In this document: one piece after another, positions 1-64,000 of the stretch | How the letters are laid out: each line of letters starts with the position of its first letter | Numbering within the stretch: the stretch's first letter is position 1 | NCBI RefSeq assembly: GCF_021028995.1 | Contig: NZ_JAJJZG010000007.1 | Coordinates: forward strand, 1 to 64,000 | From: Halobacterium sp. KA-4 | GTDB taxonomy: Archaea; Halobacteriota; Halobacteria; Halobacteriales; Halobacteriaceae | Length of the DNA: 64,000 nucleotides | Direction: 5' to 3' | Translations under genes and position numbers: made by a program | The notes under the pieces: model-generated | What the model was told of the DNA's origin: nothing | The model's input: the letters and a program-made list of their open reading frames with translations, nothing else | Database searches by the model: none

Positions 1-165
1 TGGCTCGGTACCGACGGCGAGACGCTCGAAGCGATGGCCGAGGGTGACGAGGATGCCGACGAGGGGCCGGAAGTCGTCGACCCGGAGCGCGTCGAGGGCG
101 ACGAACTCTCCGAGGTCGTGGACGACTTCGACGAGGACCAGCCGAAGGGTGAGCGCGATGAGTGA
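1..165 (+). CDS. C-terminal fragment of an acidic protein (5' truncated by window edge)
   Basis: The window opens inside this gene. Frame 1 is open from base 1 to a TGA at 163-165, giving the last 54 residues. About half of them are Asp or Glu, with few hydrophobics, as in the disordered acidic tails of haloarchaeal proteins. No domain can be recognised from this tail. The stop overlaps the ATG of the next gene by 8 bases, so the two are probably co-transcribed and translationally coupled. Function unknown. Confidence 0.6.
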   Translation, partial: WLGTDGETLEAMAEGDEDADEGPEVVDPERVEGDELSEVVDDFDEDQPKGERDE

Positions 166-613
166 CGAACACGACGGCGACGACGAACACGAGGAGCGGG
201 AGCCGCTAGCGGACCTCCGCGAGGACGTCGAGCGAAGCCGCGAAGCAGAGACGGACGACGAGTTCGAGGAGCTGTTCACGGACGTCGACGTCGGCAGCGT
301 CGACGAGGAAGAGGTCTGGGAGCAACTCTCGGAGTCCGCGGACGAGCCGGTCGCGGACGCGGTGGGCGTCGCGGAGTCGGCGGGTGTCGAAGCCGGGGCC
401 AGCGGGGAACTCGACCGCGACGTACGCGTCGTCGAGAAACGGCTCTGCCAGGGCTGCGAGCATTTCTCGGACCCGCCGGAGACGGCGTGCACGCACGAGG
501 GGACGACTATCGAGGCGGAGGTCGACACCGACCACTTCCGCGTCGTGAATTGTCCGGTGGTCGCGGCCCGCGAGGAGAGCGAGGCGAGTGATTTTTCCGC
601 GGACGAGCCCTAG
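158..613 (+). CDS. Acidic protein with C-terminal four-cysteine (zinc-binding-like) motif
   Basis: This 151-residue protein starts at the ATG at 158, overlapping the previous stop. The first ~95 residues are very acidic (runs such as DEHDGDDEHEERE) and probably disordered. The last ~50 hold four cysteines in a CxxC...C...C arrangement (CQGC, then TACTH, then VVNCP), which suggests one zinc site. The gene lies 8 bases before the TFS gene and may share its transcript, hinting at an information-processing role. I do not recognise the family, so that role is inference from context only. Confidence 0.75.
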   Translation: MSDEHDGDDEHEEREPLADLREDVERSREAETDDEFEELFTDVDVGSVDEEEVWEQLSESADEPVADAVGVAESAGVEAGASGELDRDVRVVEKRLCQGCEHFSDPPETACTHEGTTIEAEVDTDHFRVVNCPVVAAREESEASDFSADEP

Positions 614-621
614 CTCGAGAC

Positions 622-936
622 ATGCAGTTCTGCGACGAGTGCGGGTCGATGATGCACAAGCAGGACGACGAGCGGGTGTGTTCCGGTTGTGGGAACACCG
701 AGCCCGCCGGCGACAGCGGCGAGTTCGTCACGACCGCCGCTCAGGACACCAGCGACGTCATCGAGACGAGCGAGGAGGCCAACTTCGAGGGGAAACCCAC
801 GGCCGAGGAAATCTGTCCGGACTGTGGCCACGACGAGGCGTGGTACACCATCAAGCAGACTGGCGCCGCCGACGAGCCGCCGACGCGCTTCTTCAAATGT
901 AAGGAGTGCGGGAGTCGGTGGCGCGAGTACGCCTAG
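622..936 (+). CDS. tfs: Transcription elongation factor TFS (archaeal TFIIS/RPB9-like)
   Basis: This 104-residue protein has the two zinc ribbons of archaeal TFS. The N-terminal ribbon uses CDEC (residues 4-7) and CSGCG; the C-terminal ribbon uses CPDCG and CKECG. The C-terminal loop carries the Asp-Glu pair (AADEPPTRFF) that reaches into the RNA polymerase active site to stimulate cleavage of backtracked RNA. The family's usual QTR before this loop reads QTG here. Length and motif order match cleavage-competent TFS rather than inactive paralogues. It follows the acidic zinc-motif gene by 8 bases. Confidence 0.95.
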   Translation: MQFCDECGSMMHKQDDERVCSGCGNTEPAGDSGEFVTTAAQDTSDVIETSEEANFEGKPTAEEICPDCGHDEAWYTIKQTGAADEPPTRFFKCKECGSRWREYA

Positions 937-980
937 CACACCTCCGAAACGTTCACGCTCGACTGGGGTGACGCGAGCAT

Positions 981-1411
981 ATGAACGAGTTCGCGTACGT
1001 CGTGAACGTGGACTGCGCCGTGGTGAGAGACGACGAGTACCTCGTCATCGAGCGCGGCAGCGAGGAGGAGCACGCACCGGGAACTGTCGCGTTCCCGGGC
1101 GGGAAAGTCGAACAGGAACAAGGTTGGATGCCATCGAGAACACGGCCCGGCGGGAGGTAAGCGAAGAGGTCGGCATTGAGGTCGGGGACATCGAGTACGT
1201 CTGCAGTAACACGTTCGTCGCCGACGAGGGGACGCAGTGCTTGAACGTGGTGACGCGCGGCGAGTACGTCGCTGGCGAGCCACGGGTGTACGCCACCGAC
1301 GAGGTCGAGCGCGCGTTCTGGCTGCCGTACGAGCACTTCGAAGGAAACGAGAACGTACCCGAGTACGTTGTCGAGTTTGCCAAGCGCGTCGCGGCCACCA
1401 GAGCGGACTGA
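981..1411 (+). pseudogene. NUDIX hydrolase gene broken by an apparent frameshift
   Basis: The start ATG at 981 opens a NUDIX-like frame (MNEFAYVVNVDCAVVRDDEY, later TVAFPGGKVEQEQ). That frame runs into a TAA at 1158-1160 after 59 residues. The rest of the NUDIX box (ENTARREVSEEVGIEV) and the C-terminal half continue in another frame to the stop at 1409-1411. The frame change falls between about 1108 and 1124 and equals one missing base (or two extra). NUDIX enzymes hydrolyse nucleoside diphosphates linked to another group; the substrate cannot be inferred here. It may be a real lesion or a sequence error. Confidence 0.8.
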
Positions 1412-1471
1412 CGGTTCAGTCGCTGTGTGAGTCCACAGAAGGGCTTTACTGCCGGCGCTGGAGGTCTGAGT

Positions 1472-2965
1472 ATGCGACGCCGAGCCCTCCTGTCGTCGCT
1501 GGCGGCGACCACCGCAGCCCTCGCGGGGTGTGCGTCGTCGGGCGATGGCACCGGAACGACCGTCGATGACCCGCAGACGACTAGACCTGTAACGTCGACG
1601 AGCGCCGGCGACGTGCCCTCGGGCGAGCCCGAGGCGTACGCGAGCATCGTCGAGTTAGAGACGGGACCGCGGACGTACGCGTTCGCGCCGACGCGCCAGC
1701 GCACCGACGACGAGGTGGAGGTGGCGCTGTGGTTCGACCGCACGGCAACGGCCGACCACCCCGCGCGCTTGCGGGGGTGGCTGGAAAACCGGGGCGACTA
1801 CGCGAACCCGGTTGACGTGGAGTGGATTCCTGCCGTCGGACGAGTGCACGGTCGACAGCCGAGCGGCTACGACCATGGGGCCCGCCTGCACTTCGCGCCG
1901 ACGGGGAACAACGATCTCGCGGAGACGGTGCCGGAGGTGGTGCGCGACGAGTCCGGCTACTGGCGCGTCGAAGACCTTGGACCATGGATGACCGAGACAG
2001 AGCCGATGGAGGCGGGCGAGCGCGTCGAACTGGAGTACGTGCTCGTCGGCGAGCCGGGGATGGACGGGCGACCAACGGGTACCTACGAGTTCCGCGGCCG
2101 GGACGGCGACGCGCGGGTCGCCGTCTGGGACACGACTAGTCCAGGGCCGGACGCGGCGTCGCGGTTCGACGGCCGGTCGGTCCCGGCGCTCGCCGAAGAC
2201 GCGACAGTACAGTGGTTCCACGACGCTGCCGAATCAACAGAAGTGTTCGTCCAACCGGCCAGCGAGCGCGTCGAACTTGACGCTCGCGTAGCGTTCGAGG
2301 TGGTGAACCACAGCCACGAGTCGGTAGGCTGCGGGCACTGGAACCTCCACAAGCTCGTGGACGGCGAGTGGTTCCACGTCGCGCCGATGGGGCATACGTC
2401 GGACTGCCGGCAGCTCGCGCCGGGCAGCCGGGAGTCGTGGGCGCTACGCGCGTTCAACGGCGACGCCGTGCCGTGCGAGGTGAGCGGAGGTGGCTGCCGG
2501 GACGGGCTGACGCGGGGCTATCTCGGTGGCGGCGAGTACGCCGTCGTCGCGGGCTACGGCCACCCCGAGGACCAAAGCGCGGCGCTTGTGGAACTCGTTG
2601 GCGATCCCGTGACCATCACCCCGACCGAGGATGCGACCGTTGAGGTGGATGGTGACACGGCGGTGGTGGTGACCGGGCGGTACGGCGACGGCGAGCGTCC
2701 GCCGGACGCGTCGTTCACGCTGACGCGCGTGGTGGACGCCGACGAGCGCGTCATCGCCGAACGAGTGATGGGCGACGGCGGGTTCGCCCGAGCGGGAAGC
2801 GGACTACGGAACGCGCTCGCGGCAGCGACAGACGACGTCGAGCGCGTGGTGGTGCGAACGGACGAGCATGCGGTGGATGGCGCGCTTGGCTACGATGCCG
2901 ACACGCGGCGGTTCACGTTCCGCGGGCAAGCGTATGAGGTCACGCGCGGCGAACCAGAAGAGTGA
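1472..2965 (+). CDS. Secreted lipoprotein of unknown function
   Basis: The protein has 497 residues from the ATG at 1472. The N-terminus carries three arginines, a hydrophobic stretch and a lipobox LAGC ending at Cys20, so it is probably exported and lipid-anchored. An upstream in-frame ATG at 1427 would put 15 residues before the signal, so I rejected it. The mature part is acidic and predicted beta-rich, and its middle holds several Cys and Trp residues (for example CGHWNLHK and CEVSGGGCRDG). No family was recognised. The ZIP transporter gene converges on it with a gap of one base. Confidence 0.85.
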   Translation: MRRRALLSSLAATTAALAGCASSGDGTGTTVDDPQTTRPVTSTSAGDVPSGEPEAYASIVELETGPRTYAFAPTRQRTDDEVEVALWFDRTATADHPARLRGWLENRGDYANPVDVEWIPAVGRVHGRQPSGYDHGARLHFAPTGNNDLAETVPEVVRDESGYWRVEDLGPWMTETEPMEAGERVELEYVLVGEPGMDGRPTGTYEFRGRDGDARVAVWDTTSPGPDAASRFDGRSVPALAEDATVQWFHDAAESTEVFVQPASERVELDARVAFEVVNHSHESVGCGHWNLHKLVDGEWFHVAPMGHTSDCRQLAPGSRESWALRAFNGDAVPCEVSGGGCRDGLTRGYLGGGEYAVVAGYGHPEDQSAALVELVGDPVTITPTEDATVEVDGDTAVVVTGRYGDGERPPDASFTLTRVVDADERVIAERVMGDGGFARAGSGLRNALAAATDDVERVVVRTDEHAVDGALGYDADTRRFTFRGQAYEVTRGEPEE

Positions 2966-2966
2966 G

Positions 2967-3827
2967 TCACTGCAGCAGCAGCCACGCGGTCGCGACCGCG
3001 ATGCCGCCGAGCGCGGTGGAGGCGACGGCGTGGAGGCGGAGCTGGTCGAGGACGCCGTGGTCGTGGTCGTCGAGGCCGCGGGTGGCGGCGGCGTGGACTT
3101 CGCTGCCGGTCTCGCACTCGGGGAGGAAGTCCATCGCGACGTGGAGGAAGATGCCGGCGGCGAACCCGAAGATGACGGCGCGGAAGGTGGCGTCCGTTGG
3201 GAATGAGAGGATAGTGACCGCGAGCGCGGCGATGCCGACGCCGGCGGATGGGAGTAGCAGCATCATCGGGGAGCGGCCCTGCGCGGTGAGCCGGCGCGCG
3301 GCGGCGTAGCCCGCGGGGCCTTTGTGGGAGACGATGGCGAGCCCGAGTAGCGGGCCGAGGTCGGGCATCGCGGTGTAGACGATGCCGATGATGGAGCCGG
3401 CGGTCAGCGAGTGCGCGGCCAACTCGGCGGACGTGCGGTCCAGCGGGAGGTCGCGGTGTGTGACGAGGTGGCCGATGGTGTGTGCGCCGAAGCCGACGAG
3501 GATGCCGGCGGCGATGCCGAAGCCGCCGGGTTTGGGAGCGTAGCCGATGGCCTGCGGGACGAGGAACGCGGCGGAGCTGGCGACCATCGCGCCGCTGGCG
3601 AGGCCGTACCCCCAGACGAGGCCTGTTGGGTGTTCGGTGCTGGCGCGTGCGCCGATTGCGGCGGCGCCGGCCATCGCGGCGAACGCGACCCACGCGATGC
3701 CGAGGAGTTTCCGCGCTTCGCCCGTGCTGAAGACGTAGGCGGACAGCGCGAGGAACGCGACGAGACTGACGACGCCGAGGCGCGAGGTGCGCGCCCGGAT
3801 CGTCGCGACGGACTGCGTGACAGACAT
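2967..3827 (-). CDS. ZIP family divalent metal transporter
   Basis: This 286-residue membrane protein has about eight hydrophobic segments. The central segments carry ZIP-type metal motifs: GAHTIGHLVTHRD, then AAHSLTAGSIIG (the HxxxG-like helix), then AIVSHKGPAGYAA, matching the paired histidine helices of the family's metal path. ZIP proteins import Zn2+, Mn2+ or Fe2+ into the cytoplasm; the metal cannot be told here. The start is the ATG at 3825-3827, with a TATA-like tattaac 25-31 bases upstream and a dyad between that box and the start that could be an operator. Confidence 0.88.
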   Translation of the reverse strand: MSVTQSVATIRARTSRLGVVSLVAFLALSAYVFSTGEARKLLGIAWVAFAAMAGAAAIGARASTEHPTGLVWGYGLASGAMVASSAAFLVPQAIGYAPKPGGFGIAAGILVGFGAHTIGHLVTHRDLPLDRTSAELAAHSLTAGSIIGIVYTAMPDLGPLLGLAIVSHKGPAGYAAARRLTAQGRSPMMLLLPSAGVGIAALAVTILSFPTDATFRAVIFGFAAGIFLHVAMDFLPECETGSEVHAAATRGLDDHDHGVLDQLRLHAVASTALGGIAVATAWLLLQ

Positions 3828-3834
3828 TCAGTTA

Positions 3835-3858
3835 TTAAATTCTCCCGGAGAGTTAATA
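3835..3858 (-). promoter_or_regulatory. ZIP promoter: TATA-like box and dyad near the transcript start
   Basis: On the minus strand, tattaac (3852-3858) lies 25-31 bases before the ATG of the ZIP gene, as for a leaderless transcript. Just downstream, tctcc/ggaga (3841-3845 and 3847-3851) form a perfect inverted repeat around one base, flanked on both sides by ttaa. A repressor bound here would block initiation. Assigning it to a metal-dependent regulator is inference. Confidence 0.45.
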
Positions 3859-3908
3859 CTGTGTCGGTTGGCCGGCACGCCGAAGACCCCAGGTTGCGTA
3901 CTTCGAGT

Positions 3909-4592
3909 ATGGACGTCGTCTCAATGGAGTGGCGGGACGTGTTGGTCGCGAGTTGGCCGGTCGACCCCGAAGTCGTCGCCAGAAGACTCCCCGACGGTGT
4001 CGAGGTGGACACGTTCGACGGCCGTGCGTGGCTGTCCGCGGTCCCGTTCGTGATGAAGGACGTCCGGCCGTTCGGCATTCCCGCGTCCATCGGCCGGACG
4101 TTCGGCGAACTGAACCTCCGCACGTACGTCACCGGCGACGCCGGCCCTGGCATCTACTTCTTCAACCTCGACGCGAACGACCGGCTCGGCGTCGCGCTCG
4201 CGCGCACCCTGTTCCGGCTGCCGTACTACCGCGCGAAGATGAACGTCACCCAGGAAGACGGCGCAGTCGAGTTCCAGAGCCACCGCACGCACTCCGGCGT
4301 CCCGGACCTGGAGTTCGACGCGACCTACGGACCGGTCGGCGAGCCCGAGACGGCGAGTCCCGGCACCCTCGAAGCGTTCCTGCTGGAGCGCTACCGCTTC
4401 TACGCGGCCGGCCGCAAGCGGGTGTTCTGCGGCGAAGTCGCCCACGACCCGTGGCGGCTCGCGCACGCCGACGCGACGTTCCGCACGAACGACCTCTTCG
4501 CCGCGAACGGCTTCGAACAGCCCGAATCCGTCCCACACCTCCTCTACAGCCCGGGCGTCGACGTCACCGCCGAGCGCGTGCGCGTCGTCTGA
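3909..4592 (+). CDS. DUF2071 (YqjF-like) family protein
   Basis: This 227-residue protein starts at the ATG at 3909, divergent from the ZIP gene. It matches the DUF2071/YqjF pattern: an N-terminal MEWRDVLVASWPVDPEVV, then GRAWLSAVPFVM and FGELNLRTYV, then GIYFFNLDANDR, and a C-terminal LLERYRFYA. The family has an acetoacetate-decarboxylase-like beta-barrel fold but no settled function. The stop abuts the stop of the convergent SDR gene. An in-frame extension to 3411 would overlap the ZIP gene and is not used. Confidence 0.85.
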   Translation: MDVVSMEWRDVLVASWPVDPEVVARRLPDGVEVDTFDGRAWLSAVPFVMKDVRPFGIPASIGRTFGELNLRTYVTGDAGPGIYFFNLDANDRLGVALARTLFRLPYYRAKMNVTQEDGAVEFQSHRTHSGVPDLEFDATYGPVGEPETASPGTLEAFLLERYRFYAAGRKRVFCGEVAHDPWRLAHADATFRTNDLFAANGFEQPESVPHLLYSPGVDVTAERVRVV

Positions 4593-5267
4593 CTACTCGC
4601 TCGATGCCTGCCAGTCCGCGAGGTCCAGCACCGCGCCGTCGAGGCGCTCGGGCTCCGATACCGCCCACGTGAACAACCCCGCGACTTCCGCGGGGTCGCG
4701 GCCCCCCTCCCCGTGGAGCGCAGTGTCGACGGCGCCAGGATCTACGCAGCCGACGGCCTGCTCGCAGTCCGCCGCGAACTGGCGCGCGACGCCCTCGACG
4801 GCGGCCTTCGAGACGGCGTACGCGCCGAACCCAGGCTCTGTGTCGCGGGCGACGCTCCCGGTCGGAACGACTACCCGCCCGGTCTCGTCCATGTGCGGGA
4901 GCGCCTCGCGAACGGCCGCGAACACGCCGCGGGCGTTCGTCCGCATCGTGTCGTCGAACGCGCTGTAGGACTCCTCGAGGAGCGGCGTCTCGCCCGCCGA
5001 CCCGTGGTAGACGGCCGCGCAGGGCGCAACCACGTCGATACCGGAGGCGTCGCCGGCCTTCGACGCGCGCTCCATGAGGCGTTCGAGTTCGTACTCGTCG
5101 CGCACGTCCGCCCGCAGGAACTCGCCACCGAGCTCGTCGGCCAGTGCATCGAGCGCTTGTCGGTCCCGGCCGCCGAGCACGACCGTTGCCCCCTCGTCGG
5201 CGAACGCCCGCGCGACCGCTTCGCCGAGGCCGCCGGTCGCACCAGTCACCGCTACCGTGGTCGTCAT
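4593..5267 (-). CDS. Short-chain dehydrogenase/reductase (SDR)
   Basis: The protein has 224 residues from the ATG at 5265-5267. A longer in-frame start would add a basic leader and overlap the upstream gene. It has the classical SDR Rossmann motif TGATGGLG near residue 8, Ser in the PTGSVARD segment, and the catalytic Tyr-Lys pair YAVSK. It should be an NAD(P)-dependent oxidoreductase of a hydroxyl/keto substrate that cannot be predicted. The usual NNAG motif reads PCAAVYHG, so the catalytic-tetrad Asn appears to be absent. It lies 43 bases downstream of the cDPG-synthetase-like gene in the same direction. Confidence 0.88.
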   Translation of the reverse strand: MTTTVAVTGATGGLGEAVARAFADEGATVVLGGRDRQALDALADELGGEFLRADVRDEYELERLMERASKAGDASGIDVVAPCAAVYHGSAGETPLLEESYSAFDDTMRTNARGVFAAVREALPHMDETGRVVVPTGSVARDTEPGFGAYAVSKAAVEGVARQFAADCEQAVGCVDPGAVDTALHGEGGRDPAEVAGLFTWAVSEPERLDGAVLDLADWQASSE

Positions 5268-5310
5268 GGCGACAGCGACGACGCCACCGGGGGTAAATCT
5301 CCCGGATGGC

Positions 5311-6636
5311 TCAGAGGCCGATGTCGTCGGCGTGCGCGTCGACGAAGTCCGCAACCGTGGTGTCGTGGAACTCCACGTGGTAGTCGACCTGCACGATTGG
5401 CGCGTCCACGTCGACGTACTCCGACAGCGAGTGCGGCGTCCCCGCGACGACGACCTCGGGGTCCACGTTCCGGATGGTGGCTTCGAGGTCCGCTATCTGC
5501 TCGTCGGTGTACCCCATCGCGGGCAGCAGCCGGTCGAGGTGGTCGTACTTCTCCAGAGTGTCCGCGATGGAGCCGACGGCTTCCTCGCGCGGGTCGAGGC
5601 GCGTGGCGTCGTAGCGCTCGGCGGCGACCGTGCCGGCGCCGTAGTCGGTGCCGCCGTGCGTGAGCGACGGTCCATCTTCGACCACGAGCGCGTCCTTCCC
5701 GCGGACGGCGTCGGGGTCGTCGACGGTCACGACGGAGTCCGCGTGGAGAATCTCGGCGTCTGGGTTTACCTCGCGAACGTTCTCCACGACGGTCCGAATC
5801 TGGTCCTCGCTGGCGCTGTTCTCCTTGTTCACGACCACGACGTCCGCGTCCCGGAGATTCGCCTCCCCGGGGTGGGAGGTCAGTTCGTCGCCGGCGCGCA
5901 GCGGGTCCGCGAGCACGACGTGGAGGTCCGGGCGGACGAACGGAAGTTCGTTGTTCCCGCCGTCCCATACGATGACGTCGGCTTCCGCGCTCGCGCGCTC
6001 GACGATTTCGGCGTAGTCGACGCCCGCGTAGACGACGTGCCCGCGCTGGACGTGCTGTTCGTACTCCTCGCGTTCCTCGATGGTGAGGTCGGCGAGGTCG
6101 GACTCGTCGGCGAAGCGCTCGACGCGCTTCTCGGTGAGGTCGCCGTACGGCATCGGCTCGCGGACGACGGCGACGTCGTATCCACGGGATTCGAGTTCGG
6201 CGGTGAGCGCCCGCGACACCTGGCTCTTCCCGCAGCCCGTGCGTACCGCGTCCACCGCGAGCACGGGCACGTCGGCGTCGAGTTGCATCTCGTCGGGGCC
6301 GACGACGCGGAAGTCCGCGCCGGCCGCCAGCGCCCGTGAGGCGACGTGCATCACCTTCTCGTGGGAGACGTCGGAGTAGGAGAAGACGACCTCGTCGGCG
6401 GCGTACTCGTCAACGACGGCTTCGAGTTCGGGTTCGGGGACGATGGGGATGCCGTCGGGGTGGTCTGGGCCAGCGAGTGCCGCGGGGAACGTGGCGTGGT
6501 GGTCGCCCGTCTCACCGAGGTTCTGACTTGGCGCGGCGGTGAACGCGACGACGCGGTGGTCGCGGCTGTCGCGGAAGACGGTCAGGAAGTCGTGGAAGTC
6601 ACGGCCGAGGGCACCCACGATGACGACTCGTCGCAT
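5311..6636 (-). CDS. Cyclic 2,3-diphosphoglycerate synthetase-like P-loop GTPase
   Basis: The length (441 residues) and motif order fit the family named after methanogen cyclic 2,3-diphosphoglycerate synthetase. The N-terminal ~130 residues form a Rossmann-like domain (MRRVVIVGALGRDFHDF, later VFSYSDVSHEKVM). A P-loop TGCGKSQVSR sits near residue 134, followed by WDGGNNELPF, a conserved Asp/Asn pair, and a VVVNKEN segment that resembles a G4 guanine motif. In methanogens the enzyme closes 2,3-diphosphoglycerate to a cyclic thermolyte. Haloarchaea are not known for that solute, so the reaction here may differ. The family call is firm; the product is uncertain. Confidence 0.8.
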   Translation of the reverse strand: MRRVVIVGALGRDFHDFLTVFRDSRDHRVVAFTAAPSQNLGETGDHHATFPAALAGPDHPDGIPIVPEPELEAVVDEYAADEVVFSYSDVSHEKVMHVASRALAAGADFRVVGPDEMQLDADVPVLAVDAVRTGCGKSQVSRALTAELESRGYDVAVVREPMPYGDLTEKRVERFADESDLADLTIEEREEYEQHVQRGHVVYAGVDYAEIVERASAEADVIVWDGGNNELPFVRPDLHVVLADPLRAGDELTSHPGEANLRDADVVVVNKENSASEDQIRTVVENVREVNPDAEILHADSVVTVDDPDAVRGKDALVVEDGPSLTHGGTDYGAGTVAAERYDATRLDPREEAVGSIADTLEKYDHLDRLLPAMGYTDEQIADLEATIRNVDPEVVVAGTPHSLSEYVDVDAPIVQVDYHVEFHDTTVADFVDAHADDIGL

Positions 6637-6679
6637 ATACTATAGCGTCGCCACGCCACCACTGTAAGCCTACCCGCCA

Positions 6680-7591
6680 CTACCCGAGGAGGAAGGTAGG
6701 GACGTAGAGCACGAGACACGCCAGCGACCCGGCGCGGCCGACGGGCCGGCGCGTGTAGACGACCGCGAGCACGAGCGCGCTCGCGACGATCATGTAGCCG
6801 ACGGAGGTGAGGACGGCGTCGACGCCGGTGACGTGGACGCCCGCGAGCGCGGCGCCGACGCCCAGCGAGAACAGCGGGTCCGTGATGTTCGAGCCGAGCA
6901 GCGTCCCCACCGCGATGCCGGTGCGGTCGCGGCGGACGGCGACCAGCGCCACCGCGATTTCGGGCGCGGTCGTCCCTAGCCCCGTGACGAGGCCGACGAG
7001 GTAACTCGGGACGCCCACGGCGACTGCGAGCCGTTGGCCGCCCGTCACGAGGAGGTGGCCGCCGACGACCACCAGCGCGACCCCAAGGAGGACGTAGCCT
7101 GTGGCGCGCTGGAGCGTCAGCTCCGACTCCGCGACGTGTTCGGCGTAGTCCTCGTGCTCGGCAAGCACCGCGAGGAAACCCAGGTACGCCAGCACCATGA
7201 GCGCGCCCTGGACGCGCGTGATGGTGCCGGACTGGAGCGCGACCGCCATCACCGCCATTGCGGCGAGCATTCCACCGCCGTAGACGCGGGTCTTCTCACG
7301 GGCGACCGACAGCGGCGCGGCCAGCGAGAGAATACCCACGCCGAGCGTAATCTGGGAGGTCGCGGAGCCGACGATGTGGCCGACGACGAGGTCGCCGGAG
7401 CCGTACGCCGCGGCGTACATCGACGTCGCGATTTCGGGCACCGAACTCCCGACGGAGACGACGGTGACGCCGACGAAGAACGTGGAGATGCCGGCATGTC
7501 GGGCGAGTTCGCTCGCGCCGTCGACGACGCGGTCGCCGCCGTAGACGAGCGTCGTGACGCCCGCTAGCAGCGTGAGCAGTGACGCGAACAC
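6680..7591 (-). CDS. Ca2+/cation antiporter (CaCA family, YrbG-like)
   Basis: This 303-residue protein has about ten transmembrane segments and the two inverted alpha repeats of the CaCA superfamily. The first is VVSVGSSVPEIATSMYAA near residues 45-62; the second is GLGTTAPEIAVAL followed by GTLLGSNITDPLF. The acidic residue and the Ser/Asn in each repeat form the ion site that couples Ca2+ (or K+) export to Na+ or H+ entry. The start is the ATG at 7589-7591. It precedes the cDPGS-like gene on the same strand by 43 bases. Confidence 0.92.
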   Translation of the reverse strand: MFASLLTLLAGVTTLVYGGDRVVDGASELARHAGISTFFVGVTVVSVGSSVPEIATSMYAAAYGSGDLVVGHIVGSATSQITLGVGILSLAAPLSVAREKTRVYGGGMLAAMAVMAVALQSGTITRVQGALMVLAYLGFLAVLAEHEDYAEHVAESELTLQRATGYVLLGVALVVVGGHLLVTGGQRLAVAVGVPSYLVGLVTGLGTTAPEIAVALVAVRRDRTGIAVGTLLGSNITDPLFSLGVGAALAGVHVTGVDAVLTSVGYMIVASALVLAVVYTRRPVGRAGSLACLVLYVPTFLLG

Positions 7592-7684
7592 GCTATCGGG
7601 CGCGGGCTACGGGGTGTCGTTCGGACGCGCGACTACGCATCGGTTGGGCGGAGACGCCGCATCGGGAAAACAACCGGGGCCGGG

Positions 7685-8503
7685 TCAGCCCGTCAGCACT
7701 GTGCCGGTGAGGTCGCCGAGCGGCCGTGTGACGTCGAAGGCGGGTGTCTGGACGTGAATCGGCGTGTCATCGGTGACGTCGTAGAATTTGAGGTGGAGAC
7801 TGAACGTGCCGTCGGCGGCGATGGGCGCGGCCTCCTGTTGGCCCGAGGGCTCGTGGGTCGCCCACGCGTAGTCGCCGGCGTGCTGGGGGTCGACCTCGCC
7901 GTCGACGAACGCCTCCTGGGGCGCGCTGAAGTCGGTGCCGCGCATCGGCTCGCCGTTCTCGTACCACGGGCCGAACCCCTCGTCGATGACGAAGACGTTC
8001 GTGAAGCCGGCCTGCTGGAGCGCGGACGCCCGAACCGAGGAGAGGTGGTGCGGGCAGCCGCAGTAGCAGACGATGCGGTCATCCTTCGACCAGCCGCTGA
8101 TACCGCCGCCCTCCGAGCCGCGCTGGGCGGGGCTGCTCACGGCGCCGTAGATGTGCGCGCGCTCGTACTGCTGGAGGCCGCGGGCGTCCACGAATCGGGC
8201 GTCCGCGCGCTGGTGCCAGTAGCGCGCCACCTCGATGGGCGCGAGCCGGATGGTCTCGCCGTTCGTGGTCGTCGTCGGGAACGACGACGGGTCGACGTTA
8301 CGCTCGTCAGGGTTGCCGTACTCGGGTGGGTAGCCGTCGGCCGGGTCCTCGTCGGCCGGTAGCGAGGTGTTCGCGTGGAACTCCGCGTTGAGGTTGCCGA
8401 CGTGGTTGACCGACGACGACGAGGAGCCCAGCAGCCCGAGACAGCCCGAGACCGCAGCCAGCGAGCCCGCGGCACTGGCGGCGAGGAACGCGCGACGGTT
8501 CAT
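7685..8503 (-). CDS. Exported rhodanese-domain lipoprotein
   Basis: This 272-residue protein starts at the ATG at 8501-8503. The N-terminus is a twin-arginine lipoprotein signal (MNRRAFLAAS) with its lipobox Cys at residue 21. A rhodanese domain follows: PIEVARYWHQ, then RFVDARGLQQYERAHIYGAV, and a Cys-rich active loop CYCGCPHHLSS. The loop has Cys where rhodaneses carry the persulfide but lacks the usual CxxGxR, so the substrate may not be thiosulfate. The last ~90 residues form an extra beta-rich region. It probably acts outside the membrane in sulfur or redox chemistry. Confidence 0.85.
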   Translation of the reverse strand: MNRRAFLAASAAGSLAAVSGCLGLLGSSSSSVNHVGNLNAEFHANTSLPADEDPADGYPPEYGNPDERNVDPSSFPTTTTNGETIRLAPIEVARYWHQRADARFVDARGLQQYERAHIYGAVSSPAQRGSEGGGISGWSKDDRIVCYCGCPHHLSSVRASALQQAGFTNVFVIDEGFGPWYENGEPMRGTDFSAPQEAFVDGEVDPQHAGDYAWATHEPSGQQEAAPIAADGTFSLHLKFYDVTDDTPIHVQTPAFDVTRPLGDLTGTVLTG

Positions 8504-8620
8504 ACCCGTATCTGTGGGCGTCACCGAAGTAAGGGCTGTCGCTGTCCGCACCGTTCGCTCGTTCGCAGCGACTGCGGGCGCGGGGAAGCACTCATCCCGA
8601 GCGCCGGTGTACGACCGAGC

Positions 8621-9499
8621 ATGGGACTGCGACGCCGCCTCCGGAACGGGATTACGCTCGCGCGTGACAGCATCGACGTGCTGCGCGACCACCCGAACCT
8701 GCTGTGGTTCCCGTTGCTGGCGGGCACCGCTGGCGTCGTGTTCGTCGTGTTGGCGTTCGGCGTCGGAGTCGGCCTGCTCCCGCTGACCGTGCTCGTGAAC
8801 GCGCCCGAAGCAACCCTGTACGTCGCGCTCGCGGTCGGTTACTTCGGCTCGGCGTTCCTCGCGGTGCTGTTCACGGCGGGGTTGATGTTCGCGACGAAGG
8901 ACGCCATCGAGGGCCGCGAGCCGAGCGTACGCGCGGGCTTGCGGGCGGCGTGGCAGCACAAGGGCACGCTGTTCGCGTGGGCGGTCGTCAGCACGCTCGT
9001 CGGACTCGTCGTGCGCGTGCTCCAGGAGTCGGACAACCTCGCGGGCGTCATCGCGGGTGTGCTGCTGAGTACGTCGTGGGCAGTCATCACGTACTTCGTC
9101 GTCCCGGTCGCCATCTTCGAGGACGAGGACATCCGCGGCGTGTTCGGGCGCAGCGTCGACATCGTCCGGGACACGTGGGGCGAGTCGCTGGGCGCGGAGT
9201 TCGGCCTCGGGTTCGTCCACGCCGCGCTCTTTCTGGTGGCCCTGCTCGTCGCCGTCGTCGTCTTCGTAGCCTCGGGCAGCATCGCTGCGGCGGCGGCCGT
9301 CGGCCTCCCGCTATTCGTCGTGGCGTTCGTCGTCGCGTCGACGCTGAACGGCATCGCGAAAGTCGCACTCTACGAGTACGCGACCACAGGCCAGCCGCCG
9401 AACTACTTCGAGAACGTCGACTTCGATGTCGGCGGGGAGAACGACGGCACCCGACAGCCCAAGTCGCCGCTCCAGGATCGGCTCCGCGGCGGCATCTAG
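8621..9499 (+). CDS. DUF6159-like integral membrane protein
   Basis: The protein has 292 residues from the ATG at 8621, with six hydrophobic segments and a basic N-terminus (MGLRRRLRNGITLARDS). The segments DHPNLLWFPLLAG and YFVVPVAIFEDEDIRGVFGRS resemble the DUF6159 family, a membrane family without a known function. A Gly/Pro-rich hydrophilic tail (about 40 residues) ends the protein. The stop overlaps the stop of the convergent cupin gene by four bases. Confidence 0.78.
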   Translation: MGLRRRLRNGITLARDSIDVLRDHPNLLWFPLLAGTAGVVFVVLAFGVGVGLLPLTVLVNAPEATLYVALAVGYFGSAFLAVLFTAGLMFATKDAIEGREPSVRAGLRAAWQHKGTLFAWAVVSTLVGLVVRVLQESDNLAGVIAGVLLSTSWAVITYFVVPVAIFEDEDIRGVFGRSVDIVRDTWGESLGAEFGLGFVHAALFLVALLVAVVVFVASGSIAAAAAVGLPLFVVAFVVASTLNGIAKVALYEYATTGQPPNYFENVDFDVGGENDGTRQPKSPLQDRLRGGI

Positions 9500-9870
9500 A
9501 GCCGTTCCAGTTCCTCGACAGTTCGCTCGCTGTCGTCGGCGTCGCCCGTGTTCGTCGTGCCTGCCGGCTCGAACAGCACGACTTTCGTCTCCTCGTGGGT
9601 GACCGGGCGGTGTTCGACGCCCGCGGTCGCGACCGTCAGGTCACCAGGGCCGAGGTGGACCGCGTCCTCGTGGTCGTCCTCGCGGTACTCGATGGTGAGG
9701 TCGCCCTCGACGACGTAGAACAGTTCGTCGGCATTCTCGTGGGCGTGCCAGACGAACTCGCCGTCCAGCCGCGCGACCTTGACGTGCTGGTCGTTCAGTT
9801 CGGCGAGTACGCGGGGCTCCCACGTCTCCTCGAACGACGCGAACGCTTCGGCGAGCGAACGAGCTTCCAT
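9496..9870 (-). CDS. Small cupin-domain protein
   Basis: This 124-residue protein is a single cupin barrel. Motif 1 is HAHENADELFYVVEGDL (His-x-His and a downstream Glu as metal ligands); motif 2 is GPGDLTVATAGVEHRP with the last His ligand. Stand-alone small cupins of this kind bind a metal and may be isomerases, dioxygenases or sensors; the substrate is unknown. I use the ATG at 9868-9870 because the longer frame to 9936 adds a leader unlike the family. It converges on the DUF6159 gene. Confidence 0.85.
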   Translation of the reverse strand: MEARSLAEAFASFEETWEPRVLAELNDQHVKVARLDGEFVWHAHENADELFYVVEGDLTIEYREDDHEDAVHLGPGDLTVATAGVEHRPVTHEETKVVLFEPAGTTNTGDADDSERTVEELERL

Positions 9871-9988
9871 GCGCGGAAGTGGGTGCTGTGGGGCGAAAGG
9901 TCGTTCGACGCCGGCAGCCGTATGAGAGGCCGTCACAGACCACAGCGGGGACGCAACCCGTTTGTACGGCGGTCCACTGTATCTAACA

Positions 9989-11179
9989 ATGAGTTATCGG
10001 ATTGGGCTCGTGGGCAAGCCCTCTGTGGGGAAGTCCACGTTCTTCAACGCGGCGACGATGAACGACGTGCCGGAGGGCGCGTACCCGTTCACGACGATCG
10101 ACCCGGCGGTCGGCGAAGCCTACGTGCGCGTGGACTGCGCGGCACCGGAATTCGACGAGACGTGCACGCCCTCGACGGGCTACTGCGAGGACGGCACGCG
10201 GTTCGTTCCGACGAAACTCGTGGACGTCGCGGGGCTCATCCCCGGCGCTCACGAGGGCGCTGGCCTCGGCAACCAGTTCCTCACGGACCTCAACGAGGCC
10301 GACGTGCTCGTCCACGTCGTCGACTTCTCCGGGACGACGGACATGGAGGGCGAGGCCACCGAGGGCCACGACCCCAGGAAGGACATCGACTTCCTCGAAG
10401 ACGAACTCGACCAGTGGTACCTCGACATCCTGGAGAAGGGCATCGAGCGCTTCGAGGGCCAGCACGCCGGCGAGACCGCGCTCGAAGTCGAACTCGCCGA
10501 GCAGATGAGCGCGTTCCGCACCACCGACGAGGAAATCAAGCAGGTCATCCTCGCGCTGGGCCTCGAACTCGACCCCGCGACGTGGGACGACGACGACCGA
10601 ATGGAACTCGCGCGCGAGATTCGCAAGCGCACGAAGCCGATGGTCGTCGCCGCGAACAAGATGGACACCCCCGAAGCGCAGGAAAACTGGGAGACCATCA
10701 CCGACGACCCCGACTACGACCACCTGACGTTCGTACCGACGAGCGCGCACGCCGAGAAGGCGCTCAAGCAGGCCAGCGAGAACGGCGTCGTCGACTACCG
10801 CCCCGGCAGCGACGACTTCAAGATTACCGGCGACGTCGGCGACGAGCAGGCCGCCGGCCTCGAATCGATTCGCGAGTTCCTCGGCGAATTCGGCGGCACG
10901 GGCGTCCAGCAAGCCCTCGAAGCCGCGCTGTTCGACGAACTCGGCGTCGTCCCCGTCTTCCCGGGTTCCGCGAACGGGCTCGGGACAACCGACGGCCGCG
11001 TGCTCCCGGACGTCTTCCTGCTGCCGGAGGGCGCGACCGCCGAACAGTTCGCGTACCACGTCCACAGCGACGTCGGCGATGGCTTCCTCCACGCCAAGGA
11101 CTGCCGCGCGAACCGCCAAATCGCCGCCGACCACGAACTCGACCCGCGGGACGTCGTCGAAATCATCACCACGAACTGA
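9989..11179 (+). CDS. ychF: YchF/OLA1-type redox-regulated GTPase/ATPase
   Basis: This 396-residue protein begins MSYRIGLVGKPSVGKSTFFN with a P-loop at residues 9-17. It then shows DVAGLIPGAHEGAGLGNQFL (G3 region, characteristic of YchF), ANKMD (G4), and a C-terminal TGS domain (LPDVFLLPEGATAEQFAY, ending HELDPRDVVEI). YchF proteins bind ribosomes and often hydrolyse ATP rather than GTP; they act in translation and stress responses. The start at 9989 is favoured over 9962 because it begins the conserved Rossmann strand at once. Confidence 0.95.
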   Translation: MSYRIGLVGKPSVGKSTFFNAATMNDVPEGAYPFTTIDPAVGEAYVRVDCAAPEFDETCTPSTGYCEDGTRFVPTKLVDVAGLIPGAHEGAGLGNQFLTDLNEADVLVHVVDFSGTTDMEGEATEGHDPRKDIDFLEDELDQWYLDILEKGIERFEGQHAGETALEVELAEQMSAFRTTDEEIKQVILALGLELDPATWDDDDRMELAREIRKRTKPMVVAANKMDTPEAQENWETITDDPDYDHLTFVPTSAHAEKALKQASENGVVDYRPGSDDFKITGDVGDEQAAGLESIREFLGEFGGTGVQQALEAALFDELGVVPVFPGSANGLGTTDGRVLPDVFLLPEGATAEQFAYHVHSDVGDGFLHAKDCRANRQIAADHELDPRDVVEIITTN

Positions 11180-11231
11180 GCGCTCGCCCGGGTCCGACAC
11201 GTTGAGGGACCCGAGCGCTCTCTATCCGGCC

Positions 11232-11561
11232 ATGTCGCCGTGGCTGGTGTTGCTCGTCGCCGGACTGTTCGAGACTATCTGGGCAATCGGACTCGCGTAC
11301 ACTGACGGCTTCACGGAGCCGCTGCCGTCGGCTGCCACGCTGGCGGCGATGGGCGTCTCCGTCTACTTGTTGTCGCGGGCCGTCCAACAGATTCCGGTCG
11401 GGACGGCGTACGCCGTCTGGACGGGCATTGGCGCGGTCGCGACCGCGATTCTCGGCGTCTACCTCTTCGACGAGCCGGTGTCGGCGCTGCGCGTGGGCTG
11501 CATCGCGCTCGTCGTCGTCGGTATCGCCGGCCTCCAGGTCACGAGCAGCGGCCACGCCTAG
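11232..11561 (+). CDS. SMR transporter of the SugE/Gdx guanidinium exporter subfamily
   Basis: This 109-residue protein has four transmembrane helices, as in the small multidrug resistance family. The essential glutamate lies in helix 1 (LFETIWAIGLAYTDGF), and the segment PVGTAYAVWTGIGAVAT matches the SugE/Gdx signature rather than EmrE. These dual-topology dimers exchange guanidinium, and in some members quaternary ammonium compounds, for protons. No guanidine riboswitch is expected in archaea and none was seen. The stop overlaps the stop of the convergent AEC transporter by four bases. Confidence 0.85.
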   Translation: MSPWLVLLVAGLFETIWAIGLAYTDGFTEPLPSAATLAAMGVSVYLLSRAVQQIPVGTAYAVWTGIGAVATAILGVYLFDEPVSALRVGCIALVVVGIAGLQVTSSGHA

Positions 11562-12517
11562 AGCACGACACCCGAGCGCAAGAACGCAATGAGTACCGTC
11601 AACACCGGGATGCCGAGCAGCGTGGTGACGAGCACGCACGTCGAGACGTACTCGGGGACGGAGACGCCCTCCGAGCGCGCGCCGGCGGCGAACTCGCCGA
11701 CGAGGATGACCGGCGTGACTGCCGCGGGCATCGCGGCTTCGAGGACGAACACGCGCGCGACCGTCGCGTCCCCGAACGGTATCACGAGCGCGACGCCGAG
11801 CGCGACCAGCGGCGCGACCCCGAGCTTGAGCGCCGTGGCCGGTGCCGTCCGGGAGACCGCCGCGCCCGTGTTGGTGCGCGCGAGCTGGATGCCGAGGACG
11901 AGCAACATAACGGGAATCGAGGCGTCGCCGACCAGTTTGAGCGACTCCATACCCGCGTTGCTGGCGGGCGGGACGACGCCGAATGCGCGGGCCGCGAGCG
12001 CGGCGACGACGGCGTAGACGAGCGGCAGCCGGAACACGCGACGGAGGCCGACCAGTCCCGCGGAGCCGCCGCTCCGGGACGCCGCATAGACGCCGAGCGT
12101 GTACATCAGCACGGACTGCACGGAGAGGAACACGACCGCGGTCTGGCGGCCGACGTCGCCGAACGCGAAGTCCGAAACGGGGACGCCGAGGTTTCCGGCG
12201 TTCGAGAACATGGCGACGAGCACGAGCGCGCTCAGAATCGGCTCGCGCTCGCCGAGCAGGCGGCCGGTCGCCTCCGCGACGCCCCACATCGCCACCGTAA
12301 ACGCGACAATGCCGACCGTCAGCCACTGGAGTGTGGCGGCGTCCAGCTCGGTGACCGCGAGGCTGTGGAAGACGAGCGCGGGCGCGAGCACGTAGACGAC
12401 CGCGGTGTTCAGCGGCTGCGGGTCGACGTCCTTCAGCGTCGCGAGCACGTAGCCGACGGCCGCGATGGCGACGATGGGGCCGACTGCGCCGAGGAAGATG
12501 CTGGCGAAGTCAACCAT
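11558..12517 (-). CDS. AEC family (auxin efflux carrier-like) transporter
   Basis: This 319-residue protein has about ten transmembrane helices. Conserved AEC features include PLNTAVVYVLAPALVFHSLA, FSNAGNLGVPVSDFAFG near the first half-helix break, and the matching second repeat at ASIPVMLLVLGIQLA. Family members export auxin-like acids, malonate or malate; the substrate here is unknown. I start at the ATG at 12515-12517 because the upstream extension is proline/arginine-rich and non-conserved. Confidence 0.88.
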   Translation of the reverse strand: MVDFASIFLGAVGPIVAIAAVGYVLATLKDVDPQPLNTAVVYVLAPALVFHSLAVTELDAATLQWLTVGIVAFTVAMWGVAEATGRLLGEREPILSALVLVAMFSNAGNLGVPVSDFAFGDVGRQTAVVFLSVQSVLMYTLGVYAASRSGGSAGLVGLRRVFRLPLVYAVVAALAARAFGVVPPASNAGMESLKLVGDASIPVMLLVLGIQLARTNTGAAVSRTAPATALKLGVAPLVALGVALVIPFGDATVARVFVLEAAMPAAVTPVILVGEFAAGARSEGVSVPEYVSTCVLVTTLLGIPVLTVLIAFLRSGVVL

Positions 12518-12697
12518 TAGCGAGTGGCCTCCGGGCGGCGCGAGCGGTTCGCGGGCGAGGCGACGGGACGTGAGTCCGGGAGCACGGCTTGTTTCGATGC
12601 TCGCAGGTAGGGCCTTTCTGTATTTCGACACCGGACCGCATCGGGGAGGCCGTACGGCAAGCTATCACGTGAGATGTGGTACCACTCCTTCCCGTTG

Positions 12698-12706
12698 ATT
12701 TAAACG
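12698..12706 (+). promoter_or_regulatory. TATA-like box for aIF1A
   Basis: gatttaaac lies 22-30 bases before the GTG start of the aIF1A gene, the spacing of a nearly leaderless haloarchaeal transcript. This also supports the GTG start. Confidence 0.6.
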
Positions 12707-12727
12707 TCTCGGACGGCTATACTATGT

Positions 12728-13012
12728 GTGAGCGAAGAATCTGGGCGCCGCAACCTGCGGATGCCCGACGAAGACGAACTTTTCGCCGTCGTGACCGAAC
12801 ACAACGGCGGAAATCACGTGCGTGTGCAGTGCGAAGACGGCGAGAACCGGATGGGCCGCATCCCCGGCCGAATGAAATACCGAACCTGGATCAACGAGGG
12901 CGACGTCGTCCTCGTCGAACCTTGGGACTGGCAGGACGAGAAGGCCAACATCGAGTGGCGCTACGACGAGCAGGACGCGGACCAGCTCCGCGAAGAAGGC
13001 CACATTAACTGA
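12728..13012 (+). CDS. eif1A: Translation initiation factor aIF1A
   Basis: This 94-residue protein starts at a GTG (12728) and is an S1-like OB fold: [40 protein letters not shown], then [15 protein letters not shown]. The length and this order are those of archaeal IF1A, which sits in the A site of the small ribosomal subunit during initiation. No in-frame ATG precedes it within the promoter spacing. The divergent AEC gene starts about 210 bases upstream, and the gap holds the promoter and nothing else I can identify. Confidence 0.97.
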
Positions 13013-13077
13013 ATCGCCGGCTTCGAAGTAGTTCTGCAGTCTTTTCCCGTATTTCGACGTCGTAGCGACGCTGCCAG

Positions 13078-13512
13078 CTACTCCTCGTCGGTTAGCGACA
13101 CCGTGAGCACGGGCACGTCCGCAGAGGTCACGACCTCCCGGGAGACGCTACCGAGCATCGAGTTCTCGAAGTCGCCGCGCCGCGTCCCCATCACGACGAG
13201 GTCGACGTCCGACTCGTCGGCGTAGTCGAGGATCTCCTCGCCGGGGTTGCCGCGGCGCAGTTCCGTCTCGACAGTAACGCCCTCGGCCTCGAAGGTCTGT
13301 TTCGCGTCACTGAGCGCGCCCCGACCCTCCGCGCGAAGCTGTTCGACGGCTTCGCTCTGCATCGCGTCGTCGAGCGTGAGGAACGCACGGTCGTCGACCA
13401 CGTAGAGCACGTGGACGGTCGCGTCGCGGCGCGCGGCGATGTCTGCGGCGTGTGCGAACACCTTCAGCGAGGCGTCGCCGCCGTCAGTCGGGACCAGAAT
13501 CCGGTCGTACAT
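13078..13512 (-). CDS. Universal stress protein (UspA family)
   Basis: This 144-residue single-domain USP begins MYDRILVPTDGGDASLKVFA and ends with the ATP-binding loop VVMGTRRGDFENSMLGSVSR (G-2x-G-9x-G-S). The loop implies nucleotide binding, unlike the ATP-free UspA subgroup. USPs act in the cytoplasm as stress modulators with no single reaction. A TATA-like box lies 23-30 bases before the ATG at 13510-13512, so an upstream in-frame extension (to 13566) is unlikely. Confidence 0.93.
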   Translation of the reverse strand: MYDRILVPTDGGDASLKVFAHAADIAARRDATVHVLYVVDDRAFLTLDDAMQSEAVEQLRAEGRGALSDAKQTFEAEGVTVETELRRGNPGEEILDYADESDVDLVVMGTRRGDFENSMLGSVSREVVTSADVPVLTVSLTDEE

Positions 13513-13534
13513 GCTCGCCGGTAGCACCGACTGC

Positions 13535-13542
13535 GTAATAGG
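13535..13542 (-). promoter_or_regulatory. TATA-like box for the UspA gene
   Basis: Minus-strand cctattac is centred about 27 bases before the ATG at 13512, which suggests a leaderless transcript. Confidence 0.5.
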
Positions 13543-13650
13543 CGCCGGGATTTCGCTCGGGTGCACAGAACCGCGACGCCGTCGCTGTGTGTCGTAGTTC
13601 CGAAAGAAACGTAGTGTCTGTGTCGCTGTGAGGCGACGGAAAGAGTCGAA

Positions 13651-13845
13651 TTAGAGCCGGACGACGTTCGTCGCGCGCGGACCCTTCTCAGCCTCTTCGA
13701 TGTCGAATTCGATCTCGGTGCCTTCGGTGAGGTCCTCGCCGCCGACGTCCTCCATGTGGAAGAACACGTCCTCGTCCGCGTCCTCAGTCTCGATGAAACC
13801 GTAGCCGCCCGTGTCGTTGAAGAAGTCAACCGTACCGTTTGCCAT
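13651..13845 (-). CDS. cspA: Cold-shock domain protein (CspA-like)
   Basis: This 64-residue OB-fold protein begins MANGTVDFFNDTGGYGFIET. It has the RNA-binding motifs RNP1 (GGYGFIE) and RNP2 (DVFFHM). It is more acidic than bacterial CspA, as expected for a haloarchaeal cytoplasm. It likely melts RNA structure and aids translation. An in-frame ATG three codons upstream (13854) exists, but the TATA-like box 27-33 bases before 13845 favours the shorter form. Confidence 0.96.
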   Translation of the reverse strand: MANGTVDFFNDTGGYGFIETEDADEDVFFHMEDVGGEDLTEGTEIEFDIEEAEKGPRATNVVRL

Positions 13846-13871
13846 TACAACCATACGAAGGCCGGGTACAC

Positions 13872-13878
13872 GGTTAAG
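13872..13878 (-). promoter_or_regulatory. TATA-like box for the cold-shock gene
   Basis: Minus-strand cttaacc lies 27-33 bases before the ATG at 13845, consistent with a leaderless transcript. Confidence 0.5.
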
Positions 13879-13986
13879 GGTTGGCATCCAGCCGTCGACG
13901 CGGCGAAGACCCGCAACACGCACGTACGGACTTCGACAGTTCGAACGGCCAACTGATTTTTGGCAGCCTGGGTCGCACATCCGATA

Positions 13987-16311
13987 ATGGCGACACACCA
14001 CATTCCGAAGGGCGTGAGCCTCGACACGCTCCGGGAGATTATCGCCGGCTGGGACGCCGTCGGCGCGGCGGCGGAACCGAAGTACACCACCGCCGTGGAG
14101 GACGCCACGGACATCAGCGACGCGGTGGGCCGACAGACGCGGTTCCTCGAAGACGTCGGCGTGCTCACCGAGGAGGGACAGAAGCACCGGCTGACGGACC
14201 GCGGGCAAGCCCTGGCGGGCGCGCTCGCGGTGGACGACGAGGAGCGCGCTAGCGGCCGCGCGCGCGAACTGCTGGCGGACTGGCCGGTGACCGAGGAACT
14301 TCGCGGGCTCGTCCGTGGGAATCCCAGTACGGAGGACGAACTCGTGCCGCTCGTGGCCGCCATCACGGGCCACGACCCCGAAGCGAGTCGCGTCCGGAGC
14401 GGCATCACCACCCTACTGGAACTGTACGACTGGGCGGGCCTGCTGGACCGCGACGAGGACGGTCAGTATCGCCTCCCCGAAGGAGAGCGTCTGCCGAGCG
14501 GCGAAACAGCCGAAGCGGCGACCGGCGAACACGAGACTGAAGCCGGTGCGGCGGTCGGCCGCGTCGCCGCGGAGGCCGAGTCCGCCGCCGAGACCGCCGA
14601 GGACGTCGAGGAGACGGTCGAGACCACGGCCGAGCAGGCGGAGACGGCGAGGGAGGCAGCCGAAGCCGCCGCGGCGGAGGCCCACGAGGCAGCCAAGCGC
14701 GCGGAAGCGGCGAGTGAGTCCGTCGAAGATACCGCGGTCGCGGTCGAGGAGGCCGCTGCGGACGTCGAGACGGCCGCGGAGCAGGCACGCGAGCGCATCG
14801 AGTCGGTGTCCGAAACGGCGGCGGGCGTCGAGACGACCGTCGACGAAGCCGTCGAAGCTGTCGAGGAAGTCACCGAGACTGCCGGGGAAGTTTCTGAAAC
14901 TGCCGGTGAAGCCACCGAAACCGCCGAAGCCGCGGCAGTAGAGTCTGCCGTCGAACCGGCTGCGGAGGCCGCCGCGGAAGCCGAAGAAACGGTCGAGTCC
15001 GCCGTCGAGCCAGTCGCAGAAGCGGCCGAAGCAGAGGGAGAAGCCGTCGAGTCGGCGGTAGAGCCGGTCGCCGAAGCAGCCGGCGAGGAGGCGACGGAAG
15101 TGGAGTCGGCTGTGGAACCAGTCGCAGAGGCAGCCGAAGCAGGAGCGGAAGCGGTTGAGTCCGGCGCGGAGCCGGTAAGCGAGGAACTCGAGTCCGCCGT
15201 CGAACCCGCGACCGAGGAAGTCGAAGCTGCGGAGTCGGCGGTCGAGGAGGTCGCCGAGGAGCCGGCGACGACACCCGAATCAGCCGTGGAGTCGGTGCAG
15301 GACGTCGCGCGCGAGGCGAGCCGCGGCATCAGCCCGGAAGCCGAAACTGAAGCCGGGGACGAGGGTGAAGCCGCGGAAGCCGCCGAAGTAGCAGAGGGAG
15401 CTGCCAGCACGTCGCTCCCGCCGGAAGTCGAGTTGGAGTTAGACGACGGGACGAACGTCCACATCGCGGTCGGGGACGACGACGGCATCCAGATTTCCGT
15501 CGACGGCGACGTCGACCTGGAGGATTTGAGCGTGGGCGGCGACCTCGATGTCGAGGAGGCCGCGGACGGCGGGTCCGACGACCTCCAGCCCGACGGCGGC
15601 GAGCCCGAGCCAGACGTCGACATCTCCGAGGAGGGCGAGACGGTGACCATCGAAATCGGTGCCGAACCCGGAATCACGATTTCGGTCGGCGGCGAGGAAG
15701 CCGGTGAAGCGGCCGAAGAAGCCACAGAAGAAGGTGAAGCGGCAGCCGAGGAAGGCGAGGAGGTAGCCGAAGAAGCCACGGAAGAAGCAGCAGAGGCCGC
15801 CGAAGCAGGCGAGGAAGAAGCGGAAGCGACGGAGGAGGCGGCCGAAGAGGAAGCGGCCGAAGCAGCCGAGGAAGTCGAAGAAGCGGGCGAGGCGGCTGCC
15901 AAGGAAGCCGAAGTGGCCGCCGAGGAAGCGGAAGAGGAAGTCGAAGGCGAGGCCGAGGAGGTCGCCGAAGAGGGCGAAGAAGCCGCTGAAGAGATGGAAG
16001 AAGCAACCGAGTCGGCCGAAGAGGCGGCGGAGTCCGTGGAAGCGGCCGCGGAAATCGAGGGCGTAGACGTTCCCGAAGAGGCTATCGAGGCGCTCGTGGA
16101 TGCGGCGGACGTCTCAGACGTTGAGGCACTCGTCGACGAAATCGAGGCCGCTGCAACGGCGACGGCGGAAGGAAACGGCGAAGGCGGCGAGTCGGGCGAC
16201 GGCGAGCACGCGCTCTCGCTGGAAGTGGACTTGGACGCCGACCCCGAGGATCTCGAAGTGCTCGTGGGGAGCATCCGGCGCGGGCTGACCGGCGAGAGCG
16301 CGGAGGACTAG
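13987..16311 (+). CDS. 774-residue Ala/Glu-rich repeat protein with winged-helix-like N-terminus
   Basis: From the ATG at 13987 the first ~165 residues look globular and helical (MATHHIPKGVSLDTLREIIA, later VGVLTEEGQKHRLTDRGQAL), resembling paired winged-helix modules. Residues ~180-460 are almost pure Ala, Glu and Val. A beta-prone stretch (~470-580; SLPPEVELELDDGTNVHI, later VTIEIGAEPGITISVGG) and a second Ala/Glu block (~580-690) follow. The C-terminus ends LEVLVGSIRRGLTG. The Ala/Glu blocks should form long helices or coiled coils, as in scaffold or DNA-organising proteins. No function is recognised; a DNA-binding scaffold is a guess from the N-terminus. Confidence 0.88.
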   Translation: MATHHIPKGVSLDTLREIIAGWDAVGAAAEPKYTTAVEDATDISDAVGRQTRFLEDVGVLTEEGQKHRLTDRGQALAGALAVDDEERASGRARELLADWPVTEELRGLVRGNPSTEDELVPLVAAITGHDPEASRVRSGITTLLELYDWAGLLDRDEDGQYRLPEGERLPSGETAEAATGEHETEAGAAVGRVAAEAESAAETAEDVEETVETTAEQAETAREAAEAAAAEAHEAAKRAEAASESVEDTAVAVEEAAADVETAAEQARERIESVSETAAGVETTVDEAVEAVEEVTETAGEVSETAGEATETAEAAAVESAVEPAAEAAAEAEETVESAVEPVAEAAEAEGEAVESAVEPVAEAAGEEATEVESAVEPVAEAAEAGAEAVESGAEPVSEELESAVEPATEEVEAAESAVEEVAEEPATTPESAVESVQDVAREASRGISPEAETEAGDEGEAAEAAEVAEGAASTSLPPEVELELDDGTNVHIAVGDDDGIQISVDGDVDLEDLSVGGDLDVEEAADGGSDDLQPDGGEPEPDVDISEEGETVTIEIGAEPGITISVGGEEAGEAAEEATEEGEAAAEEGEEVAEEATEEAAEAAEAGEEEAEATEEAAEEEAAEAAEEVEEAGEAAAKEAEVAAEEAEEEVEGEAEEVAEEGEEAAEEMEEATESAEEAAESVEAAAEIEGVDVPEEAIEALVDAADVSDVEALVDEIEAAATATAEGNGEGGESGDGEHALSLEVDLDADPEDLEVLVGSIRRGLTGESAED
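14941..15189 (+). repeat. In-frame tandem repeat, exact 54-nt period
   Basis: Within the Ala/Glu-rich gene the codons for ESAVEP recur at 14941, 14995, 15049, 15103 and (as ESGAEP) 15157, each exactly 54 bases apart. Another copy at 15190 comes after only 33 bases. Each unit encodes 18 residues of the form ESAVEPVAEAAEAxxxAV. Synonymous codons differ between units, so the duplication is old or selected at the protein level rather than a recent slippage. Confidence 0.85.
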
Positions 16312-17453
16312 AACAGGCGGTCGGTGGCGACCGCGGCCCCGTCGACGAGTGCTTCGAGTTTCTTCCACGCGATCTCGGGGTGGACCATCGCGAGGCCGGC
16401 CTGCGTGTCGAACCCGCAGTCGGGCGCGGCGACGATGCGCGTGGGGTCGCCGACGGCGTCCGCGACGCGCTCGATGCGGTCCGCGACGACGTCGGGGTGT
16501 TCGACGACGTTCGTCTTCACGTCGACGACGCCCGGAAGCAGGTCCCAGCCGTCGGGAAGCGGGTGTTCCGCGAAGACGCGGTACTCGTGTTCGTGGCGGG
16601 GATTGGCTTCCTCGATGGAGAGCCCGCCGACGTCGAGTTCGTACAGTTCCGGGAGCACGTCCACGAGCGGGGTGTCGCGGTGGTGGGGGCCTTCGTAGCT
16701 CCCCCAGCAGGTGTGGACGCGAATCTGGTCGTCGGGGATGTTCCAGGTGGCTTCGTTGAGCGCTGCGACGTGCAGGCGGACGATGGGCTTGAGCTTCTCG
16801 ACGGGGCGGTCCCCGAAGCCGCGGTGCCCGGTCGTCAGCAGGTCCGGGGCATCGAGGTGGAGGATTGCGCCGGTGTCGGCGATGGCTTCGTACTCCTCGC
16901 GGAGGGCGTCACCGACGGCGTGGACGAACTCCTCGTGGGAGTCGTAGTACTCGTTGACGAGCGTCGCGGCGGCGACGCCGGGGGAGGCCGCCGTCAGGAA
17001 CGTCCCCTCGAAGTCGGCATCGACGGCGTCGAGCGCGTCCGTGAACGTCTCGATTTCCTCGTCGACGGCTTCCGTGCCGACGTACTCGACGGGGCCGGTG
17101 ACCGACGGCTGTTTCGTGAGGTCGATGGTCTCGGTGTCGAAGGCGTCGCTGGCGTACTCGGGGAAGTCCGCGAGGTCGTCCCACAGCGGCGCGTCGCGCT
17201 CGCCGCCGATGCCGGAGAGGCGGTTGGCGACGTACCAGTTGAAGGAGACGCGGGGCTGCTCGCCGTTGTTCACGACGTCGAGACCGACGTCGGCCTGCTT
17301 CCGGACGACGGACTCGGTGGCGTCCTGGACGGTCTGGTGCCACTGCTCGGGGTCGACGGCCTCGCCGTCCTGGCGGCGCTGCAGGAGGTCAAGGAGTTCG
17401 GGGTCGCGGGGGAGACTGCCGATATGCGTCGTGGAGATGTGGTCGTCGCTCAT
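16308..17453 (-). CDS. Cobalamin-independent methionine synthase (MetE C-terminal type)
   Basis: This 381-residue protein corresponds to the catalytic C-terminal half of MetE. It has the N-terminal THIGSLPRDPELL, NNGEQPRVSFNWYVANRL, the zinc ligands His-x-Cys in RVHTCWGSYEGPHH, a Glu in GLSIEEANPRHEHE, and Cys in AAPDCGFDT. It should methylate homocysteine, or a related thiol, at a zinc site. Archaeal short MetE proteins often take the methyl group from a corrinoid protein rather than methyl-folate; which donor applies here is not visible. It converges on the Ala/Glu-rich gene with a 4-base overlap. Confidence 0.85.
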   Translation of the reverse strand: MSDDHISTTHIGSLPRDPELLDLLQRRQDGEAVDPEQWHQTVQDATESVVRKQADVGLDVVNNGEQPRVSFNWYVANRLSGIGGERDAPLWDDLADFPEYASDAFDTETIDLTKQPSVTGPVEYVGTEAVDEEIETFTDALDAVDADFEGTFLTAASPGVAAATLVNEYYDSHEEFVHAVGDALREEYEAIADTGAILHLDAPDLLTTGHRGFGDRPVEKLKPIVRLHVAALNEATWNIPDDQIRVHTCWGSYEGPHHRDTPLVDVLPELYELDVGGLSIEEANPRHEHEYRVFAEHPLPDGWDLLPGVVDVKTNVVEHPDVVADRIERVADAVGDPTRIVAAPDCGFDTQAGLAMVHPEIAWKKLEALVDGAAVATDRLF

Positions 17454-17623
17454 TCGTTGTCCGTCCAGACGCCGACGGCGGTGATATGACTTGCGGTAGT
17501 ATCTCAACTCAAAATATTCCTATAGGTTATCTAGTTCCGGTGAGAAACGACGACGCAGCACGAACGAGCAGTCACCGAACGGGCCAAACGCCCTTTCTCC
17601 CGGCCGCCTGAACGACCGGTATA

Positions 17624-18553
17624 GTGATTCCGCCGACGCTCCCGTTCGACTGCGGGCTGGCGGCACCACCCGCGGTCTGCTCGCTGGCGCTGCTCTCGAC
17701 GATACTCTGGGGGCTGACCCCGGTGGTCGTGAAGTACGCACTCTCGCGGGGCGGCACACCGCTCCAGGCGGCGGTCGTCATCGTCTCTGTCGACGCCGCC
17801 GTGCTCTGGGTAGTGACCACGGTGCTCCACGGCCCAGCCGCCGTATTGCAGTTCTCCGCGCGAGCCGTCGGGCTGTTCGCGCTCGCCGGCGCGATGGGGA
17901 CAGCGGTGGGCCGCCTCGTGGTCTACAGCGGCATTGACCGCCTCGGGGCCTCCATCAACACCGCCGGCGTGAGCACGCGCCCGCTGTTCGCGGTAGTCAT
18001 CGGCGCCGTCGTACTCGGCGAGCGCGTCGGCCAACTGACGCTCGTCGGTGCCGCCGTGCTGACCGTCGGTCTCGTCGTCCTCTCGCTGTCGAAGGGCGGC
18101 GACGTCAGAGGGTGGCAACGGCGAGACCTATTGTTCCCGCTGTCCGCCGCTGCGCTGTACGCCGCCGCGAACGCGGTCCGCCGCACCGGCCTTGACGCCG
18201 CCGGCACGAGCGCGCTCCCCGCGGTGACCGTCAACGAAACTGCCGCCGTGCTCGTCATACTCGGCTACGTGCTCGTCCGTGGCCGCACAGACGAACTGGC
18301 TGCACCTCGGGAGACGTACGCGCTGTTCGCGCTCGTCGGCGTGCTCACCGCCACTGGGATGGTGTCGCTGTTCACCGCGCTCGAACACCCCGCCGGCCGC
18401 CTCGTCGTCGTCGACCCGCTTGTCGCCGCCGCGCCGCTGTTCACGACCGCGTTCGCGGCCGTCCTGCTCAGCGACGTCGAACGCGTCACGCGCGGCGTGG
18501 TCGCCGGCGCGCTCGTGGTCGTCGCTGGCGCGGCGTTCGTCACGCTCGGCTAG
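17624..18553 (+). CDS. EamA/DMT superfamily transporter
   Basis: This 309-residue protein starts at a GTG and has about ten transmembrane helices in two five-helix EamA repeats. The first repeat contains LLSTILWGLTPVVVKYALSR; the second contains LLFPLSAAALYAAANAVRRTG. Family members export amino acids, nucleotides or other metabolites; the substrate is unknown. It is divergent from the MetE-type gene, with a 170-base shared upstream region that includes the palindrome cctatagg at 17519-17526. Confidence 0.88.
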   Translation: MIPPTLPFDCGLAAPPAVCSLALLSTILWGLTPVVVKYALSRGGTPLQAAVVIVSVDAAVLWVVTTVLHGPAAVLQFSARAVGLFALAGAMGTAVGRLVVYSGIDRLGASINTAGVSTRPLFAVVIGAVVLGERVGQLTLVGAAVLTVGLVVLSLSKGGDVRGWQRRDLLFPLSAAALYAAANAVRRTGLDAAGTSALPAVTVNETAAVLVILGYVLVRGRTDELAAPRETYALFALVGVLTATGMVSLFTALEHPAGRLVVVDPLVAAAPLFTTAFAAVLLSDVERVTRGVVAGALVVVAGAAFVTLG

Positions 18554-18717
18554 GTACTCGAAGTCGAAGAGTCGGCCTCGGCACTCATAGGGCTCGTCGT
18601 CCCGCGGGAGCCACCCCGGGTCGGCCCGGTGGCGTCGTCATCGGCCGCGTAGACGTACTGGAGCCACGGACAAGAGGATTCCGAGAGCGTTCACTCGCTA
18701 CGAGGCACGTCAAGGAG
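18554..18717 (-). other. Gap with a possible gene remnant
   Basis: On the minus strand a short open frame (roughly 18552-18680) reads CPWLQYVYAADDDATGPTRG and continues to a stop that overlaps the DMT gene's end. It has no start codon except an internal ATG near its end. The composition is haloarchaeal, so it may be the tail of a decayed gene. Otherwise I see nothing in this stretch. Confidence 0.25.
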
Positions 18718-18945
18718 TCAGACGCCGTCCGGCATCGCGTGGTTGGCGTCGTCGGCGAGGTTCCGGAGGCGTTCGGTGTGCGCCGCGTCGAACTGGGACT
18801 GGCATCGGGCGACCCACGACTCGGGCGTGTCGCCGTGCTGTCGGTCCGTGTCGTCCGAGACGGGCGTGGTCTGCGTCGCCGTCCCGGGAGGTGTCTCGCT
18901 GGTGGTCGGTTTCGATTCGGTCGCGTGCTGTGGATGTGTGCTCAC
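18718..18945 (-). CDS. Small hypothetical protein (75 aa)
   Basis: The ORF encodes a hydrophilic protein rich in Thr, Ser and Pro in its first half (MSTHPQHATESKPTTSETPP). The second half looks helical (ESWVARCQSQFDAAHTERLR), an amphipathic pattern that argues for a real gene. It has no recognised domain and no transmembrane segment. It sits alone between the DMT transporter and the flavoprotein gene. I am not sure it is expressed. Confidence 0.5.
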   Translation of the reverse strand: MSTHPQHATESKPTTSETPPGTATQTTPVSDDTDRQHGDTPESWVARCQSQFDAAHTERLRNLADDANHAMPDGV

Positions 18946-19173
18946 GTCTGAAGTGTGTGGAGAGTCGGTCTGAAGGCTGTACGGCCGGGAAGGAGTTACT
19001 CGCGTACAGGTACGACCGACATGAGTTGTCCCCTACTGCGACAAGGAATATAATAAAAGTTCCTGTGCTAAACTGGCGGTCGACGAGAGCGACGTGAGCC
19101 AGCGGAGACGACCGGCTAACGAGTGTCGAATCCGGCGGATAAGCGAGAAATGAGTGAGGGGTCGAGCGGCCGG
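18946..19173. promoter_or_regulatory. AT-rich promoter-like island with dyad
   Basis: This 228-base gap is mostly unremarkable, except for an AT-rich block at 19044-19064 with arms aggaa and ttcct around tataataaaag. In this high-GC genome such a block is conspicuous and could serve as a TATA box on either strand. No gene starts at leaderless spacing from it, so a leadered transcript of the 75-codon gene or an unannotated RNA is possible. Confidence 0.35.
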
Positions 19174-20574
19174 TCAGTCGTCGGCAGCAGCGCTCGCGGT
19201 GGCGTCGTCCTGCTCGGCGTCGGCTGCCTCTTCGTCGTCGATGCGCGGGAAGTTCCGGATGGTGGCGTCGCGGAACGCGTCCTCGTCGAATTCGTGGTCG
19301 TCGTCGAAGAACTCCATCAGCTGCTCGGTGTCCCGCATCGCGTTCTTCAGGCACGTCGACGCGCCCGGCGAGGGCGTGATGTTGAAGATGATGCCGTCGC
19401 CCGTAATCTTGGCCTCACCCATGTCCAGGGACTTCTTCTCGGTGTCGACAATCTGGGGGCGGACGCCGCCGTAGCCCTTCGCGCGCTCGATGTCGTCGAG
19501 AGTCGCGCTCGGCACGACCTTCTGGACTTCTGGTAGGAACGTGCGCTTCCCGATTTCCGGGACGTCGTAGACGAGGTTGCGGACGACGTACGGGAAGAGG
19601 ATGCGGTCGGCGAGGATGTTCCCGTAGCTCAGGAACGAGTCGACGTTCAGCCCGAACACGTCGAAGAAGTCGCCGATGGTTTCGAGTTCGCCGCGTTCGA
19701 GCGTCGGCACGAGCTTCGCGGTCGGCCCGAAGCGCGTGATGGAGGCGTCGTGGACGTCGGCGTCGCCGTGGACGGCGGCGAACGGGAGTTTCTTCATCTG
19801 GAGGGTGTACACCTTTCCGTTGAGGAAGTCCTCCGCGAGGAAGAAACTACCCGCGACCGGGAGCAGGCTCTTGTTCTCGCCGTAGCCCATCTCCTTGGCA
19901 ATCTGGAGGCTGTGCGAGCCCGCGGCGACGACCGTGACGTCGCTCTCGAACCAGCCGGCGTCCGTCTCCACGAGGAACTCGTCGCCGGTGTCGTTGATTT
20001 CCTCGACTTCGGTGCCGGTGAAGACGTCGACGCCGTCGACTTTCTCGGCTTCGTCGACAAACGACTGGGCCGTCATCCCGTAGTCGACGACGTAGCCGTC
20101 GGGCGTCTGGAGCGCGAGCATCTCCTTGTCGGGGTCGCGGCCCTCGACAACCTTCGGTTCGAGTTCCGCGATTTCCTCGCGGCCGATGTCCCGGAGCTTC
20201 GGGTAGAGGTCGCCGAACCCTTCGTCGTGGTAGCGGGATTCGAGCTTCTCGACTTCTTCCTCGCCGACCGCCAGCACCATCTTCGAGCGCTTGCTGTGCA
20301 TCTCGCGGTCGGGGTCCTCGTCTTCGAGGTAGCCCGCGAGCAGCTCCGCGCCCTCCTTGACTTCCTCGGCTTTCTCGAGCGTGTAGTTCGTCTCGATGTC
20401 GCCGAAATGCAGTGTCTGCGAGTTGTTCGTGCGGTGGGAGTTGACGCTCGCGATCTCGTCCTCTTTCTCCACCAGCGCGATGTTCTCGATGTCCGTGAAC
20501 TTCGCGGCCGTGTACAGCAGCGAAGCTCCGCTGATACCCCCGCCGACGATGAGTAAGTCGTATTCGTCTCTCAT
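19174..20574 (-). CDS. Malate:quinone oxidoreductase-like FAD-dependent dehydrogenase
   Basis: This 466-residue protein begins with a dinucleotide-binding motif LLIVGGGISGASLLYTAAKF. It continues with SVNSHRTNNSQTLHFGDIET, which parallels the WNNAGTxH/NYTP region of Mqo flavoproteins. Further Mqo-like parts are ATVVAAGSHSLQIAKEMG-like and ITRFGPTAKLVPTLERGE, and a C-terminal GIIFNITPSPGASTCLKNAM that binds FAD. Mqo oxidises malate and passes electrons to the membrane quinone pool. A ~30-residue Asp/Ala-rich tail is added here. The family is well supported; malate as substrate is likely but not proven. Confidence 0.8.
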   Translation of the reverse strand: MRDEYDLLIVGGGISGASLLYTAAKFTDIENIALVEKEDEIASVNSHRTNNSQTLHFGDIETNYTLEKAEEVKEGAELLAGYLEDEDPDREMHSKRSKMVLAVGEEEVEKLESRYHDEGFGDLYPKLRDIGREEIAELEPKVVEGRDPDKEMLALQTPDGYVVDYGMTAQSFVDEAEKVDGVDVFTGTEVEEINDTGDEFLVETDAGWFESDVTVVAAGSHSLQIAKEMGYGENKSLLPVAGSFFLAEDFLNGKVYTLQMKKLPFAAVHGDADVHDASITRFGPTAKLVPTLERGELETIGDFFDVFGLNVDSFLSYGNILADRILFPYVVRNLVYDVPEIGKRTFLPEVQKVVPSATLDDIERAKGYGGVRPQIVDTEKKSLDMGEAKITGDGIIFNITPSPGASTCLKNAMRDTEQLMEFFDDDHEFDEDAFRDATIRNFPRIDDEEAADAEQDDATASAAADD

Positions 20575-20731
20575 GCTTGAGTGGCTCCCGCGCGGTAGTC
20601 CGTACAGTAACTTGGGTTGCGATTCGGCTACTTAACTCTCCCTTTCCCCGAACGAGAGTAAGTATTGCGAGGGTCCCGAAAACACCACACAGAAGGGGCA
20701 TACAGATATTTTTCGTGGGAAAGACGCCACG

Positions 20732-20752
20732 TGACGAAGGGTTGTTTCGTCA
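20732..20752 (-). terminator. Hairpin downstream of the NIF3 gene
   Basis: Inverted repeat tgacgaa (20732-20738) and ttcgtca (20746-20752) with a 7-base loop, 40 bases beyond the NIF3 stop. No clear T-run follows on the minus strand, so a terminator role is only possible. Confidence 0.3.
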
Positions 20753-20791
20753 GTCGTCGTTCGAGTACTTCGCCTCGATGAGACTGCGTGC

Positions 20792-21550
20792 TCAGAGCCC
20801 GGTTGGGTGGTCGACGAACGTCGTCTCCACGCCCCAGTCGTCGACGACCGACTGGAGCGCGCGCACGCCCAGCGTCTCCGTGGCGTAGTGACCCGCCAGG
20901 AACACCGAGATGCCGGCTTCCCGGGCCTCGTGGTAGAGCTTCTGCTTGCCTTCCCCGGTGACGAAGGCGTCCACGCCGTCGGCCTCGGCCTCCCGAATCC
21001 AGTCCGCGCCGCTGCCGGTCACCACCGCGACTTCCTCGAGCGCGTCCGGCCCGAAGTCCAGCACCTGCACGCCGCCCTTGGGGTCGAGTTCGTCGTCGAG
21101 CGTCGCTGCGAGTTCGTCCGCCGTGAAGCCCATCGGCGCGGTGCCGCGCGACCCGAGGTGTTCGCCGGCGTGCGCGCCGAACGGCGCGCGGTTCTCCAGC
21201 TCAAGCAGGTCGGCGAGCCGCGCGGCGTTTCCGAGTTCCGGGTGGCCGTCCAGCGGGAGGTGGGCGGCGTACAGCGCGCAGTCACCGTCCAGCAGCGCCC
21301 GCACGCGGTCGTACTCGCGGCCCGTCACCGCGTCGATGCCACCCCAGACGATGCCGTGGTGGACGACGAGCAGGTCAGCGCCCCACCCGACGGCCTCCTC
21401 GATGGTCGCGGTCGCGGCGTCCACCGCGAACGCTACCTGCTCGATTTCAGCGTCATCCGGGCCGACCTGGAGGCCGTTCGTGGCGGCGTCCTCGTAGTCG
21501 TCGACGCGCAGTCGCTGGTTGTACTTCGCGACGATGTCCGAGAGGTCCAT
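20792..21550 (-). CDS. NIF3/YbgI-type dinuclear metal-centre protein
   Basis: This 252-residue protein matches the NIF3 (DUF34) family: NGLQVG near residue 25, the metal-binding VVHHGIVWGG, AHLPLDGHPELGN, and the C-terminal SVFLAGHYATETLGVRAL with His and Glu ligands. NIF3 proteins form hexameric toroids with a two-metal site. Several are linked to GTP cyclohydrolase-like chemistry or metal handling, but the family reaction is not agreed. The ATG at 21548-21550 fits the usual length. Confidence 0.92.
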   Translation of the reverse strand: MDLSDIVAKYNQRLRVDDYEDAATNGLQVGPDDAEIEQVAFAVDAATATIEEAVGWGADLLVVHHGIVWGGIDAVTGREYDRVRALLDGDCALYAAHLPLDGHPELGNAARLADLLELENRAPFGAHAGEHLGSRGTAPMGFTADELAATLDDELDPKGGVQVLDFGPDALEEVAVVTGSGADWIREAEADGVDAFVTGEGKQKLYHEAREAGISVFLAGHYATETLGVRALQSVVDDWGVETTFVDHPTGL

Positions 21551-21672
21551 GTGCGAGTGCGTGGGCTCCGGGGACTTCTAGGCGTCGGCAGCGAGACCGA
21601 CCAGAGGGGTCTCGAATCGCGAGCGGCGAGCCCCCTGCAACCGTTTAACTCGGCGGGGCGCGTAGTGCCACC

Positions 21673-22215
21673 GTGACACGAGACGACTACGAATCCGAAG
21701 TGACCGCGAGCCCCGAGGACGCCGCGGCCGTACTGAGCGACGTCGCCGACGGCCTGCTGGCGGGGTCGATTCGACTCGGTGAGGGCGACGACGCCGTCGC
21801 CGTTGACGTCCCCGCGGAACTTTCGCTGGAAGTGGAGTTCGAGCGCGAGGGCGACGAACTGAGCCTCGAATTGGAGTTGGAGTGGGACGACGAGGCGAGC
21901 GACGCCGTCTCTGCAGTCGAAACCAGCGACCAGGAGAGCGAAACGGCTGAAGAAGAGAGCGACGCCGATGTGTCGTCCGAAGCCCCTGAAGTGGCCGACT
22001 GCGCGGTTCCCGTCGGGGCGGCCGACGGATCGCAGTCGCTGGCCCGCTTCGAGGTGTTCGAGGACAAGGCAGGGGAGTTCCGGTGGCGGCTCCGCCACCG
22101 CAACGGCAACGTCATCGCGAGCAGCGGCGAAGGCTACACGCGCAAGCACAACGCGTGGAAGGGGCTGCGCAGCGTGATGCAGAACGCGCCCGAGGCGGAC
22201 GTCGTCGAGGAGTAG
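21673..22215 (+). CDS. HVO_2922-type protein: amphi-Trp-like N-terminus plus DUF1508
   Basis: This 180-residue protein starts at a GTG. The N-terminal ~75 residues (ASPEDAAAVLSDVADGLLAG, later VPAELSLEVEFEREGDELSL) match the haloarchaeal amphi-Trp-like module. An acidic linker follows. The C-terminal ~60 residues form a DUF1508/YegP fold (ARFEVFEDKAGEFRWRLRHR, then NGNVIASSGEGY). The family is small and widespread but has no defined biochemical role. It converges on the agmatinase gene with four bases between the stop codons. Confidence 0.85.
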   Translation: MTRDDYESEVTASPEDAAAVLSDVADGLLAGSIRLGEGDDAVAVDVPAELSLEVEFEREGDELSLELELEWDDEASDAVSAVETSDQESETAEEESDADVSSEAPEVADCAVPVGAADGSQSLARFEVFEDKAGEFRWRLRHRNGNVIASSGEGYTRKHNAWKGLRSVMQNAPEADVVEE

Positions 22216-22219
22216 CGGG

Positions 22220-23038
22220 CTACGCGTCGGCGTGCGTGTGGACGAACTCACGGACGAGTTTCGCGGCGAGCGTGGCGGCCTGGCCGTCGTCGCGGTCGTT
22301 GACCTCCACGACGTCGAAGGCCACCGACTGCGGCGCGAGCGCGCGGACGAAGTCCCGCATCGTCGCGGAGTCGAGGCCGAACGGCTCCGGCGTGCCCGTT
22401 CCAGGGGCGTACGCAGGGTCGGCAGCGTCGATGTCCACCGAGAGGTAGACCGAGCCGTTGACGTCGGGCGTCCAGTCGGCCGCTTCTTCCGGCGTGACGA
22501 CGGTGACGTCGCTCTCGGTGGCGCGCTCGTACTCGGCCTCGTTGCCCGAGCGCGCGCCCACGACGATTGCTTCGTCGGCGACGTCGAGCGCGTGGCGGGT
22601 GACTGTCGAGTGACTGAGCGGGTCGCCGCCGAGTTCCTCGCGGAGATCAAGGTGGGCGTCCAGCGCGACGAACACGTCGGGGTCGGCAGCGCGCACGCCC
22701 GCCACCGAGACGGTGTGTTCGCCGCCGAGAAGCACGGGGACGGCGTCCGCCCAGTGGACGTCCGTCAGGACGCCTTCGAGGTAGTCGAGGTACTCCGCGG
22801 TGTCGTGCCACGCGTGGACGTCGCCGTGGTCGGCGACGTGGAGTTCGGAGAAGTGTGTCCCCGTCGTGGGGTGGAAGTCCTCGAACGTGCGAGCGAACTT
22901 CCTGACTCGGTCCGGGCCGAACCGCGCGCCCGGACGGAACGACGTAGAGGTGTCCAGCGGCGCGCCCACGGCGACGTAGTCCGCGTCGGCGAACGGCGCG
23001 TCCGCGGACTCGTCGACGGGGCTGGCGCCGGGGAACAT
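22220..23038 (-). CDS. Agmatinase-like ureohydrolase, likely in aIF5A deoxyhypusine formation
   Basis: This 272-residue protein has all ureohydrolase metal motifs: LLGGEHTVS, FVALDAHLDLREE, and SVDIDAADPAYAPGTGTPEP with the paired Asp ligands for two Mn2+. Agmatinases release urea from agmatine. Haloarchaea make deoxyhypusine on aIF5A from agmatine, with an agmatinase-like enzyme acting on the conjugated lysine, as reported for Haloferax volcanii. This gene follows the aIF5A gene by three bases, which supports that role over free polyamine synthesis. The exact substrate remains inference. Confidence 0.9.
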   Translation of the reverse strand: MFPGASPVDESADAPFADADYVAVGAPLDTSTSFRPGARFGPDRVRKFARTFEDFHPTTGTHFSELHVADHGDVHAWHDTAEYLDYLEGVLTDVHWADAVPVLLGGEHTVSVAGVRAADPDVFVALDAHLDLREELGGDPLSHSTVTRHALDVADEAIVVGARSGNEAEYERATESDVTVVTPEEAADWTPDVNGSVYLSVDIDAADPAYAPGTGTPEPFGLDSATMRDFVRALAPQSVAFDVVEVNDRDDGQAATLAAKLVREFVHTHADA

Positions 23039-23041
23039 CCG

Positions 23042-23422
23042 TTACTGGAGGATTTTCCGCTTATCCTCGAATTCGAGGAACTCGATGTTGTCGTCCGCGG
23101 AGAGGTCCAGGTCCGCAGGAATCTGCATCGTCACGGTCTCGTAGGTGTCGAGGTCCATGACCTGCGCGACCGTCTCGGATTCGATGGAGACGACCTGACC
23201 CTGCTTTCGCTCGATGATAGGAATCCAGACCTTCGCGTCGACGGGCTGGCTGAAGCTGCGCTTCTTCCCGTCGAAGACGCCCTCGGCCTCGACGCGGGCC
23301 TTCGCGCTCCCGTGCTTCCCGGGCTTGGCGGTACTGTAGGCGTTGATCTGACACGGCGTGTCCTCGATCATCACGTAGTTACCTTCCTGCAGTTCCCGGA
23401 CTTCTGTCTGCTCTTTCGCCAT
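23042..23422 (-). CDS. eif5A: Translation factor aIF5A (hypusine-containing)
   Basis: This 126-residue protein begins [20 protein letters not shown]. The hypusine loop reads [10 protein letters not shown], whose Lys after PG is the modified residue. An OB-fold domain ([20 protein letters not shown]) completes the factor, which relieves ribosome stalling. The ATG at 23420-23422 gives the normal archaeal length; the upstream in-frame extension is not conserved-looking. The adjacent agmatinase is a plausible modifying enzyme. Confidence 0.97.
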
Positions 23423-23532
23423 ACGCCCGGATTCACGCCTGCCGTGTATAAACGGTTTGGAACGCGTTCCGGCCGGGAGAGGCCCCCACACTCGCGGAGA
23501 CGGCCACGTGAGAGTGGACCGAACCCGCTAGT

Positions 23533-24606
23533 TCAGAGCACGTCGTCCACGCGCGCCAGCCCCTCGCGGAGTTCGTCGGTCGGCAGCCCGAAGCCGAGCC
23601 GGAAGTAGTCGTCGTAGGACTCGCTGCCCGTCGAGAAGCAGTCCCCGGGCGCGAGCACGACGCCGGCGTCCTCGACGACCGTCCGGCAGAACGCCCGCGA
23701 ATCCACGAAGCCGTCGGGCACGCGCAGGAAGACGTTGCAGCCGACGGGGTCGGGCCAGTCGAGGCCGTGGCTGCGCGCCCACTTCGCGGTAATCTCGTGG
23801 TTCTGCCGGACGTGCTCTAGCGCCTCCGAGCGCAGCGTCTCTTCCTCGCCGTCGAGCACCTGCCGCGCGACGTGCTGGCCGAACTTCGACGGCGAAATCG
23901 TCGTGTAGTCCTTCCAGCGCTCCGCGGCCTCCACGACCTCCGCAGGGCCGGCGAGCCAGCCGAATCGGAGGCCAGCGAGCCCGTACGCCTTCGAGAGGCT
24001 AGCCGTACTGATACCGTACTCGCCCATGCTCGCGACCGGCGGCACGGGGTCCTCGGCGAGCAGCCGGTACACCTCGTCGCCGAGCAGGTAGGCGTCGTTG
24101 TCGGCGGCGACGTCGTAGAGCGCGCGCATCGCGTCCTCGGGGTGCTTGCGGCCGGTCGGGTTGTTCGGGTTGTTCACGACCACTAACTCGGTCTCGGGCC
24201 GCATCGCGTCCGCGACCGCGTCCACGTCCAGCGTCCAACCGGGCTCGTTCAGCGGCACTCGTGTTACGTCGCAGATGGAGTCGGGGACGGCGTGGAGACT
24301 CTGGTAGGTCGGCGTGACGACGACCGCGTGGTCGCCGGGCGAGAGCAACGACTGGAACGCGAGGAAGTTCGCCTCTTGCGTCCCCACAGTACAGAGCACT
24401 TCGTCGGCGCTCCGGCCGTAGTCCGCGGCAATCGTCTCGCGGACGTCGGGCGCGCCGTTAGTCGGGATGACGTAGCCGAGGTCGCCGGGGTCGGTGTCGA
24501 AGCGGTCCGCCGGGAGGCTGCGGACGCCGCTCTCCGCGAGCATCACGTCCGCCTCGTGCTCGTACGCCGCGAACCACCGCTCCAACTCGAAGGGGTCGAC
24601 GTCCAT
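23533..24606 (-). CDS. PLP-dependent class I/II aminotransferase
   Basis: This 357-residue fold-type I enzyme has the substrate loop VIPTNGAPDVRE, NNPNNPTGRKHPEDAM (Asn and the Asp/Tyr region), YLLGDEVYR, and the Schiff-base lysine in TASLSKAYGLAGLRFGWLAG. It also has the C-terminal Arg in YFRLGFG that binds a substrate carboxylate. It should transfer an amino group between an amino acid and a 2-oxo acid. The specific substrate is unclear; short aminotransferases of this subgroup include histidinol-phosphate and aspartate relatives. It stands alone between aIF5A and the AarF gene. Confidence 0.85.
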   Translation of the reverse strand: MDVDPFELERWFAAYEHEADVMLAESGVRSLPADRFDTDPGDLGYVIPTNGAPDVRETIAADYGRSADEVLCTVGTQEANFLAFQSLLSPGDHAVVVTPTYQSLHAVPDSICDVTRVPLNEPGWTLDVDAVADAMRPETELVVVNNPNNPTGRKHPEDAMRALYDVAADNDAYLLGDEVYRLLAEDPVPPVASMGEYGISTASLSKAYGLAGLRFGWLAGPAEVVEAAERWKDYTTISPSKFGQHVARQVLDGEEETLRSEALEHVRQNHEITAKWARSHGLDWPDPVGCNVFLRVPDGFVDSRAFCRTVVEDAGVVLAPGDCFSTGSESYDDYFRLGFGLPTDELREGLARVDDVL

Positions 24607-24656
24607 AGCCGGCGTTCGCGCGGCAGCGTGAAAACAGGGACGGCGTCGGCAGCCCG

Positions 24657-26318
24657 TCAGTCCTCGCGGCGCTCGCCGAGATTCTGGCGCGTGAATTGCG
24701 GGGTCGCCAGCGTCCCGCGGCGCTTCCGGAACGACCGGTAGAGGCCGATGCCGACCGCGGCCGTGAACGCGGCCATGACGCCCGCTGCGACGAGGTCGGC
24801 TTCCACGTAGAGGAGTGCCGTGGTTGGCACGCTCGTGGCGAACACGAGGCCGAGCACGACCCGGCGCGCTAGCCGGTCGACGACGCCGTCGCTGTCTTCG
24901 AGGTCCGCGCGCACGTGGAAGTCCTCACGCTCCACGCGGTCGAGCGCGGACTCCAGTTTCGGCGGAATTCGGACTGCCGACTGCGCCGAGCGTTGGAACT
25001 GGTCGACGGTCTCCTCGGCGAACTGGCGGACCGACTCCTCGCGGTAGCCCTGATCGGTGAGATACTCCGTCGCCACCGAGATGAAGTCGAACTCGGGGTC
25101 GAGGGTGACGCAGACGCCCTCCACGACGGTCGCGACCCGCAGCACGAGCGCGAGGTTCGACGGGAGGCGCAGCGGGAACTCGTAGATGGTGTCCTCGACC
25201 TGGCCGACGATTTGCTGGACGCGGTACGTCTCGATGTCCTCCCCGCGGGCGTCCTGAATCGCGAGCTCCATCACGTCCGCCATCGTCGCGCGGTCGGCCT
25301 CCGGGGAGAGCGTCCCCATCTCGATGAGCGCGTCCAGAATCGCGTCGATGTCCTGGTTGGCGACCGCGACGTAGAAGTCCACGATCTTCCCCTGGACGAA
25401 GTCGTCGACGCGCCCGCTCATCCCGAAGTCGTAGAACACCACCGAGCCGTCGTCGCGGACCGCGAGGTTCCCCGGGTGGGGGTCGGCGTGGAAGACGCCG
25501 TCCTCGATTATCATCTGGAGGTACGCGCGCTCGACGGTCTCGGCGACCTGCGAGCGGTCGACGCCCCGGCGGTCCAATTCCTGAACGTTCGAGATTTTCG
25601 TGCCCGGAATGTACTCCATCGTGAGCACGCGGTTGCTCGAGTGGGTTCCGTAGACCGCCGGAATCACAACGTCGGAATCGTTCGCGAAGTTGCCGCGAAT
25701 CTCGGTGAGCATCTCCGCCTCGCGGGCGTAGTCCATCTCCTCGCGGATGGTCTTCGCGAATTCGTCGGCGAGGTTCTGGAGGCTGAACGCCCGCGACTCC
25801 CCGACGAACCGCGCGACGATTGGGAGCGTCCACCGAATCACGCGGAGGTCAGCCTCCACGAGGTCCTCGATGTCCGGCCGCCGCACCTTCACCGCGACTT
25901 CGTCGCCGTCCACCTTCGCGGTGTACACCTGACCGAGACTCGCGCCGCTGATGGCCTCGGTGTCGAAGTCGTCGAAGCGCTCGTCGACGGGACCGAGTTC
26001 GTCCTCGAGGACGACCCGGGCGTCCTCCCAGTCCGCGGGCGGCACGCGGTCCTGAAGGTCCGCCAACACCTCCACGTACTCCGGCGGGAGCACGTCCGGC
26101 CGCGTCGACAACAACTGCCCGAGTTTGATGAACGTCGGCCCGAGGGTCAACAGCGAGTCAAGCAGCCGGCGAGCGCGCGCCACCCGCATCTCCGTCGTGA
26201 CCCGGCGCTGCCCGCCGAAGAACACGAACCGCCGGCGGTCGCGCAAGTACCCCCACACGAGCGGGAAGAACTGCCAGACGACGACGGCGAACCGCCGGTA
26301 CGCCTTGAGCAGCGCCAC
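24657..26318 (-). CDS. AarF/UbiB (ABC1/ADCK) atypical kinase
   Basis: This 553-residue protein starts at a GTG (26316-26318). It has the family KxGQ motif FIKLGQLLSTRPDVLPPEY, an Ala-rich nucleotide loop AISGASLGQVYTA, Lys in VAVKVRRPDIEDLVEADL, GVFHADPHPGNLAVRDDG (catalytic loop) and FYDFGMSGR (DFG). Two hydrophobic C-terminal segments anchor it to the membrane. UbiB kinases support isoprenoid quinone synthesis; in haloarchaea the quinone would be menaquinone-type. It follows the hsp20 gene by four bases and is likely co-transcribed. Confidence 0.93.
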   Translation of the reverse strand: MALLKAYRRFAVVVWQFFPLVWGYLRDRRRFVFFGGQRRVTTEMRVARARRLLDSLLTLGPTFIKLGQLLSTRPDVLPPEYVEVLADLQDRVPPADWEDARVVLEDELGPVDERFDDFDTEAISGASLGQVYTAKVDGDEVAVKVRRPDIEDLVEADLRVIRWTLPIVARFVGESRAFSLQNLADEFAKTIREEMDYAREAEMLTEIRGNFANDSDVVIPAVYGTHSSNRVLTMEYIPGTKISNVQELDRRGVDRSQVAETVERAYLQMIIEDGVFHADPHPGNLAVRDDGSVVFYDFGMSGRVDDFVQGKIVDFYVAVANQDIDAILDALIEMGTLSPEADRATMADVMELAIQDARGEDIETYRVQQIVGQVEDTIYEFPLRLPSNLALVLRVATVVEGVCVTLDPEFDFISVATEYLTDQGYREESVRQFAEETVDQFQRSAQSAVRIPPKLESALDRVEREDFHVRADLEDSDGVVDRLARRVVLGLVFATSVPTTALLYVEADLVAAGVMAAFTAAVGIGLYRSFRKRRGTLATPQFTRQNLGERRED

Positions 26319-26322
26319 TCGT

Positions 26323-26673
26323 CTACCCCTCGATGGGGACGCTGTGGCTGTCGGTGCCGCGTTTCGGCAGCCGAACGTCGAGCACGCCGTCCTCGACGCT
26401 CGCGGACGCGCCCTCGTCGGTGGCGTCCGGCGGCAGCGGGAGTTCTAATTCGAGGAACAGCGACCGCTCCTCGCTGCGGTAGTCGAACTCGGCGGGCACG
26501 TCCTTCTCGCGGCGCGCGTCCACCGCGAGCGTGCGACCCTCCACGCGGACGTCCACGGTGTCGCCCGTCGCGCCCGGCACGTCCACGACGAACGCGTACG
26601 CGTCGTCACTCTCTAAGACGTCGACGAACACGGAATCGGGCAGGCTCCCCAGCGCTTCGCGCAAGCGGGACAT
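26323..26673 (-). CDS. Hsp20/alpha-crystallin small heat-shock protein
   Basis: This 116-residue protein has the alpha-crystallin domain: AYAFVVDVPGATGDTVDVRV, GRTLAVDARREKD, LELELPLPPDAT and ASVEDGVLDVRLPK. It ends with a short tail (SHSVPIEG), whose V-x-I motif is the sHSP C-terminal anchor. It acts as an ATP-independent holdase in the cytoplasm. A TATA-like box lies 25-31 bases before the ATG at 26673. The AarF kinase follows in the same operon. Confidence 0.93.
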   Translation of the reverse strand: MSRLREALGSLPDSVFVDVLESDDAYAFVVDVPGATGDTVDVRVEGRTLAVDARREKDVPAEFDYRSEERSLFLELELPLPPDATDEGASASVEDGVLDVRLPKRGTDSHSVPIEG

Positions 26674-27308
26674 GCTCGGGCGTTGGGTCGGCGCAGCGTT
26701 AAACCCGGTGGTCGTCGGCGGGAACGACCGCGAAAACGGAGCAGACCGTCCGCGATGGACGGGCGCACTCGCGGCGGGGGACGACCGCGAGGGCGCGAAA
26801 CCGGCTGTGCTTCGACACACCGGATGGCGTCCTGACAGACTCTGATGTGGACCACGCCGGTGGGGGGAATCGCGTGGCCCGACCGCGTCGCCGGCGGCGA
26901 GAGGGGGATGTGGGGAGTGCAGCCGGCGACGCACCGTGACGCTCAGTGTGCCCTGACCGGCGGCGAACGTCTGCCGCCACCCGACTCGTAGACCGCCGGG
27001 GTATTCAACGATGCAGTCGCTCGCCCCGGATTAGCGACGGTTAAGCCGAATTAAGCGGGGTTTTCGGGCTGTTGGGCGGGTTCGCGGGGTGGTTCGGTCG
27101 TCGGGGTGGGTGCGCTAGGGTGTTCACGGGTCGGCCGCGTCGGTCGCGGGTCGCTTCGGTCAGCCACGCTGCTCGCGGGTCGCTTCGCTCCCCGCTCGCC
27201 ATAACGTGCTCTCCCTACGGTCGAGCACGCACTCCCCGCTCGCATTAACGCGGCAGTCCAGCGGACTGCCGCGCAGCCTTTACCCCGACCCCAACCCAAC
27301 AGACGCTC
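26674..27308. other. 635-base intergenic region between hsp20 and moeA
   Basis: The left end holds the hsp20 promoter (minus-strand gtttaac, 26698-26704). A plus-strand ORF at 26845-26991 could encode 48 residues (MWTTPVGGIAWPDRVAGG...) but has no promoter at leaderless spacing, so it is doubtful. At 27042-27056 the word ttaagc occurs twice, four bases apart. From 27120 to 27275 the sequence is simple and repetitive (ctccccgctcgc, tcgcgggtcgcttcg each twice) and contains two hairpins before moeA. No RNA gene is recognised. Confidence 0.4.
27205..27273 (+). repeat. Two hairpins upstream of moeA
   Basis: The first hairpin has arms cgtgctc (27205-27211) and gagcacg (27223-27229) with an 11-base loop. 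The second has arms cgcggcagtcc (27249-27259) and ggactgccgcg (27263-27273) with a 3-base loop, an 11-bp perfect stem ending 36 bases before the moeA ATG. If transcribed they would lie in the leader; if the moeA transcript is leaderless the second sits next to its promoter and may be an operator or a terminator of an upstream transcript. Confidence 0.45.
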
Positions 27309-28508
27309 ATGACCGAACACGACCGGCACGACGCCGGCTTCAAGGAACGAACACGCGTCGAGGCCGCGCGCGAGCGGCTGCTCGACCGGGTCGCGGTCCA
27401 CGACCGCACCGAGCGCGTCGCGCTCGAAGAGGCGGACGGGCGGACCGTCGCGACCGCGGTCACCGCAGAGCGGGACGTCCCACACTACCGGCGCGCGGCG
27501 ATGGACGGGTTCGCGGTGCGCGCCGAGGACACGTTCGGCGCGAGCGACCGGTCGCCGGCCATCCTCCGCGAGGACGAGGCCGAGCGCGTGCACACGGGGA
27601 GCGCGGTCCCGGAGTGGGCGGACGCGGTCGTGATGATCGAACAGACCGACACCGCCGACGGCGACGTCGAAGTATTCTCCGCGGTCGGCGAGGGCGAGAA
27701 CGTCGCGCCCGTCGGGGAGGACGTCGAAGCGGGCGACCGGCTCTACGAGCCCGGGCACCGCCTCCGCCCCTCCGACCTCGGGCTGCTGAAGTCCGTCGGG
27801 CTGCGCGAGGTCGAAGTGTACGAGCGCCCGGACGTCGCCGTCGTTCCGACCGGCGAGGAACTCGTGCAGGACGACCCCGAACCCGGCGAGGTCGTGGAGA
27901 CGAACGGGCTCACGGTCTCGCGGCTCGTGAAGCGCTGGGGGGCGAGCCCGCGCTACGAGGACGTCGTGACCGACGACGAGACGGCGCTCGCGGACGCCAT
28001 CGAGGCGAACGTCGACGCAGACGTCGTCGTGACCACCGGCGGGTCTTCGGTGGGCGAGCGCGACCTTATCCCGGAGGTCGTCGACGACCTCGGCGAGGTG
28101 TTCGTCCACGGCGTCGCGCTGCGGCCCGGCCACCCGGTCGCGCTCGGCGAAGTCGCGGGGACGCCGGTCGTGATGCTCCCCGGCTACCCCGTCGCGTGCA
28201 TCGTGAACGCCGTGCAGTTCCTGCGGCCCGCGGTGAAGCGCGTCGGCGGAATGCCCCTGGACGACCTGCCGAGCGTGCAGGCGCGGTTGGACGGGAAGAT
28301 TCGCTCCGAGCCGGGCGTCCGGACGTTCGCGCGAGTTCGCCTCCGAGAGTCGGACGGCGAGCGCGTCGCGGAGCCGGTGAGCGCGAGCGGGAGCGGCGTG
28401 CTCTCCAGCGTCGCGCTCGCAGACGGCTGGGTCGTCGTCCCCGAGCAGACGGAGGGCATCGACGCCGGCGAGACAGTCGCCGTCGAGAACTGGGAGGCGC
28501 ACCGATGA
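27309..28508 (+). CDS. moeA: Molybdopterin molybdotransferase MoeA (first copy)
   Basis: This 399-residue protein has the MoeA order: N-terminal DRVAVHDRTERVALEEADGR and DVPHYRRAAMDGFAVRAEDT, MoeA linker GSAVPEWADAVVMIEQ, the MoaB-like catalytic domain VAVVPTGEEL with VVTTGGSSVGERD, and LPGYPVACIVNAVQFLRP. MoeA inserts molybdate into adenylylated molybdopterin. Its stop overlaps the start of the second moeA by four bases. Two adjacent MoeA proteins may serve molybdenum and tungsten; the tupABC genes near 61-63 kb make tungsten use plausible, but that is inference. Confidence 0.93.
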   Translation: MTEHDRHDAGFKERTRVEAARERLLDRVAVHDRTERVALEEADGRTVATAVTAERDVPHYRRAAMDGFAVRAEDTFGASDRSPAILREDEAERVHTGSAVPEWADAVVMIEQTDTADGDVEVFSAVGEGENVAPVGEDVEAGDRLYEPGHRLRPSDLGLLKSVGLREVEVYERPDVAVVPTGEELVQDDPEPGEVVETNGLTVSRLVKRWGASPRYEDVVTDDETALADAIEANVDADVVVTTGGSSVGERDLIPEVVDDLGEVFVHGVALRPGHPVALGEVAGTPVVMLPGYPVACIVNAVQFLRPAVKRVGGMPLDDLPSVQARLDGKIRSEPGVRTFARVRLRESDGERVAEPVSASGSGVLSSVALADGWVVVPEQTEGIDAGETVAVENWEAHR

Positions 28509-30379
28509 GCGACCGCAAGCAGTTCCGCGACCTCGCCAGCCCCGAGGAAGCCCGCGAGGTCATCGCCGGCCTCGACCTCTCGCCGGGCGTCGAGCGCGTG
28601 GACTTGGACGACGCGGACGGCCGCGTGCTCGCGGACCGCATCGACGCCCGCCTCGACGTCCCGGGGTTCGACCGCGCGAAAGTCGACGGCTACGCCCTCC
28701 GCGCCGCGGACACGTTCGGCGCGAGCGAGACCGACCCCGTCGAAGTCGAGTGCGTCGGCGACATCCACGCGGGCAGCGAGCCCGACGTCAGCGTCGGCGA
28801 AGGGACCTGCGCGGAGATTTCGACCGGCGCGCCCGTGCCGCCCGGCGCGGACGCCGTCGTAATGGTTGAGCGGACGGCGCGCGACGGAGACACAGTCACA
28901 GTCAGAACCTCGCTCGCGCCCGGCGACGGCGTGATGGTCGCGGGCGCGGACGTCGCGGCGGGCGATCGCGTGCTCGGCCCAGGGACGCTGCTCACGTCCC
29001 GGGAAATCGGACTGCTCGCGGCGCTCGGCGTCGAGAGCGTGCCGGTGCGCGCGAAGCCGCGCGTGGGCATCGTTTCAACTGGGGACGAACTCGTCCGGCC
29101 GGGGGGCGAGGTGAGCCACCGCGCGGGCCAGATTTACGACGTGAACAGTTACTCGATTGCCGCCGCGGTGCGGGACGCGGGCGGCGAACCCGTGCTCTAC
29201 CCGCACGCGGGCGACGACTACGGGGAACTGGAGCGCGTGCTCCGCGACGCCGCCGACGAGTGCGACCTCGTGCTCTCCTCGGGGTCAACCTCGGCGAGCG
29301 CGGTCGACGTCGTCTACCAGGTCGTCGAGGAACGCGGTGAACTCCTCCTGCACGGCGTCAGCGTCAAACCCGGGAAGCCGATGCTTCTCGGCGAGATGGG
29401 CGGGTCAGCGTACGTCGGCTTGCCGGGCTACCCGGTGTCCGCGCTCACCATCTTCCGGGCGTTTGTCGCACCCAAAATCCGAGATGCAGCAGGCCTCCCG
29501 GAACCGCGCTCGGCGACTGTCGAGGGGCAGATGGCAGTGCGCGAGCGCTACGCGGAGGGGCGCACGCGCCTGATGCCAGCGGGCCTCGTGGAGTCCGGGA
29601 ACGGCGAGACGCTCGTCTACCCGGTCGACAAGGGCTCGGGCGCGACCACGAGTCTCGTGGAGGCCGACGGCACTGTGACTGTCGATGCCGACACGGAGTA
29701 TCTCGACGAGGGCGAAACCGTCGAAGTCGAACTGTTCTCGCCGGACGTCCGCCCACCGTCCGTGTTCGCCGTCGGCGAGCGCGACCCCGGGTTCGACCGC
29801 GTGCTCGACCGGCTCTTGAACCCGCGGTTCCTCGGGCTCGGCTCCCGCGAGGGCGCGCGCCGCCTCCGGAACGGCGTGCCGGACGTCGCCGTGACGACTG
29901 ATGGAAGAGGTGAGGGCGAGGAACTCGCGTCGTGGACGCGCGAGTGGGGGCTCGTCGTCCCCGCCGGCAATCCGCTCGCCGTCTCCGGCATCGCGGACCT
30001 CGTGGATTCGGACGTGACGCTGTCGAACCGCACCGGCGCGAGCGGGCTCCGCGACGCGTTCGACGACGCACTCGCCGAATTGGCCGACGAGCGCGACAGC
30101 GACCGCCGTACGCTCGCCGAGAACGTCGACGGCTACGAGCGCGAGACAAAAGGCACGGAGAGCCCGGCACGAGCAGTGTTGGAGGGCGACGCCGACGCCG
30201 GGCTCGCGCTGCGCGCGACGGCAGACCGCCTCGGCCTCGAATTCGTGCCGGTCGGCGAGCAGACGGTGCGCGCGCTCGCGAACCCCGAACGCGTCGAGAA
30301 AGCCGGCGTGCAGGAACTCGCGGACGTGCTCGACGATTTGGAGGACGTGCTCGCGGACCTCGCGGGCTACGAGGCTTAG
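28505..30379 (+). CDS. moeA: MoeA fused to a periplasmic-binding-like (PBP) domain (second copy)
   Basis: This 624-residue protein overlaps the first moeA by ATGA. Residues 1-~400 form MoeA (DVPGFDRAKVDGYALRAADT, then VGIVSTGDELVRPGGEVSH, VLSSGSTSASAVDVVYQVVE, VGLPGYPVSALTIFRAFVAP). The last ~210 residues form a PBP-like domain resembling the ligand-binding part of LysR/ModE-type or molybdate-binding proteins (WTREWGLVVPAGNPLAVSGI, LSNRTGASGLRDAFD, DADAGLALRATADRLGLEFV). The fusion may sense the anion being inserted or the cofactor; its ligand is unknown. Confidence 0.92.
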   Translation: MSDRKQFRDLASPEEAREVIAGLDLSPGVERVDLDDADGRVLADRIDARLDVPGFDRAKVDGYALRAADTFGASETDPVEVECVGDIHAGSEPDVSVGEGTCAEISTGAPVPPGADAVVMVERTARDGDTVTVRTSLAPGDGVMVAGADVAAGDRVLGPGTLLTSREIGLLAALGVESVPVRAKPRVGIVSTGDELVRPGGEVSHRAGQIYDVNSYSIAAAVRDAGGEPVLYPHAGDDYGELERVLRDAADECDLVLSSGSTSASAVDVVYQVVEERGELLLHGVSVKPGKPMLLGEMGGSAYVGLPGYPVSALTIFRAFVAPKIRDAAGLPEPRSATVEGQMAVRERYAEGRTRLMPAGLVESGNGETLVYPVDKGSGATTSLVEADGTVTVDADTEYLDEGETVEVELFSPDVRPPSVFAVGERDPGFDRVLDRLLNPRFLGLGSREGARRLRNGVPDVAVTTDGRGEGEELASWTREWGLVVPAGNPLAVSGIADLVDSDVTLSNRTGASGLRDAFDDALAELADERDSDRRTLAENVDGYERETKGTESPARAVLEGDADAGLALRATADRLGLEFVPVGEQTVRALANPERVEKAGVQELADVLDDLEDVLADLAGYEA

Positions 30380-31026
30380 TCCGCGCTCCGGGGCGCGAGG
30401 AAGAGGTCGTCGAAGGACTCGACGCGGTGGTCGCCGAGCACGCAGTGCCCGCGCTTGTGGGGGTCGTGGCGCTCGACGTGGACGCCGTCCAGCCCGGCGT
30501 TGCGAGCGGCGCCGACGTCGCTCTCTGCGTCGCCGACGTAGACGCCGTCGTGGTCCGGGCCCGCGTCGAGGTCGGCGAGCGCGAGTTCGATGGGGCGCGG
30601 GTCGGGCTTCCAGCCGGTGTCGTCGTCACAGCAGACCACGACGTCGAACCAGTCGCCGATGTCGAGGCTGTCCATCACGGGCTCGGTGAGGAACTCCGCG
30701 CAGTGCGTGACCACGCCCACGGGCCCGTCGAGGTCGGCGACCTGCGCGGCGTCGTCGTAGAGGTACGTCGCCTCCGCGCGCGCAGTCGGGTCCTCGACGT
30801 CGTGGAACGCGTCCCAGAACACCGACGGCTCGAACCCCCACTCGCGGAGCTGGACGTCCCGCGAGCCGCCCAGGCCGTGCCACAGCACTTCCGCCTGGTA
30901 GTCCGAGAACTCGTGGCCGACCCGGTCGCCGACGCGGTCGAACACCTCGCGGGTGTACGACCACTCGGTGTCCACGAGCGTGCCGTCGAGGTCGAACAGC
31001 CAGACGTCGTAGTTGGAGGGCTGCAT
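30376..31026 (-). CDS. HAD-superfamily hydrolase (phosphoglycolate-phosphatase-like)
   Basis: This 216-residue protein has all four HAD motifs: WLFDLDGTLVDTE (nucleophile Asp), VVTHC (Thr), GWKPDPRPIELAL (Lys), and VGDAESDVGAARNAG (Asp pair). The helical cap between motifs I and II is of the C1 type seen in phosphoglycolate phosphatases. It dephosphorylates a small metabolite not predictable from sequence. The start at 31024-31026 removes a non-conserved leader. It converges on moeA and lies downstream of the LWR-salt gene. Confidence 0.88.
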   Translation of the reverse strand: MQPSNYDVWLFDLDGTLVDTEWSYTREVFDRVGDRVGHEFSDYQAEVLWHGLGGSRDVQLREWGFEPSVFWDAFHDVEDPTARAEATYLYDDAAQVADLDGPVGVVTHCAEFLTEPVMDSLDIGDWFDVVVCCDDDTGWKPDPRPIELALADLDAGPDHDGVYVGDAESDVGAARNAGLDGVHVERHDPHKRGHCVLGDHRVESFDDLFLAPRSAD

Positions 31027-31074
31027 CAGACCGGAGCGTAAGGGACGCCCTGACAAGTGTTTTGCCCCGGTGTG

Positions 31075-31443
31075 TCAGTCCTCGACTTCCACGGAACTAC
31101 CGAGGTACTTGTTGAGCACCTCGGGCGTGCTGTCGGCTTTGAACAGGTCGAGGTGCGCGCTAATCTCCTCTTTGAGCGCGTCGTAGTACTCGCGGTCGGT
31201 TTCGAGCGCACGATACTCCACGGAGTCGACGGGGACGCCGAGAGCGTCCTTCGTCAGTTCCCGGAAGTGGTCGTGGTCGCCAATGTTACCGCGCCAGAGG
31301 TTGTCCCGGAAGAACAGCCAGCCGGGCTCGCCGGGCTCGGCGGCGATGCGTTCCATGCGCGTCTCGAAGACCTGCGGGTCGACGCGAACCTCGTAGTCGG
31401 GGTCGAGGCGGAACCGCACCGCGAACACGTACTGCGCGTCCAT
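31075..31443 (-). CDS. LWR-salt family protein
   Basis: The 122-residue protein carries the haloarchaeal signature LFFRDNLWRGNIGDHDHFRE, for which the LWR-salt family is named. It begins MDAQYVFAVRFRLDPDYEVR, and the family begins in a similar way. No enzymatic function is known. The gene follows the pterin dehydratase gene by one base and probably shares its transcript. Confidence 0.85.
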   Translation of the reverse strand: MDAQYVFAVRFRLDPDYEVRVDPQVFETRMERIAAEPGEPGWLFFRDNLWRGNIGDHDHFRELTKDALGVPVDSVEYRALETDREYYDALKEEISAHLDLFKADSTPEVLNKYLGSSVEVED

Positions 31444-31444
31444 C

Positions 31445-31720
31445 CTACCGGAGGTCGTTGCAGAGCTCCGCGAGTTCGATGTCCTGCGTCGTGATACCGC
31501 CCGCCTCGTGGCTCGTGAACCGCACCTCGACTTCCTCGTAGCGAATCCGAATCTCGGGGTGGTGGAACTGCTCCTCGGCGAGTTCGCCGACTTCCGAGGC
31601 GAACGCCACGCCCTTCAGGTAGTCGTCGAACTCGTAGATGCGCACGATTTCGTCGCCGTCGCGCTCCCAGCCCTCGGGGAGTCGTTCCTCGACTTGGTCG
31701 TCGGAGAGGAGTTCTGTCAT
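31445..31720 (-). CDS. Pterin-4a-carbinolamine dehydratase (PCD/DCoH family)
   Basis: This 91-residue protein has the PCD active-site pattern: RIYEFDDYLKGVAFASEVGE, then EEQFHHPEIRIRYEEVEVRF with paired His and the EHHP-like motif, and TSHEAGGITTQDIELA. It dehydrates 4a-hydroxytetrahydropterin during recycling of a pterin used by aromatic amino-acid hydroxylases. In archaea these proteins may instead assist molybdopterin-related steps; the neighbouring moeA genes make that worth considering. A TATA-like gattatg lies 24-32 bases upstream of the ATG. Confidence 0.92.
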   Translation of the reverse strand: MTELLSDDQVEERLPEGWERDGDEIVRIYEFDDYLKGVAFASEVGELAEEQFHHPEIRIRYEEVEVRFTSHEAGGITTQDIELAELCNDLR

Positions 31721-31797
31721 GGTCGTGCCGTCGCACGCCAGTCACATAATCGTACCCGCCGACACAGCGAAGGACCCGCGCGACGACGCCGGAACTG

Positions 31798-31965
31798 ATG
31801 GACGCGAACTGGTCGTTGACAGTCACCACCGTGGTCGGCGTCGTGCTCGTCCTTGCAGTCGCTGTCGCCGCGAACGCCGCCGGTCTCACGGGCGCAGTGG
31901 CGCTACTGCCGCCACTGGCTGCCGGAGTAATCGTCGCCGCAGGAATCAGACTCGGGTACGCTTAG
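31798..31965 (+). CDS. Small membrane protein (55 aa, two predicted helices)
   Basis: A short ORF from the ATG at 31798 encodes 55 residues: a polar start (MDANWSLTVTT), a hydrophobic helix (VVGVVLVLAVAVAA), a short turn (NAAGLTG), and a second helix (AVALLPPLAAGVIVAAGI) ending in RLGYA. The codon pattern is GC3-rich and the hydrophobic design is regular, so it is likely a real small protein. Function unknown. It is divergent from the PCD gene and its stop overlaps the hemA stop. Confidence 0.6.
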   Translation: MDANWSLTVTTVVGVVLVLAVAVAANAAGLTGAVALLPPLAAGVIVAAGIRLGYA

Positions 31966-33269
31966 TCCTCGGACTCGGCGGGCGTCGCCTCGCCGGCGGG
32001 CGCGTCGAACGGCATCCCGTCCTCGAAGTCCGGGTCGAACAGCTCCAGCGCGGTCGCGATGGTCGACCAGTCGTCCTCCTCGGCGGCGTCCCGCAGGCTC
32101 TTCGTCGGTGCCGCCAGGAGTTGGCTGACCAGCGCGTCTGCCATCGACTCGAGGACTTCGCGCTCCTCCTCGGAGACCTCGCCCTCCGCAGCCTCCAGTT
32201 TCGAGACCGCCGTCGAGACCTCGCGGGCCTTCAGACGGTCGGCGCTCTCGTACATGCGCGCGATGACCTCGTCGGCGCGCTTGCGCTTGTACTGGGCGAG
32301 CAGGCGCTGGAACTCCGCTTCCAGCATCGCTTCGACCTCGCGGGCGGCGTCCTCGCGCTGCTCGCGCGTGGACTCCGTGACCGCGTGGAGGTCGTTGAGG
32401 TCGTGGACGGACACCGCGTCGAGAGCAGATGCGCCCGGCGCGACGTCCCGCGGCTGGGCGAGGTCCACGACGACCGTCTCGCCGGCGTCGGCGAGTTCGG
32501 CTTCGTCGAGGACGTGGTCGGGGCTGCTGGTCGCGGTGACGACGACGTCCGCGTCGTCGGCGTGCTCGGCTGCGTCGGCCAGCGCCGCAGTCTCGGTGTC
32601 GGCGTCGACGGCGTCGGCGACGCGGTCGGCGCGGGCGGTCGTCCGGTTGGCGACGACGACGCGGTCGACGCCCGAACTCGCGAACGCCTTCGCCGCGAGC
32701 GCGCCCATCTCGCCGGCCCCGACGACCAGCGCGCTCGCGCCGTCGACGTCGACCTCGTCCTCGACGAGGCGGACGGCCGCGCTCCCGAGCGACGTGACGC
32801 CCTCGTTGATTGCGGTCTCGGTGCGTGCGCGCTCGCCGACGTGGATGGCCTTCGTCACCGCCTGCCGGAGCACGTGACCGATTGCGCCGGCGTCCTGCGC
32901 TGTGTCGTAGGCGTCGCGCACCTGGCCGAGAATCTGGTCCTCGCCCACCACGAGGGATTCGAGGCCGGCGGCGACCCGGAGGAGGTGGCGCAGGCTCTCC
33001 TCGTGCCCCATCGCGACCGCGCCCTCTGTCGCCGGGTCGAAGCCGGCGGCGGCGAGCACGCGGCGGCCGTCCCGCGGTTCGTCCGCGACGACGTACGCTT
33101 CCGACCGGTGGCACGTCTGAATCACGAACGCTTCCTCGACGGCGGGCTCGACGAGCAGCGCGTCGAGGGCGTCCGCTTCGCTGTCCGCACTCGCGGCCTC
33201 CAATTCCGAGAGGGAGGCCGACTCGTGGGAGACGCGCACGCCCGAGACGACACCTGTGTTTCCGTTCAC
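31962..33269 (-). CDS. hemA: Glutamyl-tRNA reductase
   Basis: This 435-residue protein reduces glutamyl-tRNA to glutamate-1-semialdehyde, the first step of the C5 tetrapyrrole route. The catalytic Cys lies in IQTCHRSEAYV. A GHEESLRHLLRVAAGLESLV helix, the NADPH site ALVVGAGEMGALAAKAF and NRT follow, and a long helical dimerisation tail completes it. The GTG at 33267-33269 overlaps the stop of the precorrin-2 dehydrogenase gene by four bases (GTGA), the best-supported start; a GTG nine bases further upstream (33278) is possible. The last ~40 residues are acidic. Confidence 0.95.
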   Translation of the reverse strand: MNGNTGVVSGVRVSHESASLSELEAASADSEADALDALLVEPAVEEAFVIQTCHRSEAYVVADEPRDGRRVLAAAGFDPATEGAVAMGHEESLRHLLRVAAGLESLVVGEDQILGQVRDAYDTAQDAGAIGHVLRQAVTKAIHVGERARTETAINEGVTSLGSAAVRLVEDEVDVDGASALVVGAGEMGALAAKAFASSGVDRVVVANRTTARADRVADAVDADTETAALADAAEHADDADVVVTATSSPDHVLDEAELADAGETVVVDLAQPRDVAPGASALDAVSVHDLNDLHAVTESTREQREDAAREVEAMLEAEFQRLLAQYKRKRADEVIARMYESADRLKAREVSTAVSKLEAAEGEVSEEEREVLESMADALVSQLLAAPTKSLRDAAEEDDWSTIATALELFDPDFEDGMPFDAPAGEATPAESED

Positions 33270-33922
33270 GTGGACCACTCTGAGTTCCCCACGACGTCGG
33301 CGACGACGTCGTCGGCTGTTTGCCGGGCGTTTGTCCCACCAGTACGTAAAGCCTTCCAAACCGGCCCCGACCGCACCACCGCCCGGACCGCGTTCCGGCG
33401 GGTTTCGGGGTCGACCTCGGCCGCTCGCAACTCCGTGCGGAGGTCGGCCGTCAACTCGGCCATCGCGCCCGCGCCAGCGAGTTCGTCCTCCAGCTGCTCG
33501 CGGAGGTACTTCGAGAGCGCGGGGCTCGCGCCGCCGGTCGCGACGGCGACCGCCACCGGGTCGTCGCGAATCGTCCCGGGGACGACGACGCTGTCGGCGT
33601 CCCTGCCGCCAGATTCGTCCGCGCGGTTCACGAGCGCGCCGGCATCCCGCGCCGCGGCCACGAACGCGTCGTTCACGTCCGTGTCGTTCGTAGCGGCCAC
33701 CACGAGTGCCGGGTCCGCTCGCGCCACCCAGTCGGCGGCGTCCTCGGGTTCGGGCGCGGTCTGCACGCGCTCGGCGTCACCGAAGTCCGCGTCCGCGAAG
33801 TCGGGACTCAACACGAGCACGTCCGCCTCGCGGGCGAACTTCCGAGCCTTCCGCGCGCCGACCGGCCCACCGCCGACGACGAGCACGGTCTCGTCCGCGA
33901 AGTCGTGGAACAGCGGAATCAC
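33266..33922 (-). CDS. Precorrin-2 dehydrogenase / sirohydrochlorin ferrochelatase (siroheme synthase N-domain)
   Basis: This 218-residue protein begins MIPLFHDFADETVLVVGGGP with the NAD-binding VLVVGGGPVGARKARKF. It continues with VVAATNDTDVNDAF, ALVNRADE, and SVVVPGTIRDDPVAVAVATG followed by GASPALSKYLREQLE, as in the CysG/Met8 N-terminal domain. It oxidises precorrin-2 to sirohydrochlorin and may insert iron. It lies between the siroheme decarboxylase and hemA genes, which together form the alternative heme route of archaea. Confidence 0.92.
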   Translation of the reverse strand: MIPLFHDFADETVLVVGGGPVGARKARKFAREADVLVLSPDFADADFGDAERVQTAPEPEDAADWVARADPALVVAATNDTDVNDAFVAAARDAGALVNRADESGGRDADSVVVPGTIRDDPVAVAVATGGASPALSKYLREQLEDELAGAGAMAELTADLRTELRAAEVDPETRRNAVRAVVRSGPVWKALRTGGTNARQTADDVVADVVGNSEWST

Positions 33923-33956
33923 GCTTCCGGCCTCCGAGTGTGCCCCCGTCGGCCGC

Positions 33957-35012
33957 TCATGCGGTGTTCGCGTCAGCGCGTTCGGCGAGCCGGATGCCCG
34001 TCTTCTTCAGGATGCGCGTCGAGAACAGCGTGTCCCAGTCGTCCTCGCCGACGTCCCAGTACTCGGCCATCACGTCCCTGACCTGCTCGATGCGCTGCTG
34101 GCTCTCTTCCTCGCTACGGCCGTGCGTCATCGCGAAGAAGTTGTACTCCCAGACGCCGTCGTGGCGCGGGCGCTCGTAACAGTGCGTCACGAAGTCGAGG
34201 CTCGCCACGGCGGGTCCAACCTCTTCGACGAGGTCGTCGGGCACGTCCCAGACGGTCATCCCGTTCTCCGTGTACCCCAGCGAGTAGTGGTTCGGGATGA
34301 CGCCGACGCGCCGGACCTTCCCCTCCTCGTTGAACCGCCGCAGTGTCTCCACGACCCAGTCGGTCTCCTGGCCGATTTCCTCGGCGACCGCCTGATACGG
34401 CGTCTCCACGATTGGGAGGCCGTCCTGCACTTCCAATACGAGGTCGCGTTCCGCCGGCGTGAGCGTGTCGCGGTCGGTCGGGTCCGGCGTCGGCCCGAGG
34501 TGCGAGAGGTCCACGTCGCCGTCCGAAATCGGGCCGTCCACGAGGAACTTCGCCTCCACGCGGAACTCCTGTTGCTTCGGGAGGTTGTACGTCGGCTGGC
34601 CGGTCTCCTCCTCGATATCCGCCAACACGTCCTCGACGCGCTCGTCGTCGGCGACCGACACGACGAACCACATGTTCAGGTGTGGGTGCTCGCGCTCGTA
34701 GTTGTGCGCGACCTCCCGGTAACTGTTGACGACGTCGGCGATTTCCTCGAACTCGTCCTCGGGCGCGTGCATCGCGACTAGCGACGCGTTGCCGCCGATT
34801 TCCTCGGCGTTGATGAGCGCGCCGAACCGCGTCAGCACGTCCTCATCGTCGAGGCGGCGTACGCGGTCGAGCAGGCCCGCCGGGTCGACGTCCACGCCCC
34901 GCGACCGGAGCGCGTGCGCCGCCGGCTCGAAGGGCCGGTGCACGACCGGGAACCCCCCCTGGAACGCGTTCAGTACCGCGCGGTCCCGGTCGTCGAGGTC
35001 CGCGATATTCAT
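33957..35012 (-). CDS. Siroheme decarboxylase (AhbA-AhbB type, fused AsnC-like halves)
   Basis: This 351-residue protein has two similar halves, each an N-terminal helix-turn-helix and a C-terminal AsnC/Lrp-like domain. Half one starts DLDDRDRAVLNAFQGGFPVV; half two starts LTPAERDLVLEVQDGLPIVE. The repeated TRFGALINAEEIGG and RRVGVIPNHYSLGYTENGMT segments, and FVTHCYERP with Tyr/Arg near NFFAMTH, match siroheme decarboxylases. The enzyme removes two acetate carboxyls from siroheme to make 12,18-didecarboxysiroheme for heme (or d1 heme). It is encoded 34 bases upstream of the precorrin-2 dehydrogenase gene. Confidence 0.9.
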   Translation of the reverse strand: MNIADLDDRDRAVLNAFQGGFPVVHRPFEPAAHALRSRGVDVDPAGLLDRVRRLDDEDVLTRFGALINAEEIGGNASLVAMHAPEDEFEEIADVVNSYREVAHNYEREHPHLNMWFVVSVADDERVEDVLADIEEETGQPTYNLPKQQEFRVEAKFLVDGPISDGDVDLSHLGPTPDPTDRDTLTPAERDLVLEVQDGLPIVETPYQAVAEEIGQETDWVVETLRRFNEEGKVRRVGVIPNHYSLGYTENGMTVWDVPDDLVEEVGPAVASLDFVTHCYERPRHDGVWEYNFFAMTHGRSEEESQQRIEQVRDVMAEYWDVGEDDWDTLFSTRILKKTGIRLAERADANTA

Positions 35013-35144
35013 AGCCACTACTGAGGGAGCGCGAACCATAAACGACCCGACTCACACCGCGGACTGGGAACCGTGAATTACAGATACAGCCCGTGAGTCG
35101 GCAACGAAGAGAATTAGCGCGTGCGGCTCGCAGCTGTCCCGGAG

Positions 35145-35561
35145 TTACCCCTCGAAGCCGTCCTCGGTGATGCCGACCACGCGCTCGACGCCGTCGAGGG
35201 CGCGAATGTCGTCGATGACGGCGTCGTGCTCGCCGGTCGCTTTCCAGTACAGCACGAGGTCGAACGTGCCCTCGCGGAGCAGCTGCTGGCACTCCCAGAC
35301 GAAGTCGTCGCCGTCAAGGGTGAGTCCCTGGTGCTGGTTCACGCCGAACTCGTCGCTGTCGTTGCCCGAGTAGACGTACGTGTCGCCGACGGCGGCGTGC
35401 TCGGCGACCGCGCTGCCGGCGTCGAGGGTGAGCTGGTGGAGCAGGCTCTCCGCGCTGGAGTCGTAGGTGGTGTGGACGACCGCGCCCGCGAGCTCGATGT
35501 CGCCGGGCTGCAGGAGTTCGACCGTCTCCCGGTAGAGGTCCTCGTTGACCGTCTCGCTCAT
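35145..35561 (-). CDS. Haloarchaeal conserved protein (probably DUF5778)
   Basis: This 138-residue protein (MSETVNEDLYRETVELLQPG, later DIELAGAVVHTTYDSS and DDFVWECQQLLREGTFDLVL) resembles a haloarchaea-specific family that I believe is DUF5778. It is acidic, soluble and mixed alpha/beta, without a recognisable active site. The start is the ATG at 35559-35561; the longer frame to 35747 adds a basic leader. Its upstream region is shared with uppS on the other strand. Function unknown. Confidence 0.75.
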   Translation of the reverse strand: MSETVNEDLYRETVELLQPGDIELAGAVVHTTYDSSAESLLHQLTLDAGSAVAEHAAVGDTYVYSGNDSDEFGVNQHQGLTLDGDDFVWECQQLLREGTFDLVLYWKATGEHDAVIDDIRALDGVERVVGITEDGFEG

Positions 35562-35668
35562 GGCCGAGACGACACACCTACGAGCCATACGTGTGGCGGT
35601 TCGCCGCCGCAGCACCCGGTCGCGCGCGAGCAGAAGGCTGATACGTACGACCGTCGTCAACTCGCCTG

Positions 35669-36577
35669 ATGCGAGACTGGCTCCGTTCGGTCCTGAACGC
35701 CGGCTACGAGCGCGTCCTTCGCCACGAGGTCGACGGCGCGCCCGCACACGTCGCCGTCATCCAGGACGGCAACCGCCGGTACGCCCGCGAACGGGGCAAG
35801 GACGCGACCGAGGGCCACAGCGAGGGCGCCGAGACCACCGAGAACGTCCTCGACTGGTGTGCCGAAATCGGCGTCGAGGAACTCACGCTGTACGCGTTCT
35901 CTACGGAGAACTTCGACCGCCCCGAGGCGGAACGCCAACATCTCTTCGACCTCCTCACGGAGAAGTTCCGGGAGTTCGCGGACGCCGACCGCGTCCACGA
36001 CCAGGGCGTCCGGATTCGTACCATCGGCGAGACCGACATGCTCCCCGAGCGCGTGCGGGACGCCATCGAGTACGCCGACCGCCGCACCGTCGGCTACGAC
36101 GACTTCACGCTGAACATCGCGGTCGCGTACGGCGGCCGCGCGGAACTGCTAGGCGCTGCGCGCGGCGTCGCTGAGGCGGTCGCGGACGGCGACCTCGACC
36201 CCGAGGACGTGGACGTCGCGGAAATCGAGGACCGTCTGGAGACGAGTCCGGTCCGCGACGTCGACCTCATCGTGCGCACGGGTGGCGACGAGCGCACGTC
36301 GAACTTCCTGCCGTGGCACGCCAACGGTAGCGAGGCTGCCGCGTTCTTCTGCACGCCGTACTGGCCGGAGTTCTCGAAGACCGACTTCCTGCGTGCCGTC
36401 CGTACGTACGAGTCCCGAGAAGCGTCGTGGCGGCGGACACGAGCGGAGCGCGCCCTCGCGCTCGTTCGCGCGCTCGGCAGCGAAGTCGGGGAGGCGCGGC
36501 GCATCCTCGACCGCCTTCGGGACCACCTCCCGAACCCGCCCGAAGACGTCGAGGCGGAGGGGCAGTCAGCGGACTGA
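35669..36577 (+). CDS. uppS: Cis-prenyltransferase, catalytic type (UPPS family)
   Basis: This 302-residue protein carries the catalytic P-loop of cis-prenyltransferases (HVAVIQDGNRRYARERG, with the essential Asp), TLYAFSTENFDRP, AVAYGGRAEL and RTGGDERTSNFLPWHANG. It makes long polyprenyl diphosphates, the precursor of archaeal dolichol-type carriers for N-glycosylation. The C-terminus does not end in the usual R-x-G motif near FTDxxWPDF; it continues as a ~70-residue helical extension (TYESREASWRRTRAERALAL). The degenerate homologue downstream ends in RRFGR, so the two may form one enzyme. Confidence 0.93.
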   Translation: MRDWLRSVLNAGYERVLRHEVDGAPAHVAVIQDGNRRYARERGKDATEGHSEGAETTENVLDWCAEIGVEELTLYAFSTENFDRPEAERQHLFDLLTEKFREFADADRVHDQGVRIRTIGETDMLPERVRDAIEYADRRTVGYDDFTLNIAVAYGGRAELLGAARGVAEAVADGDLDPEDVDVAEIEDRLETSPVRDVDLIVRTGGDERTSNFLPWHANGSEAAAFFCTPYWPEFSKTDFLRAVRTYESREASWRRTRAERALALVRALGSEVGEARRILDRLRDHLPNPPEDVEAEGQSAD

Positions 36578-36599
36578 TTCGGTTCAGCGGCCGAATTCC

Positions 36600-36617
36600 C
36601 GACAGACGGGTCTGTCG
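36600..36617. terminator. Hairpin between the convergent cis-prenyltransferase genes
   Basis: Inverted repeat cgacaga (36600-36606) and tctgtcg (36611-36617) with a 4-base loop, in the 49-base gap between two convergent stops. It could terminate both transcripts, though no T-run follows. Confidence 0.4.
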
Positions 36618-36626
36618 ACGTTCGGC

Positions 36627-37235
36627 CTAGCGGCCGAACCGCCGCTGCCGGTTCTCGTAGTCCAGCACCGCGCGCAGGTAGTCGCGCTTGCGGAAGTCCC
36701 GCCAGTTGACGTCCGTGAAGTATAGTTCCGAGTAGACGGACTGCCAAATCATGAAGTCCGAGAGGCGCTCGGCGCCGATCTTGATGACGAGGTCGGGCTC
36801 CTCGGGGAAGACGAGTTCTGACTCGACGACGTCCTCGTCGACGTCCTCGGGGTTCATCTCGCCAGCGTCGACGGCTTCCGCGACGTTCCGGACGGCGGTC
36901 GCGAACTCCTGTTTGCCGCCGTGGCCGACGCTCACTTGAATCGGGGCGTCCGCGCGCTGGTCGTCGTCCGGCCCGCGGACGGCAACCTCGCGGGGTGCGG
37001 AGACGCGCGCGAGTTCGCGTTCGAGCGTCGGGACGGCGGCCTCGTCGAGGACGCTCACGTAGACAGTGACGCGGTCGGCGCCGTAGTTGAACGCCCACCC
37101 GAAGAAGTCCGCGAGCGTGTCGTACGCGCCGGCTTCGAGGAGGTCGCGCTCCGTGATGACGAGCGCGACGTGGTCGGGCGCGTCGGCGTCGTGGCGGCGC
37201 ACGCGGAGCGCGAGGTAGCGGTCGTAGAGGCCCAC
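36627..37235 (-). CDS. Degenerate cis-prenyltransferase homologue (possible accessory subunit)
   Basis: This 202-residue protein starts at a GTG (MGLYDRYLALRVRRHDADAP). It keeps the UPPS fold: FFGWAFNYGADRVTVYVSVL, DAPIQVSVGHGGKQEFATAV, LVIKIGAERLSDFMIWQSVY, then SELYFTDVNWRDFRKRDYLR and a final RRFGR. The catalytic DGNRR loop is replaced by VALVITERD, so it should be inactive alone. In eukaryotic cis-prenyltransferases a catalytic subunit pairs with a non-catalytic one that supplies a C-terminal R-x-G motif; the same division is seen here. Complex formation is inference. Confidence 0.85.
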   Translation of the reverse strand: MGLYDRYLALRVRRHDADAPDHVALVITERDLLEAGAYDTLADFFGWAFNYGADRVTVYVSVLDEAAVPTLERELARVSAPREVAVRGPDDDQRADAPIQVSVGHGGKQEFATAVRNVAEAVDAGEMNPEDVDEDVVESELVFPEEPDLVIKIGAERLSDFMIWQSVYSELYFTDVNWRDFRKRDYLRAVLDYENRQRRFGR

Positions 37236-37369
37236 ACCGTCGCATCCGCCGTCGCGACGCAAAACCTTGCGGGTCTGCGGGCGTGGCGACCCTTTTCCCG
37301 GCGGGTAGCGGGCGTCGCGGTTCCCGGTTCGGGGAAGTTAAGTAGGGTCCCGGGTAACCCACGACGGAC

Positions 37370-38692
37370 GTGAACTGGAGTCTCCGGCGCGCCGCGGCGT
37401 TCGCGCTCGTGGCGTCGCTCTCGCTGCTCGCGCCGTTGCTCGGCCGGGCAGCGGCCGCCCCGTTCGTGCTCGTCGCCGCGGCAGCCGCCGTCGTCCCCGA
37501 GGGCTGGCTGTTCGAGGTGTTCTCGACGCCGCGCGACCGCCGCGAGGGACGGCTGTGGACCCTCGTCGGCTTCTCGCTTGCAGCCGCCGGCCTCGGTCTG
37601 CTCGTGCCGCTGTTCGAGGTGCCGGTGGGCGTGTTCGTCGCGAGCGTGCTCGTCGTCGGCTACGGCGACCTCGGCCGGCGGCTCGTACTCGCTGCTCGGG
37701 AGAGCCGCGCGCTCTCGATGGTCGGCTTCGTCGTGCTGGGCGCGCTCGCGGCGCTGGCCGGGCAGAGCGTCGCCGCGGCACTCGCCGGCCAGCCGGTCGT
37801 CACCCCGACGCACGTGTTCCTCGCGTCGAGCGGCGCGCTCGCCGCCGGGATTCTGCGGTCGGTGTTTATCGGCCGTGACGACCCGGTCGTGCTCGTGACG
37901 GTCGCGCTCCTCCTGTGGCTGTTCGCCGTGCTCGCACCGTTCGCCGACGTCTCGGCGACGACCGCGTGGGAGCGCGTCGTCGTCGCGCTCGTCGTCACTT
38001 CCGGGTTCGGCTACGTCTCCTACGCGCTGGACGCGACCTCGGTCGCCGGGATGCTGACGGGCGTGCTCCTCGGGCTGCTCGCGGTCGTGCTCGGCGACTA
38101 CGGCTGGTTCGTGGTACTCATCGCGTTCTTCGCCATCGGCAGCCTCACGACGAAGTTCCGCTACGACCAGAAACTCGAACGCGGCGTCGCCGAGGACAAC
38201 GAGGGCGCCCGCGGCACCGGGAACGTGCTCGGGAACTCCGCGGCCGCCCTCGTCGCGCTGCTGTTGTACGCCGCGCACGCACACGTGCCGCTCTCGGACC
38301 TCGCGTACCAGTTCGCCTACGCTGGCGCCGTCGCTACTGCGCTGGCGGACACGCTCTCCAGCGAGGTCGGCGGGCTCTTCGACACGCCGCGGCTCGTGAC
38401 GACGTTCGAGCGCGTCGAACCCGGGACCGACGGCGCGGTGACGTGGCAGGGCGAAGTCGCGGGGCTCGCGGGCGCGGGCCTCATCGCCGCCATCTGTGTC
38501 GCCGTCTTCGGGTTCGGACTCGCGGGCGCCGGCGTCGTGGTCGCTGCGGGCTTCGTCGGGATGACCGCGGACAGCGTCGCCGGCGCGGTCATCGAGGGCG
38601 ACGTCGTGGGGAACCAGGGCGTGAACTTCCTCGCGACGCTCTCCGGTGGCATCGCTGGCGGCGCGCTCGCGCTGCTGGTCGGTCTCGCCTAA
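37370..38692 (+). CDS. DUF92 (TIGR00297/VTE6-like) integral membrane protein
   Basis: This 440-residue membrane protein starts at a GTG. About ten hydrophobic segments are interrupted by the DUF92 motif FAIGSLTTKFRYDQKLERGV, GARGTGNVLGNSAAALVALL, ALADTLSSEVGGLFDTPRLV and GMTADSVAGAVIEGD. The plant DUF92 protein VTE6 phosphorylates phytyl phosphate. A polyprenyl or phytyl phosphate kinase role would fit a neighbour of cis-prenyltransferase genes, but the archaeal substrate is unknown. It is divergent from the degenerate prenyltransferase gene. Confidence 0.88.
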   Translation: MNWSLRRAAAFALVASLSLLAPLLGRAAAAPFVLVAAAAAVVPEGWLFEVFSTPRDRREGRLWTLVGFSLAAAGLGLLVPLFEVPVGVFVASVLVVGYGDLGRRLVLAARESRALSMVGFVVLGALAALAGQSVAAALAGQPVVTPTHVFLASSGALAAGILRSVFIGRDDPVVLVTVALLLWLFAVLAPFADVSATTAWERVVVALVVTSGFGYVSYALDATSVAGMLTGVLLGLLAVVLGDYGWFVVLIAFFAIGSLTTKFRYDQKLERGVAEDNEGARGTGNVLGNSAAALVALLLYAAHAHVPLSDLAYQFAYAGAVATALADTLSSEVGGLFDTPRLVTTFERVEPGTDGAVTWQGEVAGLAGAGLIAAICVAVFGFGLAGAGVVVAAGFVGMTADSVAGAVIEGDVVGNQGVNFLATLSGGIAGGALALLVGLA

Positions 38693-38703
38693 TTACGCCA
38701 GAA

Positions 38704-40038
38704 TCAGTAGTCGTCGGCGGTGTGGACGCGCACGCCGGCGGGCTGTTTGACGAACTCACCAGCGCTGGTGCCGACGAGCTTCGCGACGCCCCGCTGGGCG
38801 GCCACGTCGAGTAGCCGCTGCGTGATGGGGCCGTCGAGGACGACGACCCGCGGCACCGTCGTCGCGGCGTCGAGCGTCTCCATCGCCTCCTCGGCGTCGG
38901 CTTCCGTGAGGACGTCGAGGTCGTCTCCGAGCAGCCGGACGGTCCCGGAGCCGACGATCTCGTCGACGTGGTCGCCGACGGTCTTCGAGACGGGTTCGGG
39001 TGGCTCCGTGGGGGACTCGGGTTCGGTCTGCACCGTGCTCGTCGCTGACGAGGTCGAAGCAGGCGCGGGCGTCGCGCTGCCGTCGGTCGCCGCGGTCGCT
39101 TCGTCGGCCGTGACGGATTCGACAACGGACGCTGGTGTTCCGCCGACCACGTCGTCGACGGATGTCGCGTCCGCGACTGCGGGCTCGTCCTGCTGTGTCT
39201 CCTCGGACTCGTCCACGTCGTCGGGTTCACTCACGAGCGTCGCGGAGTCCGCCGGCGTCTTCTCGCGGAGTGCGACGTCGACGGCCCCCCGAGAGAGGTC
39301 TTCAACGGACTCCCCGTCGGGCGGTCGCGCGACGTAGTCGAGGTCGCCGACCTGCCGGAGTTCCCGGAGGATGAGGTCGCCGCCGCGGTCCGCGTCGAGG
39401 AACGCGGTCGCGGTGCGCTCGTGCGTGAGGTCCGCAACGGCGTCGGGGACGTTCGTCCCCTCGACAGCGATGGCGTTCTTGATGCCGTACTGGAGGAGGT
39501 TGACGACGTCCGCGCGACCCTCGACGACGAGGACGGCGTCGCTCGTGGCGACGTGCGGGCCCGCTGGCAGGCCCTCGTACTCCGTCACGTCCTCGACGCG
39601 GACGCTCTCGCGGACCTCGCGGAGAATGTCCTCGGAGTCGATTGCGCCCTCGTCGAACGCCGACGCGAGGAGTTCCTTCGCGCGGTCGACGATTTCCCGG
39701 CGCTTGGCGGCGCGCACGTCCTCGATTCGCTCGACTTCGACCTGCGCGCGACACGGGCCGATGCGCTCGACGGCCTCCAGGGCCGCCGCGAGCGTCGCCG
39801 TCTCGACGCGGTCGAGACTCGACGCGATGGTGATGGTGCCGAAGGACTGGCCGCCCTCGCTGTCGACGGAGACGTCGATGCGGCCGAGTTTCGCGGAGTC
39901 CTGCAGGTCACGGATGTCGAGGTCGTCGCCCAGCAGGCCCTCGGTCTGCCCGAAGGCGGCACCGACGACGTCGGTGCGCTCGACGACCCCGTCGGCAACG
40001 AAGTCCGCGTGGATGAGGTACTTCGCGGTGTCCTCCAT
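38704..40038 (-). CDS. dnaG: Archaeal DnaG primase-like protein
   Basis: This 444-residue protein has a TOPRIM domain: LVVEGRADVVNLLQYGIKNA (Glu) and AFLDADRGGDLILRELRQ (the DxD metal ligands), preceded by the archaeal DnaG N-domain (KYLIHADFVADGVVERTDVV, GTITIASSLDRVETATLAAA). A Thr/Ser/Pro-rich acidic linker (residues ~270-345) and a C-terminal domain (VRLLGDDLDVLTEADAEEAM) follow. Archaeal DnaG shows primase activity in vitro and associates with the exosome. A TATA-like box at about 40059-40066 precedes the ATG. It converges on the DUF92 gene. Confidence 0.96.
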   Translation of the reverse strand: MEDTAKYLIHADFVADGVVERTDVVGAAFGQTEGLLGDDLDIRDLQDSAKLGRIDVSVDSEGGQSFGTITIASSLDRVETATLAAALEAVERIGPCRAQVEVERIEDVRAAKRREIVDRAKELLASAFDEGAIDSEDILREVRESVRVEDVTEYEGLPAGPHVATSDAVLVVEGRADVVNLLQYGIKNAIAVEGTNVPDAVADLTHERTATAFLDADRGGDLILRELRQVGDLDYVARPPDGESVEDLSRGAVDVALREKTPADSATLVSEPDDVDESEETQQDEPAVADATSVDDVVGGTPASVVESVTADEATAATDGSATPAPASTSSATSTVQTEPESPTEPPEPVSKTVGDHVDEIVGSGTVRLLGDDLDVLTEADAEEAMETLDAATTVPRVVVLDGPITQRLLDVAAQRGVAKLVGTSAGEFVKQPAGVRVHTADDY

Positions 40039-40282
40039 CAGTATTGTGCTCTCCTAGAAGTATGGAGGCGTGCGGGAAATAGCTGTCGCGACGGCGACCA
40101 GCGCCGCTGTCTACCGCCGAACGACGGTTTCGGCAACAGAGGGAACACGCTCGGCTGGGCGAATCGCCCTCGTCGAGAGTGTGACGCGACACGTCCACGG
40201 ATAGGAGAAAAATTTTCTACGAAGTGTTCTTCGGAGGTTTTCAGTAACATTTAACCCGGATAGGTAGACACCTAGCAGTAAC
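40039..40282. other. Divergent dnaG / symporter upstream region
   Basis: This 244-base gap contains the dnaG promoter at its left end and the DUF3311 promoter at its right end. Between them lies a 13-base palindrome with arms agaaaa and ttttct around one A (40206-40218), in an AT-rich block that is unusual for this genome. No gene or RNA is recognised. Confidence 0.4.
40249..40274 (+). promoter_or_regulatory. TATA-like box and dyad upstream of the DUF3311/symporter pair
   Basis: atttaac (40249-40255) lies 28-34 bases before the ATG at 40283. Between it and the ATG, taggt (40261-40265) and accta (40270-40274) form a 5-4-5 inverted repeat overlapping the expected transcript start, a typical position for a repressor operator. 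The regulator is not identified. Confidence 0.45.
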
Positions 40283-40492
40283 ATGCCATCACGTTCGGCA
40301 CTCGGTTGGGGAATCGTCTTCGTCGTGCTCGTCGCACTCGCCATTCCGTGGTTCCTGTGGAACGACGCCTCGATGGTCGCCGGCCTGCCCGTCTGGGTGT
40401 GGTGGCACGTCGGCTGGATGGTCGTCACCGCGGCGGCGTTCGCCGCGTTCGCGCGCCGCGACTGGGGGACGTTCGCGGGGGTGGCGAAATGA
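40283..40492 (+). CDS. DUF3311 small membrane protein (symporter partner)
   Basis: This 69-residue protein has two transmembrane helices (LGWGIVFVVLVALAIPWFLW, then WHVGWMVVTAAAFAAFARRD), like DUF3311. These proteins are usually encoded just before a sodium:solute symporter, probably as a small subunit or assembly factor. The stop TGA overlaps the symporter ATG (ATGA), indicating translational coupling. Confidence 0.88.
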   Translation: MPSRSALGWGIVFVVLVALAIPWFLWNDASMVAGLPVWVWWHVGWMVVTAAAFAAFARRDWGTFAGVAK

Positions 40493-41970
40493 GCGCACTA
40501 CTCGAAATCAGTATCGTCGCAGCGTACATGCTGGTCGCGCTCGGCGTCGGCGCGGTCGCGTACCGCGTCACCGACCGCACCGCCGAGGACTACTACCTCG
40601 CGGGCCGCGGCCTCGGCACCGGGGTGTTGCTGTTCACGACGTTCGCCACCCTCCTCTCGGCGTTCACGTTCTTCGGCGGCCCGAACACCGCGTTCTCCGC
40701 GGGACCGGAGTGGATTCTCGTAATGGGACTGATGGACGGCGTCCTCTTCGGCCTCCTGTGGTACCTGCTCGGCTACCGCCAGTGGCTGCTCGGCCGCGCG
40801 CACGGCTACGTCACGCTCGGCGAGATGCTCGGCGACCGCTTCGGCTCGAAGACGCTCAGAGGGCTAGTGGCGGGCGTCAGCATCTTCTGGCTGTTCCCCT
40901 ACGTGATGCTCCAGCAGGTCGGTGCCGGCACCGCGCTCGAAGCGCTTACGAACGGGACGGTCCCGTACTGGGCTGGCGCGGGCTTCATCACGCTGTTCAT
41001 GATCGCGTACGTCGTGCTGTCGGGGATGCGCGGCGTCGCGTGGACGGACACCCTCCAGGGCGTATTCATGCTGTCGATGGTGTGGCTCGCGTTCGCGTGG
41101 ATTGCGAGCGCGCTCGCCGCCGAACCCGGCGGCATCGGCGCCGCGATGCCCACGGAGTTCCGCGCGCTCGGCGGCGGCGTCTACTCGCTACAGTGGATGC
41201 TCTCCCAAGCCATCGGCATCGCGTTCGGCGTCACGATGTTCCCACAGGTGAACCAGCGCTTCTTCGTCGGGAAGTCCGAGAAAGTGCTCAAGCGCACGTT
41301 CGCGCTGTGGCCCGTCCTCGTCGTGCTCCTGTTCGTCCCGGCGTTCCTGCTCGGGTCGTGGGCGCAGGGCGTCGGCCTCGCGATGCCAGACGGCGGGAAC
41401 ATCCTCCCCGTGCTGCTCGCGGAGTACACGCCCGGCTGGTTCGCCGCGCTCGTCGTCGCGGGCGCGCTCGCCGCGATGATGAGTTCCTCGGACTCGATGC
41501 TGCTCTCGGGTGCGTCGTACTTCACGCGGGACCTCTACCGGCCGTTCGTGAACGCCGACGCCAGCGAAGGCTACGAGAACAAACTGGGGCGAATCGGCGT
41601 CGTGGTGTTCGCCTCCGCAACGTTCGTCGCGAGCCTGTTCACGCCCGGCACGCTCGTCTCCATCGGGGAGACCGCGTTCGGTGGGTTCGCCCAGCTCGCG
41701 CTCCCGGTCGGCGTCGCGCTCTACTGGCGAAACACCACGCGTTCGGGGATGCTCGCGGGCGTCGGCGGCAGCCAACTGTTCTATCTCGTGACGGTGTTCG
41801 GCCCGACCGTGTACGTCGGCGGCGTCCCCGTGTTCGCGGACGCCTACTGGGGCTGGCTCCCCTCGGTCGTCGGCATGGCTATCGGGCTCGTGCTCACGGT
41901 CGGCGTCTCCGCGGTGACCGCGCAGGCCACCAGCGAGGACACGAGCGTCTACTTCGAGGCGGCGGACTGA
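40489..41970 (+). CDS. Sodium:solute symporter (SSS family)
   Basis: This 493-residue protein has about thirteen transmembrane helices. SSS features include DYYLAGRGLGTGVLLFTTFA (N-terminal repeat), GYVTLGEMLGDRFGSKTLRG, the GMRGVAWTDTLQGVFMLSMV sodium motif, QVNQRFFVGKSEKVLKRTF, and AMMSSSDSMLLSGASYFTRD. It imports an organic solute with Na+, useful in salt lakes; the DUF3311 partner suggests a monocarboxylate, acetate or pantothenate type. The substrate is not determined. The PadR-like gene follows on the other strand with no gap. Confidence 0.93.
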   Translation: MSALLEISIVAAYMLVALGVGAVAYRVTDRTAEDYYLAGRGLGTGVLLFTTFATLLSAFTFFGGPNTAFSAGPEWILVMGLMDGVLFGLLWYLLGYRQWLLGRAHGYVTLGEMLGDRFGSKTLRGLVAGVSIFWLFPYVMLQQVGAGTALEALTNGTVPYWAGAGFITLFMIAYVVLSGMRGVAWTDTLQGVFMLSMVWLAFAWIASALAAEPGGIGAAMPTEFRALGGGVYSLQWMLSQAIGIAFGVTMFPQVNQRFFVGKSEKVLKRTFALWPVLVVLLFVPAFLLGSWAQGVGLAMPDGGNILPVLLAEYTPGWFAALVVAGALAAMMSSSDSMLLSGASYFTRDLYRPFVNADASEGYENKLGRIGVVVFASATFVASLFTPGTLVSIGETAFGGFAQLALPVGVALYWRNTTRSGMLAGVGGSQLFYLVTVFGPTVYVGGVPVFADAYWGWLPSVVGMAIGLVLTVGVSAVTAQATSEDTSVYFEAAD

Positions 41971-42252
41971 CTACCAGTTGGCGAGGCGCTCGGCGACCCA
42001 CTCGCGGTGCTCACGGAGGCGTCGCTCGCCCGCTTCGGTCAGCAGGAGGCGATCGTGGACGCCGTCCGGTTCGCGCTCGATGAACCCCGCGTCTTCGAGT
42101 TTCCGCACTGCGCCGTTGAACCGCTTCGGTCGGATGCGCTCGTCGTTCTTCCGCTCGATGGCGCGCTTGACCGACTGCTGGGTAGGGTCGCCATCGCTGG
42201 CGACGACCACGCAGACGTCGCGGCGCAGCCCCGACGACAACCACTTGCTCAT
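41971..42252 (-). CDS. PadR-like winged-helix regulator
   Basis: This 93-residue protein is a winged helix: MSKWLSSGLRRDVCVVVASD, ESVKRAIERKNDERIRPKRF-like recognition region (the actual start is QQSVKRAIERKNDE), and the wing FIEREPDGVHDRLLLTEAGE. It fits small PadR/phage-type haloarchaeal regulators. Targets are unknown; the convergent symporter and the following DUF998 gene are candidates by proximity only. The start at 42250-42252 removes a basic non-conserved leader. Confidence 0.8.
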   Translation of the reverse strand: MSKWLSSGLRRDVCVVVASDGDPTQQSVKRAIERKNDERIRPKRFNGAVRKLEDAGFIEREPDGVHDRLLLTEAGERRLREHREWVAERLANW

Positions 42253-42308
42253 AGCCGCGTGTTTGCGCGAGCCGAAGAAACCGCTGACGGTCGCCGCGTT
42301 CGAGTGAC

Positions 42309-42893
42309 TTACCGGGAGTCCACGCCGCCGAGGAGGTAGCCACCGAACGCGAGAACCCACGCGAGTCCGAGGTACGCGACCCAGCGCTCTAATCCACCGA
42401 TACCGAGCGGCGTCCCATCGCCCAGCGACACGAACAGGACGAACGCGACCAACTCCGCAACGCCGAGCACGATGGAGACGTACCGCATCGGCCCACGGAC
42501 GGTCGCCGCGGCTGCAAGCGCGCTGAGGCCGAGGCCGCCGAACGCGACGAACGCCGCGACGAAGTGCGGGACGCCGGTCTGGGACGGAAACACACCGACC
42601 CCCACGACGCCGACGCCAGCAACCGCGAAGATGCCCGGAAACAGCGGACGGTCGTACACCACCCGGAGCGCGTACGCGGCGAACATCACCAGCAGGCCAG
42701 CAACGACCATCGTCGCGTTGAACACCGCCTGTGAGGCCGGCGGTGCGCCCGCCGCGCCGAGCGCGCTAATCGTCTGGTCGGCCGCACTGTACCCCGGATA
42801 GAGCACTTCCGCGGTGACGAAACCCAGCACCGTGAGCACCCCGCCGACGACGAGTGCCGTGCCCGCGAGGGTGCGAGCGCGACCAGCGTCCAT
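42309..42893 (-). CDS. DUF998 integral membrane protein
   Basis: This 194-residue protein has six transmembrane helices. The pattern VLGFVTAEVLYPGYSAADQT and ISALGAAGAPPASQAVFNAT is the DUF998 signature (membrane, unknown function). A TATA-like tacttactt about 27-35 bases before the ATG at 42891-42893 supports this start over the in-frame ATG at 42938. The insertion sequence lies about 40 bases upstream, so the promoter distal elements may have been changed by the insertion. Confidence 0.85.
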   Translation of the reverse strand: MDAGRARTLAGTALVVGGVLTVLGFVTAEVLYPGYSAADQTISALGAAGAPPASQAVFNATMVVAGLLVMFAAYALRVVYDRPLFPGIFAVAGVGVVGVGVFPSQTGVPHFVAAFVAFGGLGLSALAAAATVRGPMRYVSIVLGVAELVAFVLFVSLGDGTPLGIGGLERWVAYLGLAWVLAFGGYLLGGVDSR

Positions 42894-42933
42894 GCTCGTC
42901 GCATCGGCGTCGTCCGGCAAGTAAGTACGCCCC

Positions 42934-43640
42934 GCCACGGTGGTCGCGTTAAGTTAGAGGATGAGGCGGTCATTAGTTCGGATGCCTATGGCCGAATTAG
43001 ACCGCCTCAGCGAGTCTACCGAGTGTATTAACTTGGACTTTGTGGAGCGAGAACGGACACCCCGCGAGATTATTGAAAAGGGTATTCGCTATCACCTTGC
43101 AGGACTATCACTTTCGAATACAGTTACGCTTCTTGAGGATTTGGGTGTCGAGCGGAGTCGTGTCGCCGTTCATAACTGGATACAGAAGGCCGATCTACAG
43201 CCAGCTGACGGTGAAAGCCCGGATCGCATTGCGGTCGATCAGAAAGCGATCCGAATCAACAACGAACAGTATTGGCTGTACGCTGCTGTCGATCCAGAAA
43301 CGAACAGATTCCTCCACTCTCGGCTATTTCCGACGTATACGATTCCGATTGCTCGAGAGTTTCTCACTGAGTTATCCGAGAAACACGACGTCGAAGACGC
43401 CGTGTTTCTCGTCGATGACGCGGACGATTTAATCGGCGGACTCCGTCGAGAAGGCTACAGCTACCGCGTCCAGCAACACGGCTTCAGAAATTCAATCGAA
43501 CGTGTCTTTAGAGAGGTAGAACGACGAACCTCTTCGTTCTCAAACTGTTTCAGCCATGTCGATCCAGCAACTGCTGAAACGTGGTTGCAAGCCCACGCCG
43601 TCTGGTGGAATCATGTCAAAGTTAACACGACCGCCACGGT
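42934..43640 (+). mobile_element. IS6-type insertion sequence with 8-bp target duplication
   Basis: The element spans 42942-43632 (691 bp). Its ends are inverted repeats: left ggtcgcgttaagtt, and the right end read inward ggtcgtgttaactt, 12 of 14 identical. Both ends are flanked by the same 8 bases, gccacggt (42934-42941 and 43633-43640), the duplication length typical of IS6 elements. It carries one transposase gene, has clearly lower GC than its surroundings, and sits between DUF998 and the CARF-like gene. The intact duplication argues for a recent insertion. Confidence 0.88.
42988..43632 (+). CDS. IS6-family DDE transposase without an in-element stop codon
   Basis: From the ATG at 42988 (other in-frame ATGs at 42961 and 42982) the protein reads MAELDRLSESTECINLDFVE, an HTH (GIRYHLAGLSLSNTVTLLED), then the DDE triad: Asp in RIAVDQKAIRIN, Asp in AVFLVDDADD, Glu in NSIERVFREVERR. 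It ends ETWLQAHAVWWN, the normal IS6 C-terminus. No stop codon follows inside the element. The frame continues across the right repeat and 342 bases beyond it, in another frame of the next gene, to 43974, adding ~114 foreign residues. Activity is therefore uncertain. Confidence 0.88.
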
Positions 43641-43673
43641 AGCCTTTTCAGCGGGATTCCCCAAGACTCGGGC

Positions 43674-44570
43674 ATGCAGACGCACGTCGTCCCGGTCGGC
43701 TTCGACTACGACCGGCTCATCGCGCCGCTCGTGCGCGAACAGCTCTCCGTCGACCGCGTCGTTCTCCTGGAGGGTGCGGTCGGCAGCGAGGCGAACGTCG
43801 AGTACAGCCAGCGTATCTCCCAGAAGCTCGAAGACGACTTCCGGAACCTCCTCGGCGCCGAGACCGAGCGCGTCTCCGTCGTCGACGTCTACGACTACGA
43901 CGCCGCCTTCGAGCAGGCGTTCGACCTCATCGAGGACGAACTCGACGCCGACCCCGAGGGCGAAGTCTGGGTGAACATCGCGTCGATGCCCCGCACCGTT
44001 TCGTTCGCGTTCGCCATCGCCGCCCACTCCATCATGGTCGAGCGCCCCGAGGACCGCGAGCGCATCCACACCTACTACACGGCCCCCGAGAAGTACCTCG
44101 AAACCGAACTCGCGGAGGAACTGCGCGCGAGCGCCGACCTCCTCGAAGCCGTCGCGGACGGCGACGTCGACGAGAGCGACGTACGCGACCAACTCGACGA
44201 CGCCCGCGACCTGCTCGCGGAGTTCGACGAGCGCGGTACCACCATCGGTGCGAAGGAAATCGACGGCAGCCACGTCGTCGAACTCCCCGTCGCCTCCTTC
44301 TCGAACGTCAAACCCTTCGAGGAACTCATCCTGTTCACGCTCGGCGAACACGGCGAGTTCGACTCCGTCAGCGACCTCGCGAAGACCCTAGCCGCCGAAC
44401 TCAACGAGGAGTACACGGACAGTTTCCGGTCGAAAGTCACCTACACTGTCGACAAACTCGGCCCCGGCGGCAAGGGCTACGTCGAGCGCGAGGAGCACGG
44501 GAAGTCGTATCGGACGCGGCTCTCGCGTATTGGCGAACTCTGGGTTCGCGCGCACCAAAACGACGACTAG
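43674..44570 (+). CDS. DUF6293/HFX_2341-like regulator: CARF-like domain plus winged helix
   Basis: This 298-residue protein begins MQTHVVPVGFDYDRLIAPLV. It has a Rossmann-like N-domain with VWVNIASMPRTVSFAFAIAA, at the position of the nucleotide-binding turn in CARF domains, and a C-terminal winged helix (ILFTLGEHGEFDSVSDLAKT, later RSKVTYTVDKL). It resembles stand-alone CARF-HTH regulators such as Csa3, which respond to cyclic oligoadenylates, but no CRISPR genes lie in this window. The insertion sequence ends 41 bases upstream of the ATG and may have changed its promoter. Confidence 0.8.
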   Translation: MQTHVVPVGFDYDRLIAPLVREQLSVDRVVLLEGAVGSEANVEYSQRISQKLEDDFRNLLGAETERVSVVDVYDYDAAFEQAFDLIEDELDADPEGEVWVNIASMPRTVSFAFAIAAHSIMVERPEDRERIHTYYTAPEKYLETELAEELRASADLLEAVADGDVDESDVRDQLDDARDLLAEFDERGTTIGAKEIDGSHVVELPVASFSNVKPFEELILFTLGEHGEFDSVSDLAKTLAAELNEEYTDSFRSKVTYTVDKLGPGGKGYVEREEHGKSYRTRLSRIGELWVRAHQNDD

Positions 44571-44823
44571 GGAGAGTTGGAAATCCGGTCGGACCCGCGA
44601 CTAACTGCTTCTTCGCTACTCATTGAAATCCCTCGGCCCGCTCGCGGTCGTTCGCTCGCTGCGCGCTTCGTTCGCTGCGCTCACTGCAGTGCTTACGTCG
44701 CGAGACGACCACGCGAACGCGAGCGCGCCTCGCCCTTTCGATCCGCCGGAAATCGGAGATTTCCGAGGGCTCGGGAGAGCTGTGCTCTCCCGGCGACCGC
44801 CAGAATGCCGGCTGCTTAGTTGG
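44571..44823. repeat. Intergenic region with two perfect hairpins
   Basis: This 253-base gap lies between two convergent genes. It contains cggaaatc (44747-44754) and gatttccg (44758-44765) around three bases, then cgggagagc (44772-44780) and gctctcccg (44784-44792) around three bases. The part before them (about 44640-44710) is simple cgctcgctgcgc-like sequence. Tandem hairpins between convergent genes suggest bidirectional termination. No gene is seen. Confidence 0.45.
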
Positions 44824-45879
44824 CTACAGTCCGAATCCAGTGTGGTCCTCGGGTGGCGAAATCGGACTCTTCGGGGGTTCTTCGGGGAGTTCGGGGTCGT
44901 TGTAGGAACCGGGTGCGACGTCGTTCGGGCCGGCAGGGTAGAAGAGGGCGGCGAGTTCCTGAATCTGGCCGCGGCCGACCGAGAGTTCGAACTGGCCGCC
45001 GCCGTAGAGCGCGACGTCGTGCTCGAACGCCCAGTCGAGTGTCTCGAAGAGGGATTCGAGCGTGCCGAAACGGGAGGGTTTGACGTTCAGCCAGCGCACG
45101 TCGAACGGCGCGTCGAGCGCGTTGTCGAGGCCGTGAATCGGAGCGTCCCACGCGACGCGGTCGGCGTGGTCGGCGACGACGTCGCGCGTGGCGTCCGTGA
45201 CCGCGGGGTCCTCGACGGTGGCGACGGGGAACGTCTCGAAGACGCGCTCGTAGAGGTCGGGGTCTGGGGCCTGGTCGACGTCGGTGCCCTCGTAGTGGCC
45301 CTTCAGGTCGAGCACGCGGACGGCGGCGGAGTCGGCGAGGTAGTCGAACGTCTCGTCGGGCCAGTCAGTCGTCGGGTCGAGTTTGAATTCGGCGTCCGGG
45401 TAGCGCGACAGTAAGGTCTCCACGCGCGAGGTGTCGCCCTCGGGGAGGCGGCTGCTGACGACGAAGCGCACGGGGTCGAGCGTCTGGTCGAGGCGGTCGG
45501 CGAGCGTCTCTCCCGCTTGCCGGAGCGCGAGGTCGAGCGCGGCGGCCTCGAACCCCCAGCGGCGGTAGTGCTCGAAGGCCTCGCGCGCCGGGTCGTCGAC
45601 GGGCCAGAGGTCGGTCTCGTCGAGGACTGTGGAGAACTCGGCGAGCGTGTACTCGCCAGCGAGGTCGAACGCTTCGCCCTCGGGTGTTCTCTCCTCGTGT
45701 TCCTGGAGTGCGTCGTGGTGGACGGCTTCGTAGGTGACGTCCTCGCCGCGGCCCGTCTCGCCTGCTCCGGAGAGCGAGACGACCGTGGTGGCGCGCGTGA
45801 ACGCGGGCGTCTCGCGTTCCACGCGGTCGAGGGTGACGGCCTCGACTGTCACCGGGAGGTCGGTAATCGCGTCGTACAT
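44824..45879 (-). CDS. Enolase-superfamily protein (muconate-cycloisomerase-like)
   Basis: This 351-residue protein keeps parts of the enolase-superfamily barrel: ALDLALRQAG (capping helix), AAVRVLDLKGHYEGTD with Asp and Lys at barrel strands, ATVEDPAVTD with a metal-binding Glu-Asp, RVAWDAPIHG, and WLNVKPSRFGTLESLFETLD. Members bind Mg2+ and abstract a proton next to a carboxylate. Which reaction applies is not evident, and some catalytic positions look altered. The ATG at 45877-45879 gives a full-length protein. It runs in the same direction as DUF1405 upstream. Confidence 0.75.
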   Translation of the reverse strand: MYDAITDLPVTVEAVTLDRVERETPAFTRATTVVSLSGAGETGRGEDVTYEAVHHDALQEHEERTPEGEAFDLAGEYTLAEFSTVLDETDLWPVDDPAREAFEHYRRWGFEAAALDLALRQAGETLADRLDQTLDPVRFVVSSRLPEGDTSRVETLLSRYPDAEFKLDPTTDWPDETFDYLADSAAVRVLDLKGHYEGTDVDQAPDPDLYERVFETFPVATVEDPAVTDATRDVVADHADRVAWDAPIHGLDNALDAPFDVRWLNVKPSRFGTLESLFETLDWAFEHDVALYGGGQFELSVGRGQIQELAALFYPAGPNDVAPGSYNDPELPEEPPKSPISPPEDHTGFGL

Positions 45880-45921
45880 GGCTGGACGGACGACGGCAGG
45901 CGGGAAAAAGCCAGCAGGAAC

Positions 45922-46593
45922 TCAGTCCGCGAGCCGGGATTCGAGCGTCTTCACGCGCGTGGCGAGCGCGAGGAACGTCGCGAGGAGCGTGAGCGTGACC
46001 GCGGCAGCCGCGGCGAGGTCGTGGGCGGGAATCGAGTGGCCGACGCCCGCGACGACTTCCGCGCGCAGGAGCGTGTGGTGGGGGCCGCCCGCGACGCTGA
46101 CGAAGTAGTCCACGAGGTCGTTGAAGCCGTACCACGCCGCGGCGACGGCGACCGCGCCCACGGAGAACTTGGCGTAGCGGTGAATCACGAACGCCTCGAC
46201 GGCCATCCCGAGGTGGCTGAGGACGAGGAACCAGTACATGACCCACCAGAGGTCGCCCTGGCCGTTCACGACGAGCTGGACGAACGGCGTCCACAGCCCG
46301 AGTTTGATGCAGCCGAAGAAGGCCAGCGCGTGCAGCCAGTCGGCGTCGACGTCGAGCTTGTAGGCGGCCAGCGAGAGTCCGATGAACAGCGTCGCGACGG
46401 GGCTGTCCGGGACGACCGGCCACGCCAGCATCGGCGTGGCTTCGAACTGCACGCGGTAGTACCAGAACCCGAACGCGGTGCCCGCGAGGTTGATGGCGAC
46501 GATGACCCACGCCAATCGGAGCGCGAGGCCCTCCAGCCAGTCGGGCAGCGGCGCGAGATACCACGGGAGGTCCGACCGGGACGGCAGCGACAT
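45922..46593 (-). CDS. DUF1405 integral membrane protein
   Basis: This 223-residue protein has about six transmembrane helices with the DUF1405 pattern AINLAGTAFGFWYYRVQFEA, TPMLAWPVVPDSPVATLFIG, FFGCIKLGLWTPFV, and YWFLVLSHLGMAVEAFVIHR. The family is common in Bacilli and haloarchaea and has no known function. It lies between the enolase-like gene (42 bases) and the transporter-USP fusion gene (52 bases) on the same strand. Confidence 0.88.
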   Translation of the reverse strand: MSLPSRSDLPWYLAPLPDWLEGLALRLAWVIVAINLAGTAFGFWYYRVQFEATPMLAWPVVPDSPVATLFIGLSLAAYKLDVDADWLHALAFFGCIKLGLWTPFVQLVVNGQGDLWWVMYWFLVLSHLGMAVEAFVIHRYAKFSVGAVAVAAAWYGFNDLVDYFVSVAGGPHHTLLRAEVVAGVGHSIPAHDLAAAAAVTLTLLATFLALATRVKTLESRLAD

Positions 46594-46645
46594 ATCCGAG
46601 AGCGTCGCGGGACCGCCGCATAGACTTGACGGAAACCGAGCCCGG

Positions 46646-48538
46646 CTACCGACCGAACAGCCGCTCGAGGATGCTGCGGTCGGTCGCGCGCTCCGCGAGA
46701 ATCATCGACGTGTCGATGTCCTGGACGATGTCGTAGTGGAGCGCGTTCTGGGCGAGGCGCGCGAGCAAGCCCTGGGAGGTCGCGCCAATCAGAAGGAGGG
46801 TGTGGTCGCCGCACTCGTTGGCGATGGCGGTCTCGACGTTGCCGGAGTCGTCGACGCGGAACGTCGCGTCTTCGAGGCCGTGTTCGGCCGCCCAGTCGGC
46901 GAGGAACTGTTCGCCGGCCTCGTGGTCGTCGGAGCTATCGACGACCCGGAGGAGCGTGACCTCCGAGCCGGCGGTCTGCCGGAGGATGCGCGCGACCTCC
47001 GCGTTCAGGTCGGCGTGGGGGTTGTCCGCGACCGGGAGCAGGATGCGGGAGGCGTCGAGCCCGCGGTCCCTGAACACGAGCACGTCCGACGGCAGCCGGT
47101 TCGTGAGTTCGTCCAGCGGGCGCTCCGCGCGGCCGTTCGACCAGAGGCGGTCGTCGCCCCACCCCATCACCATGAGGTCGGCGCGCTTGCGCTTCGCGAC
47201 GTCGAAGAGCTCCTCGAACGAGCGATGCGAGACCACCGTCGACGTCTCGCAGGGGACGTCGTATCCCGCCGCGCGCTCGCGGAGGTCGGCCATCAGCTCG
47301 TCGGAGTCCTCGACGATGCGCTCGTGCTGGTCGACCCGGTAGCCGCGCGGCGTGCGGTCGGGCATCTGGACAATGTGAACGATGTGGACGCTTGCGCCGG
47401 GCTTCCGGCTAGCGAGCGTGCACGCGAGGTCCACGAGGTTGGTCTCCGTGCGGGGGTTCGATATCGGGACGACGATGCGGTACTCGTCGGCTTCCGCGAG
47501 CGCCTCCTCGCTCGTGTGATCGATGAGGGGAACGTACGACCGGCCGACGAGACCACCGAACACCCACTCGCGGATGGAGAGCTGACGGTCGGAGCCCTCG
47601 AAGCGCGCGGACGCGAGCCGGTGTTCGGTCGTCTGGAAGTAGTTGACGACGGTGACGAGTACGACGCCGCCGATGGTGTTCCCGAGCAACACGGGGAGCA
47701 CGAATTCCCAGAGGCCGGTCGTCATCGACAGCGACCCCTGGAAGACGAGGTACATCATCTCCGTGAACGAGACGACGGAGTGGTAAAGGCCGCCGAGCGG
47801 AATCGCGAGGAACGCGATGTAGACGACGACCATCCGGGAGATGGTGTCGCGGGCGGCGTACTCCACCCAGACGACGCCGGCGACGACGAGGCCAGCGAAC
47901 GCGGCCTTCGAGAAGAGGCTCCACCACGGCGTCGAGACGCCCTTCTCGCCGAGGTACACCGCGACTTCGGCGGCCTCCGGGGAGATGACGCCGCCGAACG
48001 CGAGCGCGGCCGCGCCGAGCGCGCCGCCGAGGAAGTTCCCCGCGAGCACGACCGACCAGTTGCGCAACAGCGCGGGGATGCTGGCGAGGCGCTCCAAGGT
48101 CAGCGCGACCGGCGGGAGCGTGTTCTCGGTGTAGAGCTGGTAGCCGCCGATGATGATGTAGATGAAGCCCAGCGGGTACAGCAGCGCGCTCAGGATGGGG
48201 TCGCCGCCCGTCGTCGCGGTCAGCGAGACGTACAGCATGAACGTAATCGTAATCGCGAAGCCGGCCGCGAGCGCGCTGAAGAACAGTTCACGGCTGCCCG
48301 AGGTAATCTCCTCGTCGGCGGCCGCGATGATGCGCTGGAAAATTTCGTTCGACGTGAAGCGGTCGCGGACGACCGAGCCGACTGCGGGCGCGCCGCTGCG
48401 CGAACGCTCGATTGCCTCGCGGACCGACTCCTCGGGGTCGGGTGCGTCCGGCGACGCCAAGTCCACGTCCGTGTCCCCCTCGGGCGGATGCTGGGAGTCG
48501 GGCGTGGGTGGCGCGTCCGAATCGTCTCCGTCAGCCAT
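46646..48538 (-). CDS. Formate/nitrite-type transporter fused to two UspA-like domains
   Basis: This 630-residue protein has a 60-residue acidic cytoplasmic start, then six transmembrane helices (FNT family; FFSALAAGFAITITFMLYVS, NWSVVLAGNFLGGALGAAAL, VYIAFLAIPLGGLYHSVVSF, LGNTIGGVVLVTVVNYF). Two Usp-like domains follow (~340-480, YRIVVPISNPRTETNLVDLA; ~490-630, SRILLPVADNPHADLNAEVA). FNT channels move small monovalent acids such as formate, nitrite or hydrosulfide. The attached domains may sense nucleotides or stress and gate or tag the pentamer. That role is inference; the architecture is direct. Confidence 0.9.
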   Translation of the reverse strand: MADGDDSDAPPTPDSQHPPEGDTDVDLASPDAPDPEESVREAIERSRSGAPAVGSVVRDRFTSNEIFQRIIAAADEEITSGSRELFFSALAAGFAITITFMLYVSLTATTGGDPILSALLYPLGFIYIIIGGYQLYTENTLPPVALTLERLASIPALLRNWSVVLAGNFLGGALGAAALAFGGVISPEAAEVAVYLGEKGVSTPWWSLFSKAAFAGLVVAGVVWVEYAARDTISRMVVVYIAFLAIPLGGLYHSVVSFTEMMYLVFQGSLSMTTGLWEFVLPVLLGNTIGGVVLVTVVNYFQTTEHRLASARFEGSDRQLSIREWVFGGLVGRSYVPLIDHTSEEALAEADEYRIVVPISNPRTETNLVDLACTLASRKPGASVHIVHIVQMPDRTPRGYRVDQHERIVEDSDELMADLRERAAGYDVPCETSTVVSHRSFEELFDVAKRKRADLMVMGWGDDRLWSNGRAERPLDELTNRLPSDVLVFRDRGLDASRILLPVADNPHADLNAEVARILRQTAGSEVTLLRVVDSSDDHEAGEQFLADWAAEHGLEDATFRVDDSGNVETAIANECGDHTLLLIGATSQGLLARLAQNALHYDIVQDIDTSMILAERATDRSILERLFGR

Positions 48539-48656
48539 TACCGGTGCGTCGGCGGGGTCGCCCTAATCGTTTGCCATCACAGTACCCGGTGGTCGCCGCC
48601 ACAGCGGACGTTCCGCAACCAACCCAATTAAGCGGCGGCGCACGCAACACCCTCGT

Positions 48657-49565
48657 ATGGCTACCGAGACCGACCTAGAGGACTTGCGGCGCGGCAGCGA
48701 CCTCGTGAAACGCGGGTTCGCGAAGATGCAGAAGGGCGGCGTCATCATGGACGTGGTGAACGCCGAGCAGGCGAAGATTGCCGAGGAAGCCGGCGCGGTC
48801 GCCGTGATGTCCCTTGAAGCGGTGCCGGCGGACATCCGCAAGCGCGGCGGCGTCGCGCGGATGGCCGACCCCGCGGACGTCCAGGAGATCATCGACGCGG
48901 TCTCCATCCCGGTGATGGGGAAGTCCCGCATCGGCCACACGAAGGAGGCCGAGATTCTGGAGGCCGTCGGCGTGGACATGATCGACGAGTCGGAAGTGCT
49001 GACGCCCGCCGACGACAAGTACCACATCGACAAGCGCGAATTCACGTCGCCGTTCGTCTGCGGCGCGCGCAACCTCGGCGAGGCTCTCCGGCGCATCGAC
49101 GAGGGCGCGGCGATGATTCGCACGAAGGGCGAGGCCGGCACGGGCGACGTGAACCAGGCCGTCCACCACCAGCGCACCATCAAGAGCGCCATCCGCGAGC
49201 TCGAAGGGATGACCTACGAGGAGCGCGAGCACTACGCCCGCGACATCGAGGCGCCCGCGGAGCTCGTCCATGAGACCGCCGAGATGGGGCGGCTCCCGGT
49301 CGTGAATTTCGCGGCGGGCGGCATCGCGACGCCCGCCGACGCCGCACTGATGATGCACCACGAGTGCGACGGCATCTTCGTGGGTTCGGGCATTTTCGGC
49401 GCAGAGGACCCCGAATCGATGGGCCGCGCCATCGTCGACGCCGTGAACAACTGGGACGACCCCCAGCGCCTCGCCGAGATTTCGGCGAACATCGGTTCCG
49501 GCATGAAGGGCGAGGCGAACGTCGACCTCCCCGAAGAGGAGAAGCTGCAGGGCCGCGGGAACTGA
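48657..49565 (+). CDS. pdxS: Pyridoxal 5'-phosphate synthase, lyase subunit
   Basis: This 302-residue TIM-barrel protein is nearly textbook Pdx[98 protein letters not shown], and [20 protein letters not shown]. It condenses ribose 5-phosphate, glyceraldehyde 3-phosphate and ammonia from the PdxT glutaminase into PLP. pdxT is not in this window. A TATA-like aattaag lies just upstream of the ATG, which diverges from the FNT-Usp gene. Confidence 0.98.
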
Positions 49566-49679
49566 CGGCGCACTGCTGAGGGTCGCGGTTCGGTTTCTTC
49601 GTTCGGCGACTGACTGTAGTGAGCCGCGGAGCCGTGCCGAAACGGCCATCTGTCCCCAGTCGGTTGTGGTGGACGTTCG

Positions 49680-51227
49680 ATGGTCCGCATGCCGAGCACG
49701 TACGTCGACTACCGGGTGAGCGTCGCCTACGTCGGGACTGTCCTCAAGTACATCGGCGTGACGCCGCTGTTCCCGCTCGTTCTGGCGCTCTACTACGGGG
49801 AGGACCCGGTCCCGTTCGCCGTCGGGGCGGCCGTCATGGTCGGCGTCGGCGCACTGCTGGAACGACTACGCACCGACGAGGAACTCGGGAACCGGGAGGC
49901 GTTCCTCCTCGTGAGCCTCTCCTGGCTGGTCGTCCCGCTGGTCGGGACGGTCCCGTACCTCGTCGCCGGGACGGGCACTATCGCGGGCCCCGTCAACGCC
50001 CTCTTCGAGAGCATGAGCGGGTTCACGACGACGGGTGCGACCGTCCTCGGCGAGATTTCCGTCGAGCGCCACGGCCACGCGATGTTGATGTGGCGCCAGC
50101 TCACCCAGTGGCTCGGCGGCATGGGCATCCTCGTGTTGATGGTCGCTATCCTGCCGAAGCTGTCCGTCGGCGGCGCGCAGGTCATCAACCAGGAGGCGCC
50201 GGGGCTCGCGCTGGAGAAGCTGACGCCCCGGATTCAGGAGACGGCACGCGCACTGTGGGCCGTCTACGTCGGGTTCACGGTGCTGGCGGCGGTGGTATAC
50301 TACGCGCTCAACGTGGTCGGCGTCGCGCCGAATATGGACCTCTACAACGCGGTCGCGCACGCGCTCACGACGCTCCCAACCGGGGGCTTCTCGCCGGAGG
50401 GCCGGAGCGTCGAGGCGTTCGCACCCGTCGTCCAGTGGGCGTTCGTGCCGTTCATGCTCGTCGCCGGGACGAACTTCGCGCTGTTCTGGTACGTGCTCAA
50501 GGGCGAGCCCCGCCGGCTCGTCGACAACACGGAGTTCCGGTCGTACCTGCTCGCCGTCGCCGGCTTCGGCGCGGTCGTCTCGGGCGTCCTCTTCGCGGGC
50601 GTCGGCATCGCGGAGACGCCGACGAACGTGAGCGCCATCGCGGGGAACGTGGAGAATGCGCTCCGACAGGGCGTGTTCCAGGTCGTCGCCATCGTGACGA
50701 CGACCGGGTACGCGAGCATGGACGTCAACAACTGGGACGCCTCCGCGCAGACGATTCTGCTGTTCGCGTACTTCCTCGGCGGCTCGGCGGGTTCGGCCGC
50801 CGGCTCCATCAAAATCGTGCGCTGGGTGCTCGTCAAGCGCGCCATCGGCCGGTCGCTGTTCACGGCCGTCCACCCCGAGGCGGTGCGGGCGATACGGCTG
50901 GAGCAGGAGGTCGTCGACGAGGAGACGATTCGGGACGTCTTCGCGTTCGTGCTGCTGTTCTTCGGGCTGTTCGCGGCTTCGACGGTGCTGCTCTACCTCG
51001 ACAGCTTCCGCACGCCGGAAGTGACGCTGTCCGGCCTCGACGCGATGAGCGTCGCCATCGCCACGCTGGGGAACGTCGGCCCGGGCTTCGGTGTTGTCGG
51101 CCCGATGGAGAGCTTCCGGCTGTTCTCGGACCTGGGGAAGCTCTACATGGTCTTCCTGATGTGGATTGGCCGCCTCGAAGTGCTGTCGGTGCTGGTCGTG
51201 TTCACGCCGTCGTTCTGGCAGCGCTGA
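49680..51227 (+). CDS. trkH: TrkH/KtrB-type potassium uptake channel subunit
   Basis: This 515-residue protein has about ten membrane segments and the four half-repeat filter motifs of the SKT superfamily: MSGFTTTGATV, HALTTLPTGGFSPEG, VTTTGYASMD, and TLGNVGPGFGVVG. Positive residues after the third repeat (KIVRWVLVKRAIGRS) match TrkH. It imports K+, which haloarchaea accumulate to balance external NaCl. A regulatory TrkA/KtrA partner is not adjacent. The start may be the ATG at 49680 or 49689. Confidence 0.95.
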   Translation: MVRMPSTYVDYRVSVAYVGTVLKYIGVTPLFPLVLALYYGEDPVPFAVGAAVMVGVGALLERLRTDEELGNREAFLLVSLSWLVVPLVGTVPYLVAGTGTIAGPVNALFESMSGFTTTGATVLGEISVERHGHAMLMWRQLTQWLGGMGILVLMVAILPKLSVGGAQVINQEAPGLALEKLTPRIQETARALWAVYVGFTVLAAVVYYALNVVGVAPNMDLYNAVAHALTTLPTGGFSPEGRSVEAFAPVVQWAFVPFMLVAGTNFALFWYVLKGEPRRLVDNTEFRSYLLAVAGFGAVVSGVLFAGVGIAETPTNVSAIAGNVENALRQGVFQVVAIVTTTGYASMDVNNWDASAQTILLFAYFLGGSAGSAAGSIKIVRWVLVKRAIGRSLFTAVHPEAVRAIRLEQEVVDEETIRDVFAFVLLFFGLFAASTVLLYLDSFRTPEVTLSGLDAMSVAIATLGNVGPGFGVVGPMESFRLFSDLGKLYMVFLMWIGRLEVLSVLVVFTPSFWQR

Positions 51228-51255
51228 CGCGCGGGCCAGTGGATGGTGCTTCGAG

Positions 51256-52002
51256 TCAGAAGCCGCCGTAGCGGATGTACACCATCGTGGCGACGACGGC
51301 GAGCTGGAAGACGCCCTGGATGCCGCCGAGTTTGGCGTTGCGCATGCCGATGTCGGCGATGACCTGGGTGTCGGGGTTCTCGGAGGTCATCTGCTGGTAC
51401 ATCCGGACCTCGCCGGGCATCAGCACGCCGAACCCGAGCACGTTGAGGACGGCGACGATGGCGAGCGCGACGACGAAGACGGGTTCGGTCCACCCGAAGT
51501 CCGGGACGGTAGTAGCGAGGAACGCGAGGGAGCCGACGAGGACGACGCCGAACCACGCCTGCCAGCGCCAGTCGCCGAACGCGTCGAACTGCCAGCCGAC
51601 GAGCAGCAGCGTCGGGACGAGCGCGACGAACGTGAAGATGGCGAGCCAGACGTAGGCGTGCGAGAAGATGGCCGGAATGCGGAGCGCGAGCGTGATGCCG
51701 CCGGCGATGGTGACGGCCGACAGCGATGGCAGGAGGAACGACGTCTTCGGGGTGAGTCGCTGGAAGACGTTCGCGCGCTGTTCGACGTCGAGGCCGCCGA
51801 GGACGGGGCCGAGCACGAGCGCGATGAAGACGTCGATGCCGGTCCAGAGGACGCCGGCCATGACGTGGACGTACGTGTGGTGGACGACGTCCGCGAACGT
51901 CGTCGCGTAGACGAGCGCGAGTAGGGGGATGCCGATGACGGCGACGGCGAACGCCGGGTTCGCGCGCTCGGCGAGCCCGCGGATGGTGCCGCGGATGCTC
52001 AT
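51256..52002 (-). CDS. CopD-like / DUF-type integral membrane protein (possible heme or copper binding)
   Basis: This 248-residue protein has six or seven transmembrane helices. The segment FADVVHHTYVHVMAGVLWTG, with several His residues, recalls CopD/PuuD-type helices where histidines bind metal or heme. Further helices include FALVPTLLLVGWQ-like and VFQLAVVATMVYIRYGGF. I start at the ATG at 52000-52002; the in-frame extension to 52395 crosses an upstream intergenic region. The substrate or partner is unknown. Confidence 0.65.
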   Translation of the reverse strand: MSIRGTIRGLAERANPAFAVAVIGIPLLALVYATTFADVVHHTYVHVMAGVLWTGIDVFIALVLGPVLGGLDVEQRANVFQRLTPKTSFLLPSLSAVTIAGGITLALRIPAIFSHAYVWLAIFTFVALVPTLLLVGWQFDAFGDWRWQAWFGVVLVGSLAFLATTVPDFGWTEPVFVVALAIVAVLNVLGFGVLMPGEVRMYQQMTSENPDTQVIADIGMRNAKLGGIQGVFQLAVVATMVYIRYGGF

Positions 52003-52336
52003 TCGACCACCGCGGGGGAGTCCCGCGTCTGGAGTCGATGCGTTCTGGGTGTAGTCTGTCGGTGTCGCACACCGACCACGTTTCAATCGCGTATCATAAT
52101 CGTTACGCAGGCCGCGACGGGGTGTGGCGAGCGCGCGCTCGTCGCGCGCCCTCCACGAATGTCCGGTTTTCACCCCCGAATCGGGGAGCGAGTCGGACGT
52201 TCGGACATTCAGGTGTATGTAGTGAAATAGGTTCCTTATATCCGATTTGACGTACTGCCGTCTTGCGATTCTCGCTGTTCCGGCTGAACGATGATGCAGA
52301 ATCGTCGCGGGCAAGTTTCTGTCAGGGGGAAACACG
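52003..52336. ncRNA. Structured upstream region: possible leader or small RNA
   Basis: The gap between the CopD-like gene and leuA holds a minus-strand TATA-like atataag (52234-52240). About 25 bases downstream on that strand begins gaatgtccg...cggacattc (arms 52202-52210 and 52157-52165) enclosing an inner ccccga/tcgggg stem. A 14-base palindrome (52128-52141) follows. A transcript from here would start at the hairpin and could be a ~200-base leader of the CopD-like gene or a separate RNA. No known RNA family is recognised. Confidence 0.35.
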
Positions 52337-52342
52337 TAAATA
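52337..52342 (+). promoter_or_regulatory. TATA-like box for leuA
   Basis: taaata lies 26-31 bases before the ATG at 52368, the normal spacing of a leaderless haloarchaeal transcript. It supports initiation at that ATG, which is not in the main LeuA frame. Confidence 0.55.
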
Positions 52343-52367
52343 GTCGGGGCTCCGCGAGAGTGGTACG

Positions 52368-52439
52368 ATGTCTCACAACGAGGCGCCCGGTGCAAGTCCG
52401 GGGGAACGAGTTCTTCCAGGGCACGTTAGCCCAGCGTAA
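52368..52439 (+). other. 23-codon ORF at the leuA start: shifted N-terminus or uORF
   Basis: The ATG at leaderless spacing opens MSHNEAPGASPGERV... and stops at 52437-52439. If one G of the five-G run at 52400-52404 is dropped, this frame joins the LeuA frame as ...GASPGNEFFQGTLAQRN, an ordinary haloarchaeal N-terminus. It is therefore probably the true start of leuA split by a one-base difference, or less likely an upstream ORF with a regulatory role. Confidence 0.5.
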
Positions 52440-53589
52440 CGAATTCGAGACGGTACGAATCTTCGACACCACGCTGCGTGACGGCGAGCAGACGCCACGG
52501 ACCTCATTCAGCTACGACGACAAGCGCGCCATAGCGGCCGCGCTCGACGACGCGAACGTCGACGTCATCGAGGCCGGGTTCCCGGCCAACAGCGAGCAGG
52601 AGGCCGAGGCGGTCGCCGACATCGCGGCTTCGACAGAGGCTACCACGTGCGGGCTGGCCCGCGTCGTGGAGTCCGACGTCGAAGCAGCCGTGGATGCCGG
52701 CGTGGACATGATCCACGTCTTCGCGTCCACGAGCGACGTGCAAATCGAAGACTCGATGCATAGTACACGCGAGGACGTCGTCGCACGCTCGGTCGCGGCC
52801 GTCGAGCAGGCCGCCGCGGCCGACGTCGAAGTGATGTTCTCGCCGATGGACGCCACGCGCACGGACCCCCAGTTCCTCGCCGAAATCGTCGAAGCGGTCG
52901 ACGACGTCGGCGTCGACTGGATCAACATCCCGGACACCTGCGGCGTCGGGACGCCCAAGCGGTTCGGCGAGCTCGTCGAGTACGTCGGCCAGCACACCGA
53001 CGCACGCATCGACGTGCACACGCACGACGACTTCGGACTGGCCACCGCGAACGCCCTGACCGGCGTGGAGTACGGCGCCGACCAGATGCAGGTGTCGGTC
53101 AACGGCATCGGGGAGCGCGCCGGCAACGCCGCCTTCGAGGAGGTCGTGATGGCCGCCGAGAGCCTCTACGGGGCGGACACCGGCATCGACACGACCGCCA
53201 TCACGGAGCTCTCGAAGCTGGTCTCCGAGCGGTCGTCGGTCCCGGTCCCGGTGAACAAGCCCGTGGTCGGCGCACACGCGTTCGCCCACGAGTCGGGCAT
53301 CCACGCCGCTGGCGTCATCGAGAACAGCGAGACGTTCGAGCCGGGTGTGATGACCCCCGAGATGGTGGGGGCCGAGCGCGAAGTCGTGCTCGGGAAGCAC
53401 ACGGGCACACACGCCGTCCGCGATCACCTCGAAGACGCCGGGTACGACCCGACCGACGAGGAGGTACGCGAGGTCACGAAGAAGGTGAAAGCCCACGCCG
53501 GCGATGACGAAGTCGTCACCGACGCTGTCCTCCGCGCGTTCGCGGGTGAGGTCGGTATCGAACGCGCCACGGAGGAGGTGACGGCGTAA
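52390..53589 (+). CDS. leuA: 2-isopropylmalate synthase (LeuA family), apparent N-terminal frameshift
   Basis: The main frame encodes the LeuA TIM barrel: FDTTLRDGEQTPRTSFSYDD with the metal Asp and catalytic Arg, VIEAGFPANSEQEAEAV, VHTHDDFGLATANALTG (metal His pair), and NGIGERAGNAAFEEVVMA, then a linker (GIHAAGVIENSETFEPGVMT). It condenses acetyl-CoA with 2-oxoisovalerate; a citramalate-synthase role cannot be excluded because the regulatory C-domain is short. In-frame starts are a GTG at 52390 and an ATG at 52291, but the promoter points to the ATG at 52368 in another frame. It leads the branched-chain cluster. Confidence 0.9.
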   Translation: MQVRGNEFFQGTLAQRNEFETVRIFDTTLRDGEQTPRTSFSYDDKRAIAAALDDANVDVIEAGFPANSEQEAEAVADIAASTEATTCGLARVVESDVEAAVDAGVDMIHVFASTSDVQIEDSMHSTREDVVARSVAAVEQAAAADVEVMFSPMDATRTDPQFLAEIVEAVDDVGVDWINIPDTCGVGTPKRFGELVEYVGQHTDARIDVHTHDDFGLATANALTGVEYGADQMQVSVNGIGERAGNAAFEEVVMAAESLYGADTGIDTTAITELSKLVSERSSVPVPVNKPVVGAHAFAHESGIHAAGVIENSETFEPGVMTPEMVGAEREVVLGKHTGTHAVRDHLEDAGYDPTDEEVREVTKKVKAHAGDDEVVTDAVLRAFAGEVGIERATEEVTA

Positions 53590-53842
53590 TGCCGTCCGGC
53601 AGGTATTGCGCCCCCAGCAACGGCTTTATTCGTCGAGCCCGACTGTCGGGCTACGATGCTGCCCGACGCTACACAGGCGGGTCTTCTCGCGGGCAGCGGT
53701 GCTCTCGTCGGTATCGTAGGGGCGTAAGCTCCCCTACCACCACTTCTCCACGAACCGACCCGATTCACCGACAACCGACAGCCACCGCAGCATCCGCCAT
53801 GACACAGTCCACACAGAACGCGACACCGCGGGAGGGGTATCG
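53590..53842 (+). promoter_or_regulatory. Complex ilvB upstream region with internal promoter, dyad and hairpin
   Basis: A TATA-like tttatt (53625-53630) is followed by an inverted repeat agcccga/tcgggct (53636-53642 and 53646-53652) and then a mini-ORF ATG at 53656. The mini-ORF's TAA (53725-53727) sits in the loop of a hairpin with arms gtagggg (53716-53722) and cccctac (53731-53737). A GGAGG-like site (53831-53835) precedes ilvB. The layout suggests regulation of ilvB expression apart from leuA. Confidence 0.55.
53656..53727 (+). CDS. Leu/Val/Ile-rich 23-codon mini-ORF (candidate leader peptide)
   Basis: The ATG lies 26-31 bases after a TATA-like box, the spacing of a leaderless transcript. 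The 23 residues start MLPDATQAG and include Leu at 2, 10, 11 and 17, Val at 18 and 21, and Ile at 20, seven branched-chain residues in all. The stop codon lies in the loop of a GC-rich hairpin. This resembles a translation-dependent attenuator for the branched-chain genes downstream, a mechanism not established in archaea. It may be only a chance ORF. Confidence 0.4.
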   Translation: MLPDATQAGLLAGSGALVGIVGA

Positions 53843-53846
53843 ATGA
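53799..53846 (+). CDS. 15-codon mini-ORF overlapping the ilvB start
   Basis: ATG at 53799 opens MTQSTQNATPREGYR and its TGA overlaps the ilvB ATG (ATGA). A GGAGG-like ribosome-binding site lies within the mini-ORF just before ilvB. Ribosomes finishing this peptide could restart on ilvB, so it may set ilvB translation. It could equally be a chance frame; the peptide is polar and low in branched-chain residues. Confidence 0.35.
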   Translation: MTQSTQNATPREGYR

Positions 53847-55621
53847 CAGACCACGGCGCAGTGACCGAACCCGACGACGCCGACGACGCGACCGCCGACG
53901 AGCCGGCCGAAGACGGAGAGCCGACCGAATCCACGGCGCAGACGGGCGCGGAGTCCGTCATCGCGTCGCTGGAGACGGCGGGCGTCGAGACGGTGTTCGG
54001 CGTGCAGGGCGGTGCCATCATGCCCGTCTACGACGCGCTCTACGACTCCGAGCTTGACCACGTCACGATGGCGCACGAGCAGGGCGCCGCGCACGCGGCC
54101 GACGCCTACGGTGCCGTCACCGGTGACCCTGGCATCTGTATGGCGACGTCCGGGCCGGGCGCGACGAACCTCGTGACCGGCCTCGCTGACGCGGACATGG
54201 ACTCCGAACCCGTCGTCGCGCTCACCGGCCAGGTCCCCACGGAGCTCGTCGGGAACGACGCGTTCCAGGAGACGGACACGGTCGGCGTCACGACGCCCAT
54301 CACGAAGTCGAACTACTTCGCGTCCAGCCCCGACAGCGTCGGCGAGGACGTGAGCACGGCGTTTGCGCTCGCGAACCACGGCCGACAGGGGCCAACGGTC
54401 GTCGACCTGCCGAAGGACGTCACGACCGGCGAGACCGACGTCGACCCCGTCGAACCCTCCGTTCCGGGTACCGTCGACGTGCAGACGCACGCCGACGACG
54501 AGAACGTCGCGGCCGCCGCGCAGACCATCGTGGACGCCGACGAGCCCGTGATTCTGGCGGGCGGCGGCGTCGTCAAAGGTGACGCCACCGAGGAGCTGTA
54601 CGCGTTCGCGACCGAGCACGAGATTCCGGTCGTGACGACGATGCCGGGCATCGGCGCGTTCCCCGAGGACCACGACCTCGCCATGGAGATGGCGGGGATG
54701 CACGGCACCGGCTACGCGAACATGGCAATCACGCTGACCGACTGCCTGCTGGCAATCGGGACGCGCTTCGACGACCGCCTCACGGGCGGCGTCGACTCGT
54801 TCGCGCCGGACGCCGAAGTCGTCCACGTCGACATCGACCCCGCAGAGATTTCGAAGAACATCGAAGCCGACCACCCGCTAATCGGCGACGCCGGCACCGT
54901 CCTCGACCAGTTGGACGAGGCGATGCCGGGTTCGCCCGAGACCAGCGAGTGGGCCGAGCAGTGCCGCGAGTGGCAACAGGAGTACCGACTCGACTACGCG
55001 GCACCCGAGGACGAACCGCTGAAACCCCAGTACGTCGTCGAGGCCGTCGACGAGGCGACCGCCGACGACACCGTCGTCACGACTGGCGTCGGCCAACACC
55101 AGATGTGGGCCTGCCAGTTCTGGACGTACACGGAGCCGCGGACGTGGGTGTCCTCCCACGGCCTCGGCGCGATGGGGTACGGGCTGCCGTCGGCCATCGG
55201 CGCGCGCGTCGCCGCCGACGACGACCAGTCCGTCGTCTGCTTCGACGGCGACGGCTCGTTCCTGATGACGTGTCAGGAGCTGGTCGTCGCGGTGCGCGAG
55301 CAGATGGACATCACCGTCTTCGTGTTGAACAACGAGGCCATCGGGATGGTCCGCCAGTGGCAGGACGCGTTCTTCGAGGGGCGCCGCATGGCCTCGGAGT
55401 ACCCGTGGGTGCCGAAGTTCGACACGCTCGCGGAGGCGTTCGGTGCGGACGGCTTCCGCATCGAGGGCTACGACGACGCCCCCGGCGTCATCGAGGAAGC
55501 GCTCGCCACCGACGGTCCCGCTGTGGTCGACGTCTACATCGACCCGACCGAGGACGTCTACCCGATGGTTCCCTCGGGCGGCGACAACGGCCAGTTCGCG
55601 CTCTCGGAGGAGCACCTATGA
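53843..55621 (+). CDS. ilvB: Acetolactate synthase large (catalytic) subunit
   Basis: This 592-residue ThDP enzyme has a ~30-residue acidic start, then VFGVQGGAIMPVYDALYDSE, the catalytic Glu in MAHEQGAAHAADAYG, GICMATSGPGATNLVTGLAD, and the ThDP/Mg site FDGDGSFLMTCQELVVA...NNEAIGMV. It joins two pyruvates into acetolactate, or pyruvate and 2-oxobutyrate into acetohydroxybutyrate, for valine, leucine and isoleucine. A GGAGG-like site precedes the ATG. The stop overlaps the ilvN ATG (ATGA). Confidence 0.97.
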   Translation: MTDHGAVTEPDDADDATADEPAEDGEPTESTAQTGAESVIASLETAGVETVFGVQGGAIMPVYDALYDSELDHVTMAHEQGAAHAADAYGAVTGDPGICMATSGPGATNLVTGLADADMDSEPVVALTGQVPTELVGNDAFQETDTVGVTTPITKSNYFASSPDSVGEDVSTAFALANHGRQGPTVVDLPKDVTTGETDVDPVEPSVPGTVDVQTHADDENVAAAAQTIVDADEPVILAGGGVVKGDATEELYAFATEHEIPVVTTMPGIGAFPEDHDLAMEMAGMHGTGYANMAITLTDCLLAIGTRFDDRLTGGVDSFAPDAEVVHVDIDPAEISKNIEADHPLIGDAGTVLDQLDEAMPGSPETSEWAEQCREWQQEYRLDYAAPEDEPLKPQYVVEAVDEATADDTVVTTGVGQHQMWACQFWTYTEPRTWVSSHGLGAMGYGLPSAIGARVAADDDQSVVCFDGDGSFLMTCQELVVAVREQMDITVFVLNNEAIGMVRQWQDAFFEGRRMASEYPWVPKFDTLAEAFGADGFRIEGYDDAPGVIEEALATDGPAVVDVYIDPTEDVYPMVPSGGDNGQFALSEEHL

Positions 55622-56247
55622 GTGAACGAAACACCGAACGAGAGGGACTGCCGGGGCCGGCCCCGGAGGAGCGCCGTCGACCGAAGGGACGGCGGAGCTC
55701 GCAGGGCATCCGCATCGACCCCGAAGCGGAGGCCGAGCATCCGCCGCGGCGCACCGTCATCTCCGCGCTCGTCGAACACGAGCCGGGCGTGCTCGCGCGC
55801 GTCTCCGGGCTGTTCAGCCGGCGGCAGTTCAACATCGAGTCGCTGACCGTCGCGGACACCCAGAACGACGACTGGGCGCGTATCACGGTCGTCGTCGAGG
55901 AGCCCGACCCCGGCATCGACCAGGTCGAGAAGCAACTAGAGAAGGTCGTTCCGGTCATCCACGTCCGCGAACTCGAGACCGACGCGGTGACCCGCGAGCT
56001 CGTGGTGGTGAAAGTCGACGCCGACCGCCCCCACGAGGTCCACGCCATCACGGAGATGTACAACGGGAAGACCCTCGACGCCGGTCCGCGGACGATTACC
56101 GTCGAGTTGACCGGCGACGAACAGAAGATAAACGACGCCATCGACGCCTACCGGCAGTTCGGTATCCGGGAGATTGCCCGGACCGGGCAGACGGCGCTGG
56201 CGCGTGGCGAGACCAAGACAGCAGTCGTTCCAGACCACCTCAAATGA
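55618..56247 (+). CDS. ilvN: Acetolactate synthase regulatory (small) subunit
   Basis: This 209-residue protein has a ~45-residue disordered, charged start, an ACT domain ([20 protein letters not shown], then [20 protein letters not shown]), and the C-terminal domain of IlvN ([40 protein letters not shown]). The ACT domain binds valine and feeds back on IlvB. The gene overlaps ilvB and ilvC by four bases each. Confidence 0.96.
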
Positions 56248-57296
56248 CAGCAGAAGACGCAGACTTCACGCAGCCAGTGTACCACGAATCGGACGTCGAC
56301 CGCCGCTACGTCGACGACAAGACCGTCGCCGTACTCGGATACGGCAGCCAGGGCCACGCGCACGCCCAGAACCTCGACGACAGTGGAGTCGACGTCATCG
56401 TCGGCCTCCGCAAGGACTCGTCCTCGCGGTCCGCGGTGAAAGCCGACGGCCTGCGCGTCGAGACCCCGAAGCAGGCCGCACGCGAGGCGGACATCGTCTC
56501 CGTGCTCGTCCCGGACACCGTGCAGCCGTCGCTGTTCGAGACCATCGAACCGGAACTGGATGCCGGTGACACGCTCCAGTTCGCGCACGGGTTCAACATC
56601 CACTACGGCCAGGTCGAGCCGCCGGAGGACGTGGACGTGACGATGATTGCGCCGAAGTCCCCGGGTCACCTCGTGCGCCGGAACTACGAGGCCGGGCAGG
56701 GCACCCCGGCGCTGCTCGCCGTCTACCAGGACGCCACGGGCGACGCCCAGCAGGAGGCGCTGGCGTACGCCGACGGCATCGGCTGCGCTCGCGCGGGCGT
56801 CGTCGAGACGACGTTCCGCGAGGAGACCGAGACTGACCTATTCGGCGAGCAGGCCGTCCTCTGTGGGGGCGTCACGAGCCTCGTCAAGACCGGCTACGAG
56901 ACGCTCGTGGACGCCGGCTACAGCCCCGAGATGGCGTACTTCGAGTGCCTGAACGAGCTCAAGCTCATCGTCGACCTGATGTACGAGGGCGGCAACTCCG
57001 AGATGTGGGATTCGGTTTCCGACACCGCGGAGTTCGGCGGCCTCACGCGCGGTGACGAAATCGTCGACGAGCACGTCCGGGAGAACATGGAGGAGGCCCT
57101 CGAAGAGGTCCAGAACGGCGAGTTCGCCCGCGAGTGGATTGCGGAAAACCAGGCGGGCCGGCCGTCGTACCGCCAGCGCCGGCAGGCCGAGCAGAACCAC
57201 GAAATCGAGGAAGTCGGCGAGCGCCTCCGCGACCTGTTCGCGTGGGCTAACGACGACGCGGACGTCGAGCAGGCCGAGGTGTCCGCGGATGACTGA
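56244..57296 (+). CDS. ilvC: Ketol-acid reductoisomerase
   Basis: This 350-residue class I enzyme has the NADPH site [17 protein letters not shown] and GLRKDSSSR, whose Arg and Ser residues fit NADPH preference. Catalytic ligands appear in [35 protein letters not shown] (Glu/Asp metal ligands), and [19 protein letters not shown]. It isomerises and reduces acetolactate or acetohydroxybutyrate to the dihydroxy acids. The last ~15 residues are acidic. The stop overlaps the next small gene by eight bases. Confidence 0.97.
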
Positions 57297-57525
57297 GCAG
57301 ACGCTCACGGACGTCAGCCAGCGCAACCCCGAGGCACCCGAGGGCGTCGGCTCGGTGTTCCGACGCGGTCCCGTGGTCGCCGCAGACGGAGGTAAACGTG
57401 AGGCGACCGAAGAGCAGACGATGAAAGACGTCGACCAGACGCCGCCGGCCGAGGACGAGGGTGCCAACCCCGTATGGGAGCGCGGCGGCGAACCCGTAGC
57501 GGACGAGGACGGACGCGATGAGTGA
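57289..57525 (+). CDS. Small acidic protein encoded inside the ilv-leu operon
   Basis: The 78-residue protein overlaps ilvC by eight bases and leuC by eight bases, so it is certainly translated with the cluster. It is hydrophilic and probably disordered ([20 protein letters not shown], ending [19 protein letters not shown]). The segment [15 protein letters not shown] and the C-terminal NPVWERGG look similar, perhaps two short repeats of an interaction motif. I do not recognise a family. A role as adaptor or assembly factor for leucine enzymes is a guess. Confidence 0.8.
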
Positions 57526-58942
57526 GAACACGCTCTACGACAAGGTCTGGGATCGACACGAAGTGACCGAACTGCCGACCGGACAGTCCCAGCTGTTCGT
57601 CGGCCTCCACCTCATCCACGAGGTGACGAGCCCGCAGGCGTTCGGGATGCTCAAAGAGCGCGACCTCGACGTCGCGTACCCCGAGCGCACGTACGCGACC
57701 GTCGACCACATCGTCCCGACCGCGGACCAGTCGCGCCCGTACAGCGACGACGCGGCCGAGGAGATGATGAGCGAATTGGAGGAGAACGTGCGCGCGGCGA
57801 ACATCGACTTCGCCGACCCGACGACCGGCCGTCAGGGCATCGTGCACGTGGTCGGCCCGGAGCAGGGGCTCACCCAGCCCGGGATGACCATCGTCTGTGG
57901 GGACTCCCACACGGCGACGCACGGCGCGTTCGGCGCGCTCGCGTTCGGCATCGGGACGTCCCAGATTCGGGACGTGCTGGCGACCGGCTGTGTCGCCATG
58001 GAGAAACAGAAGGTCCGTCGCATCGAGGTCACCGGCGAACTCGACGACGGCGTGACGCCGAAAGACGTCATCCTGCAGGTCATTCGGAAGCTGGGCACCG
58101 ACGGCGGCGTTGGCTACGTCTACGAGTACGGCGGCGAAGCCATCCGCCACATGGACATGGCCGGCCGGATGAGTATCTGTAACATGTCCATCGAGGGCGG
58201 TGCTCGCGCGGGCTACGTCAACCCCGACGAGACCACCTACGAGTATCTGGAAGGCCGCGACCGCGTCCCCGACGGCGAGGAGTTCGAGGAACTCAAGCGC
58301 TACTGGGAGTCCATCGCCTCCGACGCGGACGCCGAGTACGACGACGTCGTGGAAATCGACGGCGACGACCTGGAACCCACGGTCACGTGGGGGACGACGC
58401 CTGGCCAGGGCATCGGCATCTCCGAGGAGATTCCCGCGCCCGAGGACCTGCCCGCGGACAAGGAGGACAGCGCACGCGCCGCGCAGGAACACATGGACGT
58501 CGAGCCCGGCGACACGATGGCGGGCTATCCCATCGACGTGGCGTTCCTGGGGAGCTGTACGAACGCGCGCCTGCCGGACCTCCGGGAGGCCGCGGAGGTC
58601 GTGAAGGGCCACGAGGTCCACGACTCCGTGCGCGCGATGGTCGTGCCGGGCAGCCAGCGCGTCAAAGCCGCCGCCGAAGCCGAGGGCCTCGACGAAGTGT
58701 TCGAGGAAGCCGGCTTCGACTGGCGCGGTGCGGGCTGTTCGATGTGTCTGGGCATGAACGAGGACCAGCTGGTCGGCGACGAGCGGTGTGCGTCCTCGTC
58801 GAACCGGAACTTCGTCGGCCGCCAGGGCTCGAAGGACGGCCGCACCGTCCTGATGAGCCCGCCGATGGTCGCTGCAGCCGCCGTGACCGGTGAGGTCACG
58901 GACGTGCGTGAATTGGAGCGCTTCGAGGAGGTGCGCGCATGA
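57518..58942 (+). CDS. leuC: 3-isopropylmalate dehydratase, large subunit
   Basis: This 474-residue aconitase-superfamily protein has [33 protein letters not shown], and three cluster cysteines: one in [16 protein letters not shown] and two in [20 protein letters not shown]. The [4Fe-4S] cluster lets it isomerise 2-isopropylmalate to 3-isopropylmalate with LeuD. The ATG lies inside the small upstream gene, and the stop overlaps leuD by four bases. Confidence 0.97.
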
Positions 58943-59553
58943 GCGACGAAGGACCTGCGGAGACCGTGAAGCAGGTCTCGGGGACGGGCGTCCCCGTGCG
59001 CGGGAACGACATCGACACGGACCAGATTATCCCCGCGCGGTTCATGAAGGTCGTCACGTTCGACGGCCTCGGCGAGTTCGCGTTCTTCGACGTGCGCTTC
59101 GACGACGACGACAACCCCAAAGAGCACCCGTTCAACGAGGACCACTTCCAGGGCGCGTCCGTCCTGACGGTGAATTCGAACTTCGGCTGTGGCTCCTCCC
59201 GCGAGCACGCACCACAGGCGCTGATGCGCTGGGGCATCGACGCCATCGTCGGCGAGTCGTTCGCCGAGATTTTCGCGGGGAACTGCCTCGCGCTCGGCAT
59301 CCCCACCGTCACCGCCTCCCAAGAGGACGTCGAAGCCCTCCAGGACTTCATCGACGAGCACCCCGACGAGGAAATCGAGGTCGACGTCGTGAACGAGGAA
59401 GTCCGGTACGGCGACACCACCATCGACGCCGAGGTCGACGACGCGCAGCGGCGCGCGCTCGTCGACGGCGTCTGGGACACGACCGCGCTGATGGGCGCGA
59501 ACGCCGACACCGTGCGCGAAACCGCCGAGAGTCTCCCCTACACGGATGTCTGA
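58939..59553 (+). CDS. leuD: 3-isopropylmalate dehydratase, small subunit
   Basis: This 204-residue swivelling domain has [20 protein letters not shown] and the signature [20 protein letters not shown]. It completes the LeuCD isomerase. A short acidic-to-helical tail ([20 protein letters not shown]) ends it. The gene overlaps leuC by four bases and leuB by eight bases. Confidence 0.97.
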
Positions 59554-60535
59554 GGAGATTGCGGTCATCCCCGGCGACGGCATCGGGCAGGAAGTCGTCC
59601 CCGTCGCCGTGGACGTCCTCGACGCAGTCGGGGACTTCGACTTCGTGCACGCCGACGCCGGCGACGCGGTGAAAGAGGAGACCGGGACTGCTCTCCCGGC
59701 GGAGACGCGAGCGGCCGTCGAAGCCGCTGACGCGACGCTGTTCGGCGCGGCCGGCGAAACCGCCGCGGACGTCATCCTGCCGCTGCGCTCGGCAGTCGAG
59801 TCGTTCGTCAACATCCGCCCCGCCCGCGCGTACCCCGGTGTGGACGCGCTCCGCCCGGAGACCGACGTGGTGTTCCTCCGGGAGAACACGGAGGGCGTCT
59901 ACGCGGGCCACGAGGACGACCTCAGCGACGACCTCTCGACGCTCACGCGCGTCGTCACGTCGTCGGCGTCCCGGCGGCTCGCGGAGTTCGCCTGCGACTT
60001 CGTCGAGGCGGGCCGCGGCCCCGAGGGCACCGACGGCTTCACGGTCGTCCACAAGGCGAACGTGATGCGGAAGACGGACAGCCGCTTCCGCGACGGCGTG
60101 CTCTCCGTGGCCGACGAGCAGGGCGTCGCGACCGACGAGGAGCTGATGGACGCGTTCGCGACGCGGCTGCCGCTGTATCCCGACGACTACGACGTGGTCG
60201 TCTGTCCGAACCTCGCGGGCGACGTGCTCTCGGACCTCGCGGCCGGCCTCGTTGGCGGCCTCGGCCTGCTGCCCTCGGCGAACGTCGGCGAGGAGCGCGG
60301 GCTGTTCGAGCCCGTCCACGGCACCGCACCGGACATCGCCGGCGAGGGTGTCGCCAACCCCGGTGCGACCGTGCTGTCGGCGGCGATGCTGTTGGAGTTC
60401 CTCGGCTACGAGGAGGACGGCCAGCGCGTCCGCGACGCCGTTGAGGGCGTGCTCGCGGACGGTCCGCGGACGGCCGACCTCGGTGGCGACGCCACCACGG
60501 AACAGGTCGGCGACGCGATTCTCGACCGGCTGTAG
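59546..60535 (+). CDS. leuB: 3-isopropylmalate dehydrogenase
   Basis: This 329-residue protein starts [19 protein letters not shown] and has the isocitrate/isopropylmalate family motifs [65 protein letters not shown] (metal Asp pair), and [20 protein letters not shown]. It oxidatively decarboxylates 3-isopropylmalate to 2-oxoisocaproate. It ends the ilv-leu cluster and meets the convergent tungstate ABC gene with a 13-base gap. Confidence 0.96.
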
Positions 60536-60548
60536 CGGCTCCCTCTTT

Positions 60549-61316
60549 TCAGTAGACGAGTTCGCCGTCGATGAACTTCCGCGCGCGCTCGTCGCGGGGG
60601 TTCTCGAAGACGCGGTCCGCGGGCCCCGACTCGATGACGCTGTCGTCGAGGAGGACGGCGACGCGGTCGGCGACGCGCTGGGCCTGATTCATGTCGTGGG
60701 TCGCCACGACGACGCCGATGTCGCGCTCGGCGGCTGCGGTCATGGCGTCCTCGATGACGGCGGTGTTCCGCGGGTCGAGGTCCGAGGTCGGCTCGTCGAG
60801 CAGCAGGAAGTCGGGGTCGTACGCCAGTGCGCGCGCGAACGCGACGCGCTGGGCTTCCCCGCCGGACAGCGAGTCCGCGGGCTTGTCGACGTAGTCGGCG
60901 AGCCCGACGACGTCGAGCGCGTCGCGGGCCGTGTCCGGCAGTTCGGTGGTGCCGACGAGCGCGCGGAGTTCGTCGTGGACGCGCTCGCGCCACGACCGCC
61001 GGACGCGCAGGCCGTACTCGACGTTGCGCGCGACCGACGCGTCGAAGAGACTCGCTTCCTGGAAGACGACGCCGACGCGCCGCCGGAGCGCGAGGCGGTC
61101 GTCGGTGGGCAGCGACCACGCGTCGGTGCCGTCGACGGCGACGCTGCCCTCGTCGGGCGGCGTGAACAGCCCGAGCAGGCGCAGCAGCGTCGACTTCCCC
61201 ACGCCGGACGGCCCGATGATGGCGACGACTTCGCCCTGCGGGACGCGCAAGTCGACGTCCCGGAAGACCACCTCGTCCCCGTAGGCGCGCGTGACGCCGT
61301 CGGCGCGTAGCGTCAT
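60549..61316 (-). CDS. tupC: ABC transporter ATPase, tungstate type (TupC)
   Basis: This 255-residue protein has Walker [21 protein letters not shown], the signature [16 protein letters not shown], Walker [14 protein letters not shown], and the switch His in [20 protein letters not shown]. It powers uptake through the permease encoded just before it, with which it overlaps by four bases. Substrate assignment rests on the binding protein. Confidence 0.92.
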
Positions 61317-62077
61317 CGCATCTGCCCTCCGTCCCCGAGACGGACGACGACGGCGTTCACGGCGAGCACGAGCACGAGTAACACCGCACCGAGCACGAGC
61401 GCGGTCTCGTAGCGGCCCTGCCGGGCTTCCAGTTGGACGGCGGTCGTGAGCGTGCGCGTCTTCGAGACGCCGTCCGAGCCGGCGATGTTCCCGCCGACGA
61501 TGAGTACGGACCCGACCTCGCTGATGGCGCGCCCGAATCCCGCGAGTACGGCGGTAGCGATGCCGTAGCGGGCTTCCTTGACGACGGTCAGCGCCACGTC
61601 GAGGCGCGTGCCGCCGAGCGCGAACGCGGCGTCCCGGACGTCCGCCTGGACGCCCGTGACGGACGCCAGCGCGATACCGGTGATGGGCGGGGTCGCGAGC
61701 ACGAACTGGGACATAATCATCGCTTCCTTCGTGAACACGAGGTTGAGTTCGCCGAGCGGCCCCTGATTCGAGACCGCGAACAGTACGACCAGCCCGACGA
61801 CGACGCTCGGGAACCCCATGCCGGTGTTGATGGCTGCCTTGACCAGGCGCTTGCCGGGGAAGTCGGTGAAGCCGACGACGAGTGCGACGGGGACGCTGAA
61901 CAGCGTGCTGAGCGCAACGGCGGAGAGGCTGACGTACAGCGAGACGTAGATGATGCTGAGGACGTACGTCCGCTCGAACGGGAACTCGACGAACAGCGGC
62001 CCGGCAGCGGCCTGCACGAGCGTCGAGACGACGTCAGCCAGCGGCATGAGTGCAGCCAGCACCGCGACCATCTTCAC
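61313..62077 (-). CDS. tupB: ABC transporter permease, tungstate type (TupB)
   Basis: This 254-residue membrane protein has about six helices and the permease EAA loop [20 protein letters not shown], then [20 protein letters not shown]. The start is a GTG at 62075-62077 whose second base begins the tupA stop (GTGA overlap); an in-frame ATG two codons downstream is possible. It forms the channel for the TupA/TupC pair. The three genes run tupA-tupB-tupC without gaps. Confidence 0.9.
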
Positions 62078-63000
62078 TCGTTCGACTCGTCAGCGCTCCA
62101 GCCTTCGGGGACGTACTGCTGGAAGTTCGGGTCCTCGGAGAGCGCGCGCGGGAAGAACAGCTGTTCGCCGTTCGCGGTGTAGTCCGAGATGACTTGCTGG
62201 CCCTGTGGGCTCGTGATGTAGCCGATGTACGCCATCGCGAGGTCGTAGTTGGCGTCCTCGTGGCGTTCGGGGTTGGCGGCGAGCACGCCGTAGGGGTTCG
62301 CGAGCAGTTCCGGGCCGCCCTCGATGGGGCCTTGGACGAGGATCGTGAGGTCGATTTCGGACTGCTGGGAGAGGTAGGTGCCGCGGTCGGCGAGCGTGTA
62401 GCCGCCCTGCTCGTTGGCGATGTTGAGCACCGCGCCCATCCCCTGGCCGGTCTCCTGATACCAGCTGCCGCCGGGTTCGACGCCCGCCTCCGACCAGATG
62501 CCGAGCTCCTTCGTGTGTGTCCCGGAGTTGTCCCCGCGGGAGATGAACTGGGCTTCGGATTCGGCGATGGTGGCGAACGCCTCGGCCGCGGAACTCATCC
62601 CCTCGATGCCGGCGGGGTCGTCGGCCGGACCGACGATGACGAAGTCGTTGAACATCAGGTCGCGGCGGTTGACGCCGTGGCCGTTCCGCATGAACTCGTC
62701 TTCGAGCGAGCGCGCGTGGACCATGATGACATCGGAGTTGCCGTTGCGCGCGGTCTCCAGCGCCGCCCCCGTCCCCTGCGCGACGGAGTCGACGGTGACG
62801 CCGTACATGTCCTCGAAGGGCGCGTTCAGCGCGTCGAGCAAGCCAGTGTCGTACGTGCTCGTGGTCGTGGTGAGCGTGAGCGTCTCGCCGGCGACTTCCG
62901 CGCCGCCGCTACTGCCGCCGAGCGGGTTCGAACAGCCCGCAAGTCCAGCTGCTGCGCCTGTACCGAGTGCTGCGAGGAACTTCCGCCGTTGTATTGGCAT
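62074..63000 (-). CDS. tupA: Tungstate-binding lipoprotein (TupA)
   Basis: This 308-residue exported protein starts at the ATG at 62998-63000. It has a twin-arginine signal ([12 protein letters not shown]) and a lipobox Cys at residue 23. The ligand segment [20 protein letters not shown] contains the TTTS motif typical of TupA rather than WtpA or phosphate-binding proteins; [17 protein letters not shown] and [14 protein letters not shown] follow. It captures tungstate outside the cell for the TupBC transporter. Tungstate can serve as the metal of molybdopterin-type enzymes, which links it to the moeA pair. Confidence 0.92.
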
Positions 63001-63024
63001 GGATACATCGCTGGACGCCACCCT

Positions 63025-63031
63025 CAAAAGT
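63025..63031 (-). promoter_or_regulatory. TATA-like box for tupABC
   Basis: Minus-strand acttttg lies 25-31 bases before the tupA ATG at 63000, consistent with a leaderless operon transcript. Confidence 0.55.
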
Positions 63032-63064
63032 GTTGCCAGAACGGCGTGATAACTATCGGTTACG

Positions 63065-63101
63065 CTACTGGTCGAATGTGAGTAGAAGTGAACGCCAGTA
63101 G
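63065..63101 (-). terminator. Inverted repeat between thrB and tupABC
   Basis: ctactgg (63065-63071) and ccagtag (63095-63101) form 7-bp arms around 23 bases, just past the thrB stop and before the tupA promoter. It could end the thrB transcript or bind a regulator of tupABC. Confidence 0.3.
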
Positions 63102-63114
63102 GTTCGCCGCCGGC

Positions 63115-63990
63115 TTAGAGGATGGTCGCGCCGTCACCGACTCGCGAGCGGTACGCGGTCGCGTCGACGCCGTCGCGCTCGAAGCCGTCGACGAGCGCGC
63201 TGGCGACGCGGCGCTGGTCGTCGTCGTGGCAGACGGCGAGAATCGCGGGGCCCGCGCCGCTGACTGTGACGCCCGTCGCGCCGGCCTCGCGGGCGGCCTC
63301 GCAGGCGGTGTCGTAGCCGTCGATGAGTTTCGCGCGGGCGGGCGTGACGAGGTGTTCTTCGAGCCCGCGGCCGACGCGCTCGGGGTCGTTGCGGCACATC
63401 CCGATGGAGAGCGTCGCCGCCGACCCGACGGTGTCGACGAGGTTCTCGATGGACGCGGTTTCGGGAACGACACCGCGGGCGTCGCGCGTCGAGACGACGA
63501 TGTCCGGGAGGCAGACGACCAGCGCGAGGTCCGCGGCGACGCGCTCGATGCCGTCGTCGCGGACGACCGTGAATCCGCCGAGAATGGCGGGAGCGACGTT
63601 GTCCGCGTGCGCGTCCCCGGAGACCGCGGCCTCGCCCTCCGCGGCGACGCGCACGAGTTCGCGCTGGCTGAGGTCGCGGTCGTACAGTTCGGCGAGCGCG
63701 ACGGCCGCGCCCGCGGCGCTGGCGGCCGACGACCCGAGTCCCGACGACGGCCGGACGCCCTTGTCGATGGTGATGTGGGCGGGCGCACCCAGTTCCTCGG
63801 CCACTACGCCGGCCGTGTTGTCCATCGGTTCCTCGGGGATGAAGTCCGCGCCCATCCCAGTCATCTCGATTGTCGTCTCCGATGCGCGCTCGACGTGGAC
63901 GACGTCCGCGGGTCGGTCGAGCGCCACCCCGAAGACGTCGAAGCCGCTGCCGAGGTTCGCACTCGTCGCCGGCGCGCGGACGGTAACCAT
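63115..63990 (-). CDS. thrB: Homoserine kinase
   Basis: This 291-residue GHMP kinase begins MVTVRAPATSANLGSGFDVF. It has the ATP loop VRPSSGLGSSAASAAGAAVA, GGFTVVRDD, and the C-terminal AGATGVTVSGAGPAILAVC. It phosphorylates homoserine for threonine synthesis. The ATG at 63988-63990 fits the family length, and the complete gene lies within the window. Downstream on the same strand is tupABC, with a possible terminator between. Confidence 0.96.
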   Translation of the reverse strand: MVTVRAPATSANLGSGFDVFGVALDRPADVVHVERASETTIEMTGMGADFIPEEPMDNTAGVVAEELGAPAHITIDKGVRPSSGLGSSAASAAGAAVALAELYDRDLSQRELVRVAAEGEAAVSGDAHADNVAPAILGGFTVVRDDGIERVAADLALVVCLPDIVVSTRDARGVVPETASIENLVDTVGSAATLSIGMCRNDPERVGRGLEEHLVTPARAKLIDGYDTACEAAREAGATGVTVSGAGPAILAVCHDDDQRRVASALVDGFERDGVDATAYRSRVGDGATIL

Positions 63991-64000
63991 GCCCGTCCGT

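Follow-up and report, generated by a model that had tools for sequence, protein, structure and literature searches.

Two facing genes of Halobacterium sp. KA-4 very probably encode a two-subunit cis-prenyltransferase, a heteromer making the polyprenyl diphosphate for the archaeal dolichyl-phosphate sugar carrier. They are located in a window of 64,000 nucleotides, the whole stretch of DNA that was analyzed, and we call them CAT, for the predicted catalytic subunit, and DEG, for its non-catalytic paralogue (Table 1). On comparison of archaeal sequences, the best reading of the pair is that of a heteromeric polyprenyl-diphosphate synthase inherited across the Halobacteriota.

Table 1. Positions of the CAT/DEG locus features in the window
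Feature	Position	Strand	Remarks
CAT	35669..36577	+	302 aa, ATG start; predicted catalytic cis-prenyltransferase subunit; substrate-binding residues complete; C-terminal extension, without RxG end
DEG	36627..37235	-	202 aa, GTG start; predicted non-catalytic cis-prenyltransferase paralogue; ITERD replaces catalytic loop; RRFGR-stop
Codons of catalytic DGNRR loop (CAT)	35765..35779	+	seen in sequence; invariant in alignment
Codons of terminal RRFGR and stop (DEG)	36627..36644	-	proposed to reach the partner's active site
Gap between CAT and DEG stop codons	36578..36626		49 bp; tail-to-tail; arrangement conserved across phylum
DUF92/TIGR00297 membrane protein gene	37370..38692	+	divergent from DEG; linked, not a subunit

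The product of CAT (P0001) contains HVAVIQDGNRRYA, ends with ...EGQSAD without an RxG motif, and matches the Pfam family PF01255 over its full length with a score of 231 bits. The product of DEG (P0002) carries HVALVITERD at the place of the catalytic loop, retains SELYFTDVNWRDF and ends with RRFGR; it matches PF01255 at profile positions 115-219 only (93 bits). A TTG codon is also present in the DEG frame, 27 nt upstream of the GTG start. The sequence-only reading of this DNA had described a first protein with DGNRR but no C-terminal R-x-G, a second one with VALVITERD instead of DGNRR and an RRFGR end, and genes facing each other, all of which was confirmed. Thus, the catalytic residues and the RxG motif found in one chain in homodimeric UPPS are divided between P0001 and P0002. 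A whole-genome search returned CAT and DEG as the only PF01255 genes, and the polyprenyl diphosphate synthesis ascribed to this family must therefore rest on these two. The minus-strand neighbors at 31962-35576 encode two proteins identified by eye as HemA-like and siroheme-synthase-like, an AsnC/NirDL-like siroheme decarboxylase of two domains and a DUF5778 protein, and the DUF5778 gene adjoins CAT again in several haloarchaea.

We aligned 101 CAT, 101 DEG and 30 Asgard single-chain sequences, with columns numbered by E. coli UPPS. D26, G27, N28, R29, R30, S71, N74, R77, R194, R200 and S202 are present in all CAT sequences, including P0001, and the RxG positions R242 and G244 are lost. Conversely, no DEG sequence has the DGN motif, and N74 and R77 are lost as well, whereas R239, R241, G244, Y211 and E213 are invariant and R242 is found in 98% of the sequences, being otherwise K. 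Both residue sets are at or near 100% in the Asgard enzymes. The stop codon falls exactly one residue past [RK]xG in 101/101 DEG and 30/30 Asgard sequences, but in 1 of 108 CAT sequences. A loose RxG pattern near the C terminus was found in four of the 108 CAT proteins. Two of those hits lie within long tails, and the other two, in non-haloarchaeal proteins (L154, ending RIRAGE, and L162, ending RYREGHFP), have R-x-G one residue out of register, a feature absent from their relatives. The division of labor proposed in the sequence-only reading thus holds, from alignment and C termini, for the examined pairs, which come from 31 archaeal families.

Some DEG proteins have unusual lengths. Those of two loci of one family (L144 and L147, family f19) have 155 and 167 residues, most of the N-terminal half being gone, and still have SEL(F)F as well as the terminal RRFGx; the CAT proteins of these genomes are without their usual C-terminal extension. 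In genus g8 (L066-L076, L079-L089), DEG carries an insertion of approximately 20 to 50 residues near residue 90-95. DEG seemed to be split into two matches in this genus, but we rejected a split gene since the insertion is inside a single open frame.

The residue partition can be set against what is known of related enzymes. In homodimeric members of the family, the RxG motif makes two contacts, one from its arginine to Mg2+ via water and one from its glycine nitrogen to the acceptor phosphate (PMC8131916). In human DHDDS/NgBR, the C terminus of NgBR crosses the interface, the nitrogens of L291 and G292 bind phosphate, and the terminal carboxylate contacts R37 and R85; the substitutions R290H and G292A lower activity, and deletion of the last NgBR residue or addition of one alanine diminishes it (PMC7573591). 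As the invariant end of DEG matches this C-terminal requirement to the residue, we infer that DEG supplies such an arm to CAT. CAT would bind the allylic primer and IPP and perform the chemistry. DEG would be a duplicated copy without an active site of its own that dimerizes with CAT via the usual family interface, and its C-terminal arm would cross over so that R-x-G and the terminal carboxylate close the CAT active site, as those of NgBR do on DHDDS. The contact between the two proteins, the arm across the active site and a need of CAT for DEG to reach full activity are thus predictions from sequence comparison. Single-sequence structure models of P0001 and P0002 were too poor (pLDDT 48-49, pTM 0.40-0.41) and were discarded.

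We determined the distribution of the two genes in two samples, 194 haloarchaeal genomes from 64 genera and 246 Halobacteriota genomes from 31 families. PF01255 was matched in 194/194 haloarchaeal genomes, with DEG in all 194 and CAT in 193, so that the pair is not a chance association. The draft genome G072 shows DEG alone, and its missing CAT is most likely an assembly gap. In the phylum sample, 244 of 246 genomes have PF01255 genes, nearly always two, and 244 match the DEG profile (E<=1e-20). Genomes G200 and G208, two drafts of the same genus that are about 91% complete, had no PF01255 match. A full-length CAT and a partial DEG each occur at least once in all 50 non-haloarchaeal genomes examined in detail, and in no sampled genome, haloarchaeal or other, was CAT found without DEG. 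The pair is therefore phylum-wide, beyond the haloarchaeal scope of the sequence-only reading, which had called for a check of co-occurrence across haloarchaea. In one Methanosarcinaceae-like genome (G336:C1:2055464-2056120, minus strand, family f12), the DEG gene has one in-frame TAG, which could code for pyrrolysine, reflect an error in sequencing or show that the gene is broken.

The orientation of the genes is also conserved. Among 119 haloarchaeal genomes for which both positions were listed, 86 have a convergent CAT/DEG pair within 5 kb, and no adjacent pair in any other orientation was found. The adjacent pairs of the other Halobacteriota classes are convergent in 19/19 cases. CAT and DEG are distant or on separate contigs in the rest of the genomes, which nonetheless keep both; among the haloarchaeal genomes that list both, about one in four does not have them side by side. 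In seven measured non-haloarchaeal loci (L113, L121, L162, L163, L169, L170 and L171), the two genes overlap tail to tail by 13 to 54 nt.

Alternatively, CAT might be active as a homodimer, with DEG as an optional regulator or as a membrane or partner adaptor outside the active site. CAT keeps every catalytic residue, the two genes are dispersed in some genomes, and human DHDDS alone forms a homodimer with low but real activity (PMC7573591), suggesting that CAT alone could also have some. Nevertheless, no sampled genome has CAT without DEG, and CAT has lost the RxG motif that homodimeric enzymes bear, according to the alignment and to PMC8131916. In addition, the end of DEG is fixed to the residue in 101/101 sequences, which would be needless for a regulator acting away from the active site. 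We thus consider an optional role of DEG improbable, and a two-subunit enzyme remains our preferred interpretation.

A heteromer of this type is on record in Methanosarcina mazei. According to PMC8131916, which cites Emi 2019, this archaeon has three paralogues, MM_0014 and the heteromeric MM_0618/MM_1083, whose C45-50 product is the precursor of a glycosyl carrier. PF01255 is represented exactly three times in the Methanosarcinaceae genome G303, by an MM_0014 orthologue and by a single CAT and a single DEG gene. CAT and DEG would therefore belong to the same gene families as MM_0618/MM_1083, an assignment made by elimination rather than by comparison with the M. mazei sequences themselves. 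The haloarchaeal genes described here, unlike the M. mazei pair, are convergent neighbors. Their carrier is also expected to be longer, given the C60 dolichyl phosphate reported for Haloarcula (PMC9943897) vs the C45-50 reported for M. mazei, and it is by analogy with Haloarcula that we would assign a product length to the haloarchaeal pair. MM_0014-type proteins are likewise archaeal PF01255 members and represent the third copy in some genomes, but they form a clade separate from CAT and DEG in our tree, end with TLGG without RxG, and are homodimers with short or irregular products (PMC8131916). The TLGG end is absent from both P0001 and P0002. The viral collection yielded no relatives. The parallel with Methanosarcina drawn in the sequence-only reading is thus supported, as is its proposal of a two-subunit enzyme in haloarchaea, for which the residue partition, the retention of both genes even when dispersed and the assignment to the M. 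mazei families all argue.

Outside genus g8, most of the haloarchaeal loci that we examined have the gene for the DUF92/TIGR00297 membrane protein upstream of DEG in divergent orientation, and so do 21/50 non-haloarchaeal genomes, in some of which CAT is elsewhere. Since this linkage to DEG is kept in many families even where CAT lies elsewhere, it suggests a role of the DUF92 protein in the same carrier-lipid pathway. We presume from its plant relative VTE6 that this protein might be a prenyl-lipid kinase. The persistence of the linkage without CAT could also indicate that DEG has another prenyl-lipid role, for instance with DUF92, as an enzyme or binding protein in its own right that is not paired with CAT. 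However, the features that DEG keeps are precisely those that would serve in the active site of a partner, whereas those for an active site of its own are lost, and CAT, DEG and DUF92 are side by side in many genomes, so that the linkage fits a single pathway. As the paralogues of M. mazei pair with each other (PMC8131916), a function of DEG apart from CAT appears very improbable, and we retain DEG as the second subunit.

Within the genus, the dN/dS ratios obtained from the computed dN and dS were 0.11-0.19 for DEG and 0.14-0.34 for CAT, and DEG had the lower value in each comparison. DEG is under purifying selection, and such low ratios show that it is no pseudogene. A decaying copy, as its missing catalytic loop and low PF01255 score might have indicated, is already refuted by the conservation data, namely retention in all 194 haloarchaeal genomes, dN/dS below that of CAT throughout and a C terminus invariant across the phylum, and we give that reading practically no credence.

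The organization resembles that of the eukaryotic enzymes, human DHDDS/NgBR and yeast Nus1, in combining a catalytic subunit that has no RxG with an inactive paralogue. Human NgBR, like DEG, ends with R-x-G-x, and it has LVITE at the replaced loop, identical to that of DEG, whereas yeast Nus1 is without a canonical RxG (PMC7573591). In contrast, the N-terminal membrane region of NgBR is missing from DEG; in P0002, 21 residues with no hydrophobic stretch precede HVALVITE. The NgBR and DHDDS sequences used were checked and are identical to the PDB chains. DHDDS obtained its highest score with the Asgard profile (258 bits), against 247 bits with the CAT profile. NgBR obtained 44.5 bits with the DEG profile, its best of the three, 39.8 with the Asgard profile and 32.9 with that of CAT. 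In the tree, CAT forms one clade (SH-aLRT 96), and DEG forms another, apart from the long branch of NgBR. A grouping of NgBR with DEG was considered, but the placement of NgBR is unsafe, being a long-branch join in which two long branches meet.

The Asgard enzymes are of the same fold family as CAT and DEG, as is homodimeric E. coli UPPS, but both residue sets are in one chain there, whereas they are split over two genes in the Halobacteriota. Our Asgard search was centered on a Baldrarchaeota locus (L187) found through an actin query. Most hits of that query (L181-L192) were actin genes close to those of eukaryotes but located in bacterial bins; they share as much as 92% identity with the human protein and are most likely eukaryotic contamination. 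The DEG profile matched 195 of 214 Asgard genomes, 187 of which had exactly one match, and 30/30 proteins examined in full combine the DGN loop with an RxG end. As Asgard archaea thus mostly have a single-chain enzyme with both residue sets, the comparison of Halobacteriota, Asgard and human sequences favors the view that the heteromers of archaea and eukaryotes arose separately, and an origin of DEG independent of NgBR appears at least as likely as a common one. A more complete scenario, which we regard as possible but rather doubtful, is that an Asgard-like single-chain enzyme was duplicated tail to tail in the ancestor of the Halobacteriota, its residues being divided between the copies independently of eukaryotes. 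The two-subunit enzyme would then have become obligatory throughout the phylum for a medium-length carrier, with DEG also linking the synthase to DUF92.

The heteromer of M. mazei was already known; we add that the pair is nearly universal in the phylum, that its residues are fully partitioned, that its convergent arrangement is conserved and that Asgard archaea differ from it. A two-subunit enzyme would also correct the annotation of both genes, as the catalytic and the non-catalytic one both fall under undecaprenyl diphosphate synthase models. According to a stated rule, short- and medium-chain cis-prenyltransferases are homodimeric and long-chain ones heteromeric (PMC7573591). A two-subunit enzyme present in nearly all sampled Halobacteriota and probably making a medium-length carrier would break this rule at the scale of a phylum. 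The Halobacteriota pair would represent a natural experiment on the passage from a homodimer to an obligate heteromer, one that may be tested in vivo in the haloarchaea for which genetic tools exist.
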